Assembly (NCBI RefSeq): GCF_016888005.1
Contig: NZ_JAFDVE010000037.1
Span: 1 to 37,065, forward strand
Source: Phycicoccus sp. CSK15P-2
Lineage (GTDB): Bacteria > Actinomycetota > Actinomycetes > Actinomycetales > Dermatophilaceae
Direction: 5' to 3'
Length of the DNA stretch: 37,065 nt
The notes under the pieces were generated by a model that saw nothing but the letters and a program-made list of their open reading frames with translations, was not told the DNA's origin and searched no databases. This document shows, one piece after another, positions 1 to 37,065 of this stretch. The position numbers and the translations under genes are program-made. How positions within the stretch are numbered: the stretch's first letter is position 1; every line of letters begins with the position of its first letter.

Positions 1-117
1 TTCAACCACCTCAAACACCACCGCGGCTTCGCCACCCGCTACGACAAGCTCGCCGTCCGCTACGCCGCCACCGTCCACGTCGCCAGCATCGACCACTGGC
101 TGCGACGACTTTCGTAA
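1..117 (+). CDS. IS5-family transposase, C-terminal fragment (runs off the left edge)
   Basis: The first 117 bases read in frame to a TAA stop and give the last 38 residues of a DDE transposase: an FNHLKHHRGFATRYDKL-type stretch, then AVRYAATVHVASIDHWLR. The R-x-A-T-R-Y-D-K motif and the short C-terminal tail are typical of IS5-family (IS427/IS1647-like) transposases, where the DDE glutamate lies just upstream, here outside the window. The enzyme would cut and join the ends of its own element. It cannot be judged whether the full element is intact. The assignment rests on recognising this conserved tail by eye. Confidence 0.75.
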   Translation, partial: FNHLKHHRGFATRYDKLAVRYAATVHVASIDHWLRRLS

Positions 118-126
118 CAGGCCCTA
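1..126. mobile_element. Right end of an IS5-like insertion sequence
   Basis: The transposase stop is followed at once by ACAGGCCCTAG. Read on the other strand this gives CTAGGGCCTGTTACGAAA, the usual form of an IS5/IS427-type terminal repeat next to a TA or CTAG target. The exact boundary near 124-126 is an estimate, because the left end and the target duplication are outside the window. Confidence 0.5.
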
Positions 127-188
127 GTGGCGCGCTCCCCCTCCCCGCAGGGTGGCGCCACCTTCGAGATGACGAGAACGGCAGTGAC

Positions 189-224
189 TTGTTTTTCGTA
201 TTTCCCGAATATATATTCGGATTA
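189..224 (+). promoter_or_regulatory. Promoter with a 16-bp perfect palindrome; transcript probably leaderless
   Basis: TTGTTT (189-194) and TATATT (212-217) are separated by 17 bp, so transcription would start at about 224, the A of the ATG. The perfect palindrome CCGAATATATATTCGG (205-220) covers the -10 box, so a bound regulator would block RNA polymerase. The AT-rich block stands out sharply from the GC-rich surroundings. The next gene encodes a winged-helix protein, so autoregulation is likely but inferred. Confidence 0.6.
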
Positions 225-838
225 TGCGAACTCCGGCTCCTGCGCTGCTCCCGATCTTCAGGTCGGAGAACCAGGCCAGGATCCTGGCTCGCCTCTTGTT
301 GCGGCCGCAGGAAGAGGCGACGCTCTCGGAGCTCTCCAGGGACCTCGACATCAGCGTCGCTGCAGTGCACGCGGAGGTCGAGCGCCTCGTCTCCTCGAGC
401 CTTCTCGAGGACCGACGGGTCGGACGCAACAGGCTCGTCCGGGCAAACCTCTCGAGCCGGGCGGCACGAGCCCTGACCGAGCTGCTCACCCTGAGCTACG
501 GCCCGCAGACCGTGATCGCCGAGGAGTTCTCCGGGCTGGCCGGGACGGACCAGGTCGTCGCCTACGGATCGTGGGCTCGCCGGTACCGCGGTGAGACCGG
601 CCAGGAACCGGCGGACGTCGACGTCATGGTGATCGGGTCGCCGAACCGCGACGAGGTCTACGAAGCGGCGGAGCGGGCCGAACGACGGCTGGGCATCCCG
701 GTCAACCCCACCGTCCGGAGCAGGAGCGCGTGGGAGAACGACGGCGACGCACTCGTCCTCACCGCCAAGCGGGATGCCGTCGCGCTTCTCGGCGGCGACG
801 AACGGACATCCGTGTCGAGCAGACAGGACGACGCATGA
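224..838 (+). CDS. Winged-helix / MNT nucleotidyltransferase fusion, antitoxin-like
   Basis: 204 residues. Residues about 10-78 form an ArsR/MarR-like winged helix (LSELSRDLDIS..AVHAEVERL as recognition region). Residues about 95-175 form a minimal nucleotidyltransferase domain with G115-S116 and D131-V-D133, the GS...DxD signature that binds metal and nucleotide. Stand-alone MNT proteins usually pair with HEPN proteins as AMP-ylating or guanylylating antitoxins, and actinobacterial versions are often fused to a wHTH. The stop overlaps the next start as ATGA (835-838), so the two are translationally coupled. The downstream partner is very short, so this may be an antitoxin without a working toxin. 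The start at 224 is set by the promoter, with no room for a Shine-Dalgarno site. Confidence 0.7.
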   Translation: MRTPAPALLPIFRSENQARILARLLLRPQEEATLSELSRDLDISVAAVHAEVERLVSSSLLEDRRVGRNRLVRANLSSRAARALTELLTLSYGPQTVIAEEFSGLAGTDQVVAYGSWARRYRGETGQEPADVDVMVIGSPNRDEVYEAAERAERRLGIPVNPTVRSRSAWENDGDALVLTAKRDAVALLGGDERTSVSSRQDDA

Positions 839-963
839 GCCCTGGAACCCGCGCGGAGGACTTCGCCGACAGCACCGAGGCCCGGCGTGCGCTCGATGTC
901 GCGACAGACCTCGTCGACGCCGCGGACCAGATCCTCTCCCGGGGCGTGCTCACCACCTTCTGA
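835..963 (+). pseudogene. Remnant of a HEPN-like partner, 42 residues
   Basis: The ATG overlaps the stop of the wHTH-MNT gene, exactly where the HEPN partner normally begins, but the frame encodes only 42 residues. What is left (EDFADSTEARRALDVATDL followed by VDAADQIL) looks like the last helix of HEPN proteins, where an S-x-A-x-x-A-x-x-A pattern follows the deleted RxxxxH core. No R-x4-6-H motif is present. I infer an in-frame internal deletion that joined the start codon region to the C-terminal helix. A naturally short unrelated peptide cannot be excluded. Confidence 0.45.
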
Positions 964-1040
964 GCCCGAGGGGCGGACACGGGCGGCCATCCCTCGGTCG
1001 GTGGGTGTCGCCGCGCCGGTCACAGGGCGACCATCGGAGG

Positions 1041-1835
1041 ATGACGCGCTACACCCACGGCCACGCCGAGCCGGTCCTGCGCTCGCACCGCTGGCGCACC
1101 GCCGAGAACTCCGCGGCCTACCTCCTCCCCCGGCTCCGACCCGGCGCCACCCTGCTCGACGTCGGGTCCGGCCCGGGCACCATCACCGCCGACCTGGCCG
1201 AGCGCGTCGCTCCTGGCCGCGTCACCGCGCTGGAGGCCACCGACGACGCCCTCGCGCTCACCGCCGCGGAGCTCGACCGGCGCGGCGTCGACGCCGAGCT
1301 CGTCGTCGGCGACGTGCACGACCTGCCCTTCCCGGACGGCTCCTTCGACGTCGTCCATGCCCACCAGGTGCTCCAGCACGTCGCCGACCCCGTGCAGGCC
1401 CTGCGCGAGATGCGCCGGGTCTGCCGCCCGGGCGGGACCGTCGCCGCACGCGACGGCGACTACGCCGGATTCGACTGGTGGCCCCGCCCCGCGGGCCTCG
1501 ACCGCTGGCTCGAGCTCTACCAGGAGGTGGCCCGGGCCAACGGCGGTGAGCCCAACGCCGGGAGGCGGCTCCTGGGGTGGGCCCTCGAGGCCGGCTTCGA
1601 AGACCCGCGGGTGGGGGCGTCGGTGTGGTGCTTCGCCACCCCGGAGGACCGGGCGTACTGGGGCGGGATGTGGGCCGACCGTACGGAGTCGTCATCGTTG
1701 GGTGTGCAGCTGGTGCACGACGGGTACGCCACCAGTACGGAGGTCGGCGAGCTGGCCGCTGCCTGGCGGCAGTGGGCCGCAGCGCCGGAGGGCTGGTTCA
1801 CCGTGGTCCACGGCGAGCTGCTCGCCGCCCTCTGA
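1041..1835 (+). CDS. Class I SAM-dependent methyltransferase (type 11)
   Basis: 264 residues. Motif I is LLDVGSGPGTIT (about residues 34-45), the acidic end of beta-2 is ALEATDDAL, motif II is ELVVGDVHDLPFPDGSFDVV, and VLQHVADP precedes the LREMRRVCRPGG post-motif. This is the UbiE/COQ5-like small-molecule methyltransferase fold, and a DGDYAGFDWWP segment follows. The ATG at 1041 touches a GGAGG at 1036-1040, too close for a classical ribosome site, yet it fits the usual MTRYTHGH start of this family. The substrate is unknown. A strong convergent terminator follows. Confidence 0.85.
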   Translation: MTRYTHGHAEPVLRSHRWRTAENSAAYLLPRLRPGATLLDVGSGPGTITADLAERVAPGRVTALEATDDALALTAAELDRRGVDAELVVGDVHDLPFPDGSFDVVHAHQVLQHVADPVQALREMRRVCRPGGTVAARDGDYAGFDWWPRPAGLDRWLELYQEVARANGGEPNAGRRLLGWALEAGFEDPRVGASVWCFATPEDRAYWGGMWADRTESSSLGVQLVHDGYATSTEVGELAAAWRQWAAAPEGWFTVVHGELLAAL

Positions 1836-1841
1836 CGCGCG

Positions 1842-1871
1842 ACGGCCCGGTCCGCAGGGGGACCGGGCCGT
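1842..1871. terminator. Bidirectional hairpin terminator
   Basis: ACGGCCCGGTCC (1842-1853) pairs perfectly with GGACCGGGCCGT (1860-1871) around a 6-nt loop. It lies between the convergent methyltransferase and aldo/keto reductase genes and can serve both. There is no real U-tract, as is common in actinomycetes. Confidence 0.8.
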
Positions 1872-1904
1872 TGTCGTGGCGTCCGCGGACGTCAGTCCCG
1901 GATG

Positions 1905-2750
1905 TCAGTCCGGGATGAGGTCGAACGCGTCCGGGTGCGGACCGGTGCGGCCGTCCTCACCGCGGTCGAGAGTGCTGATCCGGGAGACCTCGTCCGGTGT
2001 GAGCTCGATGTCGAAGATGTCGAAGTTCTCGCGGATGCGCTCGGTCGTCACCGACTTCGGGAAGACGATGTCCCCGCGCTCGACGTGCCAGCGCAGCGCG
2101 ACCTGCGCCGTGCTCTTGCCCTTGGCCTCGGCGATCTCGGTGAGTACCGGGTCGTCCAGCACCGCGCCCTGCGCGATCGGCGACCACGCCTCGGTCGCGA
2201 TGCCGTGAGCGGCGTTCGCGGCGCGGGCCTCCTCGTTGCCGAAGTACGGGTGGACCTCGATCTGGTTGACGGCCGGGACGACGCCGGTCTCGTCGACGAT
2301 CCGCTGCAGGTGCGCGGGCTGGAAGTTGGATACACCGACCGAGGCGGCGCGGCCGTCCTCGACGAACGAGGCGAGCGTCCGCCAGGTGGAGACGTAGTCG
2401 CCGTCGTACCGCGTGGGCAGCGGCCAGTGGACGAGGAAGAGGTCGATGCGGTCCAGACCCAGCTTCGTCAGGGTCTCGTCGAAGGCGCGCTTCGCGTCGT
2501 CCGGCCGGTGGAAGCCGTTGCCGAGCTTCGAGGTGACGTAGACCTCGTCCCGCGGGAGCCCGGACGACGCGATGGCCTCGCCGACCTCCTCCTCGTTGCC
2601 GTACATCTCCGCCGTGTCGATGTGCCGGTAGCCGGTCTCGAGGGCCGTCGTCACGGCCCGGGCCGTGTTCTCGGGCTCGATCTGGAACACCCCGAAGCCG
2701 AGCTGCGGGATGGTCGTGCCGTCGTTGAGCGTGATGGTGGGAACGGTCAT
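1905..2750 (-). CDS. Aldo/keto reductase (2,5-diketogluconate reductase-like)
   Basis: 281 residues, a complete AKR (beta/alpha)8 barrel using NADPH to reduce aldehydes or ketones. Visible: N-terminal IPQLGFGVFQI, tetrad Asp and Tyr in GYRHIDTAEMYGNE, Lys in VYVTSKL, His in LFLVHWPLP, then SVGVSNF, NQIEVHPYF, the WSPIAQG segment and the NADPH-binding IVFPKSV and RIRENFDIFD. It belongs to the AKR5 / DkgA-like group; the substrate cannot be read from sequence. The start is taken at the ATG 2750 (MTVPTITLNDG), as the 16 residues upstream are not conserved-looking. The gene is monocistronic and convergent with the methyltransferase. Confidence 0.9.
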   Translation of the reverse strand: MTVPTITLNDGTTIPQLGFGVFQIEPENTARAVTTALETGYRHIDTAEMYGNEEEVGEAIASSGLPRDEVYVTSKLGNGFHRPDDAKRAFDETLTKLGLDRIDLFLVHWPLPTRYDGDYVSTWRTLASFVEDGRAASVGVSNFQPAHLQRIVDETGVVPAVNQIEVHPYFGNEEARAANAAHGIATEAWSPIAQGAVLDDPVLTEIAEAKGKSTAQVALRWHVERGDIVFPKSVTTERIRENFDIFDIELTPDEVSRISTLDRGEDGRTGPHPDAFDLIPD

Positions 2751-2890
2751 GCGGGGTGCAGCACCTCCCGCAGCCACGCTATTCCGCGCCACCGCCATCC
2801 GCGGCGCGGCCCTGACCTGCGGCGCCGGGATGCTACGGAGGCATGACGGCCTGCACCTCCGGCGCGCCGAACGGGGTCGGCGGAGGCAGG

Positions 2891-4012
2891 ATGACGGGCA
2901 TGGACCGACGAGAGGACTATGCCGTCAGCCCGGGGAAGGTCTTCCTCAACCACGGCTCGTTCGGAGCCACCCCCCTTCCGGTGCTGCAGGCCGCCCGCGC
3001 ACTGCGGGCCGAGGCGGAGAGCGACTACCCGGCGTTCTGGCACGAGCGCGCGTTCCCACTCCTCGACGCCTCTCGCCGGGCCGTCTGCGACTACCTCGGG
3101 GTCCCGGGAAGCCGGGGCGTGTTCCTCCGGAACTCCACGACCGCGATGCAGACCGTCGTCGACCACCTCACGCTGCGGGAGGGCGACCACGTGGTCACCA
3201 CCTCGCGCGAGTACGAGGCGACGGTCGTCCTCATGCGCCGGCTCGCCGCACGCGGGGTCGTCGTCGAGACCGTGGACGGCCGGTACGCAGGCCTCGTCGA
3301 GCGGATCATCGACGCCGTGGGGCCGCGGACCCGTGCCGTCGTCGTCAGCCACGTGACCTCCCCTTGGTCCCAGGTCAACGAGGTCGAGGCCATCGCCGAG
3401 GAGCTCTCGGGTCGCGGCGTCGCGACGGTCGTCGACGGTGCGCACACCGCGGGCGCCCTCACGCTGCCCCGCCCCCGGCCGGGCGTCTTCACCTGCCTGA
3501 CGCTGCACAAGTGGCTGCACATGCCCAAGGGCACCGGGTTCCTCGTCGTCCCGGAGGACGCCGTCGACGACCTGCGGCCCGTCGTCACCAGCTGGTACGC
3601 CGAGGCCGACGACCTTCCCAGCCGCTTCTCCTGGACCGGGACGGACGACGTCGTGCCGCACCTCGTCGGCGCCGAGGCCGTGGCCTACCAGCGCGGGCTC
3701 GAGGGGGACGGGCTGACGGAGCACTGGCGCTCGCTCACCGCCCTCGCCGAGGACCTGCTGCTCGAGCTCCCCGAGGTGTCGACGCTGCCCCTCGCTCCGC
3801 GGGCCCCGTCGATGGTGGCGGTGCGGCTGCACGGGCTCGACCCTGTGTCCGTGCTGCGCAGGCTGCACGAGCGCAACGTCGACCTCTGGTGCGGCTCGAC
3901 CGACGAGGGACCCGTGCTGCGGCTCTCGGTCGCGCCCTACACGACCGCGGAGGACGTCGAACAGGGCGTGGACGTGCTGCGCGACGTCATGACCGGCGCA
4001 GCCGCCGCCTGA
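2891..4012 (+). CDS. PLP-dependent class V aminotransferase-like protein (isopenicillin N epimerase type)
   Basis: About 373 residues. VFLNHGSFGATP is the typical start of the epimerase-like branch. FLRNSTTAMQTVV and TTSREYEATV follow, VVDGAHTAG gives the Asp that holds the pyridine nitrogen, and TLHKWLHMPKGTGF contains the PLP lysine. The reaction is unknown; relatives include epimerases, cysteine desulfurase-like enzymes and ergothioneine EgtE-type lyases, but no ergothioneine genes lie nearby. Start choice: GGAGG at 2882-2886 is 4 nt from ATG 2891 and 13 nt from ATG 2900. An ATG at 2843 also follows a GGAGG, but adds a non-conserved Gly-rich leader. Confidence 0.8.
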   Translation: MTGMDRREDYAVSPGKVFLNHGSFGATPLPVLQAARALRAEAESDYPAFWHERAFPLLDASRRAVCDYLGVPGSRGVFLRNSTTAMQTVVDHLTLREGDHVVTTSREYEATVVLMRRLAARGVVVETVDGRYAGLVERIIDAVGPRTRAVVVSHVTSPWSQVNEVEAIAEELSGRGVATVVDGAHTAGALTLPRPRPGVFTCLTLHKWLHMPKGTGFLVVPEDAVDDLRPVVTSWYAEADDLPSRFSWTGTDDVVPHLVGAEAVAYQRGLEGDGLTEHWRSLTALAEDLLLELPEVSTLPLAPRAPSMVAVRLHGLDPVSVLRRLHERNVDLWCGSTDEGPVLRLSVAPYTTAEDVEQGVDVLRDVMTGAAAA

Positions 4013-4101
4013 GGACCCGGCCGGTCGGCTCCCCCGACCCTCGGGACCCGTCGTCCCCACAGGCCACGGCAGCCCCACCGGCCGACCCGGGCCCCAGGAG
4101 G

Positions 4102-4115
4102 TTACTCGCGGGTAA
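4102..4115. promoter_or_regulatory. Dyad TTAC-N6-GTAA, candidate operator
   Basis: TTACTCGCGGGTAA is an interrupted palindrome in the 259-nt gap before the subtilase gene. The form resembles TetR/GntR-type operators of actinomycetes. No matching regulator is adjacent. The rest of this gap shows no gene. Confidence 0.3.
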
Positions 4116-4271
4116 GGCGTCGCTGGGGCGGAGGTAAAGGTTGTGTTCGGATGACGGGGCGATGTCCCCACCCCTCCGGAACGGCGCCTACGGTCCCAGA
4201 CCCATACGCCCCGTGGGACCACCGGACGGTCCCGGCCAGCACCTCTTGCGGCGGGGTGGAGAAGGACAGAC

Positions 4272-5729
4272 GTGCGACCCAGACCCCTGACCGCCCTCGG
4301 CGCCGCGTGCATCACCGTGGCCGCCGCCCTGACGACCCCGCTCGCCGCGAGCGCCGGAGAGGAGCGTGCACCGGTCTCCGCCTTCCTCGGCGACACCCTC
4401 GCGGACCTCGAGTCCGCACCGGCGCTCGTCATGGTGCACGGCGAGACCCCCGCGGACGCCGAGGACGCGGTCGCCGCCGCCGGGATGACCCGCAAGTTCG
4501 CGTTCGAGCGGATCGGGGTCGTCGGCGCGCTCGGCACCGCCGACCAGATCGAGGCGGTCCGCGCCGAGGACGGCGTCACCTACGTCGAGGGCAACCAGCC
4601 CATCGAGATGTTCCAGGAGACCTCGAACACCGCGACGCGGGGTCTCGAGGCCACCCAGACGTTGACCGGCGCCGACGGCGCCCCCCTGACCGGCACCGGG
4701 GTGAGCGTCGCGGTCATCGACTCCGGCGTCGACCCCACCCATCCCTACCTGAAGAACCCGGACGGCTCGAGCGCCGTGGTCGCGAACCTCAAGGCGGTGT
4801 GCGAGCCGCTCACCGAGACCGTCTGCACCGTCCAGCGCGTCCCGGGCTCGCTCGACACCGACACATCCTCCGCGGGCGGGCACGGCACGCACGTCAGCGG
4901 GATCGTCGCCGGCCGGCCGACCACCCTCACCGACGGCGGCGAGCTGCAGGGCGCCGCCCCCGGCGCGAGCCTGGTCTCGGTGTCGACCGGGGCGGTCCTG
5001 TTCATCGTCGGCGCCGACGCCGCGCTCAACTGGGTCCTCGAGAACCACGACGCCCCGTGCGGCGCCGGGGTCCCCGCGGCGGAGTGCCCCCCGATCAAGG
5101 TGACGAACAACAGCTACGGGCCGTCTGGCGGTGGCGACTTCGACCCGAACAGTGCAACGGTCAAGCTCCAGCAGGCGCTGGTGGAGGAGGGGGTCGTCAC
5201 GGTCTGGGCCAACGGCAACGACGGTGGCGACGGCTCCGAGAACCTCTCCAACCCGCCCGGTCAGGACCCGACCGGAGGCATCCTCTCGGTCGCGTCGTAC
5301 AACGACCAGGGAACCGGCACGCGGGACGGCTCGGTGTCGGACTACAGCTCGCGCGGGCTCGCCTCGGACCAGGCGACCTGGCCGGACATCTCCGCGCCGG
5401 GTGAGGACATCACGTCGTCGTGCCGCCCGTACCTGCCCATCTGCGCCACCGGCCTCGACCCGCGCAACGGCCCGGGGGTGACGGACGTCGGCACGTTCAA
5501 CACGATCAGCGGCACCTCGATGGCCGCGCCGCACATCGCCGGCATCGCTGCCCAGCTGTTCCAGAAGGACCCGTCGGCCACGCCGGCGGAGGTCGAGGAC
5601 GCGTTGAAGACGACGGCGTACAAGTACACCGACGGTGCGCCGTACGAGAACGGGCCGCTCGGCACGACGTCCTACGACAAGGGGTACGGCCTCGTCGACG
5701 TCGTCGCCGCGGCGACCTCCCTGGGCTGA
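4272..5729 (+). CDS. Secreted subtilisin-like serine protease (S8)
   Basis: 485 residues from GTG 4272, preceded by GGAGAAGGA (4258-4266). Residues 1-28 are a signal peptide ending LAASA. About 48-114 is an inhibitor I9 prodomain, which folds the enzyme and is then cut off. The catalytic domain runs from about 125 to the end. The triad is D150 in VAVIDSGVDPTHP, H204 in GGHGTHVSG and S416 in SGTSMAAPHIAG; N316 (WANGNDG) is the oxyanion-hole Asn. Six cysteines (177, 185, 263, 272, 384, 391) could form three disulfides, fitting export. There is no C-terminal anchor or PA domain, so it is probably released as an extracellular protease. Confidence 0.93.
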   Translation: MRPRPLTALGAACITVAAALTTPLAASAGEERAPVSAFLGDTLADLESAPALVMVHGETPADAEDAVAAAGMTRKFAFERIGVVGALGTADQIEAVRAEDGVTYVEGNQPIEMFQETSNTATRGLEATQTLTGADGAPLTGTGVSVAVIDSGVDPTHPYLKNPDGSSAVVANLKAVCEPLTETVCTVQRVPGSLDTDTSSAGGHGTHVSGIVAGRPTTLTDGGELQGAAPGASLVSVSTGAVLFIVGADAALNWVLENHDAPCGAGVPAAECPPIKVTNNSYGPSGGGDFDPNSATVKLQQALVEEGVVTVWANGNDGGDGSENLSNPPGQDPTGGILSVASYNDQGTGTRDGSVSDYSSRGLASDQATWPDISAPGEDITSSCRPYLPICATGLDPRNGPGVTDVGTFNTISGTSMAAPHIAGIAAQLFQKDPSATPAEVEDALKTTAYKYTDGAPYENGPLGTTSYDKGYGLVDVVAAATSLG

Positions 5730-5744
5730 GCCACCCGCTGCCTC

Positions 5745-5775
5745 GCGGCCCCCGGCCCGCCCGGCCGGGGGCCGC
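5745..5775 (+). terminator. Strong GC hairpin terminator after the protease
   Basis: GCGGCCCCCGGCC (5745-5757) pairs perfectly over 13 bp with GGCCGGGGGCCGC (5763-5775), with a 5-nt loop. It lies 16 nt after the protease stop. Confidence 0.75.
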
Positions 5776-5868
5776 CGTCGTGCCCGGGCCGGCCGTACGC
5801 TGTCGCTGACCGTCGACGCCGCGGGCCCTGCGGCGCACGGGTCCCCGCGAAGCACAGAGGAGGGCCCC

Positions 5869-7869
5869 ATGGTCGTCACCGCCGCCTCCGAGGTCCCCCC
5901 CTACCTCGCCCCCACCGCGGCGCTCGTCGTGGCCGCCGCCGTCGTCGGCTACCTCAGTGTCCGGGCCCGGGTCGTCTCGATCGTCGGCTTCCTCCTGGCC
6001 GGCATCCTCATAGGGCCGGCGCAGCTCGGGCTCGTCTCCTCCACCGAGGCGGTCGACGCCGCGGCCGAGGTCGGCGTCATCCTCCTGCTCTTCACCATCG
6101 GCATCGAGTTCTCGCTCGACCGCCTGGCCCGGGTGTGGCGGTGGATCGTCCTCGGCGGCGGGGCCCAGGTGCTCCTGGCCGTCGGAGTGAGCACCGGCCT
6201 CGTCACGGCGTCCGGCGGCGGCTGGCGCACCGGACTGTTCACCGGCTTCCTCGTCGCGCTGTCCTCGACGGCCATCGTCCTCACCCTGCTCGGCGAGCGC
6301 GGGCAGTCGGCGACCACGCGCGGCCGGCTCGCCCTCGCCGTGCTCGTCTTCCAGGACCTCGCCGTCGTCGCGATGGTCGTCCTGGTCCCGCTCCTTTCCG
6401 AGGACGCCTCCGGTGGCACCGGCGCGCTGCTGCGGGCCCTGGGGATGGCCGTCGCGGTGGTCGCCGTCGTCCTCGTCGTGGCACGTCGCCTCATGCCGCC
6501 GGTGCTCGAGCGGGTCGCGGCGCTGTGCTCCCCCGAGGTCTTCCTCCTCACCGTCGTCGCGATCTGCCTCGGCACCGCCTACCTCACGGCGCTCGCCGGC
6601 GTCAGCGTCTCGCTCGGGGCGTTCCTCGCGGGGCTCGTCGTCAGCGAGAGCCGGCAGAGCACGCAGGCGCTCGCCGAGGTGCTGCCGCTCAAGATCATCT
6701 TCTCGGCCGTCTTCTTCGTGTCCGTGGGGATGCTCCTCGACGTCGGTTTCCTCCTCGGCAACCTCGTCCTCGTCGTCGGCCTGGCGCTCGCCGTGCTCGT
6801 CGTGAAGACCGTGACGACCACGGCTGCCCTGCTTCCCACCCGGGTCGGGTGGCGGCACGCACTGGCCACGGGCCTGCTGCTGGGCCAGGTCGGGGAGTTC
6901 TCGTTCGTCCTCCTCACGGTCGGGGACGAGTCCGGGCTCAGCCCGGCGGGGCTCGGCGAGGACGGCTTCCAGGCGCTCGTCGCCACGACCGTCCTCCTCA
7001 TGGTCCTCACCCCGCTGCTCGCGACGGCCGGTAACCGCCTGCTCGCGAAGGCGCCGCCGGACGAGGTCGGCCCGGGTGCGCCGGAGCCCGAAGCCGAGGG
7101 CGACTGGGCCGACCACGTCGTCATCCTCGGGTGGGGCGCGGACAGCGTGGACCTCGGCCGTGACCTGCGCGCCCGCGGCGTGCCGGTCGTCATGACGACG
7201 CTCAACCCGGCCGGGGTCGCGGCGGCCGAGCGGGCCGGGGTACCCGTCGTCACCGGGGACTCGACCCGCTCGGCGGTGCTCGACCTCGTCGGGGTGGCCC
7301 GGGCCCGGCTCGTCGTCATCGCCGAGGACGAACCCGAGCAGGCGACCCGCGTGGCCACCGTCGTCCGGGACCGCAGCCAGGCCCCGGTGCTCGTCCGCTC
7401 CCGGGCCGGCGCCGACCTTCCCGGGCTCTCCGAAGCGGGGGTCGAGCACGTCATCGACCCCGGGGCGACGACCCGGGACCGGATGTTCGCCGCGGTGATG
7501 CGCAGTCTCGACCTGCCACGGCACGCCCTGCCCGTGCGGGACCGGCAGAGCCGCACGCACGTCGACACCACCCGGCTCGTCCTCGTCCCGGTGCCCACGG
7601 GGTCCGGATGCACGCACGCGGCCGCGTCCGTCCCGGTGCTGCCGACGTCCTGGGGATGCGAGGAGTGCCTGCGCGGTGGCGGCGACTGGGTGCACCTGCG
7701 GCTGTGCCTGCAGTGCGGGCACGTCGGCTGCTGCGACTCCTCTCCCGAACGGCACGCCCGGGCACATCACGCCGAGCACGACCATCCGCTCATGGCGAGC
7801 GCCGAGCCGGGCGAGACCTGGGCGTACTGCTTCGTCGACGACGTCACCTTCGACGGCCCGCAGCGGTAG
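5869..7869 (+). CDS. CPA2 cation/proton antiporter with RCK domain and C-terminal UBP zinc finger
   Basis: 666 residues; GAGGAGGG (5857-5864) lies 4 nt before the ATG. Residues about 1-395 are a KefB/KefC-like transporter of roughly 12 membrane segments, with LFTIGIEFSLDRL, ALSSTAIVLTLL, VFQDLAVV and GQVGEFSFVLL. Residues about 414-540 are an RCK/TrkA-N Rossmann domain (VVILGWGADSVDLG) that would gate K+ or Na+/H+ exchange by nucleotide or redox ligand. Residues about 580-660 form a UBP-type zinc finger with its usual ligands: C581-x-H583, C597-x2-C600, C613-x2-C616, C621 and a His-rich end (RHARAHHAEHDH). That finger binds ubiquitin C-termini in eukaryotes; its role here is unknown. The ion is not known. 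Confidence 0.85.
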   Translation: MVVTAASEVPPYLAPTAALVVAAAVVGYLSVRARVVSIVGFLLAGILIGPAQLGLVSSTEAVDAAAEVGVILLLFTIGIEFSLDRLARVWRWIVLGGGAQVLLAVGVSTGLVTASGGGWRTGLFTGFLVALSSTAIVLTLLGERGQSATTRGRLALAVLVFQDLAVVAMVVLVPLLSEDASGGTGALLRALGMAVAVVAVVLVVARRLMPPVLERVAALCSPEVFLLTVVAICLGTAYLTALAGVSVSLGAFLAGLVVSESRQSTQALAEVLPLKIIFSAVFFVSVGMLLDVGFLLGNLVLVVGLALAVLVVKTVTTTAALLPTRVGWRHALATGLLLGQVGEFSFVLLTVGDESGLSPAGLGEDGFQALVATTVLLMVLTPLLATAGNRLLAKAPPDEVGPGAPEPEAEGDWADHVVILGWGADSVDLGRDLRARGVPVVMTTLNPAGVAAAERAGVPVVTGDSTRSAVLDLVGVARARLVVIAEDEPEQATRVATVVRDRSQAPVLVRSRAGADLPGLSEAGVEHVIDPGATTRDRMFAAVMRSLDLPRHALPVRDRQSRTHVDTTRLVLVPVPTGSGCTHAAASVPVLPTSWGCEECLRGGGDWVHLRLCLQCGHVGCCDSSPERHARAHHAEHDHPLMASAEPGETWAYCFVDDVTFDGPQR

Positions 7870-7909
7870 GCCGCGTCCCCGCGGGCGCTCCTCGCGGAGC
7901 AGTAGGCCC

Positions 7910-8593
7910 TCAGCCCGCGAGGGGCGAGTCGTCCCAGTGCTCCAGGAGGTCCTGCGGGTCGGCCCACGTCGCCACGGCCCCTGCCTCGCGCAGCTCCGCA
8001 GCGCTGGTGCCCCCGCACTCGAGCCCGAGACAGGGCATCCCGACGCGACCTGCCGCCTCGACGTCCCACACCGCGTCCCCCACGAAGAGCGACTCCTCGG
8101 CCGGCACGCCGGTCCGGTCGACGGCGGCCTCGAGGATGCCCGGGTCGGGCTTGCTGCGTTCCGCGTCCGCACTGGACGTCACGACGTCGACGAGCGGGTC
8201 GACGTCGAGCACCGCCCGCAGGGCGGCGACGTCCTGGGCTCCCGCGGACGTCGAGAGCACGACGACGAGCCCGGCGTCGTGGCACCGGCGGACGAGGTCG
8301 CGAGCGCCCGGCAGCGGCACGAGCCGTTCGTGCCAGGCCGCGACGAGTGCACCGTGCGAGGCGATGATCGCGGCGTCCTCGTCGGTGTCGTGCTCGCCGA
8401 GGAGATGGCCGACCATGTGGTCCGCGCCGAGCCCGATGGCCCGGTGGATGCGAGCCATCGGCACGAGGTGCCCGTGCTGGCGCAGCGCCTGCCACCACGC
8501 GGTGGTGTGCACGAACGAGGAGTCGACGAGCGTGCCGTCGACGTCGAAGAGGACGGCTCGCGGGGACGGGGTCGTGGGGTGCGCGGTCATCAT
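7910..8593 (-). CDS. HAD-family phosphatase (phosphoglycolate phosphatase-like)
   Basis: 227 residues. Motif I is AVLFDVDGTLVDS with nucleophile D17 and acid D19. Motif II is VVLSTSAG, motif III the Lys in ERSKPDPGI, and motif IV FVGDAVWDVEAA. An alpha-helical C1 cap sits between motifs I and II. The family hydrolyses small phosphate monoesters; the substrate is not predictable. It starts at one of two adjacent ATGs (8593 or 8590). It is convergent with the antiporter, only 40 nt away, where a small GCTCC/GGAGC hairpin (7887-7900) lies. Confidence 0.88.
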   Translation of the reverse strand: MMTAHPTTPSPRAVLFDVDGTLVDSSFVHTTAWWQALRQHGHLVPMARIHRAIGLGADHMVGHLLGEHDTDEDAAIIASHGALVAAWHERLVPLPGARDLVRRCHDAGLVVVLSTSAGAQDVAALRAVLDVDPLVDVVTSSADAERSKPDPGILEAAVDRTGVPAEESLFVGDAVWDVEAAGRVGMPCLGLECGGTSAAELREAGAVATWADPQDLLEHWDDSPLAG

Positions 8594-8751
8594 CCGGCCT
8601 TACCCGGGCCCGGCACCGGCGAACCCCGGCGCGGTGGGAGTTGGACGACGAGCTCAGCGTCCTCGTTGCGACGGGGCCGGTCGCACCACCCGGCGACCGC
8701 GCAAGGTCCGGGACGGTCCGTCCTGGGCCGAGGGAGCCGCGAGAAGGAGTC

Positions 8752-9102
8752 TCAGCCGTCGCGACGCCAGACCGAGACGTGGCTCTCGCTCTCGGCCGTG
8801 AACGGGCTGCCCTGCCAGTCGGCGTGCCGGCTCTCGAATGTCATCCCGGCCAGGCGGGCCATGAGGTCAAGCTCGGCCGGCCAGACGTACCGGAAGTGGT
8901 GCAGGCCGTGGCGGAACGAGCCGTCCGGCTGCCGGGTGTAGTGGTGGGAGACGGCCCGCTGTGTCACCGGGTCGTACGTGTCGAACCCGACGTGCTCCAG
9001 GGCGTCGAGTGTCGGTCCGAGGACGTCGGGGGCGAACATCCCGGCCGACGCGTCGTCGTAGCGGGCCGCGGCGTCGGCGTCCCAGAGGTCGCTGCTCGTC
9101 AT
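8752..9102 (-). pseudogene. Class I SAM methyltransferase with the SAM-binding core deleted
   Basis: A 116-codon open frame. The N-terminus (SSDLWDADAAARYDDASAGMF then APDVLGPTLD) and the C-terminus (HVGFDTYDPVTQRAVSHHYTR, FRYVWPAELDLMARLAGM, FTAESESHVSVWR) are those of a well-known actinobacterial methyltransferase of about 240-250 residues. The whole Rossmann centre, normally starting with a LELAVGTGR-type motif I, is missing: LDAL is joined directly to EHVGFD. The join is in frame, so the gene still reads through, but the product cannot bind SAM. It probably results from one in-frame deletion of roughly 130 codons. It is divergent from the lipoprotein gene at 9165. Confidence 0.8.
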
Positions 9103-9164
9103 CCACCCAGCCTTCACGGAGGACCGCACGTGTGGCCACCGCATTTCCGGGGCAGACTCGGCGG

Positions 9165-10196
9165 ATGACCTCGCCTCGGCTGCCCCGACGCACCCTCGTG
9201 GCCGGGCTACCGGCGGTGGCCCTGGCCGGGTGCTCGGCCGGCGACGGCGCGCAGACGTCGGCGGCGCCCGGCTCCTCCCCCGAGGACGACCTGGGTGGTG
9301 CCGAGCCGGCAGAGGCTCCGGAGCCGTCGGCCGACCCGGCGGGGATCGTCGCCGAGGCCGGCTACGCGGCCGAGGGGCTCGTGTACGACCCGCCGACCGG
9401 GCTGCTCGCGGTCGGTGTCCGGCGTCCGGACCGTGTGCTCGTCCTCGACCCGGAGAGTCTCGTGGTGCGGCGGAGCGTGCAGGTAGCCGGCACCGTTCGC
9501 CACCTCGGCCGCACCGGACGGGGCGGCACCGTGCTCGTGCCCAACGAGGCGGACGACACCCTCCTCGAGGTCGACCTCCGCACCGGTGGGACCCGCTCCA
9601 CGCCGGTCGGGCACGTCCCCCACGACGCCGCCGGCACCACGGACGGTGAGCTGCTCGTCGCCGACGAGTTCGGCGGCTCGCTCACCGTCGTGCGGGACGG
9701 CGAGGTCGTGCACACCTTCGAGGACCTCGAGCAGCCGGGTGGTGTCGTCGCCGCAGGCCGGCTGGCCCTCGTCGTCGACGTCGGCGCCTTCACCGTGACG
9801 TCCTACGACCTGGACCGCCTCGAGCGGGTGGCCCGGCTCCCGGCAGGCGACGGCCCCACGCACGGCGTGCTCCCGGCCGAGGGACGGCTCGCCGTGTCCG
9901 ACACCCGCGGGGAGCGGCTGCTCCTGTACTCCGTGGACCCGCTCGAGCAGGTGGGTGAGATCGCGCTGCCCGGCAGCCCGTACGGGCTGGCGGGCGACAC
10001 CGAGGCCGGCCTGGCGTGGGTGACCCTCACTGCGCTCAACGAGGTCGTCGGGGTCGACGCCACGGGCGACACGCCTCGCGAGGTCGCCCGGCACCCCACG
10101 GTGCGGCAGCCGAACACGGTGGCCGCCGAGCCGGGGTCGAGCACCATCTGGGTGGCGAGCCGCACCGACGGCGTGGTCCAGCGCATCCCGCGGTGA
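9165..10196 (+). CDS. Lipoprotein with a YncE/SMP-30-like beta-propeller
   Basis: 343 residues. The N-terminus RRTLVAGLPAVALAGC has the RR and lipobox (LAGC, Cys at about 22) of a Tat or Sec lipoprotein, followed by a Ser/Pro/Glu-rich linker to about residue 55. From there repeated blade units are seen (GYAAEGLVYDPPTGLLAVGV, VPNEADDTLLEVDL, VADEFGGSLTVV, AVSDTRGERLLLY, GSPYGLAGD, WVASRTDGVVQRI), as in six- or seven-bladed propellers such as YncE. It would be anchored on the outer face of the membrane. Its ligand is unknown; no catalytic metal site is obvious. Confidence 0.75.
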   Translation: MTSPRLPRRTLVAGLPAVALAGCSAGDGAQTSAAPGSSPEDDLGGAEPAEAPEPSADPAGIVAEAGYAAEGLVYDPPTGLLAVGVRRPDRVLVLDPESLVVRRSVQVAGTVRHLGRTGRGGTVLVPNEADDTLLEVDLRTGGTRSTPVGHVPHDAAGTTDGELLVADEFGGSLTVVRDGEVVHTFEDLEQPGGVVAAGRLALVVDVGAFTVTSYDLDRLERVARLPAGDGPTHGVLPAEGRLAVSDTRGERLLLYSVDPLEQVGEIALPGSPYGLAGDTEAGLAWVTLTALNEVVGVDATGDTPREVARHPTVRQPNTVAAEPGSSTIWVASRTDGVVQRIPR

Positions 10197-10226
10197 CTCC
10201 CCGGCCGTCCCCGCCGTCAGCGAGTG

Positions 10227-10364
10227 CTACGAGGACGCCCCGGCGGCGGCCAGACGCTCCTGCAGACCGGCCAGCCCGCGGCACACCATCGCGCCGTACC
10301 CGTCGTCCCAGTCCACTACGGGTGGAACGATATGCGAGCCCACCGACGAACCTGCGGGCTCCAT
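10227..10364 (-). pseudogene. Possible C-terminal remnant of an unidentified gene
   Basis: Within the 311-nt gap between the lipoprotein and ligase genes, the minus strand reads to a TAG at 10227 with strongly coding-like codons for about 30 residues (VVDWDDGYGAMVCRGLAGL then QERLAAAGASS). Upstream of about 10330 the composition stops looking coding. I read this as the tail of a gene whose front was deleted. The family is not recognised. The rest of the gap shows no gene; GGGAGTGGAG at 10496-10505 is the ribosome site of the next gene. Confidence 0.35.
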
Positions 10365-10507
10365 CTCCAGCACCTGCGAGATGGGGGCAGCAGCCCTATG
10401 CTGCCGGTGACGACCGGCCGACGGTGTCGCCATCAACGACGCGGCGGGGTCAGGTCCGTGTGCTCGTGTCCTCCGAGGTCCGTCCCACACCGCAGGGAGT
10501 GGAGTCC

Positions 10508-12199
10508 ATGTCGTGTCGCGACGCCCTCGCCTCAGCCCGTGACCTGCTCGTCGAGCACCGGGACGACCACGAGACCGCCCGTGCGGCGTTCTCCTGGCCC
10601 GAGCTCGGCGACTTCAACTGGGCGCTGGACTGGTTCGACGCCCTGGCCGTAGGCCCCAGACGCGATGACACCGCCCTCGTCGTCGACCCCCTCGGGACCG
10701 TCGACGGCGCCCCTGCCGACACGATGACCTACGCCGAGGTCTCCCGCCGTTCCGCCCGCGTGGCGGTGTGGCTCGACGACCTCGGTGTGCGTCCCGGCGA
10801 CGCAGTGGTGACCATGACCGGGCCCACGACAGACCTGTGGTGCCTGACGCTGGCGCTGATGAAGCTGCAGGCGGTCGCCGTCCCGGTGTCGGTGACCCTG
10901 ACCGCCGACGAGCTCGCGGAGCGGGCCGCGCGCACCGGAGCCCGCACCGTCGTCTGCGGCGAGACGTTCACCGGACTCGTCGAGCAGGTCCCGGCGCTCA
11001 CGCGACGCGTCTCCATCGGCGGCGTCCCGGGGCCGGGCTGGCTCCGGCTGGACGAGGCCGACGACGCCCCCGCCGCCTTCGAGCCTCGCCGGCGCACCGC
11101 CCCCGACGCGCCGCTGTTCGTCTTCTCCACCTCGGGGACCACGAGCCGGCCACAGCTGGTCCTGCACACCCACGGCTCGCTACCGCTCGGCCAGCTCTCG
11201 ACGATGTACTGGATCGGCCTGCGCCCCGGCGACCGGCACCTCAACGTCTCGGCCACCGGATGGGCCAAGCACCTGTGCAGCAGCATGCTCGCACCGTGGA
11301 CGGCCGAGGCCACCGTCCTGGCTCTCTCCGACCCGCGGTTCGACGCCGGCCGCGTCGCCGCGGTGGTGGAGGCCGGCGAGGTGAGCACGATGTGCGCACC
11401 GCCGACGGTGTGGCGGGCCGTGTCCCGGCTGCCGCGGTCAGGCACCGCCGCGGGGCTGCGCGAGGCCGTCTCGGCGGGTGAGCCGCTCGACACGGCCACC
11501 GCCGAGCTCGTCCGCGAGCGCTGGGGCGTGACCGTCCGGCAGGGTTACGGACAGACCGAGATCCCCGGTCTCAGCGCCCACTCGCCCGGGCTGGCCGCGG
11601 TCGGCTCCATCGGACGGCCGCTGCCGGGGTACCGCCTCTGTCTGCTGGACGAGGACGGTGCCGAGCGGCCGGACGAGGGGGAGCTGGCCCTCGACCTCAC
11701 CGGGCGACCTCCTGGCCTCATGGCGGGGTACCTCGACACCTATCCGGGGGTGCCTACCCCGCCTCACGGCCATCACCGCACCGGCGACCTCGCCTGCCAC
11801 GACGGCGAGGGCAACCTGCGCCTCGTCGGCCGCGTCGACGACATGTTCAAGTCCTCGAGCTACCGGCTGGCCCCGGCGGAGCTCGAGCTCGTCCTCCTGC
11901 GCCACCCTGACGTCGACCGGGTGCTGGTCCATCCGGTGCCCGACGAGACACGCGGCCTCGTGCCCCGGGCCCGGGTGCACCTGCGCCCCGGGGTCAGCGC
12001 CTCGGGCGAGACCGCGGACCGGCTCTTCGCGTGGGCCGACCAACACCTGTCGGGGTACAAGCGAGTCCGCAGCATCGTCTTCGGCGAGCTGCCGCAGGGG
12101 ATCTCGGGGAAGGTGCGACGCACCCTCGCCCCCGTCATGACGAGTGACGCCGTGCACCATCGCGACGACAGCAGGGGAGACGCCACCCATGGGACCTGA
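10508..12199 (+). CDS. Acyl-CoA synthetase / acyl-AMP ligase (ANL superfamily)
   Basis: 563 residues. The N-terminal FNWALDWFDAL is like medium-chain acyl-CoA (MACS/acetyl-CoA) synthetases. The P-loop at 207-215 reads STSGTTSRP followed by Gln, so the usual Gly and Lys of TSGTTGxPK are replaced. Other core motifs are normal: GYGQTE, HRTGDLA, RVDDMFKSSSYRL hinge and catalytic Lys in GISGKVRR near the C-terminus. It activates a carboxylic acid as acyl-AMP, then passes it to CoA or a carrier. Its last 11 nt overlap the next gene, so the two form an operon. The partner is halogenase-like, so an aromatic or acyl acid substrate of a small specialised pathway is a reasonable inference. Confidence 0.85.
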   Translation: MSCRDALASARDLLVEHRDDHETARAAFSWPELGDFNWALDWFDALAVGPRRDDTALVVDPLGTVDGAPADTMTYAEVSRRSARVAVWLDDLGVRPGDAVVTMTGPTTDLWCLTLALMKLQAVAVPVSVTLTADELAERAARTGARTVVCGETFTGLVEQVPALTRRVSIGGVPGPGWLRLDEADDAPAAFEPRRRTAPDAPLFVFSTSGTTSRPQLVLHTHGSLPLGQLSTMYWIGLRPGDRHLNVSATGWAKHLCSSMLAPWTAEATVLALSDPRFDAGRVAAVVEAGEVSTMCAPPTVWRAVSRLPRSGTAAGLREAVSAGEPLDTATAELVRERWGVTVRQGYGQTEIPGLSAHSPGLAAVGSIGRPLPGYRLCLLDEDGAERPDEGELALDLTGRPPGLMAGYLDTYPGVPTPPHGHHRTGDLACHDGEGNLRLVGRVDDMFKSSSYRLAPAELELVLLRHPDVDRVLVHPVPDETRGLVPRARVHLRPGVSASGETADRLFAWADQHLSGYKRVRSIVFGELPQGISGKVRRTLAPVMTSDAVHHRDDSRGDATHGT

Positions 12200-13460
12200 C
12201 ACGACCGAGACGGACTACCTCGTCATCGGCGGGGGCCCGGCGGGCAGTGCCGCTGCCTCCGTGCTGGCCCAGGCCGGCCAGGACGTGCTCGTGCTGGAGA
12301 AGGAGCACTTCCCGCGGTTCCACATCGGCGAGTCGCTGCTCACCTACGCGATGCCGGTGCTCGATCGCCTCGGGGTGCTCGAGGAGGTCTCGGCGGCCGG
12401 CTTCGTCGTCAAGGCCGGCGCGGAGTTCTGCAGGACGGACGCCGAGTTCAGCCGGGTCGACTTCACGGAGCAGGGCGGCGGTCGGGTGGCGCAGACGTTC
12501 CAGGTCGAGCGCTCGGCCTTCGACGAGATCCTCCTCGGCGCCGCGCGCCGGCGCGGTGCCTCGGTGCTCGAAGGCGCCCACGTGCGCCGGGTGCTCACCG
12601 AGGACGGCCGGGTCGCCGGTGTCACCTACTCCCGGGGCGGGACCTCCCACGAGGTCCGGGCCCGGTTCGTCATCGACGCCAGCGGCCGCTCCGGGGTGAT
12701 CACCAGCGGGCACCTGCGCAGCCGCTCCCGCCCGGCCCGGGGCAGCGCCGTCGCGGTGTACCGCCACTTCGGCGGGGTCGACGAGCGGCACAACCCCGGC
12801 GTGGAGGGCGACATCCAGGTGGGCACGCACGACGACGGCTGGGTGTGGGCCATCCCCATCCGGGCCGACGTCATCAGTGTCGGCGTCGTCACGACGCCCG
12901 AGACCCTCCGAGCGGCGGACTCGCGCCAGCAGCTGTTCGACACCCACCTGGCCCGGATCCCGCGGGTCGTCGAGCGCCTCCGCGGGGCCGAGCCGCTGAC
13001 GGAGGTGCAGGTCGAGGGCGACTTCACCTACTACAGCGACGACATCACCGGGCCGGGGTACGCCGTGGCCGGTGACGCCGGGGCGTTCACCAACCCGATC
13101 TTCTCGGCGGGGGTCTACCTGGCGCTGGTCACCGGCGTCCGGGCGGCCGAGGCCGCGATGGCCGAGCACCCCACCGCGATGGCCGAGTACGCCGACTTCT
13201 ACAAGACCGGCTACGACACCTACGCCAAGCTCGTTGACATCTTCTACGATGCCGATCGCAGGATTGGCAGGGTGTTCCGGGGCGCCGGCGCCGCAGCGAC
13301 GCCGGAGTTCGCCTCGCGGCTGTTCGGCGGGGACTTCTGGTCCGAGGACAACCCGATGACACGCTATGCGCGGGAGCAGCCCGCCGAGCACACCTTCACG
13401 GCATACTCGACGAGCCTCGGCTGCCCCGTGTACCCCGAGCTCGCAGAACCGGTCTCGTGA
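12189..13460 (+). CDS. FAD-dependent halogenase/hydroxylase-like flavoenzyme
   Basis: 423 residues; AGGGGAGA (12174-12181) lies 7 nt before the ATG. An FAD-binding GGGPAGS motif (14-20) starts a GR2-type fold; FPRFHIGESLL (41-51) and VAGDAGAFTNPIFSAGVYLAL (about 297-317) are typical of flavin halogenases and geranylgeranyl-reductase-like enzymes. W218-V-W-A-I-P223 matches the WxWxIP motif of flavin-dependent halogenases, and K75 in GFVVKAGAEF sits where the catalytic lysine (Lys79 in PrnA) is found in the CndH/PltA-like group. This supports halogenation with FADH2, but some hydroxylases and reductases share parts of this. No flavin reductase is adjacent. It is translationally coupled to the ligase. 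Confidence 0.75.
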   Translation: MGPDTTETDYLVIGGGPAGSAAASVLAQAGQDVLVLEKEHFPRFHIGESLLTYAMPVLDRLGVLEEVSAAGFVVKAGAEFCRTDAEFSRVDFTEQGGGRVAQTFQVERSAFDEILLGAARRRGASVLEGAHVRRVLTEDGRVAGVTYSRGGTSHEVRARFVIDASGRSGVITSGHLRSRSRPARGSAVAVYRHFGGVDERHNPGVEGDIQVGTHDDGWVWAIPIRADVISVGVVTTPETLRAADSRQQLFDTHLARIPRVVERLRGAEPLTEVQVEGDFTYYSDDITGPGYAVAGDAGAFTNPIFSAGVYLALVTGVRAAEAAMAEHPTAMAEYADFYKTGYDTYAKLVDIFYDADRRIGRVFRGAGAAATPEFASRLFGGDFWSEDNPMTRYAREQPAEHTFTAYSTSLGCPVYPELAEPVS

Positions 13461-13463
13461 CCC

Positions 13464-13481
13464 GACCCGGCCCTCCGGGTC
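13464..13481. terminator. Compact hairpin between convergent genes
   Basis: GACCCGG (13464-13470) pairs with CCGGGTC (13475-13481) around a CCCT loop. It lies 3 nt after the flavoenzyme stop and touches the stop of the convergent O-methyltransferase, so it may end both transcripts. Confidence 0.55.
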
Positions 13482-14247
13482 AGACGCCGCCCCGGACGCG
13501 CTGGACCAGCGTCATCCCGTCGCGCAGCGGGAGCAGGGTCGTGACCGTCCGGGGGTCCTGGCACACCTTCTGGTTGAAGACGCGCACGGCGTCGGCCCAG
13601 TCGGTCCACATCTCGTGCAGCCACCGGCGGGCCTCGTCGGTCTCACCCACGTCGGGCTCGGCGGAAGCGCCGTCGGCGGCGGCCGCCCCGCCCCAGAGGG
13701 TGTTGTCGAAGATCAGCAGTCCGTGCGGGGAGAGCAGGTCGCGCTCCATGATCGTCTCGTAGTACGCGAAGTAGTTCGGCTTGTCGGCATCGACGAAGAT
13801 GAGGTCGAACCCGCCGTCCGGCATCTCGATCTCACGCAACGCCGTCAGGGCCTGCTGCTCCACGAGGGTGATCATCGGCCCAGGGCCGGACGTCAGCGCG
13901 GCCTCGAGGAAGACCTCACGGGCACGCTCGTCGGCGCTGAAGTCGTCGATCGTCGTCACGGTGCCATCGGGCTCCAGCCCCGCAGCGAGGGCGACGGCCC
14001 CGTGGCCGGTGAAGGCGCCGACCTCGAGGCAGTGCCGGGCACGCATCGAACGGACGAGCGCGGTGAGCAGGTTGCCCTGGAGGTGGCTGCTGATGATGTT
14101 GGCCCACTCGGGGCACCGCTCGTAGGTCAGGGTGGTGATGGCCGAGAGCTGGGCGTTCTGCGGCGCCGAGTTCGCGTCGCAGTACTCCTCGATGCCGGGC
14201 CGGTAGATGGACGGCTTGGTGAACGTGATGTCTTTGCGGTGGTGCAC
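13480..14247 (-). CDS. Class I O-methyltransferase (caffeoyl-CoA OMT-like)
   Basis: 255 residues from GTG 14247. Visible: ARHCLEVGAFTGHGAVALA (motif I, about 71-89), TVTTIDDFSADERA, FDLIFVDADKPNYFAYYE with the metal-binding Asp of the CCoAOMT family, LLSPHGLLIFDNTLWGG with a second metal-binding D-N pair, and a C-terminal TTLLPLRDGMTLVQR that is nearly diagnostic for the family. It methylates a catechol-type hydroxyl with SAM and a divalent metal. The GTG is preceded by GGAG about 8 nt upstream; an upstream ATG at 14361 adds non-conserved residues. Convergent with the ligase/flavoenzyme pair, it may act on the same aromatic product, which is an inference. Confidence 0.87.
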   Translation of the reverse strand: MHHRKDITFTKPSIYRPGIEEYCDANSAPQNAQLSAITTLTYERCPEWANIISSHLQGNLLTALVRSMRARHCLEVGAFTGHGAVALAAGLEPDGTVTTIDDFSADERAREVFLEAALTSGPGPMITLVEQQALTALREIEMPDGGFDLIFVDADKPNYFAYYETIMERDLLSPHGLLIFDNTLWGGAAAADGASAEPDVGETDEARRWLHEMWTDWADAVRVFNQKVCQDPRTVTTLLPLRDGMTLVQRVRGGV

Positions 14248-14593
14248 CTGGCTGCTCCGTGGTCGACGGTAGGTAGATGCGAGGCGCTCCCCCGCGAATC
14301 TCACTGTGCCAGGATCGGTCCCGCTCCGCGCGTCGGGCTCGAGTCGCCCTTTCGGGACCACTGTGGTATTGCCTCCGATCTCGCTGGTCCGGGCACGTCC
14401 CGGCCCTTCTCGGGCGGTCCCGGGCCACCGTGCGAGCCCCCGCCGCCGACGGTACCGTGACCGGCGTCAGGCCGTGCCCGGGGCGGATCGGGGCGAGTCG
14501 AGCAGGGAGAGAGAGTGGCTGTGGGACGAACATGACGCCGGCCCGCGACATCGTTGTCCCAACCGGTCGCTCGCTGCCGGCCAAGGCCACCGG

Positions 14594-15898
14594 ATGACGG
14601 CGAACGGTGCCGCCCCCGGGGGGGTCGGCGCCTCCGTCCTCCTCCCCCTCGCGGTCGTCTTCCTCGTCGCCTGGATGTGCGGCGCGGCCGCCACTCGGCT
14701 CGGGCAGCCCCGGGTCCTCGGGCAGATGGTCGCCGGCGTCCTCCTCGGGCCCACGCTCTTCGGGGCGGTGGCACCGACGGCCCACGCGGCCCTCTTCGGC
14801 CCCGAGGTCACGTCGGCGTTCTCCGGCATCAGCGCCATCGGTCTCGCCCTCTTCATGTTCGGGATCGGGCTGCGCTTCGACCACCGAGGGGCCGCCGAGC
14901 GTTCCCGGCTGTTGCCGGTGGCATCCGTCGCCTTCGGCAGCCTCGTGCCGGTGGCGCTCGGTGCGCTGGTCGCCGCCACCGTCGGTGCCTCCCGACGCCC
15001 GGACGGCGTGAGCCAGCCGGAGTACCTGCTGTTCGTCGGGGGCGCGCTCACCGTCACGGCGTTCCCGATGCTCGCGAGCATCCTCGAGGACCGGCGGATG
15101 CTGCACACCCCGTTCGGGTCGCTCGCGACGATGACGGCCGCCGGCGACGACGCCATCGCCTGGTGCCTCCTCGTGACGATCGTCGCGCTCGGTGACGACT
15201 CCCCCCTGGCCATCGCCCGGACCCTCGGTCTCACCGCGCTCTTCGTCGTACTGTGCCTCGTCCTCGTCCCACGGGTCAGCCCGCGCCTGACGGCCATGGT
15301 CGTCGGCCAGGGCGCGTCCTCCGAGACGGCCGTCGGCCTGCTCGCCGTGCTGGCGCTGCTCGGTGGCGCGGTCACCGACGGGATCGGCATCTACGAGATC
15401 TTCGGGGCCTTCGTCGTCGGCGCTGCGGTGCCCTTCGACCCCGATCTCGGCGAGCACGTGCGTCGCCACTTCCTCCCCATGGTCACCGCGATCTTCCTGC
15501 CGGTCTTCTTCGTCTCGTCGGGGCTGGTGACCGACCTGCGCTCGATCCTGGCCCTCGATGCCCTGGTGCTCGTCGTCGTCCTCGTGCTCGTGGGGCTGAT
15601 GAGCAAGGTCCTGCCGCTGTACGGGGTGTTGCGTGCCTTCGGCTTCGCGCGCGGCGAGGCGCTGGCGATGGGCGGTCTGATGAGCGCGCGGGGCCTGATG
15701 ATCCTCATCTTCATCAACGTCGGGATCCAGCAGGGCGTGATCGACGACGTGACGTTCTCCGCGTTCGTCCTCGTCGCCGTCGTCACCACGGGTCTGGCAC
15801 TCCCGCTGTACCGCAGGCATTTCAGCGACGAGGTCGAGGAGGAGCACCGGGCACGGACCGTCGTCGTGGCGAGGGCCGATCCGCGCCCGGTGCGGTGA
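14594..15898 (+). CDS. CPA2-type Na+/H+ or K+/H+ antiporter
   Basis: 434 residues with about 12-13 hydrophobic segments. QPRVLGQMVAGVLLGPTLFG is the conserved loop after TM1, LALFMFGIGLRFD follows, TAAGDDAIAWCLL carries the paired Asp residues of TM5 that bind the ion, and FLPVFFVSSGLVTDL and SARGLMILIFINVGI are typical of the Na_H_Exchanger (PF00999) fold. Unlike the antiporter at 5869 it has no RCK or zinc-finger tail. The start codon overlaps, as ATGA, the stop of a short upstream frame (14532-14597, 21 codons), so translational coupling is possible. Divergent from the O-methyltransferase. Confidence 0.85.
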   Translation: MTANGAAPGGVGASVLLPLAVVFLVAWMCGAAATRLGQPRVLGQMVAGVLLGPTLFGAVAPTAHAALFGPEVTSAFSGISAIGLALFMFGIGLRFDHRGAAERSRLLPVASVAFGSLVPVALGALVAATVGASRRPDGVSQPEYLLFVGGALTVTAFPMLASILEDRRMLHTPFGSLATMTAAGDDAIAWCLLVTIVALGDDSPLAIARTLGLTALFVVLCLVLVPRVSPRLTAMVVGQGASSETAVGLLAVLALLGGAVTDGIGIYEIFGAFVVGAAVPFDPDLGEHVRRHFLPMVTAIFLPVFFVSSGLVTDLRSILALDALVLVVVLVLVGLMSKVLPLYGVLRAFGFARGEALAMGGLMSARGLMILIFINVGIQQGVIDDVTFSAFVLVAVVTTGLALPLYRRHFSDEVEEEHRARTVVVARADPRPVR

Positions 15899-16041
15899 CC
15901 TGCGGGCCTGAGAAGCGGCTGAGCCGCCCACGAACGTTGTGCATCCTGCCCATGCCGCTGGTCTGCGTGGGGTGCCTAGATTCACTGACCGTGGGCGTCC
16001 TCGTCGCCCCGGATTCCCTCACCTCGACCCTCGGAGGCCAG

Positions 16042-16974
16042 ATGACTTTCTCTCACATCGCTGCACGCTTCACACCTCGCGCCGTGGCCGCGGCCCTGGC
16101 CACCGGCGTCGCGTGCTCTGCGTTCGCGCTCGTGTCACCCGGAGCAGGGCTCCCCTCGGCTGCCGCAGCGGACTGCTCGGACGTCGACATCGTCTTCGCG
16201 CGCGGAACCGGTGAGCTGCCCGGCCTGGGCTTCGTCGGCCGGCCGTTCGCCAGCGAGCTCACCTCACGGCTGAGCGGGTACTCGGTCTCCACCTACGCCG
16301 TGGACTACGCCGCGAACTCCTCCCAGACCAGCGCAGGGCCCGGCGCCACCGACATGAGCAACCACATCCGCGAGGTGGCGTCCGCCTGCCCGTCGACCAG
16401 GTTCGTCATCGGCGGGTACTCCCAGGGTGCGACCGTCACCGACATCGCCGTCGGCATCCGCACCGGGTCGAGCTCCGGCCAGCCGATCGCGGCGCAGGAC
16501 GAGCCCCGCGTGGCCGCGGTCGTGGTCTTCGGCAACCCGCTCGGTCTCCAGCGCCGGACGATCGCCGAGGCCAGCCCCACCTACGGCGACCGCTCCAAGG
16601 ACTACTGCGGCACCGCCGACTCCGTCTGCGGCCGCTACCAGGCCAACGTCTCCGGCGGCCACACCTCGTACCCGAGCAACGGCGCCACCGACCAGGGCGC
16701 GGCCTTCGCGGCGAACCTCGTGAGGTCGAGCGCTCCGACGCCGACCCCCACGCCCACCGGCACCTCGACGCCGACCCCCACGCCGACGCCGACGCCGGAC
16801 GAGTGCGTCACCGACAGCACGGCCGACCACGTCGACGCGGGGCGGGCCACGAGCTTCTTCGGGCGGGCCTACGCCGTGGGGAGCCGCGACTCCCTGGGCT
16901 TCGTCAGCCGCTTCGTCGTGGTCTCGCTGCAGCGCACGGACGCCACGACGTGGGAGCGCGTCGCGACCTGCTGA
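16042..16974 (+). CDS. Secreted cutinase-like esterase with a C-terminal accessory domain
   Basis: 310 residues; GGAGG (16033-16037) is 4 nt before the ATG. Residues 1-43 are a signal peptide ending SAAAA. Residues 44-228 are a cutinase alpha/beta-hydrolase: IVFARGTGE, nucleophile S127 in GGYSQGA, D193 between two Cys (YCGTADSVC) and H207 in SGGHTSY. A Pro-Thr linker follows (232-252), then a ~57-residue module (254-310) with Cys at each end. In that module HVDAGRATSFFGRAYAVGS resembles the C-terminal module of extracellular PHB depolymerase/esterases (HVxAGRA...GYAYANGS). Likely role: hydrolysis of polyesters or lipids outside the cell, with the last module helping substrate binding (inferred). 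Confidence 0.87.
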   Translation: MTFSHIAARFTPRAVAAALATGVACSAFALVSPGAGLPSAAAADCSDVDIVFARGTGELPGLGFVGRPFASELTSRLSGYSVSTYAVDYAANSSQTSAGPGATDMSNHIREVASACPSTRFVIGGYSQGATVTDIAVGIRTGSSSGQPIAAQDEPRVAAVVVFGNPLGLQRRTIAEASPTYGDRSKDYCGTADSVCGRYQANVSGGHTSYPSNGATDQGAAFAANLVRSSAPTPTPTPTGTSTPTPTPTPTPDECVTDSTADHVDAGRATSFFGRAYAVGSRDSLGFVSRFVVVSLQRTDATTWERVATC

Positions 16975-16992
16975 GCCTGCGTCCTCGACCGT

Positions 16993-17021
16993 CGGAGGCG
17001 TCCCTACCGGGGGCGCCTCCG
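16993..17021. terminator. Convergent hairpin terminator
   Basis: CGGAGGCG (16993-17000) pairs with CGCCTCCG (17014-17021). The 13-nt loop holds TCCC and GGGGG that can extend the stem with a bulge. It sits between the stops of the cutinase and the LysR gene. Confidence 0.65.
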
Positions 17022-17040
17022 GCGGCCCACGGCGTCGTCG

Positions 17041-17940
17041 TCAGCGGGAGCCCCCGGGACGCACGGCCAGCGTGAGCTCGACGGCACGGGTGACGAGCGG
17101 GCTCTGGCTCGAGGCGTCGTGGACCAGCACGTACACGGACCGCACCGGGGTGGGGTCGACGACGGGCCTGGCCACCACTCCGTCGGGAAGCGAGACCGCA
17201 CCCAGCGAGGGGAGGACGGTGATGCCCAGCCCCGCCGCGACCAGCGCCGTGGCCGACGGGTAGTCGTGGGTCCTGATGCGGTACTGCGGCTGGAACCCCA
17301 CCGCGGCGCAGGCGTCGAGCGTGACGCGGCGGCACCAGCCTCGGCTGACGTCGTTGTCCACCCAGTTCTCGTGGACCAGCCGGGCCAGGGCGACCTCCGG
17401 CTCGTCGGCAAGCGGATGGCCCGAGGGGAGGACGACCATGTAGGGGTCGTCCGCGACGTGGAGACTCGTGTAGCCCTCCGGCGCCGGAGAACCGGGAGGG
17501 CGCACGACGAGCTGGAGGTCCGGGAGGGGGCGGCGTCCGGGATCGAACTCGTCGGTGACGAAGAGGTCGAGCGTCGTCTCGGGGAACTCCTGCGCCAAGG
17601 GCCCGACGATCGAGGGGAGCCAGGTCGAGCCGAGCGTGGAGAAGTAGCCGAGCGAGACCGACGTCCTGCGCCCTTCGCGGAGACCGCGAGCGAACTGGTC
17701 CAGGTCTCCCAGCTCACCGAGCAGGGTGTCGATGCGTGCCGCCAGGGCATGACCTGCCGCAGTGGGCTCCACACCCCGCCCCACGCGGTGCAGCAGCGGC
17801 ACCCCGACCTCGCGCTGGAGGCCCGTGACCTGCTGGCTGATGGCCGACGGTGAGAATCCGAGCAGCTGCGCGGCCGACCGGACCGACCCACTGGCGACGA
17901 CGGAGCGGAAGGCTCGCAGCTGCTGGACGTCCACACCCAC
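17041..17940 (-). CDS. LysR-family transcriptional regulator
   Basis: 299 residues. The N-terminal winged helix (3-62) reads VQQLRAFRSVVASGSVRSAAQLLGFSPSAISQQV..LQREVG then LLHRVGRGVEPTAAG, the classic LTTR pattern. The effector domain (about 92-290) is complete. It starts with GTG 17940, or GTG 17934 (DVQQL). The divergent EamA transporter gene is only 85 nt away, and LysR proteins usually control such a neighbour, so it probably senses the transported metabolite. No regulator-binding T-N11-A site could be assigned with certainty. Confidence 0.9.
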   Translation of the reverse strand: MGVDVQQLRAFRSVVASGSVRSAAQLLGFSPSAISQQVTGLQREVGVPLLHRVGRGVEPTAAGHALAARIDTLLGELGDLDQFARGLREGRRTSVSLGYFSTLGSTWLPSIVGPLAQEFPETTLDLFVTDEFDPGRRPLPDLQLVVRPPGSPAPEGYTSLHVADDPYMVVLPSGHPLADEPEVALARLVHENWVDNDVSRGWCRRVTLDACAAVGFQPQYRIRTHDYPSATALVAAGLGITVLPSLGAVSLPDGVVARPVVDPTPVRSVYVLVHDASSQSPLVTRAVELTLAVRPGGSR

Positions 17941-18025
17941 AGGCTATGCGACCGTACAGAAGAGGTGAACAGTCGTGCGGGAATGATCGCTGGATCTGTC
18001 CGTTCCCGCGTGGTGATGTTCTCGT

Positions 18026-18970
18026 GTGACACACACCGGCCTCCGCACCCCTGCCATGAACCGGGAGAACGACCCGCGAGTGGTCCTCGCCCTGGGCGTG
18101 ACGGTCCTGTTGTGGGCCTCGTCCTTCATCGTCATCCGCTACGCCGGGTCCGACTTCGGGCCCGGCTCGATGGCACTGCTGCGCATGGTCGTGGGCGCTC
18201 CCGCGCTGGGGGCGATCGCCGCGCGTCGGGGCGTCGTGCTGCCACCGAGACGTGCGTGGCCGCTCGTCGCCGCGTGGGGTGTCGCGTGGTTCTGCGGCTA
18301 CAACGTCGCGCTCAACGCGGCCGAGCGCATGATCGACGCCGGCACCGCGGCCATCGCCGTCAACCTGGCGCCGCTGTTGGTGGTCCTCGCCGCCGGAGTG
18401 ATCCTCAAGGAGGGCTTCCCCCCGCAGCTGGTCGTCGGAGCGCCGGTGGCCTTCGCCGGGGTCGCCCTGATCTCGACGCAGTCCTTCACGGGGCGAGTGA
18501 GCCTGGCCGGCTTGGCCCTCGCGCTCGCCGCTGCCGGGCTGTACGCGGGCTCCGCACTGGCTCAGAAGCACCTCCTGCGCGTCGTCGACGCCACGACCCT
18601 GACCTGGCTCGGCGCGACCGCCGGAACCGTCGCGCTGCTTCCGTGGACGGGGCAGCTGCTCTCGGATCTCGGGGCAGCCCGATGGACCTCGACCCTCTCC
18701 GTCGTCTACCTCGGGGTGTTCCCGACGGCCATCGCCTTCACGACCTGGGCCTACGCCCTGATGCGGACCCCCGCCGGGCGGACGGCCGCGTCCACCTACG
18801 TCGTGCCCACCCTCACCGTCGCCCTGTCCTGGGCCCTGCTCGGCGAGGTCCCGGGTCCGGTGGTCCTGCTCGGTGGGGCCGTGTGCCTCGCCGGCGTCTT
18901 CGTCACCCGCCTTCCCAGCACCGGGCCCCACGGACCTGGTGACGACCGGGTCCGTGGGGCCGAGGGCTGA
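18026..18970 (+). CDS. EamA/RhaT-family drug-metabolite exporter (DMT superfamily)
   Basis: 314 residues with 10 membrane segments and two EamA repeats (about 20-145 and 160-300). LLWASSFIVIRYAG opens the first, and APLLVVLAAGVILKE and VVPTLTVALSWALLGEVPGPVVLLGGAVCLAG are the conserved repeat ends. The family exports amino acids or other small metabolites. The start is GTG 18026 or ATG 18056 (MNRENDPRV); the second gives a more usual short N-terminus. Divergent from LysR. Its last codons contain a perfect hairpin (18924-18961). Confidence 0.88.
   Translation: MTHTGLRTPAMNRENDPRVVLALGVTVLLWASSFIVIRYAGSDFGPGSMALLRMVVGAPALGAIAARRGVVLPPRRAWPLVAAWGVAWFCGYNVALNAAERMIDAGTAAIAVNLAPLLVVLAAGVILKEGFPPQLVVGAPVAFAGVALISTQSFTGRVSLAGLALALAAAGLYAGSALAQKHLLRVVDATTLTWLGATAGTVALLPWTGQLLSDLGAARWTSTLSVVYLGVFPTAIAFTTWAYALMRTPAGRTAASTYVVPTLTVALSWALLGEVPGPVVLLGGAVCLAGVFVTRLPSTGPHGPGDDRVRGAEG
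18924..18961. terminator. 13-bp hairpin inside the 3' end of the EamA gene
   Basis: GGCCCCACGGACC (18924-18936) pairs perfectly with GGTCCGTGGGGCC (18949-18961) around a 12-nt loop. It lies within the last 16 codons of the transporter and 25 nt beyond the stop of the convergent small gene. It would end that gene's transcript, and fold at the end of the transporter mRNA. Confidence 0.55.
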
Positions 18971-18985
18971 GTCGGACGTGCGAGC

Positions 18986-19267
18986 TCAGTACCGCGAGCG
19001 GTAGTGGAACCGGTAGCGCACGATGTTCGGGTCCCACACCCCCGGGGCGATCTGCGGGACGTAGCTGTAGCACGCCCTGGTGATCCGCACGTACCCGGTG
19101 GACCCGTACGAGATCTGCGCCGAGCGGCACTGGCTCATCGTCTTGTACCCCTGGCTCTTCGCGGCGGACGCCGGAGCGGCCACGGCCCCGGTCAGCCCGG
19201 TGGCCAGCACCGCACCGATGGCGAGCCGACGGACGATGCGCCGCCGAACGTTCTGATCCCCTGCCAT
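18986..19267 (-). CDS. Small secreted protein, function unknown
   Basis: 93 residues with a clear signal peptide: RRRIVRRLAIGAVLATGLTGA then VAAPASA, cut at about residue 35. The mature part of about 58 residues has two Cys (in SQCRSAQ and RACYSYV), is basic, and ends in Tyr/Arg-rich VRYRFHYRSRY. GGAGTAAAGAC just upstream of ATG 19267 is a good ribosome site. Similar short proteins with a TMSQCRSAQ..Y pattern are known in actinomycetes as uncharacterised exported proteins. One disulfide is likely. No function is proposed. Confidence 0.75.
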   Translation of the reverse strand: MAGDQNVRRRIVRRLAIGAVLATGLTGAVAAPASAAKSQGYKTMSQCRSAQISYGSTGYVRITRACYSYVPQIAPGVWDPNIVRYRFHYRSRY

Positions 19268-19352
19268 GTCTTTACTCCTGTCTGGTGAAACGATGACCCA
19301 GAATTTACCTTTCCGGTCTCGACGGTACGCAACTGGCCCGCAGTACGGCGAT

Positions 19353-19366
19353 GGGGAGTACTCCCC
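19353..19366. promoter_or_regulatory. 14-bp perfect palindrome upstream of the small secreted protein gene
   Basis: GGGGAGTACTCCCC lies 86 nt upstream of the ATG at 19267. On the minus strand TTGCGT and TAAATT lie between it and the gene as possible -35 and -10 boxes with a long 19-bp spacer, so the palindrome would be in an activator position. A 12-bp tandem repeat (GTCGAGACGCCG at 19370-19381 and 19382-19393) follows it. The binding protein is unknown. Confidence 0.35.
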
Positions 19367-19489
19367 GGTGTCGAGACGCCGGTCGAGACGCCGGCCGACG
19401 TCCTGGCGACCGGACGAGCCGGATGGGGGACCGGACGAGGCTGCATCCCGACGGGGGTCCAGGGCGTCGATGTCCGCGATCGGCCGCAG

Positions 19490-19951
19490 TCAGCGCAGGT
19501 GGTCCTCGACGTTGACGGCCAGGAGGTCCAGGCCGCGCTTCAGCGACGCGAAGTCCTCGTCCTCGAGACCCATCGCCGCGCCGATCCGATCCGGCACGGT
19601 GAGCGACCGCTCGCGCAGCCGGTGTCCGGGTTCGGTCAGGGTCACGTCGACGGCACGCTCGTCGTCGGTCCGCCGCCGGCGCTGCACCAGGCCTGCGGTC
19701 TCGAGCCGTTTGACCAGCGGGGTGACCGTGCCGTAGTCCAGCCCGAGCGCCTCGCCCAGGGCCTTCATCGACACCGGCGCCCGCTCCCACAGGACGAGCA
19801 TCGTGACGTACTGCGGGTAGGTCAGCCCCAGCTCCTCGAGGATCGGGCGGTAGGCCGCCGTGACCAGGCGCGAGGCCGAGTAGAGCGAGAAACACAGCTG
19901 CTCCTCGAGGCTCAGGCCGTGCCGGGGTGCTGCGTCGACGGGGTCGGACAT
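19490..19951 (-). CDS. MarR-family regulator of the OhrR type (peroxide-sensing)
   Basis: 153 residues. LSLEEQLCFSLYSASR contains C20 in the position of the reactive Cys15 of Bacillus OhrR; LTYPQYVTMLVLWE gives the Tyr pair that hydrogen-bonds to that Cys. The winged helix is VSMKALGEALGLDYGTVTPLVKRLETAGLV with wing RRRRTDDERAVDVTLT. OhrR proteins are repressors released when the Cys is oxidised by organic hydroperoxides. Here the divergent gene is an esterase, not Ohr. The start is ATG 19951, as the 16 residues upstream are unlike the family. The intergenic region holds a palindrome suited to MarR binding. Confidence 0.88.
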   Translation of the reverse strand: MSDPVDAAPRHGLSLEEQLCFSLYSASRLVTAAYRPILEELGLTYPQYVTMLVLWERAPVSMKALGEALGLDYGTVTPLVKRLETAGLVQRRRRTDDERAVDVTLTEPGHRLRERSLTVPDRIGAAMGLEDEDFASLKRGLDLLAVNVEDHLR

Positions 19952-19989
19952 GACGCGATGGTAACCCAGCCCACGTGGGTACAGGTAAA

Positions 19990-19999
19990 TTGTGCACAA
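19990..19999. promoter_or_regulatory. Palindrome TTGTGCACAA, probable MarR/OhrR operator
   Basis: This perfect 10-bp palindrome lies 39 nt upstream of the regulator start and 83 nt upstream of the esterase start. MarR-family sites commonly have TTG/CAA half-sites. For the esterase, TTGCGT (20005-20010) and TACTTT (20029-20034) with an 18-bp spacer could be the promoter just downstream. Binding by the adjacent regulator is inferred. Confidence 0.45.
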
Positions 20000-20039
20000 G
20001 GGACTTGCGTCCGATCCACTTGCGCGCTACTTTCGAGAG

Positions 20040-20060
20040 ACGGGCTCGGCCAGAGCCCGT
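20040..20060 (+). promoter_or_regulatory. 5' UTR hairpin before the esterase
   Basis: ACGGGCTC (20040-20047) pairs perfectly with GAGCCCGT (20053-20060) around a GGCCA loop. It ends 11 nt before the AGGAGAA ribosome site (20071-20077). It would fold at the very 5' end of the transcript and may stabilise it. Confidence 0.35.
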
Positions 20061-20081
20061 CCCGACACCGAGGAGAACCCC

Positions 20082-21041
20082 ATGACCAGCGCAACCGTCA
20101 CTGTGCTCGAACCGGCCGCCGCCGACTTCGCCGCCGCCACCGCCGACCCGCCGTACCTCTTCGACCTCGGGCCTGTCGCAGGCCGCGCCGCGGTCGACGA
20201 CGTCCAGTCCGGCGACGGCGTGCGCAAGGCCGACGTCGACGAGGAGTGGGTCGTGGTCCCGGGCGGCCCCACCGGCGAGGTCCGTGCCCGCATCGTCAGG
20301 CCCGGCGGCGCAGCGGGGACGCTGCCGGTGGTCCTGTACATCCACGGCGCCGGCTGGGTCTTCGGGAACGCCCGCACCCACGACCGGCTCGTGCGCGAGC
20401 TGGCCGTCGGTGCCCACGCCGCCGTGGTCTTCCCGGAGTACGACCTGTCCCCGGAGGCGCGGTACCCGGTCGCCATCGAGCAGAGCTGGGCGGTCGCCCG
20501 GTGGGTCGTGGCCCATGGCGCGGGCAAGGGCCTCGACGGGACCCGTCTTGCCGTGGCCGGTGACTCCGTGGGCGGCAACATGAGCGCCGCCCTGACGCTG
20601 ATGGCCAAGGAGCGCGGAGGTGTCGAGTTCGCCCAGCAGGTGCTCTTCTACCCCGTCACCGACGCCGCCTTCGACACCGGCTCCTACCACCAGTTCGCCG
20701 AGGGCTACTTCCTGCGCCGCGACGCCATGCAGTGGTTCTGGGACCAGTACACGACCTCGGACGAGGAGCGTTCCCACATCACCGCCTCCCCGCTGCGGGC
20801 CACCACCGAGCAGCTCGCCGGGCTTCCGCCTGCGCTGGTCGTCACGGCCGAGGCGGACGTGCTGCGCGACGAGGGAGAGGCGTACGCCGCCAAGCTGCGT
20901 GCGGCGGACGTCCCGGTCGTGCAGGTCCGCTTCGGCGGCATCATCCACGACTTCGTGATGCTCGACGCACTGCGCGACACCGACGCCGCGCGGGCCGCCG
21001 TCGCGCTGGCCCAGGACACCCTGCGCGACGCGCTGCACTGA
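20082..21041 (+). CDS. Alpha/beta-hydrolase fold-3 esterase (HSL family)
   Basis: 319 residues. VVLYIHGAGWVFGN is the HGGG-type oxyanion motif (here HGAGW). The nucleophile Ser is in AVAGDSVGGNMSA, the acid Asp in VTAEADVLRDEGE and the His in GGIIHDFVML. This is the hormone-sensitive-lipase-like group of carboxylesterases, cytoplasmic (no signal peptide), acting on short-chain esters or lactones. The first ~60 residues form the usual cap, with YLFDLGP as a start seen in relatives. It is divergent from an OhrR-like regulator and likely controlled by it. A strong terminator follows the stop. Confidence 0.9.
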   Translation: MTSATVTVLEPAAADFAAATADPPYLFDLGPVAGRAAVDDVQSGDGVRKADVDEEWVVVPGGPTGEVRARIVRPGGAAGTLPVVLYIHGAGWVFGNARTHDRLVRELAVGAHAAVVFPEYDLSPEARYPVAIEQSWAVARWVVAHGAGKGLDGTRLAVAGDSVGGNMSAALTLMAKERGGVEFAQQVLFYPVTDAAFDTGSYHQFAEGYFLRRDAMQWFWDQYTTSDEERSHITASPLRATTEQLAGLPPALVVTAEADVLRDEGEAYAAKLRAADVPVVQVRFGGIIHDFVMLDALRDTDAARAAVALAQDTLRDALH

Positions 21042-21053
21042 GATCACCCGGCT

Positions 21054-21091
21054 CCCGTGCGTCGCGCCGCCGCTGCGGCGTGACGCACGGG
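21054..21091 (+). terminator. Long hairpin terminator
   Basis: The arms 21054-21070 and 21075-21091 pair over 17 bp with one mismatch around a CGCT loop. It lies 13 nt after the esterase stop. Confidence 0.75.
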
Positions 21092-21171
21092 CAGACCCCG
21101 TCGCGCGGTGCGCCACGGCGAAGGCCCGCCGTGTTGCGGGACGCGAGACGCAGCAGTAGGTTCTTGCGCTT

Positions 21172-22032
21172 GTGTCGGTCACGGGGGTCCCAGCATCACG
21201 GGCGCGGCCGCCCGGCCCCTCGGGGCCCGTCGAGGCGCTGCGTCCGTACTGGCGGATCTTCGTCGCAGGGGTGCGCGAGCAGGCCCGGTACGTCGCCGCC
21301 ACACTCGGAGGGCTGCTGGCCAACACCGTCTTCGGGCTGCTGAAGTCCGCTCTCCTCCTGGCCGCTGTGGCCTCGGCCGGCGGCAGCTTCGGTGGGTACA
21401 CCGCGCCCCAGATGGCGACCTACGTGTGGCTGGGCCAGGGCCTGCTGGGGTCGGTCGACCTGTTCGGCCGCAGCGCCCTCGCCGGTCGTGTCAAGGACGG
21501 GTCGGTGGCCCTCGACTTCCTGCGGCCGGTCGACGTGCAGGCCGCCGCCGTGGTGTCCGAGGTCGGGCGGCGCGTGTTCGCGCTTCTCCCGCGGGGTGTG
21601 CCCTCGGTGCTGATCGGCGCGGTGTTCGTCGGGATGGCCGTTCCGGCCTCGCCGCCGGTGCTCCTGCTCGGTGCGCTGAGCATCCTGCTCGGCATCACGC
21701 TCTCGGTGGCGACCGTGTACCTCGTGGCGGTCAGCGGCTTCTGGCTCGTCGACACCCGTGGGGTCCAGACCTTCTACATGGTGGTCTCGGGGTTCCTGGC
21801 CGGGCTCTTCGTGCCGATCACGCTCTTCCCCGACTGGCTGCTCGTGCTCGCCTGGTCCACCCCGTTCCCCGCCATGCTGATGTTCCCCATCGACGTCGTC
21901 TCGGGCCGTGTGGGCGGCTGGTCCGCGGTCGGGCTGGTCGGCGCGCAGCTCGGCTGGCTGACGCTGGTGCTCGTGGTCGGGCAGGTGGCCACCCGGGCCG
22001 GGCGGCGGCGCCTGGAGGTGCAGGGTGGCTGA
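21172..22032 (+). CDS. ABC-2 type exporter, first permease (DUF990 group)
   Basis: 286 residues starting with GTG 21172, with six hydrophobic segments from about residue 45. GQGLLGSVDLFGR, SVALDFLRPVDVQ and GFWLVDTRGVQTFYMVVSGFLAG(L)FVPITLFP are typical of COG4587/COG3694 permeases that work in pairs with a DrrA-like ATPase. The substrate is unknown; these systems are often annotated as multidrug or daunorubicin-type. It overlaps the next gene by 8 nt. Confidence 0.85.
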   Translation: MSVTGVPASRARPPGPSGPVEALRPYWRIFVAGVREQARYVAATLGGLLANTVFGLLKSALLLAAVASAGGSFGGYTAPQMATYVWLGQGLLGSVDLFGRSALAGRVKDGSVALDFLRPVDVQAAAVVSEVGRRVFALLPRGVPSVLIGAVFVGMAVPASPPVLLLGALSILLGITLSVATVYLVAVSGFWLVDTRGVQTFYMVVSGFLAGLFVPITLFPDWLLVLAWSTPFPAMLMFPIDVVSGRVGGWSAVGLVGAQLGWLTLVLVVGQVATRAGRRRLEVQGG

Positions 22033-22846
22033 CACCGTCCTCGCGGGTGACCTGCGCGCCTACCGCATCGTGCTGGGATCGCGGATACGCTCGCAGCGCG
22101 CCTACCGCTTCGGCTTCCGGCTCGACCTCGTCAGCTCGGTCCTCGTCGGGCTGGTCGAGCTGGCCGAGGTGCTCGTCGTCTACGCGGGGCTGTCCAGGGG
22201 ACTCGGCGGCCTCGACGTCGCGGCCGTCGTGCTCGTGTTCGCGCTGGCCGACCTGGGCTTCTCGCTGGCCGACATGGTGGTGGGCCACTGCGACAACCTC
22301 AGCACCTACATCCGCGCCGGGACCGTCGACGTCTTCTACCTGCGGCCCCAACCGCTGCTGCTCCAGCTCGTGACGAGCGACATCAGCCTGCGCCGGCTCG
22401 CCCGCGTCGCCGTGGGGCTGGCCGCGCTCGTCGCCGGGGTGGCGGTCAACGACCTCATCCTCGACGCCCGCACCGTCGTTGTCCTCGTCATGGCGGTCGT
22501 GTGCAGCACACTCACCTTCGCGGCGATGTTCGTCTGGGCGGCCGGCGCACAGTTCTTCCTGGTCAGCGGGGCCGAGGCGACGAACGCCTTCGTCTACGGC
22601 GGGCGGTACGCGGCGAGCCAGCCCGCGTCCGTGTGGAGCCGGCCGCTGCAGGCGGTCTTCGTCTTCCTCTTCCCGATGGCCTTCACCGCCTACCTGCCGA
22701 CGCTGCTCCTGCTCGACCTGCCGGGGAGCGGATGGGTGCCCGGCTGGCTCGGATGGCTCTCGCCGGTGATGACACTGTGGGCCTGGCTGATGGCGCTGCT
22801 CGGCTGGCGGTTCGGGGTACGGCACTACCAAGGGGGCGGCGGATGA
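22025..22846 (+). CDS. ABC-2 type exporter, second permease
   Basis: 273 residues from GTG 22025 with six membrane segments. RSQRAYRFGFRLDLVSSVLVGLVEL opens the protein, and ADMVVGHCDNLSTYIRAGTVD and FYLRPQPLLLQLV match the second-permease form of COG3694. It makes a heterodimeric channel with the product of the preceding gene. Its stop overlaps the ATPase start as ATGA (22843-22846), so all three genes form one translationally coupled operon. Confidence 0.85.
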   Translation: MADTVLAGDLRAYRIVLGSRIRSQRAYRFGFRLDLVSSVLVGLVELAEVLVVYAGLSRGLGGLDVAAVVLVFALADLGFSLADMVVGHCDNLSTYIRAGTVDVFYLRPQPLLLQLVTSDISLRRLARVAVGLAALVAGVAVNDLILDARTVVVLVMAVVCSTLTFAAMFVWAAGAQFFLVSGAEATNAFVYGGRYAASQPASVWSRPLQAVFVFLFPMAFTAYLPTLLLLDLPGSGWVPGWLGWLSPVMTLWAWLMALLGWRFGVRHYQGGGG

Positions 22847-23823
22847 CCGAGCAACCGATCGTCGAGGCGCGCGGGCTGACCCGGGACTTCCGGGTGCGCG
22901 AGGGCCTGCGGCGGCGCGTGGTGCACGCCGTGGCCGGGCTCGACCTGCGCGTCGACGCTGGGGAGGCGGTCGGGTACATCGGCGCCAACGGGGCCGGCAA
23001 GTCGACGACGATCAAGATGCTCACCGGCATCCTCGTCCCCACCTCGGGCAGCGTGCTCACGTGCGGCCTCGAGCCGGTGCGCGACCGCCGCCGCCTGGCC
23101 CGGCAGGTGGGGGTCGTGTTCGGGCAGCGCAGCCAGCTGTGGTGGGACCTGCCGCTGCGGGAGTCGTTCCGCATCCTCGCCGCCATCCACCACCTGGGCC
23201 GCGAGCAGGAGCGGGCCCGCACCGACGAGCTCGTCGAGCGGATGGAGCTGGGCGGCTTCCTGACCACCCCGGTGCGCCAGCTCTCGCTCGGGCAGCGGAT
23301 GCGGGCCGAGGTCGCCGCGGCGCTGCTGCACTCCCCCGACCTCGTCATCCTCGACGAGCCGACCATCGGGCTCGACGTGCTGTCGAAGCAGCGGCTGCGC
23401 GAGTTCCTCGTCGAGGAGCGCCGGGCGCACGGCACGACCCTGCTGCTCACCACGCACGACATGGGTGACGTCGAGCGGCTGTGCGACCGCGTGGTGCTCG
23501 TCGACCACGGCACCGTCGCGTACGAGGGCACCCTCGGCGGGCTGGCGCGGCGGGCCGACGCCCACCGGGTGCTCGTGCTCGACCTCGCCGAGCCGACGCC
23601 CGACCTGCTGGGCGTGCCCGGCACGACGCACGAGGGCAGCGAGGCCGGGGGGCTGCGCCAGCGGCTGGCGCTGGTCGGCGAGGGGACGACCGTCGCGTCG
23701 GTCCTCGCTGCGGTGTCGTCCCGCGCCGAGGTGCTCGACCTGTCGGTCGCCGAGCCGGACGTCGAGGACGTCGTCCGGCGTCTTTACGCCTCCCGTCGCG
23801 AGCCGCCGCCGACCGACGAGTGA
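22843..23823 (+). CDS. ABC exporter ATPase (DrrA-like)
   Basis: 326 residues. Walker A GANGAGKST (47-55), the Q-loop region VVFGQRSQLWWDLPLRESF, signature LSLGQRMRAE, Walker B LVILDEPTIGLD and switch His in LLLTTHDMGD are all intact. The QRSQLWWDLP segment is characteristic of the COG4586 subgroup that pairs with DUF990 permeases. The C-terminal ~80 residues form the usual DUF4162-like tail. It powers export by the two membrane proteins encoded just upstream. A partial hairpin (GTGCTGCC 23861-23868 / GGCAGCAC 23893-23900) follows and may end the operon. Confidence 0.92.
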   Translation: MTEQPIVEARGLTRDFRVREGLRRRVVHAVAGLDLRVDAGEAVGYIGANGAGKSTTIKMLTGILVPTSGSVLTCGLEPVRDRRRLARQVGVVFGQRSQLWWDLPLRESFRILAAIHHLGREQERARTDELVERMELGGFLTTPVRQLSLGQRMRAEVAAALLHSPDLVILDEPTIGLDVLSKQRLREFLVEERRAHGTTLLLTTHDMGDVERLCDRVVLVDHGTVAYEGTLGGLARRADAHRVLVLDLAEPTPDLLGVPGTTHEGSEAGGLRQRLALVGEGTTVASVLAAVSSRAEVLDLSVAEPDVEDVVRRLYASRREPPPTDE

Positions 23824-23860
23824 GCCGGTGCTCGGGTCGTCCGCACGTCTGCGCCGGTCC

Positions 23861-23900
23861 GTGCTGCCGGGCGGGCATCCTGACGCGCCCTTGGCAGCAC
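23861..23900 (+). terminator. Probable operon terminator of the ABC exporter
   Basis: GTGCTGCC (23861-23868) pairs with GGCAGCAC (23893-23900), with further GC pairing inside the 24-nt loop. It is 38 nt after the ATPase stop. Confidence 0.45.
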
Positions 23901-23951
23901 CGGGTGGGTCGCGCGACGCAGCGGCAGGCCTCGTGATGCCAGGATGAGTGG

Positions 23952-24230
23952 ATGGGGCGCCGGGGGTTGGAGACAGAGCGGCTGCGGTTGACCCGCCCTG
24001 TCGAGGCCGACTCCGCGGGGGTGTTCGCCGTCCTCGGCGAGCCGCGGACCGTCGAGCACAACCCGTCCGAGCTGCTGGCGGACGAGGAGGACGCCGCCGA
24101 GCTCGTCGCCCGATGGGTCCGCCACTGGGACGAGCACGGTTTCGGCTACTGGTGCGCTCGTGAGCGCGGGTCGCAGCGGCTCGTCGGCTACGTCGGGGTC
24201 AGGCGGATGGCCGTGCGGGAGCTGCCGTGA
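23952..24230 (+). pseudogene. GNAT acetyltransferase, N-terminal half only
   Basis: 92 codons. LETERLRLTRPVEADSAGVF and GEPRTVEHNPSELLADEEDA, then GFGYWCARERGSQRLVGYVGV, are the first half of a RimJ-type GNAT enzyme of about 170-185 residues. The frame stops after RRMAVRELP, before the conserved acetyl-CoA loop (normally a Q/RxxGxG/A segment after LYYRF-like strands). Without it no acetyl-CoA binding is possible. The break lies exactly where a fragment of an unrelated VOC protein begins, so this is a deletion join rather than a point mutation. Confidence 0.75.
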
Positions 24231-24355
24231 CCGAGGGCGCCTCACTGCGCGTCGAGATCTTCGACGCCGATCTGCAGAGGCGCCCCTGGGGTCTGGACGA
24301 CTTCCGCCTCTCGGACCCGGACGGCTACTACTACCGCTTCATCAGCCACCGCTGA
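24227..24355 (+). pseudogene. C-terminal fragment of a VOC/glyoxalase-like protein
   Basis: Forty-two codons from a GTG that overlaps the GNAT stop (GTGA). LRVEIFDADLQRRPWGLDDFR followed by LSDPDGYYYRFISHR is the last beta-strand unit of vicinal-oxygen-chelate (bleomycin resistance/glyoxalase) proteins, where W-G-x-x-x-F-x-x-x-D-P-D-G is diagnostic. The first ~90 residues are gone. The GTG is probably not a real start. Confidence 0.7.
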
Positions 24356-24410
24356 CCCATGCGCCGACTCGCGGCGGGAACGACCCGGCGACGTGGGTAG
24401 CATCGGCCGA

Positions 24411-25007
24411 GTGCCCACGCCAGAACCTGCACCGGCCAGGCGGTCGAGGCCGGGAGGTCGGACGGCGGAGGTGCGCGCTCGGTTGCTCGACGCCACCGTC
24501 GCGCTGATCGCCGAGGGCGGCGTCGTCGCGGTGACGTTCGACGCCGTGGCCAAGCGGGCCGGCGCGAGCCGGGCCACCGTCTACCGCAAGTGGGACGACC
24601 GCGAGGCGCTGATCGAGGAGGCCTTGCTGAGGTTCGCCACTGACTGGGTCGAGGTCGCCGACACCGGTGACCTGAGGGCCGACGTGGTCGACTTCCTGTG
24701 CCAGGTCGGTCACGTGCTGGCCACACCGATCGGGCGGGCCGTGATCAACGCGACGGTCACCGCCGGAGCCGGCGATCCCATCCGGGAGCTCGGCCACGCG
24801 GTGCAGGACCGGCGGATGGCCGCATTCCAGCACCGTCTCGACCGAGCCGTGGAGGCTGGCGAGCTGCCGCCCGTGGACGCCGGCTTCCTGAGCCTGATGC
24901 TGACCGGCCCGGTCTACCTCTGGGTCACCCGGGAGGGCCGGTCCGTCGAGCCGGACTTCGCAGAGCAGGTCGTCGACACCGTTCTCGACGGCCTCCGCAG
25001 CCGCTGA
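24411..25007 (+). CDS. TetR-family transcriptional repressor
   Basis: About 198 residues. The helix-turn-helix is RARLLDATVALIAEGGVVAVTFDAVAKRAGASRATVYRKWDDREALIEEAL (residues about 24-73), followed by a TetR C-terminal ligand domain with LCQVGHVLATPIGRAVI and FLSLMLTGPVYLWVTREG (TetR_C_16/AcrR-like). The start at GTG 24411 is preferred because TAGCAT (24398-24403) would set a transcription start near 24411, giving a leaderless mRNA; GTG 24393 is the alternative. It lies 147 nt upstream of a hydrolase/amidohydrolase operon whose promoter carries a dyad, so it is the likely repressor of that operon. Confidence 0.88.
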   Translation: MPTPEPAPARRSRPGGRTAEVRARLLDATVALIAEGGVVAVTFDAVAKRAGASRATVYRKWDDREALIEEALLRFATDWVEVADTGDLRADVVDFLCQVGHVLATPIGRAVINATVTAGAGDPIRELGHAVQDRRMAAFQHRLDRAVEAGELPPVDAGFLSLMLTGPVYLWVTREGRSVEPDFAEQVVDTVLDGLRSR

Positions 25008-25096
25008 CCCTCCCGTTCGCCGGCCATCCCGGCTCCTCGCCCGACCCCGGCCCGCCTCGCCACGCGCGCCGTCGACGAGTCGGTGCGTCTCCTCCC

Positions 25097-25126
25097 TTGC
25101 GTCGTACCGATACATTCTCGTATCGT
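25097..25126 (+). promoter_or_regulatory. Promoter with inverted repeat CGATAC-N6-GTATCG, likely TetR operator
   Basis: The dyad (25108-25125) has perfect 6-bp arms. TTGCGT (25097-25102) and TATCGT (25121-25126) with an 18-bp spacer could be the -35 and -10 boxes, so the dyad fills the core promoter. It precedes the crotonase-like gene by 29 nt. The adjacent TetR gene makes that protein the obvious candidate to bind here. Confidence 0.6.
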
Positions 25127-25154
25127 TAACGACATCTTCGCTCAGGAGGCACCC

Positions 25155-26015
25155 ATGGCACACGACCCGTCCGGCACCCACGGCTACGAGGGCTACATCG
25201 AGCCCCCGGCGTTCGAGGAGTACTCGCAGAAGTACTCCGACTTCTTCCGGATGCGGCGAGAGAACGGGATCATCGAGCTCCGGCTGCACACCGACGACGG
25301 TCCCTATGTGCACACCTGGGCCGCGCACAACGCGTGGACGCGGGTGTGGCAAGACGTCGGCAACGACCCCGAGAACCAGGTCCTGATCATCACCGGCACC
25401 GGCGACACCTGGTTCACCGCCGATCCGAACCGCTCCTGGGGCAAGCCGATCGTCGAGGAGGAGCCGGACTACATCTTCCAGCAGACCCTCGACGGTTGGA
25501 AGCTGATCGAGAGCTTCATGGGCAACCTCGACATCCCCACCATCGCGGCGGTCAACGGCCCCGGCATCCACACCGAGTTCGCGATGCTCTGCGACGTCAC
25601 CTTGTGCGCGGAGGACGCCGACTTCATGGACCCGCACTTCCTGGCCGGCAGCGTGCCGGGCGACGGGCAGGCCCTGGCCCTGCAGGCGCTGATGGGGCCC
25701 AAGCGGGCGGCGTACTACATCTACGGGGGCAAGTCGATCCCGGCGAAGACGGCGCTCGAGCTCGGCATCGTGAGCGACGTGCTGCCGCGCGAGCAGCTGC
25801 TCGACCGGGCTTGGGAGCTCGCCCGCTTCATCATGCAGCGCCCGCGGTTCTCCCGGTGGGCCACCCACAACGTGCTGTCCCGGCCGCTGAAGAAGGCCGT
25901 GCACGAGGACTTCGGCTTCCACCTGTCGCAGCAGATGCTCGCCGGGGTCGGCTCCAAGGAGCTGATCCCGGTCCGCGAGCTGATCATGGATGCCGGCTCG
26001 CGCGGGCTGTGGTGA
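25155..26015 (+). CDS. Crotonase-family beta-diketone (6-oxocamphor hydrolase-like) hydrolase
   Basis: 286 residues; AGGAGG (25144-25149) lies 5 nt before the ATG. The fold is crotonase: VLIITGTGDTWFTAD, IPTIAAVNGPGIHTEFAMLCDVTL, SIPAKTALELGIVSDVLP. It lacks the paired Glu residues of enoyl-CoA hydratases. Instead MDPHFLAGSVPGDG gives H161 and D170, nine residues apart, as H145 and D154 are in Rhodococcus 6-oxocamphor hydrolase; the N-terminal EEYSQKY and C-terminal RAWELARFI also match that enzyme. Such enzymes cut a C-C bond in cyclic beta-diketones (retro-Claisen) without CoA. The next gene, an amidohydrolase, starts 10 nt later, so the two are one operon. Confidence 0.75.
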   Translation: MAHDPSGTHGYEGYIEPPAFEEYSQKYSDFFRMRRENGIIELRLHTDDGPYVHTWAAHNAWTRVWQDVGNDPENQVLIITGTGDTWFTADPNRSWGKPIVEEEPDYIFQQTLDGWKLIESFMGNLDIPTIAAVNGPGIHTEFAMLCDVTLCAEDADFMDPHFLAGSVPGDGQALALQALMGPKRAAYYIYGGKSIPAKTALELGIVSDVLPREQLLDRAWELARFIMQRPRFSRWATHNVLSRPLKKAVHEDFGFHLSQQMLAGVGSKELIPVRELIMDAGSRGLW

Positions 26016-26025
26016 CGGGCCCGCG

Positions 26026-27273
26026 ATGAGGACCGTCGTACGGGGCGGCTCGGTGTTCGACGGCACCGGCGCCGCCCCGGCCGTGGCCGACGTCGCCATC
26101 GAGGGCGGTCGGATAGCCGAGGTGGGCGTCGGGCTCGACGGAGACGACCAGGTCGACGCCCACGGCCTCTCGGTGCTGCCCGGCCTGTTCGACTGCCACG
26201 TGCACACGGTGGTCAGCGGCGGCGACCTGGCGGGGCTGGCCTACCGGCCGTTCTCCTATCAGTTCTTCGAGGCCGCGCGGAACCTGCGGGCGACGCTCGA
26301 CGCCGGCATCACCACCGTGCGCGATGCCGCCGGTGCCGACCTGGGCATCAAGCGCGCGGCGGAGGACGGGCTGATCGACGGCCCCAGGGTGCACATCGCG
26401 ATCAGCGCGCTTTCGCAGACCGGTGGCCACTACGACGGCTGGCAGCCCTCGGGCCTGCAGCTCACGCCCGTGCTCCCGCATCCGGGCCGGCCGTCGGGGG
26501 TCGCCGACGGTCCCGAGGCGGTGCGCCGGGAGGCACGGGAGATCATCCGGGCCGGCGCCGACGTGCTCAAGGTGTGCGTCTCCGGCGGCATCATGTCCAG
26601 CCGCGACCACCCCGAGCACGCGCAGCTGCGACCCGACGAGCTCGCCGTGATCGTGGCCGAGGCCGAGGCCGTGGAGCTGAAGGTGATGGCGCACGCGCAC
26701 TCGGCCGACGGGGTCAAGGCGGCGCTGCGCGCCGGCGTTCGCTCCATCGAGCACGGAACGCTGCTCGACGACGAGGCGATCGAGCTGATGCTCCGATCGG
26801 ACGCCTGGCTCGTGCCGACGCTCCTGGTGCACGACTTCCTCCAGCGGGCCGCAACCAGCGGCGCACCGCTCCCGCCGGGGGCAGTGGAGAAGCTCGCGTG
26901 GGCGACCGAGGCGCACCACGACTCGGTCGCACGGGCCGTTGCCGCTGGGGTGAAGGTGGCGATGGGGACCGACTCGGGCGTCGTCCCCCACGGCAACAAC
27001 CTCGACGAGCTCGCCCTGCTGACCGGCGTCGGCCTGAGCCCCGAGCGCGCCCTCTCGGCGGCCACCTCGGAGGCCGCCCGGCTGCTCGGCGTCGCCGACG
27101 AGCTCGGCACACTGGAGCCCGGCAAGCGCGCCGACCTGGTCCTCGTCCACGGCGACGCCCTCGACCTCGCCGACCTCAAACCCCGGATCCGCGCCGTCTA
27201 CATGAACGGACGGCGCGTCCGGTACGCCGCCGGCGACCACGGTCGCCACGAGACCGATGCCGCGTCGCCCTGA
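26026..27273 (+). CDS. Metal-dependent amidohydrolase (imidazolonepropionase-like / prolidase type)
   Basis: 415 residues. The barrel metal ligands are visible: LFDCHVHTVV (HxH), VLKVCVSGG (bridging Lys), VMAHAHS (His), SIEHGTL (His) and VAMGTDSGVVPHG (Asp). N- and C-terminal strands (VRGGSVFDGTG; TLEPGKRADLVLVHGDAL) form the usual beta-sandwich. This is the COG1228 subgroup, which includes Xaa-Pro dipeptidases, organophosphate acid anhydrolase-like and ochratoxin-degrading enzymes that split amide or lactone bonds. It is 10 nt downstream of the 6-oxocamphor-hydrolase-like gene and shares its TetR-type promoter, so both probably act on one degradative route; the compound is unknown. Confidence 0.88.
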   Translation: MRTVVRGGSVFDGTGAAPAVADVAIEGGRIAEVGVGLDGDDQVDAHGLSVLPGLFDCHVHTVVSGGDLAGLAYRPFSYQFFEAARNLRATLDAGITTVRDAAGADLGIKRAAEDGLIDGPRVHIAISALSQTGGHYDGWQPSGLQLTPVLPHPGRPSGVADGPEAVRREAREIIRAGADVLKVCVSGGIMSSRDHPEHAQLRPDELAVIVAEAEAVELKVMAHAHSADGVKAALRAGVRSIEHGTLLDDEAIELMLRSDAWLVPTLLVHDFLQRAATSGAPLPPGAVEKLAWATEAHHDSVARAVAAGVKVAMGTDSGVVPHGNNLDELALLTGVGLSPERALSAATSEAARLLGVADELGTLEPGKRADLVLVHGDALDLADLKPRIRAVYMNGRRVRYAAGDHGRHETDAASP

Positions 27274-27294
27274 GCGACGGCCGCGTCGCAGCCG

Positions 27295-27591
27295 ATGTGC
27301 GACCCCTCTCGGACGAGGAGCGAACCGAGTTCGCGCAGCGGTGGCGGCGGACGCACGTGCTGGCACTCCGCCGAGTGGCACGCCGTGAGAGGGTTGCCGT
27401 GGTCAGGGTCGATGGCCACCTCCGCGCTGCTCGCGCGGATGGTGCGGGTCAACGGCACCACGTGCACCGACATTCGGCCCACCCCCGAGCACCCGTGCAG
27501 CGGTCACGACGACGGCAGGACGGTACGACCCCGCCTCACGACCGGCCGGAGTACCGAGGTCGAGCTCGACGACATCACCCGGCGTCAGCAT
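27295..27591 (-). pseudogene. MazF/PemK-like toxin inactivated by a frameshift
   Basis: From ATG 27591 the frame gives LTPGDVVELDLGTPAGREAGS then YRPAVVVTAARVLGGGPNV, the start of a MazF-type mRNA endonuclease with GDVV and RPAVVV. It then goes out of frame. One base further the frame gives VHVVPLTRTIRASSAEVAID and ECQHVR, the missing second half. Removing one G from GTCGGTGCAC (27462-27471 on the plus strand) restores PNVVHVVPLT exactly. After ECQHVR the last ~30 residues look degraded and the frame runs into the end of the amidohydrolase gene. A sequencing error could mimic the one-base change. Confidence 0.7.
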
Positions 27592-27706
27592 CGAGCCAGG
27601 CCGTCTCGTCCTCTGTCAGCCCCTCGGCAAGGTCGCGCCCCATGGCGTCCTGGCGCAGCGCCCGCAGGGCGCTGCTGACGGTCTCATCGATCGTCTCGCG
27701 GCGTTC
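27575..27706 (-). pseudogene. C-terminal antitoxin-like fragment overlapping the MazF remnant
   Basis: A frame ending at TGA 27575-27577 overlaps the MazF ATG by 17 nt, the normal antitoxin-toxin arrangement. It reads AAERRETIDETVSSALRALRQ then DAMGRDLAEGLTEDETAWLD, an acidic helix like the tail of MazE/VapB-type antitoxins (ETIDE..SALRAL). No start codon or DNA-binding N-terminus is seen upstream, so it is most likely broken too. Confidence 0.4.
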
Positions 27707-27845
27707 GGCCGCCCCGGGTCCCCGACTGTTGGCGACAGCCCAAGGACCGATCGGTCGCGGGACCGGACGATATCGAGGACGGGGGAGGAAAGGCGCGGGG
27801 ATGACTCCCCCTCGGTCGGTCTGCGTTCACGAACGACCCTCACGG

Positions 27846-28553
27846 CTATCCCGGCACGGCGCGCACGAGGAGCCAGGTGGCCGGGTAGGTCATCAGGAAC
27901 ACCAAACCTGCGGCGAGCATGAACCACGGGACCCGAGTGACAATGGTCAACACGCGACGGTCGACTCCGAGGTCCCGGCTCAGCGCGGCCAGGTGGACAT
28001 CGCCGACGCCGACAAGTCGTCCGACGCTGGCCCCCCACGACCTAATGCCCCTCGCCGCTCTCCAAACCCACCCGCGTTGTCGTCGGTCGCCCGCACCGGG
28101 CTGCGGCTCTGGAGACGGAGAGTTCCGTGGCAACGATTCAGCACCATCCGGCGCCTGTGACCGCCGACTCTCACCCAAACGAATGAGCGTGATCGCCAGC
28201 ACCCCTCCCCCCATAAAGAAGACGGCGGACCAGTCGAGACCTTCCCGCAGCGCCAGATCAAGAACGATCCCGGTCACGACCAGCCACCCCGGCATGAGCG
28301 AGCAGGCCAGGTCGATCAGTCCAGACCCACGCACCGGTCGGGGCGATGCAGAGTGTTCCCCAGGCAACTGCGGCCGGCGCCGATACCAGGTCTCCCAGAC
28401 ACCGCTCAGCACGACCACAACCAACCACGACACGGACAGAGCCAACGTCAGGTCACCGCGAACGCTCCGATACACCAGGTAGGCCAAGAGCCCCACCGTG
28501 CACGCCCGAACGACGCCAGTGATCCACCTCGACACTCTGACTCCCGACGTCAC
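27846..28553 (-). CDS. Membrane protein, function unknown
   Basis: 235 residues from GTG 28553. Hydrophobic segments: about 7-27 (VVRACTVGLLAYLVYR), 32-48 (LALSVSWLVVVVLSGVW), 75-93 (LACSLMPGWLVVTGIVL), 102-118 (AVFFMGGGVLAITLI) and 210-230 (FMLAAGLVFLMTYPATWLLV). A charged Pro/Arg/Ser-rich cytoplasmic loop (about 121-190) joins the fourth and last. No family is recognised. Codon use is a little less GC-rich than in the metabolic genes to the left. The neighbours are a dead MazF toxin and a nuclease-like gene, so it belongs to an accessory segment. Confidence 0.6.
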   Translation of the reverse strand: MTSGVRVSRWITGVVRACTVGLLAYLVYRSVRGDLTLALSVSWLVVVVLSGVWETWYRRRPQLPGEHSASPRPVRGSGLIDLACSLMPGWLVVTGIVLDLALREGLDWSAVFFMGGGVLAITLIRLGESRRSQAPDGAESLPRNSPSPEPQPGAGDRRQRGWVWRAARGIRSWGASVGRLVGVGDVHLAALSRDLGVDRRVLTIVTRVPWFMLAAGLVFLMTYPATWLLVRAVPG

Positions 28554-28750
28554 CGACCCGCCCGGTCGATCGTAGAGCAGAAGCCGCGGGGGTCTCAGCG
28601 GATTCGGGGCAGGGCTCGCGCTACCCGCTACTGGGACAGGTCCGGAGTCATGCCTGGGCCCCAAGGGTGGATCGCAGCACGCTCGGCTGCCACAGCGGAT
28701 AGATTGCGAGGGCTGGTCAGGTCGCCGACGACCTCGGAGAAGGGCATTCC

Positions 28751-29902
28751 ATGGGGCGAAGGATCTTGGTGGAGCTTGCTGACGGAGTGATGCCGATCCT
28801 CGACGAGGTTGCCGCAGCTAGCGAGGCTCAGCTGCAGGAGAAGCTCAAGGACCATCCGGAACTTCTGCCGCTCGAAGAGCTGGGCCTCGGGGAGCCGGCC
28901 ATCGTCGTGGGGAGGGAGTCCCAAGTCGAGTCGGGTCGGGTGGACCTGGTGGTGCTAGGAAACGGGGGCGAACTCGCCCTCGTCGAGTTCAAGACAGGGC
29001 CTCAGAACCCTGACTTCCGCGAGTGTCTTGCGCAGCTGATCGACTACGGGTCGGACCTTTGGGGACTCTCCGTCGATGAGTTCGAAGCTCGAGTCGTTCG
29101 ACGCTACTTCGATGGTGCTCACTCTCCTTCGCACCTCACGGCGAAGTCGCTACAAGATGTGATTGTCGCGACCTGGGGCGGGACAGACGGAGACGCTGTG
29201 GACTGGCGTGAGCGCCTGACGGCCCAGTTGCGAGACGGTGACTTCTTGTATGTCGCTGTTGCGCAGCGCTTCACCCCTCCAGTACTGAAGACTCTCCAGT
29301 ATCTGAATGCAGTGACCGAGGCACGTTTTGCAGCCGTGGAGCTCGTGCGCTTCGAGGGTGCCCACCACGCTGCGTTCGAGGCCCGCTTCGTGGCTGGCGC
29401 TCAGCCTCCGGGCAATCGCGGGACTGCTGCGAAGGCGTCGCTGGCCGGGGTCGATGACTTTCTCACGCCGATCGCCGATGACGAGTACCGCCATCAGGCA
29501 CGGGACCTGCTCGAGGGCTTGGGATCCATCGAGGGGCTGACGATCTTCTGGGGCACGACTGGCTGCTCACTCCGGGTTCCCCTGAGCAACCGCTCCCCCC
29601 TCTCCATCGGCTGGCTCTTTCCTCCGGGACCACCTCGATGGATGGGCCTCAGCGATGTCACCCTGGGTTGGTACGAGGACGCCAACGGTCTAGCGCTCTC
29701 GAACCAGGCTCTGCATGCGCTCGAGATGTACCGAGCCGACATCACGGCTATTGGCGACGGCAACCCCCCGAGCAGCGGCAGCATCCGAGGGCTGACATTC
29801 GGGCCGTCTGCCGTCGTCGCGCATGTAGAGGAACTTCGCGAAGCCGTGGCCCGCGTTGTCGCGGAGCTGCGCGCCGCCCCTGCGGCGAACATCGACGGCT
29901 GA
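28751..29902 (+). CDS. PD-(D/E)XK nuclease-like protein (NucS/DUF91-like N-terminal domain)
   Basis: 383 residues; GGAGAAGG (28736-28743) lies 7 nt before the ATG. Residues about 24-110: SEAQLQEKLKDHPELLPL, a typical first helix of these nucleases, then GRVDLVVLGNGGELALVEFKTG with D65 and E79-F-K81, the PD-(D/E)xK metal site, and Q95 in the following helix (ECLAQLIDYG). The remaining ~270 residues are unassigned, with GLTIFWGTTGCSLRVPL and SIGWLFPPGPPRWMGLSDVTLGWY suggesting a second beta-rich domain. It may be a DNA endonuclease in defence or repair. Codons use more A/T in third positions than the neighbours, suggesting transfer. Confidence 0.65.
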   Translation: MGRRILVELADGVMPILDEVAAASEAQLQEKLKDHPELLPLEELGLGEPAIVVGRESQVESGRVDLVVLGNGGELALVEFKTGPQNPDFRECLAQLIDYGSDLWGLSVDEFEARVVRRYFDGAHSPSHLTAKSLQDVIVATWGGTDGDAVDWRERLTAQLRDGDFLYVAVAQRFTPPVLKTLQYLNAVTEARFAAVELVRFEGAHHAAFEARFVAGAQPPGNRGTAAKASLAGVDDFLTPIADDEYRHQARDLLEGLGSIEGLTIFWGTTGCSLRVPLSNRSPLSIGWLFPPGPPRWMGLSDVTLGWYEDANGLALSNQALHALEMYRADITAIGDGNPPSSGSIRGLTFGPSAVVAHVEELREAVARVVAELRAAPAANIDG

Positions 29903-29907
29903 GTCGG

Positions 29908-30303
29908 CTACCAGCTGAGCATACGGTCGTTCGTGCGTCCGCGGGTTGGCCCCTGAGGAGGTCTGGCCGGCGCTGCGCCGGCGGCGAAGTGGGGCATCGA
30001 CGCGTCCGGCTCGCGAGGCGCAATCATCGTCGAGAACTCGGCTCGAAAGCCGCACTGGCAGCAACGAGCCGTCTGCAGACGGTTCGGAACCTGACAGAAG
30101 GCTTCCCATCCGAGAGCACGGCCGCTCGCCGGGCCTGTAGCCCCGTCTGGGCGGAAGGACGCACATACGATGCCAGCTCCTGCGCGGGCCCACAGTCGGC
30201 CGCGAAGGTGCGCGTAGTAGTGGCCGGGGCGCAGAAGTCCGATCACGATTGCGATCTGCGTCCCGACGGCGACCTTGAGCGCATCTCGACAGTTCCTCGT
30301 CAC
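29908..30303 (-). CDS. Possible small Cys-containing protein downstream of dnaB
   Basis: An open frame of 131 residues begins at GTG 30303, 11 nt after the dnaB stop on the same strand. It contains RPGHYYAHLRGRLWARAGAGI, a CQVP...RCCQCGF stretch that could bind zinc, and a Pro/Arg-rich tail. Third-position GC is about two thirds, lower than in most of the window but like the nuclease gene next door. No family is recognised and no ribosome site is clear. It may be a chance frame; this 412-nt gap otherwise holds nothing I can name. Confidence 0.3.
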   Translation of the reverse strand: MTRNCRDALKVAVGTQIAIVIGLLRPGHYYAHLRGRLWARAGAGIVCASFRPDGATGPASGRALGWEAFCQVPNRLQTARCCQCGFRAEFSTMIAPREPDASMPHFAAGAAPARPPQGPTRGRTNDRMLSW

Positions 30304-30314
30304 CGCTGGGTGCC

Positions 30315-31685
30315 CTAGAAGCCGCCGTCCTTGGCCATGTTGTTGAAGCGCGAGTAGTGGCCCTGGAAAGCGAGGACGAGGTCCTTGGTCGGGCCGTTCC
30401 TGTGCTTGGCGACGATGACGTCGGCCTCGCCCTCGCGCTCGACGTCGCCGCGGTCGCGGTGCAGGAGGATGACGACATCCGCGTCCTGCTCGATAGAGCC
30501 CGATTCTCTCAGGTCGGACATCTGCGGTCGCTTGTCGGTGCGCTGCTCCGGGCCACGGTTCAGCTGGCTGATCGCGATGACCGGCACCTCGAGCTCCTTG
30601 GCGAGCAGCTTGAGCGCCCGCGAGAACTCCGCGACCTCCTGCTGGCGCGACTCGACCTTTTTGCCGGACGTCATGAGCTGCAGGTAGTCGATGACGACGA
30701 GCTTGAGGTTGTGCTGCTGCTTCAGCCTCCGGCACTTGGCCCGGATCTCCATCAGCGACATGTTCGGGCTGTCGTCGATGAACAGCGGCGCGCTGCTGAT
30801 CTTCCCCATGATCCGGGCCAGCTTGTTCCACTGGTCCTGGTTCTTCAGGCCGCGCCGCAGGTCCTGCAGCTGGATCGTCGCCTCCGCCGACAGGATGCGC
30901 ATCGTGATCTCGGTGCGGCTCATCTCGAGCGAGAACACCGCCGCCGCCATGTTGTGCTTGATCGCCGCCGCCCGGACGACGTCGATTCCGAGGGTTGACT
31001 TCCCTACGGCAGGCCTCGCCGCGAGGACGATCATCTGGCCCGGGTGCAGCCCGTGCGTCAGCTCGTCGAGCTCGATGAACCCCGTGGGCACGCCGATGAG
31101 GTCGTCGGTGCGCCCCGACGCGGCCTCGATCTCGGTGAGCGTCTCGTCGAGGATCTCGCCGAGTACGTGGTAGTCCTCACCGCCGCGCTTGTCGGCGACG
31201 CCGTAGACCTCGGCCTGCGCGCGGTTGACGATGTCGTCGATGTCGCCCTCGCCCTGGGCGTACCCGAGCTGGACGATGCGCGTCCCCGCCTCGACGAGCC
31301 GCCGCAGCACCGCCCGCTCGTGGACGATCTCGGCGTAGTAGCCCGCGTTCGCGGCAGTCGGCACCGACTGGATCAGCTGGTGCAGGTACGCCTGCCCCCC
31401 GACGCGGGCGAGGTCGCCCCGCTTGGACAGCTCGTCGGCGACGGTGATGGCGTCGGCCGGCTCGCCCCGGCCGAAGAGGTCGAGGACGGCGTCGAAGATC
31501 GCCTCGTGCGCCGGCCGGTAGAAGTCCTGCGCCTTGACCTGCTCGAGACAGTCGGCGATGGCGTCCTTGTCGAGAAGCATCGACCCGAGCACCGACTGCT
31601 CGGCATGGAGGTCCTGCGGCGGCACCCGCTCGTCCGGGCGCTCCGGGGGCGCCGAGAACCCCGAGCTGAGCTCCGCGATGCTCAC
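30315..31685 (-). CDS. dnaB: Replicative DNA helicase DnaB
   Basis: 456 residues from GTG 31685. The N-terminal domain (about 20-125: DLHAEQSVLGSMLLDKDAI, FYRPAHEAIFDAVLDLF, YYAEIVHERAVLRRLVEAG) binds primase. The linker and RecA-like motor follow: Walker A ARPAVGKST (223-231), SLEMS (252-256), Walker B LVVIDYLQLM with D333, then ISQLNRGPEQR and the sensor SGSIEQDADVV with the arginine-finger-containing tail. The hexamer opens the replication fork 5' to 3'. There is no intein, although dnaB of actinomycetes often has one. The ribosomal protein gene rplI, often found upstream, is not here. Confidence 0.97.
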   Translation of the reverse strand: MSIAELSSGFSAPPERPDERVPPQDLHAEQSVLGSMLLDKDAIADCLEQVKAQDFYRPAHEAIFDAVLDLFGRGEPADAITVADELSKRGDLARVGGQAYLHQLIQSVPTAANAGYYAEIVHERAVLRRLVEAGTRIVQLGYAQGEGDIDDIVNRAQAEVYGVADKRGGEDYHVLGEILDETLTEIEAASGRTDDLIGVPTGFIELDELTHGLHPGQMIVLAARPAVGKSTLGIDVVRAAAIKHNMAAAVFSLEMSRTEITMRILSAEATIQLQDLRRGLKNQDQWNKLARIMGKISSAPLFIDDSPNMSLMEIRAKCRRLKQQHNLKLVVIDYLQLMTSGKKVESRQQEVAEFSRALKLLAKELEVPVIAISQLNRGPEQRTDKRPQMSDLRESGSIEQDADVVILLHRDRGDVEREGEADVIVAKHRNGPTKDLVLAFQGHYSRFNNMAKDGGF

Positions 31686-31834
31686 CCGCCGACCCCTTCC
31701 GTCCGATCCACCGACACCCCCGACCACCGAGGACGTGGACCGTGGGCGTGTGCCCGACAGCAGATCATCGACCTCTGACAGGCCCGGTCCGACGAGTCAC
31801 CGTAGGTCGCCGTCGTGCTGACGCCAAAGTGAGT

Positions 31835-32048
31835 GGGGGGGTATCGGCCGAACGGCTGGGGACCACCTGTGGAGAACATGGGGAAAACGCCCACCGACGT
31901 TGTGCACCATCGGTGGAGAACCCTGTGGACATCCCCTCGGAGCCCCCTGGTCCACACGTTCTGACCTGCGCCGATGAGATCCACCGGATGTGCACCGAAA
32001 AAAGTTTCGGGCGTGTTGCCTTCCACAGGGGGGGTATCGGCCGAACGG
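31835..32048. repeat. Two exact 21-bp direct repeats upstream of dnaB
   Basis: Seven G followed by TATCGGCCGAACGG occurs at 31835-31855 and again at 32028-32048, 193 bp apart and in the same orientation. The core TCGGCCGA is itself palindromic. Between the copies lie the DnaA-box-like sites. The 477-nt region 31686-32162 carries no gene that I can support. Confidence 0.8.
31868..31956. promoter_or_regulatory. Cluster of DnaA-box-like sites upstream of dnaB
   Basis: Compared with the actinobacterial DnaA box TTGTCCACA / TGTGGACAA, these match 8 of 9: TGTGGAGAA (31868-31876), TGTGGACAT (31924-31932) and TGGTCCACA (31948-31956). GGTGGAGAA (31912-31920) and TTGTGCACC (31900-31908) match 7 of 9. 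Five such sites in 90 bp in a gene-free region suggest DnaA control of dnaB or a small initiator-titration site. The matches are imperfect and binding is inferred. Confidence 0.45.
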
Positions 32049-32162
32049 ACGATGGGAGGCCCGAGAAACCCCCGCCCGTATCTCCCGGAACGCCTCGGCG
32101 AACCGGCACGAACGGGCCGCACCCGACCTGCGACGATGCACAGGACGCGGACGAGCCTCGGC

Positions 32163-32438
32163 TCAGCCGGTCCGTCCGTACCGCTCGGCCGCCCGAGCCC
32201 GCGCCTTCGCCGCCTCGACCTCGCGGTCCTTCGGCGGGGCGTGCGTGACGAGCGCGTCGAGGAGCCGCTGCGTCACGGCCGCCACCTCCTCGACCGCCTG
32301 GTCGAAGGCCTCCGCGTTGGTCTGCGACGGACGCGTCGAGCCGCTGACCTTCCGGACGTACTGCAGGGCCGCGGCGCGGACCTCGTCCGTCGTCGCCGGA
32401 GGCTCGAAGTTGTGGAGCTGGCGGATGTTGCGGCACAT
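32163..32438 (-). CDS. DUF2277 family protein
   Basis: 91 residues. MCRNIRQLHNFEPPATTDEVR, then AAALQYVRKVSGSTRPSQTNA, DQAVEEVAA, LLDAL, and the end APPKDREVEAAKARARAAERYG match the whole of DUF2277, a small alpha-helical family common in actinomycetes and proteobacteria. MCRNIR with its Cys and the HxxPP-like start are invariant. The function is unknown. It is transcribed away from the first hairpin repeat (32472-32542), which lies 34 nt upstream of its start. Confidence 0.93.
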   Translation of the reverse strand: MCRNIRQLHNFEPPATTDEVRAAALQYVRKVSGSTRPSQTNAEAFDQAVEEVAAVTQRLLDALVTHAPPKDREVEAAKARARAAERYGRTG

Positions 32439-32471
32439 GCCCCCAACGGTAGGCCCGGCCCCCCAACTTCT

Positions 32472-32542
32472 GCGGAGTCAGGGGCATCCCGTGTGATCAG
32501 GGGTCTACAGGCCCATGATCCCGCAGGAAACCCCTGACCCGG
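32472..32542. repeat. Hairpin repeat, copy A (of three)
   Basis: An imperfect ~71-nt inverted repeat: the outer arms GTCAGGGG / CCCCTGAC enclose a second pairing GATCAGGGG / CCCATGATC around TCTACAGG. It shares the GCGGAGTCAGGG-CATCCCG block with copies B and C but is the most diverged. Its CTTCTGCGG left flank resembles the reverse complement of the right flank of copy C, so it lies in the opposite orientation. Confidence 0.8.
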
Positions 32543-32631
32543 CACGCCTCATCCACCCCACGCCACCCAGACCGCCGACCGCCCAAAACCCACCACCCGG
32601 AAGCCCCGGCGAACGACACCAGCACGCCAGG

Positions 32632-33585
32632 TCAGGGGTGCCGGACAACGCGCGGCAGCCAGGTGTTCACCGCCTGCTGCCGGATCCCCTGCTCGTCGAG
32701 GCGCGCCGCCAGCTGCGGGGCATCCATCGCCACCGCCCAGGTCCACCGGGCGACCCGGCATCGCCGACGCAGCCGGTCCTCGCGCTGCTTCTCCCGCCAG
32801 AGGACCTGGGCCGCGTCCTCCTGGCCGGCCCCGTCCGGCACGCCGTACTTCACCCGGCCGTCGAACTCGCCCACCACGCCGTCCCAGCCGAAGTCACACA
32901 CGCCCACGAGCCCGTCGTCGTCGAGGACCTCCACCTGGAGATCCGGACGGGGCAGGTTGAGCAGGTACATGCGTGCCCGGGACAGGCTCTCTCCGACCGA
33001 CATCGACCGTGCGTCCGCGAGCGCCGCCACCACACCGGCGACCGGGCGGCCACGGACGCGCGGCGGGACGGCGTCCGCCTCGGCGAGCAGCTCGTCGGTG
33101 GTGCAGAGCCCGAAACGGAGGGCATGGTCGGCCGCGGCGAGCGCCGTGACGAACGACCCGGTGCGGGCGAGGTCGACCACGGTGCGCGCCGCCGGCGTGA
33201 CCCGCAACCCGAACCGCTGCTGCGCCTCGCTCCGTCGGCCCACGTGCGGGCGGACGTGGGCGGTGCTGCGGCCACGCTGCGCGGTCTCTACGAGCACCCG
33301 GACCGACTCCGGCCACGGCTCGATGCGCGGCAGACCCCACACCGCGGCAGCCGAGGACAGGGCGAACACGGGGTCCTCCCGGCCGACGACGAGTGCAGTG
33401 GCGTGGACGCGCGCGGCGTGACGCTGCTCGGGCGTCAGCCCCGACCAGGACTGACGGGGCATCCACACCCCGTGGCGGACCTGGTGCCATCCGCCCGCCG
33501 TGGGTTCGATGCCGGATGCGCGGAGGTCACGCGCCAGGCGCAGCACCCCGGGGTCGAACGGGGTCGGGGCGGGCGGTCCGAGCAT
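32632..33585 (-). CDS. DUF559 / AbiEi-antitoxin-like protein
   Basis: 317 residues from ATG 33585 (GTG 33594 is possible). Central GLRVTPAARTVVDLARTGSFV then TALAAADHALR and the C-terminal GVCDFGWDGVVGEFDGRVKYG then WREKQREDRLRRRCRVARWTW are the pattern of the large actinobacterial family labelled type IV toxin-antitoxin AbiEi-like or DUF559. The C-terminal part is a Vsr-like PD-(D/E)XK fold: D in CDFGWD and E-F-D-G-R-x-K as core. Members are usually solitary, without the AbiEii toxin, as here, and their role is unknown. The usual N-terminal ~20-residue helix-turn-helix start is not clear in this copy. It lies between hairpin copies A and B. Confidence 0.75.
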   Translation of the reverse strand: MLGPPAPTPFDPGVLRLARDLRASGIEPTAGGWHQVRHGVWMPRQSWSGLTPEQRHAARVHATALVVGREDPVFALSSAAAVWGLPRIEPWPESVRVLVETAQRGRSTAHVRPHVGRRSEAQQRFGLRVTPAARTVVDLARTGSFVTALAAADHALRFGLCTTDELLAEADAVPPRVRGRPVAGVVAALADARSMSVGESLSRARMYLLNLPRPDLQVEVLDDDGLVGVCDFGWDGVVGEFDGRVKYGVPDGAGQEDAAQVLWREKQREDRLRRRCRVARWTWAVAMDAPQLAARLDEQGIRQQAVNTWLPRVVRHP

Positions 33586-33660
33586 GGGCGTCACGATGGC
33601 AGGAACGCCGTTCGACGCCGGCCCGTCATCCACAGGCCCGGTCCGCCCAGCCTGCCTCCC

Positions 33661-33732
33661 CGCGGGGTCAGGGCCATCCCGTGGGGTCATGGTGCTATAG
33701 ACCCCTGACCCCACGGGATGCCCCTGACCCGC
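33661..33732. repeat. Hairpin repeat, copy B (of three)
   Basis: The best-paired copy: about 30 bp of near-perfect stem, with left arm from GGGGTCAGGGCCATCCCGTG and right arm ending CACGGGATGCCCCTGACCC, around a GCTATA-centred loop. Each arm itself contains GTCAGGG or GTCATGG twice, 19 bp apart. It lies between the divergent DUF559-like and MATE genes. Confidence 0.9.
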
Positions 33733-33800
33733 AAGAGGGGGAAGGGAATGGGGCGGCGGGCGACCACGGTGCGTCGCGGGACGCTCATGCGCTCCCGGGT

Positions 33801-33814
33801 GCGAGAGTTCTCGC
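33801..33814. promoter_or_regulatory. Dyad GCGAGA-N2-TCTCGC directly before the MATE start
   Basis: The 14-bp inverted repeat ends at 33814 and the GTG start is at 33815, leaving no space for a ribosome site. It may be an operator on a leaderless transcript, or a sign that the true start is a little further downstream (for example GTG 33830). Confidence 0.3.
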
Positions 33815-35173
33815 GTGGGCGAGCAGCCGGCGGTGAGGCAGCACCGGGAGGTGCTCCGCCTCGCCGTCCCCGCCTTCCTCGCGCTCGTCGCCGAGCCGCT
33901 CTTCCTCCTCGTCGACTCCGCGATCGTCGGCCGCCTCGGGGTCGAGCCGCTCGCCGGGCTCGGCGTCGCGAGCGCCGTCCTCCTCACCGCCGCCAACGTC
34001 TTCGTCTTCCTCGCCTACGGCACGACGTCCGTCGTCGCCCGGCAGCTCGGCGCGGGGTCGCGCTCCGGCGCCGTGGCGGCAGGTATCGACGGCGGATGGC
34101 TCGCCGTCGCCCTCGGCACCGTCACCGCCGCGGCCGTCGCCCTCACGGCCCGGCCGGTCGCCGGGGTGTTCGGCGCGAGCGCCGGCGCGCTCGACGAGGC
34201 GACCACCTACCTGCGCATCTCCGCCCTGGGGATCCCCGGGATGCTCGTGGTCCTCGCGACGACCGGCGTGCTGCGCGGGCTCCAGGACACCCGTACCCCG
34301 CTCGCCGCCGCGGTCCTCGGTTTCGGGACGAACGCGCTGCTCAGCCTGTGGTTCGTGCACGGCCTCGGATGGGGCATCGCGGGGTCGGCGTGGGGGACGG
34401 TCATGGCCCAGACCGGGATGGCGCTCGGGCTCGGGACCGTGCTGGTCCGCGAGGCCGGCCGGGCGGAGGTTGCGCTGCGGGCACACCCGGGACGGGTCCT
34501 CGCGGCCGCCCGCGGCGGGGTCCCCCTGCTCGTGCGCACCCTCGCGCTGCGGGCCGTCCTCGTCCTGACCACCTGGGTCGCAGCGGGTCTCGGCGACGTG
34601 CCGCTCGCGTCGTACCAGGTCACGGCGACCATCTGGTCGTTCCTCACCTTCGCCCTGGATGCCATCGCCATCGCCGCGCAGGCGATCACCGGCCGGGCGC
34701 TCGGGGCCGGGGACCTCACGACGACACGTGCCGCGACCCGCCTCATGCTCCGGTGGGGCGTGCTCGCCGGTGTCGTCCTCGGGCTGTCCGTGCTCGCCGC
34801 CCGGCCCTGGCTCGGGCCGTTCTTCACCCCGGACGCCGACGTACAGGCCGCCATCGCCGCAGGTCTGGTCGTCGTCGCGCTCGGGCAGCCCTTGTCGGGC
34901 TTCGTCTTCGTCGTCGACGGCGTCCTCATCGGCGCCGGGGACGGACGGTGGCTCGCCTGGGCGATGGCGGCCACCTTCGCGCTCTACCTGCCCGTCGCGC
35001 TCGGCCTGCACCTCGCGGGCGACTGGCTGCTCCAGGGCGGGACGCAGGGCGGCATCACCGACGCCGTCACCTGGCTGTGGCTCGCGTTCACCGTATTCAT
35101 GTCGGTCCGCGGGACGCTCATGTGGATGCGGGTGCGCACCGACCGCTGGATGGTGACCGGGGCGGTCCGCTGA
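33815..35173 (+). CDS. MATE-family multidrug/Na+ exporter (DinF-like)
   Basis: 452 residues from GTG 33815, with 12 membrane segments in two halves of six. REVLRLAVPAFLALVAEPLFLLVDSAIVGRLG with PLAGLGVA opens the first half, YGTTSVVARQLGAG, ALGIPGMLVVLATTGVLRGLQDTRTPL closes it, and the second begins LLVRTLALRAVLVLTTW with DAIAIAAQAITGRALGAGD. This is the DinF branch of MATE (PF01554). It exports cationic compounds in exchange for Na+ or H+. MATE genes near dnaB are, to my knowledge, a recurrent arrangement in related actinomycetes. Hairpin copy C follows the stop. Confidence 0.92.
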   Translation: MGEQPAVRQHREVLRLAVPAFLALVAEPLFLLVDSAIVGRLGVEPLAGLGVASAVLLTAANVFVFLAYGTTSVVARQLGAGSRSGAVAAGIDGGWLAVALGTVTAAAVALTARPVAGVFGASAGALDEATTYLRISALGIPGMLVVLATTGVLRGLQDTRTPLAAAVLGFGTNALLSLWFVHGLGWGIAGSAWGTVMAQTGMALGLGTVLVREAGRAEVALRAHPGRVLAAARGGVPLLVRTLALRAVLVLTTWVAAGLGDVPLASYQVTATIWSFLTFALDAIAIAAQAITGRALGAGDLTTTRAATRLMLRWGVLAGVVLGLSVLAARPWLGPFFTPDADVQAAIAAGLVVVALGQPLSGFVFVVDGVLIGAGDGRWLAWAMAATFALYLPVALGLHLAGDWLLQGGTQGGITDAVTWLWLAFTVFMSVRGTLMWMRVRTDRWMVTGAVR

Positions 35174-35225
35174 CCCGGCCAGCCGGGGGGCGTCGGCGCT
35201 CGCCCTTTCATCCCTCGACGCACTG

Positions 35226-35297
35226 GCGAAGTCAGGGCCATCCCGTCGCCTCAGGGGGCTATGGACCCCTGACTCCGCGGGATGGCCCTGACTCCGC
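35226..35297. repeat. Hairpin repeat, copy C (of three)
   Basis: Left arm from GCGAAGTCAGGGCCATCCCG, right arm ending CGCGGGATGGCCCTGACTCCGC, with an inner TCAGGGG / CCCCTGA pairing around GCTATGG. It lies between the convergent MATE and gamma-glutamyltransferase genes, 52 nt and 35 nt from their stops. The A-rich tail GCAAAAGAGGG on the right is shared with copy B (GCAAGAGGGG). Confidence 0.9.
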
Positions 35298-35332
35298 AAA
35301 AGAGGGTGGGGGTCAGGAGGTGAGGAGGGGCC

Positions 35333-36877
35333 TCAGGAGGGGATGCCGACGATCCCGACGGCGGCCTCGCGCCGGGGGTCACCGGCCGCGACGAGCGTGC
35401 CGTCCTCGCGGCGGTACGCGGCCCCGACCCCGCCGAAGTACATCGACAGCTCGCCGTGGTCGGTCGCTCGGAGACCGGCGGCCCGGACCGCCGCCTCGAT
35501 CGCCTCGTCGCTCTCGTGCTCGACGACCGGCTCGCCGTCGGCCTCGAAGCGGACGTGCATCCGGGGCGCGTCCACGGCGGTCTGCAGGTCGGCCCCGTGC
35601 AGGCAGCCCTGGCCGAGCACCTGCATGAGCGCCGTCGTGATGCGGTCCGCGCCGGGCGACCCGACGGCGATGACCCGCCCGTCCGGCGTGCGGCCCGTCG
35701 TCGGGGCCATGTTCGACGCCAGCCGCGTCCCCGGGGCGAGCCGGTGCAGCCCGATCCGGTTGAGCTCGGGCTCGCCGAGCGCGTTGTTGAGCAGCATCCC
35801 GGTGCCGGGCACGGTGATCCCGGCGCCGTAGCCCGCGGACATCGTGACCGCGCACGTCGTGCCGTCGGCGTCCACCGCCGAGACGTGCGCCGTGGACGCC
35901 GAGGTGGGCAGCCCCGCCAGACCGTGCTGGTCGACGGAGGCCAAGAGCTGGTGCCCCGCCGCGTCGAGGTCGGCTGCGTGGTCGTGCACCGCCACGCGGT
36001 ACCGCAGCACCGCCCGCTGGACCTCCAGGACGTCCGCCCACGAGTAGTCGCCCCGCCGGGCGAGCTCGCCGAGCATCACCGCGAGCATCGGACCACCGAC
36101 GGACGGAGGCGGGTTGACCGCGAGGTCCCAGTCCCCCACCTGCCGCCGCACCGGCGCCCGCTCGACCGGCCGGTACTCGCCCAGGTCCGCAGCCGTGACG
36201 AGCCCGCCCCGCGCGGCGAGGTCGGCGACCATCGCGCGGCCGACCTCCCCGGTCGTGAGGACGGCCGCCCCCTCGCGCGCGACGAGGTCGAGGACGTCGG
36301 CCAGCGGCCCGTTCGTCGTGACCTCCCCCGGGGCGAGGGCGCCGCCGTCGGCCCGGGTGACGACGGCGTGCGCCTCGGCGTCGGCCCCGAAGAGCGGTTC
36401 CCCGACGAAGCCGAGGTAGCGGGCCGCCGCGCCGTTCAGCGGGTACCCCTCGCGACACGCACGCACCGCCGGGGCCACGACGTCGGCCCACGGCAGGCTC
36501 CCGTACCGGGTGGCGGCGTCCTCGCACGCCAGCGCCGCGCCCGGGGTGGCCACCGAGCCGGGCCCCGCGAACATCGTCACTCCCCCGCCGTACGTCGTGT
36601 ACACCTCGCGCACGCCGCCGCCGAACGCGTCCGGCTCCAGCCCGCGCCCGGGCATCTCGACGTTGCCGTCGACGACGACCGGCTCCTCGCCCGCCCGCCA
36701 GACCGACACGTACGCGCCACCACCGAGCGAGACGATGCCCGGCTCGGTCGCCATCGCCGCCACCGCGGCGGTCACCGCGACGTCCACGGCGTTCCCGCCG
36801 GCCCGGGCGGCCTCGGCACCGGCGGCGAGCGACACCCGCCCGGTCGCCGCGAGCGCCACCTCAGCCATGGCCCGCAT
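35333..36877 (-). CDS. Gamma-glutamyltransferase-family (Ntn) hydrolase
   Basis: 514 residues. The N-terminal part has AAGAEAARAGGNAVDVAVTA and GIVSLGGGAYVSVW, with TMFAGPGSVATPGAALACED as the GGT region around the donor site. The autoprocessing Thr is T329 in STAHVSAVDADGTTCAV, which becomes the nucleophile after cleavage. TGMLLNNALGE, LASNMAPT and VIAVGSPGADRITTAL are standard later motifs. No signal peptide is seen from ATG 36877 (or 36868), so it is probably cytoplasmic, as in the YwrD-like group, rather than periplasmic glutathione-type GGT. Actinomycetes use mycothiol, so the substrate may be another gamma-glutamyl or amide compound. Monocistronic. Confidence 0.9.
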   Translation of the reverse strand: MRAMAEVALAATGRVSLAAGAEAARAGGNAVDVAVTAAVAAMATEPGIVSLGGGAYVSVWRAGEEPVVVDGNVEMPGRGLEPDAFGGGVREVYTTYGGGVTMFAGPGSVATPGAALACEDAATRYGSLPWADVVAPAVRACREGYPLNGAAARYLGFVGEPLFGADAEAHAVVTRADGGALAPGEVTTNGPLADVLDLVAREGAAVLTTGEVGRAMVADLAARGGLVTAADLGEYRPVERAPVRRQVGDWDLAVNPPPSVGGPMLAVMLGELARRGDYSWADVLEVQRAVLRYRVAVHDHAADLDAAGHQLLASVDQHGLAGLPTSASTAHVSAVDADGTTCAVTMSAGYGAGITVPGTGMLLNNALGEPELNRIGLHRLAPGTRLASNMAPTTGRTPDGRVIAVGSPGADRITTALMQVLGQGCLHGADLQTAVDAPRMHVRFEADGEPVVEHESDEAIEAAVRAAGLRATDHGELSMYFGGVGAAYRREDGTLVAAGDPRREAAVGIVGIPS

Positions 36878-37065
36878 CCTGCCAGCCCACGACGCCCCTC
36901 ACCCGCCGCGTCCGCGGCCGTCGCGGTAGCGTTCGGAGTCAGTGTCAGGGTGACAGCGCCGCATCGCGGTGGTTGGGTCCTGAGCACTGGCTGTCTGGCT
37001 CGTAGCGTCGGTGCCGCCTTCGGGTTGGCGAGCATGCGTTTTGTCGGCGGCCGGTGTGAAGGACC
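36878..37065. other. Right edge, no gene recognised
   Basis: 188 nt. TGTCAGGGTGACA is a 5-bp-arm dyad (about 36943-36955). A plus-strand frame opens with ATG near 37034 (MRFVGGRCEG) and runs off the edge. Composition is less GC-rich than the genes. It could be the end of a mobile element or the upstream region of another gene; the sequence here does not decide. Confidence 0.3.

Follow-up and report, generated by a model that had tools for sequence, protein, structure and literature searches.

A hairpin repeat and the gene between two of its copies

The window, by which we mean the whole 37,065-nt stretch of Phycicoccus sp. CSK15P-2 DNA that was analysed, contains three copies (A, B and C) of a two-tier hairpin repeat, two of which flank a single gene that we call the associated gene. 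The other genes listed are neighbours and serve as context only, and positions 1–60 look like the tail of an IS transposase gene.

32163..32438, minus strand: gene for a DUF2277 protein (neighbour)
32472..32541, no strand assigned: hairpin copy A, 90 bp 3′ of the stop of the associated gene
32632..33585, minus strand: associated gene, 317 amino acids from its ATG; predicted AbiEi-like part and I-Bth0305I/Vsr-like nuclease fold
33662..33732, no strand assigned: hairpin copy B, 76 bp 5′ of the ATG of the associated gene, in a divergent gap
33815..35173, plus strand: gene for a MATE family transporter (neighbour)
35226..35297, no strand assigned: hairpin copy C, in the convergent gap between the MATE and gamma-glutamyltransferase genes
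35333..36877, minus strand: gamma-glutamyltranspeptidase gene (neighbour)

The initial annotation had reported three copies of about 71 nt, one before a start, one between divergent genes and one between convergent genes, and these are present and correctly placed; their folding z-scores against 200 shuffles each are strong (−5.9, −8.9 and −8.2 for A, B and C). What it overlooked is the key link, namely that copies A and B flank one gene. It had also stated that a count of only three would speak against a REP/BIME- or MITE-like repeat; in the 3.9-Mb genome, a covariance model made with seven copies recovers those seven, 70–72 nt long (14 rows, each copy on both strands, plus a weak 41-nt row at E 0.63), and no predicted gene contains any of them. 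The remaining four are outside the window on different contigs: D on contig C45, E on C30, F on C37 between lipB and lipA, and G on C33 after bioD (the genes were named from their translations). All seven fold better than every one of their own 200 shuffles. When the seven copies are aligned, pairing holds in 87.8% of cells, and changes on both sides are seen in 8 of 28 pairs, values that none of 500 shuffles matches, and the value for further pair types is reached by 17 of 500; the structure was taken from the same alignment, which biases this test in its favour.

Two details of the repeat differ from the first description. The word GTCAGGG was said to occur twice per arm and four times per copy: the 19-bp spacing stands (positions 33667 and 33686 in copy B, 35231 and 35250 in copy C), but the exact 7-mer is not found fourfold in every copy because the inner word is TCAGGG or TCATGG. 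The A-rich flank GCAARAG, thought to give the element a direction, is not seen by eye beside copies D–G and therefore lies outside the element.

This hairpin family is rare outside its own genome. Rfam has no family in the window, and near-copy pattern scans gave no match in the viral or genome contig collections. With the top candidates per genome scored, a covariance search at E 0.001 found it in none of 11 congeners and gave matches in 4 of 97 other genomes, three of which (G032, G053 and G095) have hairpins of other, unrelated sequence and were set aside. A pattern allowing three mismatches matched 2 of 186 family genomes, its own and that of Knoellia locipacati (G027).

The associated protein is predicted with high confidence (pLDDT 94.5) to combine an AbiEi fold (model residues 13–191), which AbiEi profiles match also, with a nuclease domain of the I-Bth0305I/Vsr-like fold (residues 196–302); across the protein family this domain keeps invariant acidic residues and has no invariant histidine. 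The protein has no match in Pfam or NCBIfam and none in a PDB sequence search, and searches of PHROGs and NCBIfam gave stray matches only. At E 1e-20, relatives occur in 65 of 186 family genomes, with a single occurrence in the genome studied here, and the 80 relatives retained of 459 in named genomes include Cellulomonas, Georgenia and Naasia. Among 50,697 phage records there was no match to the family, among 72,556 plasmid records there was one partial match, and of 47 stretches in viral contigs that matched the family pattern none was confirmed. Several family genes carry one internal stop (L141, L146, L147 and L160), and some copies of the gene may be decaying while the hairpins stay alongside. 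One relative (L194) comes from a record titled as an Armatimonadota metagenome-assembled genome, although the family is otherwise actinobacterial; this contig may be mis-binned.

Hairpins beside relatives of the gene

In Knoellia locipacati, one of two related hairpins lies just 5′ of the relative of the gene and another of the same type lies just 3′ of its stop; in some genomes of the same genus as ours, relatives are likewise adjoined by hairpins, of other sequence. Among 71 loci taken from the protein search (every match listed down to E 3.6e-53, weaker ones being left out), a hairpin of at least 50 nt scoring at least 12 lies beside the gene in 54, and on both sides in 20. After removal of relatives sharing an identical 100-residue stretch, 107 distinct genes remained, of which 80 are adjoined by a hairpin of 50–84 nt. 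Many of the upstream hairpins lie about 40–300 bp before the aligned start.

Two earlier measures of enrichment gave 65 hairpins in 43.1 kb near the gene versus 7 in 157.9 kb far from it, and 77 in 47.9 kb versus 34 in 670.9 kb. Because the control DNA in both was mostly coding, we prefer an intergenic control, in which regions of 60–700 bp were called by a simple gene finder of our own at 80 loci: a long hairpin is present in 61 of 123 regions beside the gene versus 23 of 243 other regions (Fisher p 4e-17). Long hairpins are not rare elsewhere, yet they are about five times commoner beside the gene.

The hairpin words vary from gene to gene and between species, and the hairpins have an anatomy in common even where their sequences are unrelated: a word occurs twice per arm, 19 or 20 bp apart, with its complements in the other arm. 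To describe it we used 59 hairpins dereplicated to below 0.4 similarity, 56–84 nt long (a 56-nt floor and the 84-nt limit of the scan). Agreement of an arm with itself is 48% at a lag of 19 (z 12) and 35% at a lag of 20 (z 3.7), compared with a mean of 29% at other lags. A lag of 19 or 20 scores best in 47 of the 59 versus 5 of 36 control hairpins, from which any resembling a near hairpin had been taken out beforehand, and an exact word of length at least 6 recurs at lag 19 or 20 at 47 of 80 genes. In the intergenic control, 5 of 24 hairpins have the period; judged by eye, two of these (L197, L245) are the gene’s own downstream hairpin, missed by the gene finder, two (L217, L250) carry the word of the local gene, and one (L249) has no near hairpin for comparison. 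Also by eye, some copies carry a longer array: the Knoellia subterranea hairpin family has an inverted word pair at each end, and in one Phycicoccus genome (L291, contig C326 of G002) a tandem array of words with period 19 lies 3′ of the gene, next to the hairpin. Stem mismatches on the gene-sense strand are 95 G-T versus 85 A-C (p 0.5), or 55 versus 38 in upstream hairpins alone (p 0.10); there is no G-T excess and therefore no clear sign of selection on RNA pairing.

Hairpins on the two sides of one gene are similar. In 34 pairs of an upstream and a downstream hairpin of the same gene, the median similarity is 0.70 and 25 pairs exceed 0.5, with four below 0.3 (L235 twice, L194 and L224). Between different genes whose proteins are less than 50% identical, mean hairpin similarity is 0.13–0.14, and it rises with protein identity to 0.34 at 65–70% (13 pairs), 0.51 at 70–80% (15 pairs) and 0.78 above 90% (3 pairs). 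The Mantel correlation of hairpin with protein similarity is 0.518, as high in none of 2,000 permutations, a value that includes shared descent. Read from these comparisons, the co-variation is the pattern that would be expected of a protein and its cognate site, and vertical descent at conserved loci contributes to it as well.

Dispersal of hairpins and occupancy of their sites

Copies of a gene’s hairpin also occur away from the gene; counting all places, we found 1–17 per genome. The Knoellia subterranea hairpin has matches of at least 60 nt at 17, 11, 10, 3 and 1 places in G150, G148, G145, G027 and G144; the other 6 of 11 genomes in this search have none. That of Phycicoccus HDW14 occurs at seven places in G010, at two in G002 (on both sides of the gene) and at two in G004, with one partial match each in G054 and G120 and none in 6 of 11 genomes searched. 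Since G004 is without a family gene at E 1e-20, its two hairpins of the G010 family (L292 and L299) are orphans, which suggests that the gene was lost there after the hairpins had dispersed. Among the places fetched as loci, all 65 rows, which repeat some copies, lay outside predicted genes: 36 in tandem gaps, 19 in convergent gaps, 7 in divergent gaps and 3 at the edge of a locus.

Comparison with congeners yields one empty site. At the place of copy F, the lipB–lipA gap is 117 bp in the genome studied here, and in 9 of 11 congeners it is 36–56 bp and without such a hairpin; together with the copy number and the absence of copies from predicted genes, this supports the initial reading of a dispersed family. 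The same gap in G010 holds a further reading frame, about 0.8 kb long, that looks methyltransferase-like by eye (L100), and in G011, which is without a family gene at E 1e-20, it holds an unrelated 91-nt hairpin (L101:237–327). The place of copy G is not a clean empty site because the gaps vary, from 22 to 130 bp in the nine congeners fetched, out of 11, versus 124 bp here, and four of them contain other long hairpins by eye. In this gap, between bioD and a phosphatase gene, G004, G010 and G002 (L102, L104 and L107) have a long hairpin of another kind in common, as judged by eye, with a start near CCGACTCATTG or CCCACTCATTG; this could represent a separate repeat family or else a terminator that has been conserved. 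Collinearity around copy C is seen in three of 11 congeners, whose gaps measure 14, 97 and 139 bp versus 159 bp here.

The gene itself tends to stay in place. G009 lacks the entire segment of copy A, gene and copy B between the DUF2277 and MATE genes (220 versus 1,462 bp); because G118 and G119 have a relative of the gene at this same place, loss is as likely as gain. Within clades the neighbourhoods of the gene are conserved, which is why we gave up the idea of a hairpin–gene–hairpin unit that moves frequently.

In the flanks of 41 copies, the longest shared word averages 3.15 versus 3.27 (s.d. 0.14) in shuffles, so that no target-site duplication was detected, the element ends being uncertain, and no GTAG end tag was seen by eye in the 41 flank pairs. 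A search for RAYT-type transposases with PF01797 (Y1_Tnp) at E 0.001 gave no match in the genome studied here and matches in 5 of 14 control genomes. These results do not support the first proposal that RAYT-type or IS enzymes move the repeat.

A proposed two-part palindrome system and its alternatives

The observations to be explained are the hairpins, their 19/20-bp word period, their link to the gene and co-variation with its protein, their dispersal, one empty site and a predicted fold; from them we infer binding, cutting and mobilisation by the associated protein. The explanation that we favour, and consider somewhat likelier to be right than wrong, is a palindrome system of two parts, REPtron-like (RAYT/TnpA-REP with REP/BIME) in the way it works but based on another enzyme. 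Its autonomous part would be the gene, with its own recognition hairpins on both sides, whose product joins an AbiEi-like DNA-binding protein to an EDxHD/Vsr-type nuclease domain, and its non-autonomous parts would be the further copies of the same hairpin between other genes. The protein would most likely bind the words, spaced by 19/20 bp, as a multimer; the nuclease domain would nick or cut at or near the hairpin, and repair from another copy would then place the hairpin at new intergenic sites, where it may do least harm. The simplest view of a protein that fuses AbiEi and nuclease folds, and that is mostly met next to arrays of its own word, is that it is probably the nuclease for that array.

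REPtrons, as described in PMC3733652 and PMC8266576, also have a gene flanked by its own palindromes, and further cognate palindromes are scattered through intergenic regions, most of them tandem or convergent, with a sequence that varies by species. In contrast to them, no HUH/Y1 enzyme was found here, where the protein is predicted to have an AbiEi and an EDxHD/Vsr-like fold; the palindromes are at least 50 nt long with a 19/20-bp word period, whereas REPs have 20–40 nt and a GTAG tag; and we found 1–17 places per genome rather than a high copy number. Because there is no Y1 match and the anatomy is another one, this is not a RAYT-REP system. The second predicted domain resembles I-Bth0305I, an EDxHD homing endonuclease that, according to PMC3943268, acts as a dimer on a target of nearly 60 bp, close to the length of the hairpins. 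Unlike I-Bth0305I and Vsr, the protein has an AbiEi-like part joined to this fold and no invariant histidine, and its gene is bacterial, chromosomal and palindrome-flanked, not a phage intron gene. With MITEs the hairpins have in common that they are short, intergenic, non-coding, species-specific inverted-repeat elements with one site empty in relatives; a possible difference is that no target-site duplication was detected, at element ends that are uncertain.

The main rival, which we consider unlikely while giving it real weight, is that the protein is an AbiEi-type repressor, the upstream hairpin its autoregulatory operator and the dispersed copies a small regulon, with no mobility at all. 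The protein begins with an AbiEi-like part, as in the antitoxins of AbiE type IV toxin–antitoxin systems (Streptococcus agalactiae AbiEi; Rv2827c), which also have repeated sites 5′ of the gene: according to PMC7319586, each binds 23-bp inverted repeats in its own promoter, two in the case of AbiEi and four in that of Rv2827c, and the distance of many upstream hairpins from the aligned start would suit an operator. However, copies that lie 3′ of the gene, or in convergent gaps as do 19 of the 65 rows (some repeated), would serve poorly as operators, site F is empty in most congeners, the words vary between species, and the nuclease fold has retained its invariant acidic residues. Antitoxins of the AbiE type lack the extra nuclease-fold domain and the cognate sites on both sides and dispersed, and no AbiEii toxin adjoins the gene, whose neighbours in the window (DUF2277 and MATE) are not nucleotidyltransferase toxins.

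That the hairpins are instead moved in trans by an unrelated transposase or IS, with the gene a frequent bystander or passenger, seems improbable to us. It would accommodate G004, which has copies and no family gene, and a gene that stays at conserved places while hairpins disperse, but the way in which hairpin and protein vary together argues for a direct relation, though shared descent contributes; there was no Y1_Tnp match in the genome, and no target-site duplication was detected (at ends that are uncertain). Still less credible is that the hairpins are ordinary transcription terminators that are alike by chance. Tandem or convergent gaps do hold 55 of the 65 rows (some repeated), and the long hairpins in 23 of 243 other gaps also fit; against this, copy B lies between divergent genes, and a scan of positions 32100–35600, the stretch with copies A–C, found no T-tailed GC-hairpin terminator, in keeping with the view of the initial annotation that simple termination does not explain all three. 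Terminators, too, would not have a word in common with the hairpin across the same gene, nor a 19/20-bp period, and the balance of G-T and A-C mismatches on the gene-sense strand offers them nothing.

Returning to the two-part system, a stronger form of it, on which our judgement is evenly balanced, is that it would be a second, independently evolved kind of REPtron, in which an antitoxin-type DNA-binding protein with a homing-endonuclease/Vsr-like nuclease recognises iterated-word hairpins of 19/20-bp period and copies them about bacterial chromosomes, with a lineage-specific word matched to the protein. Statistics now connect a repeat family, in whose genome no RAYT was detected, with a specific and testable protein family, and AbiEi-like proteins would seem to be more than antitoxins. 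From the many pairs of protein and word one could obtain a natural code of DNA recognition, and the system, if true, would newly supply sequence-specific nucleases that have long targets. Among the open PMC papers listed in literature searches, as represented by their titles and the starts of their abstracts, we saw none that connects palindromic repeats with AbiEi, Vsr or DUF559 proteins.
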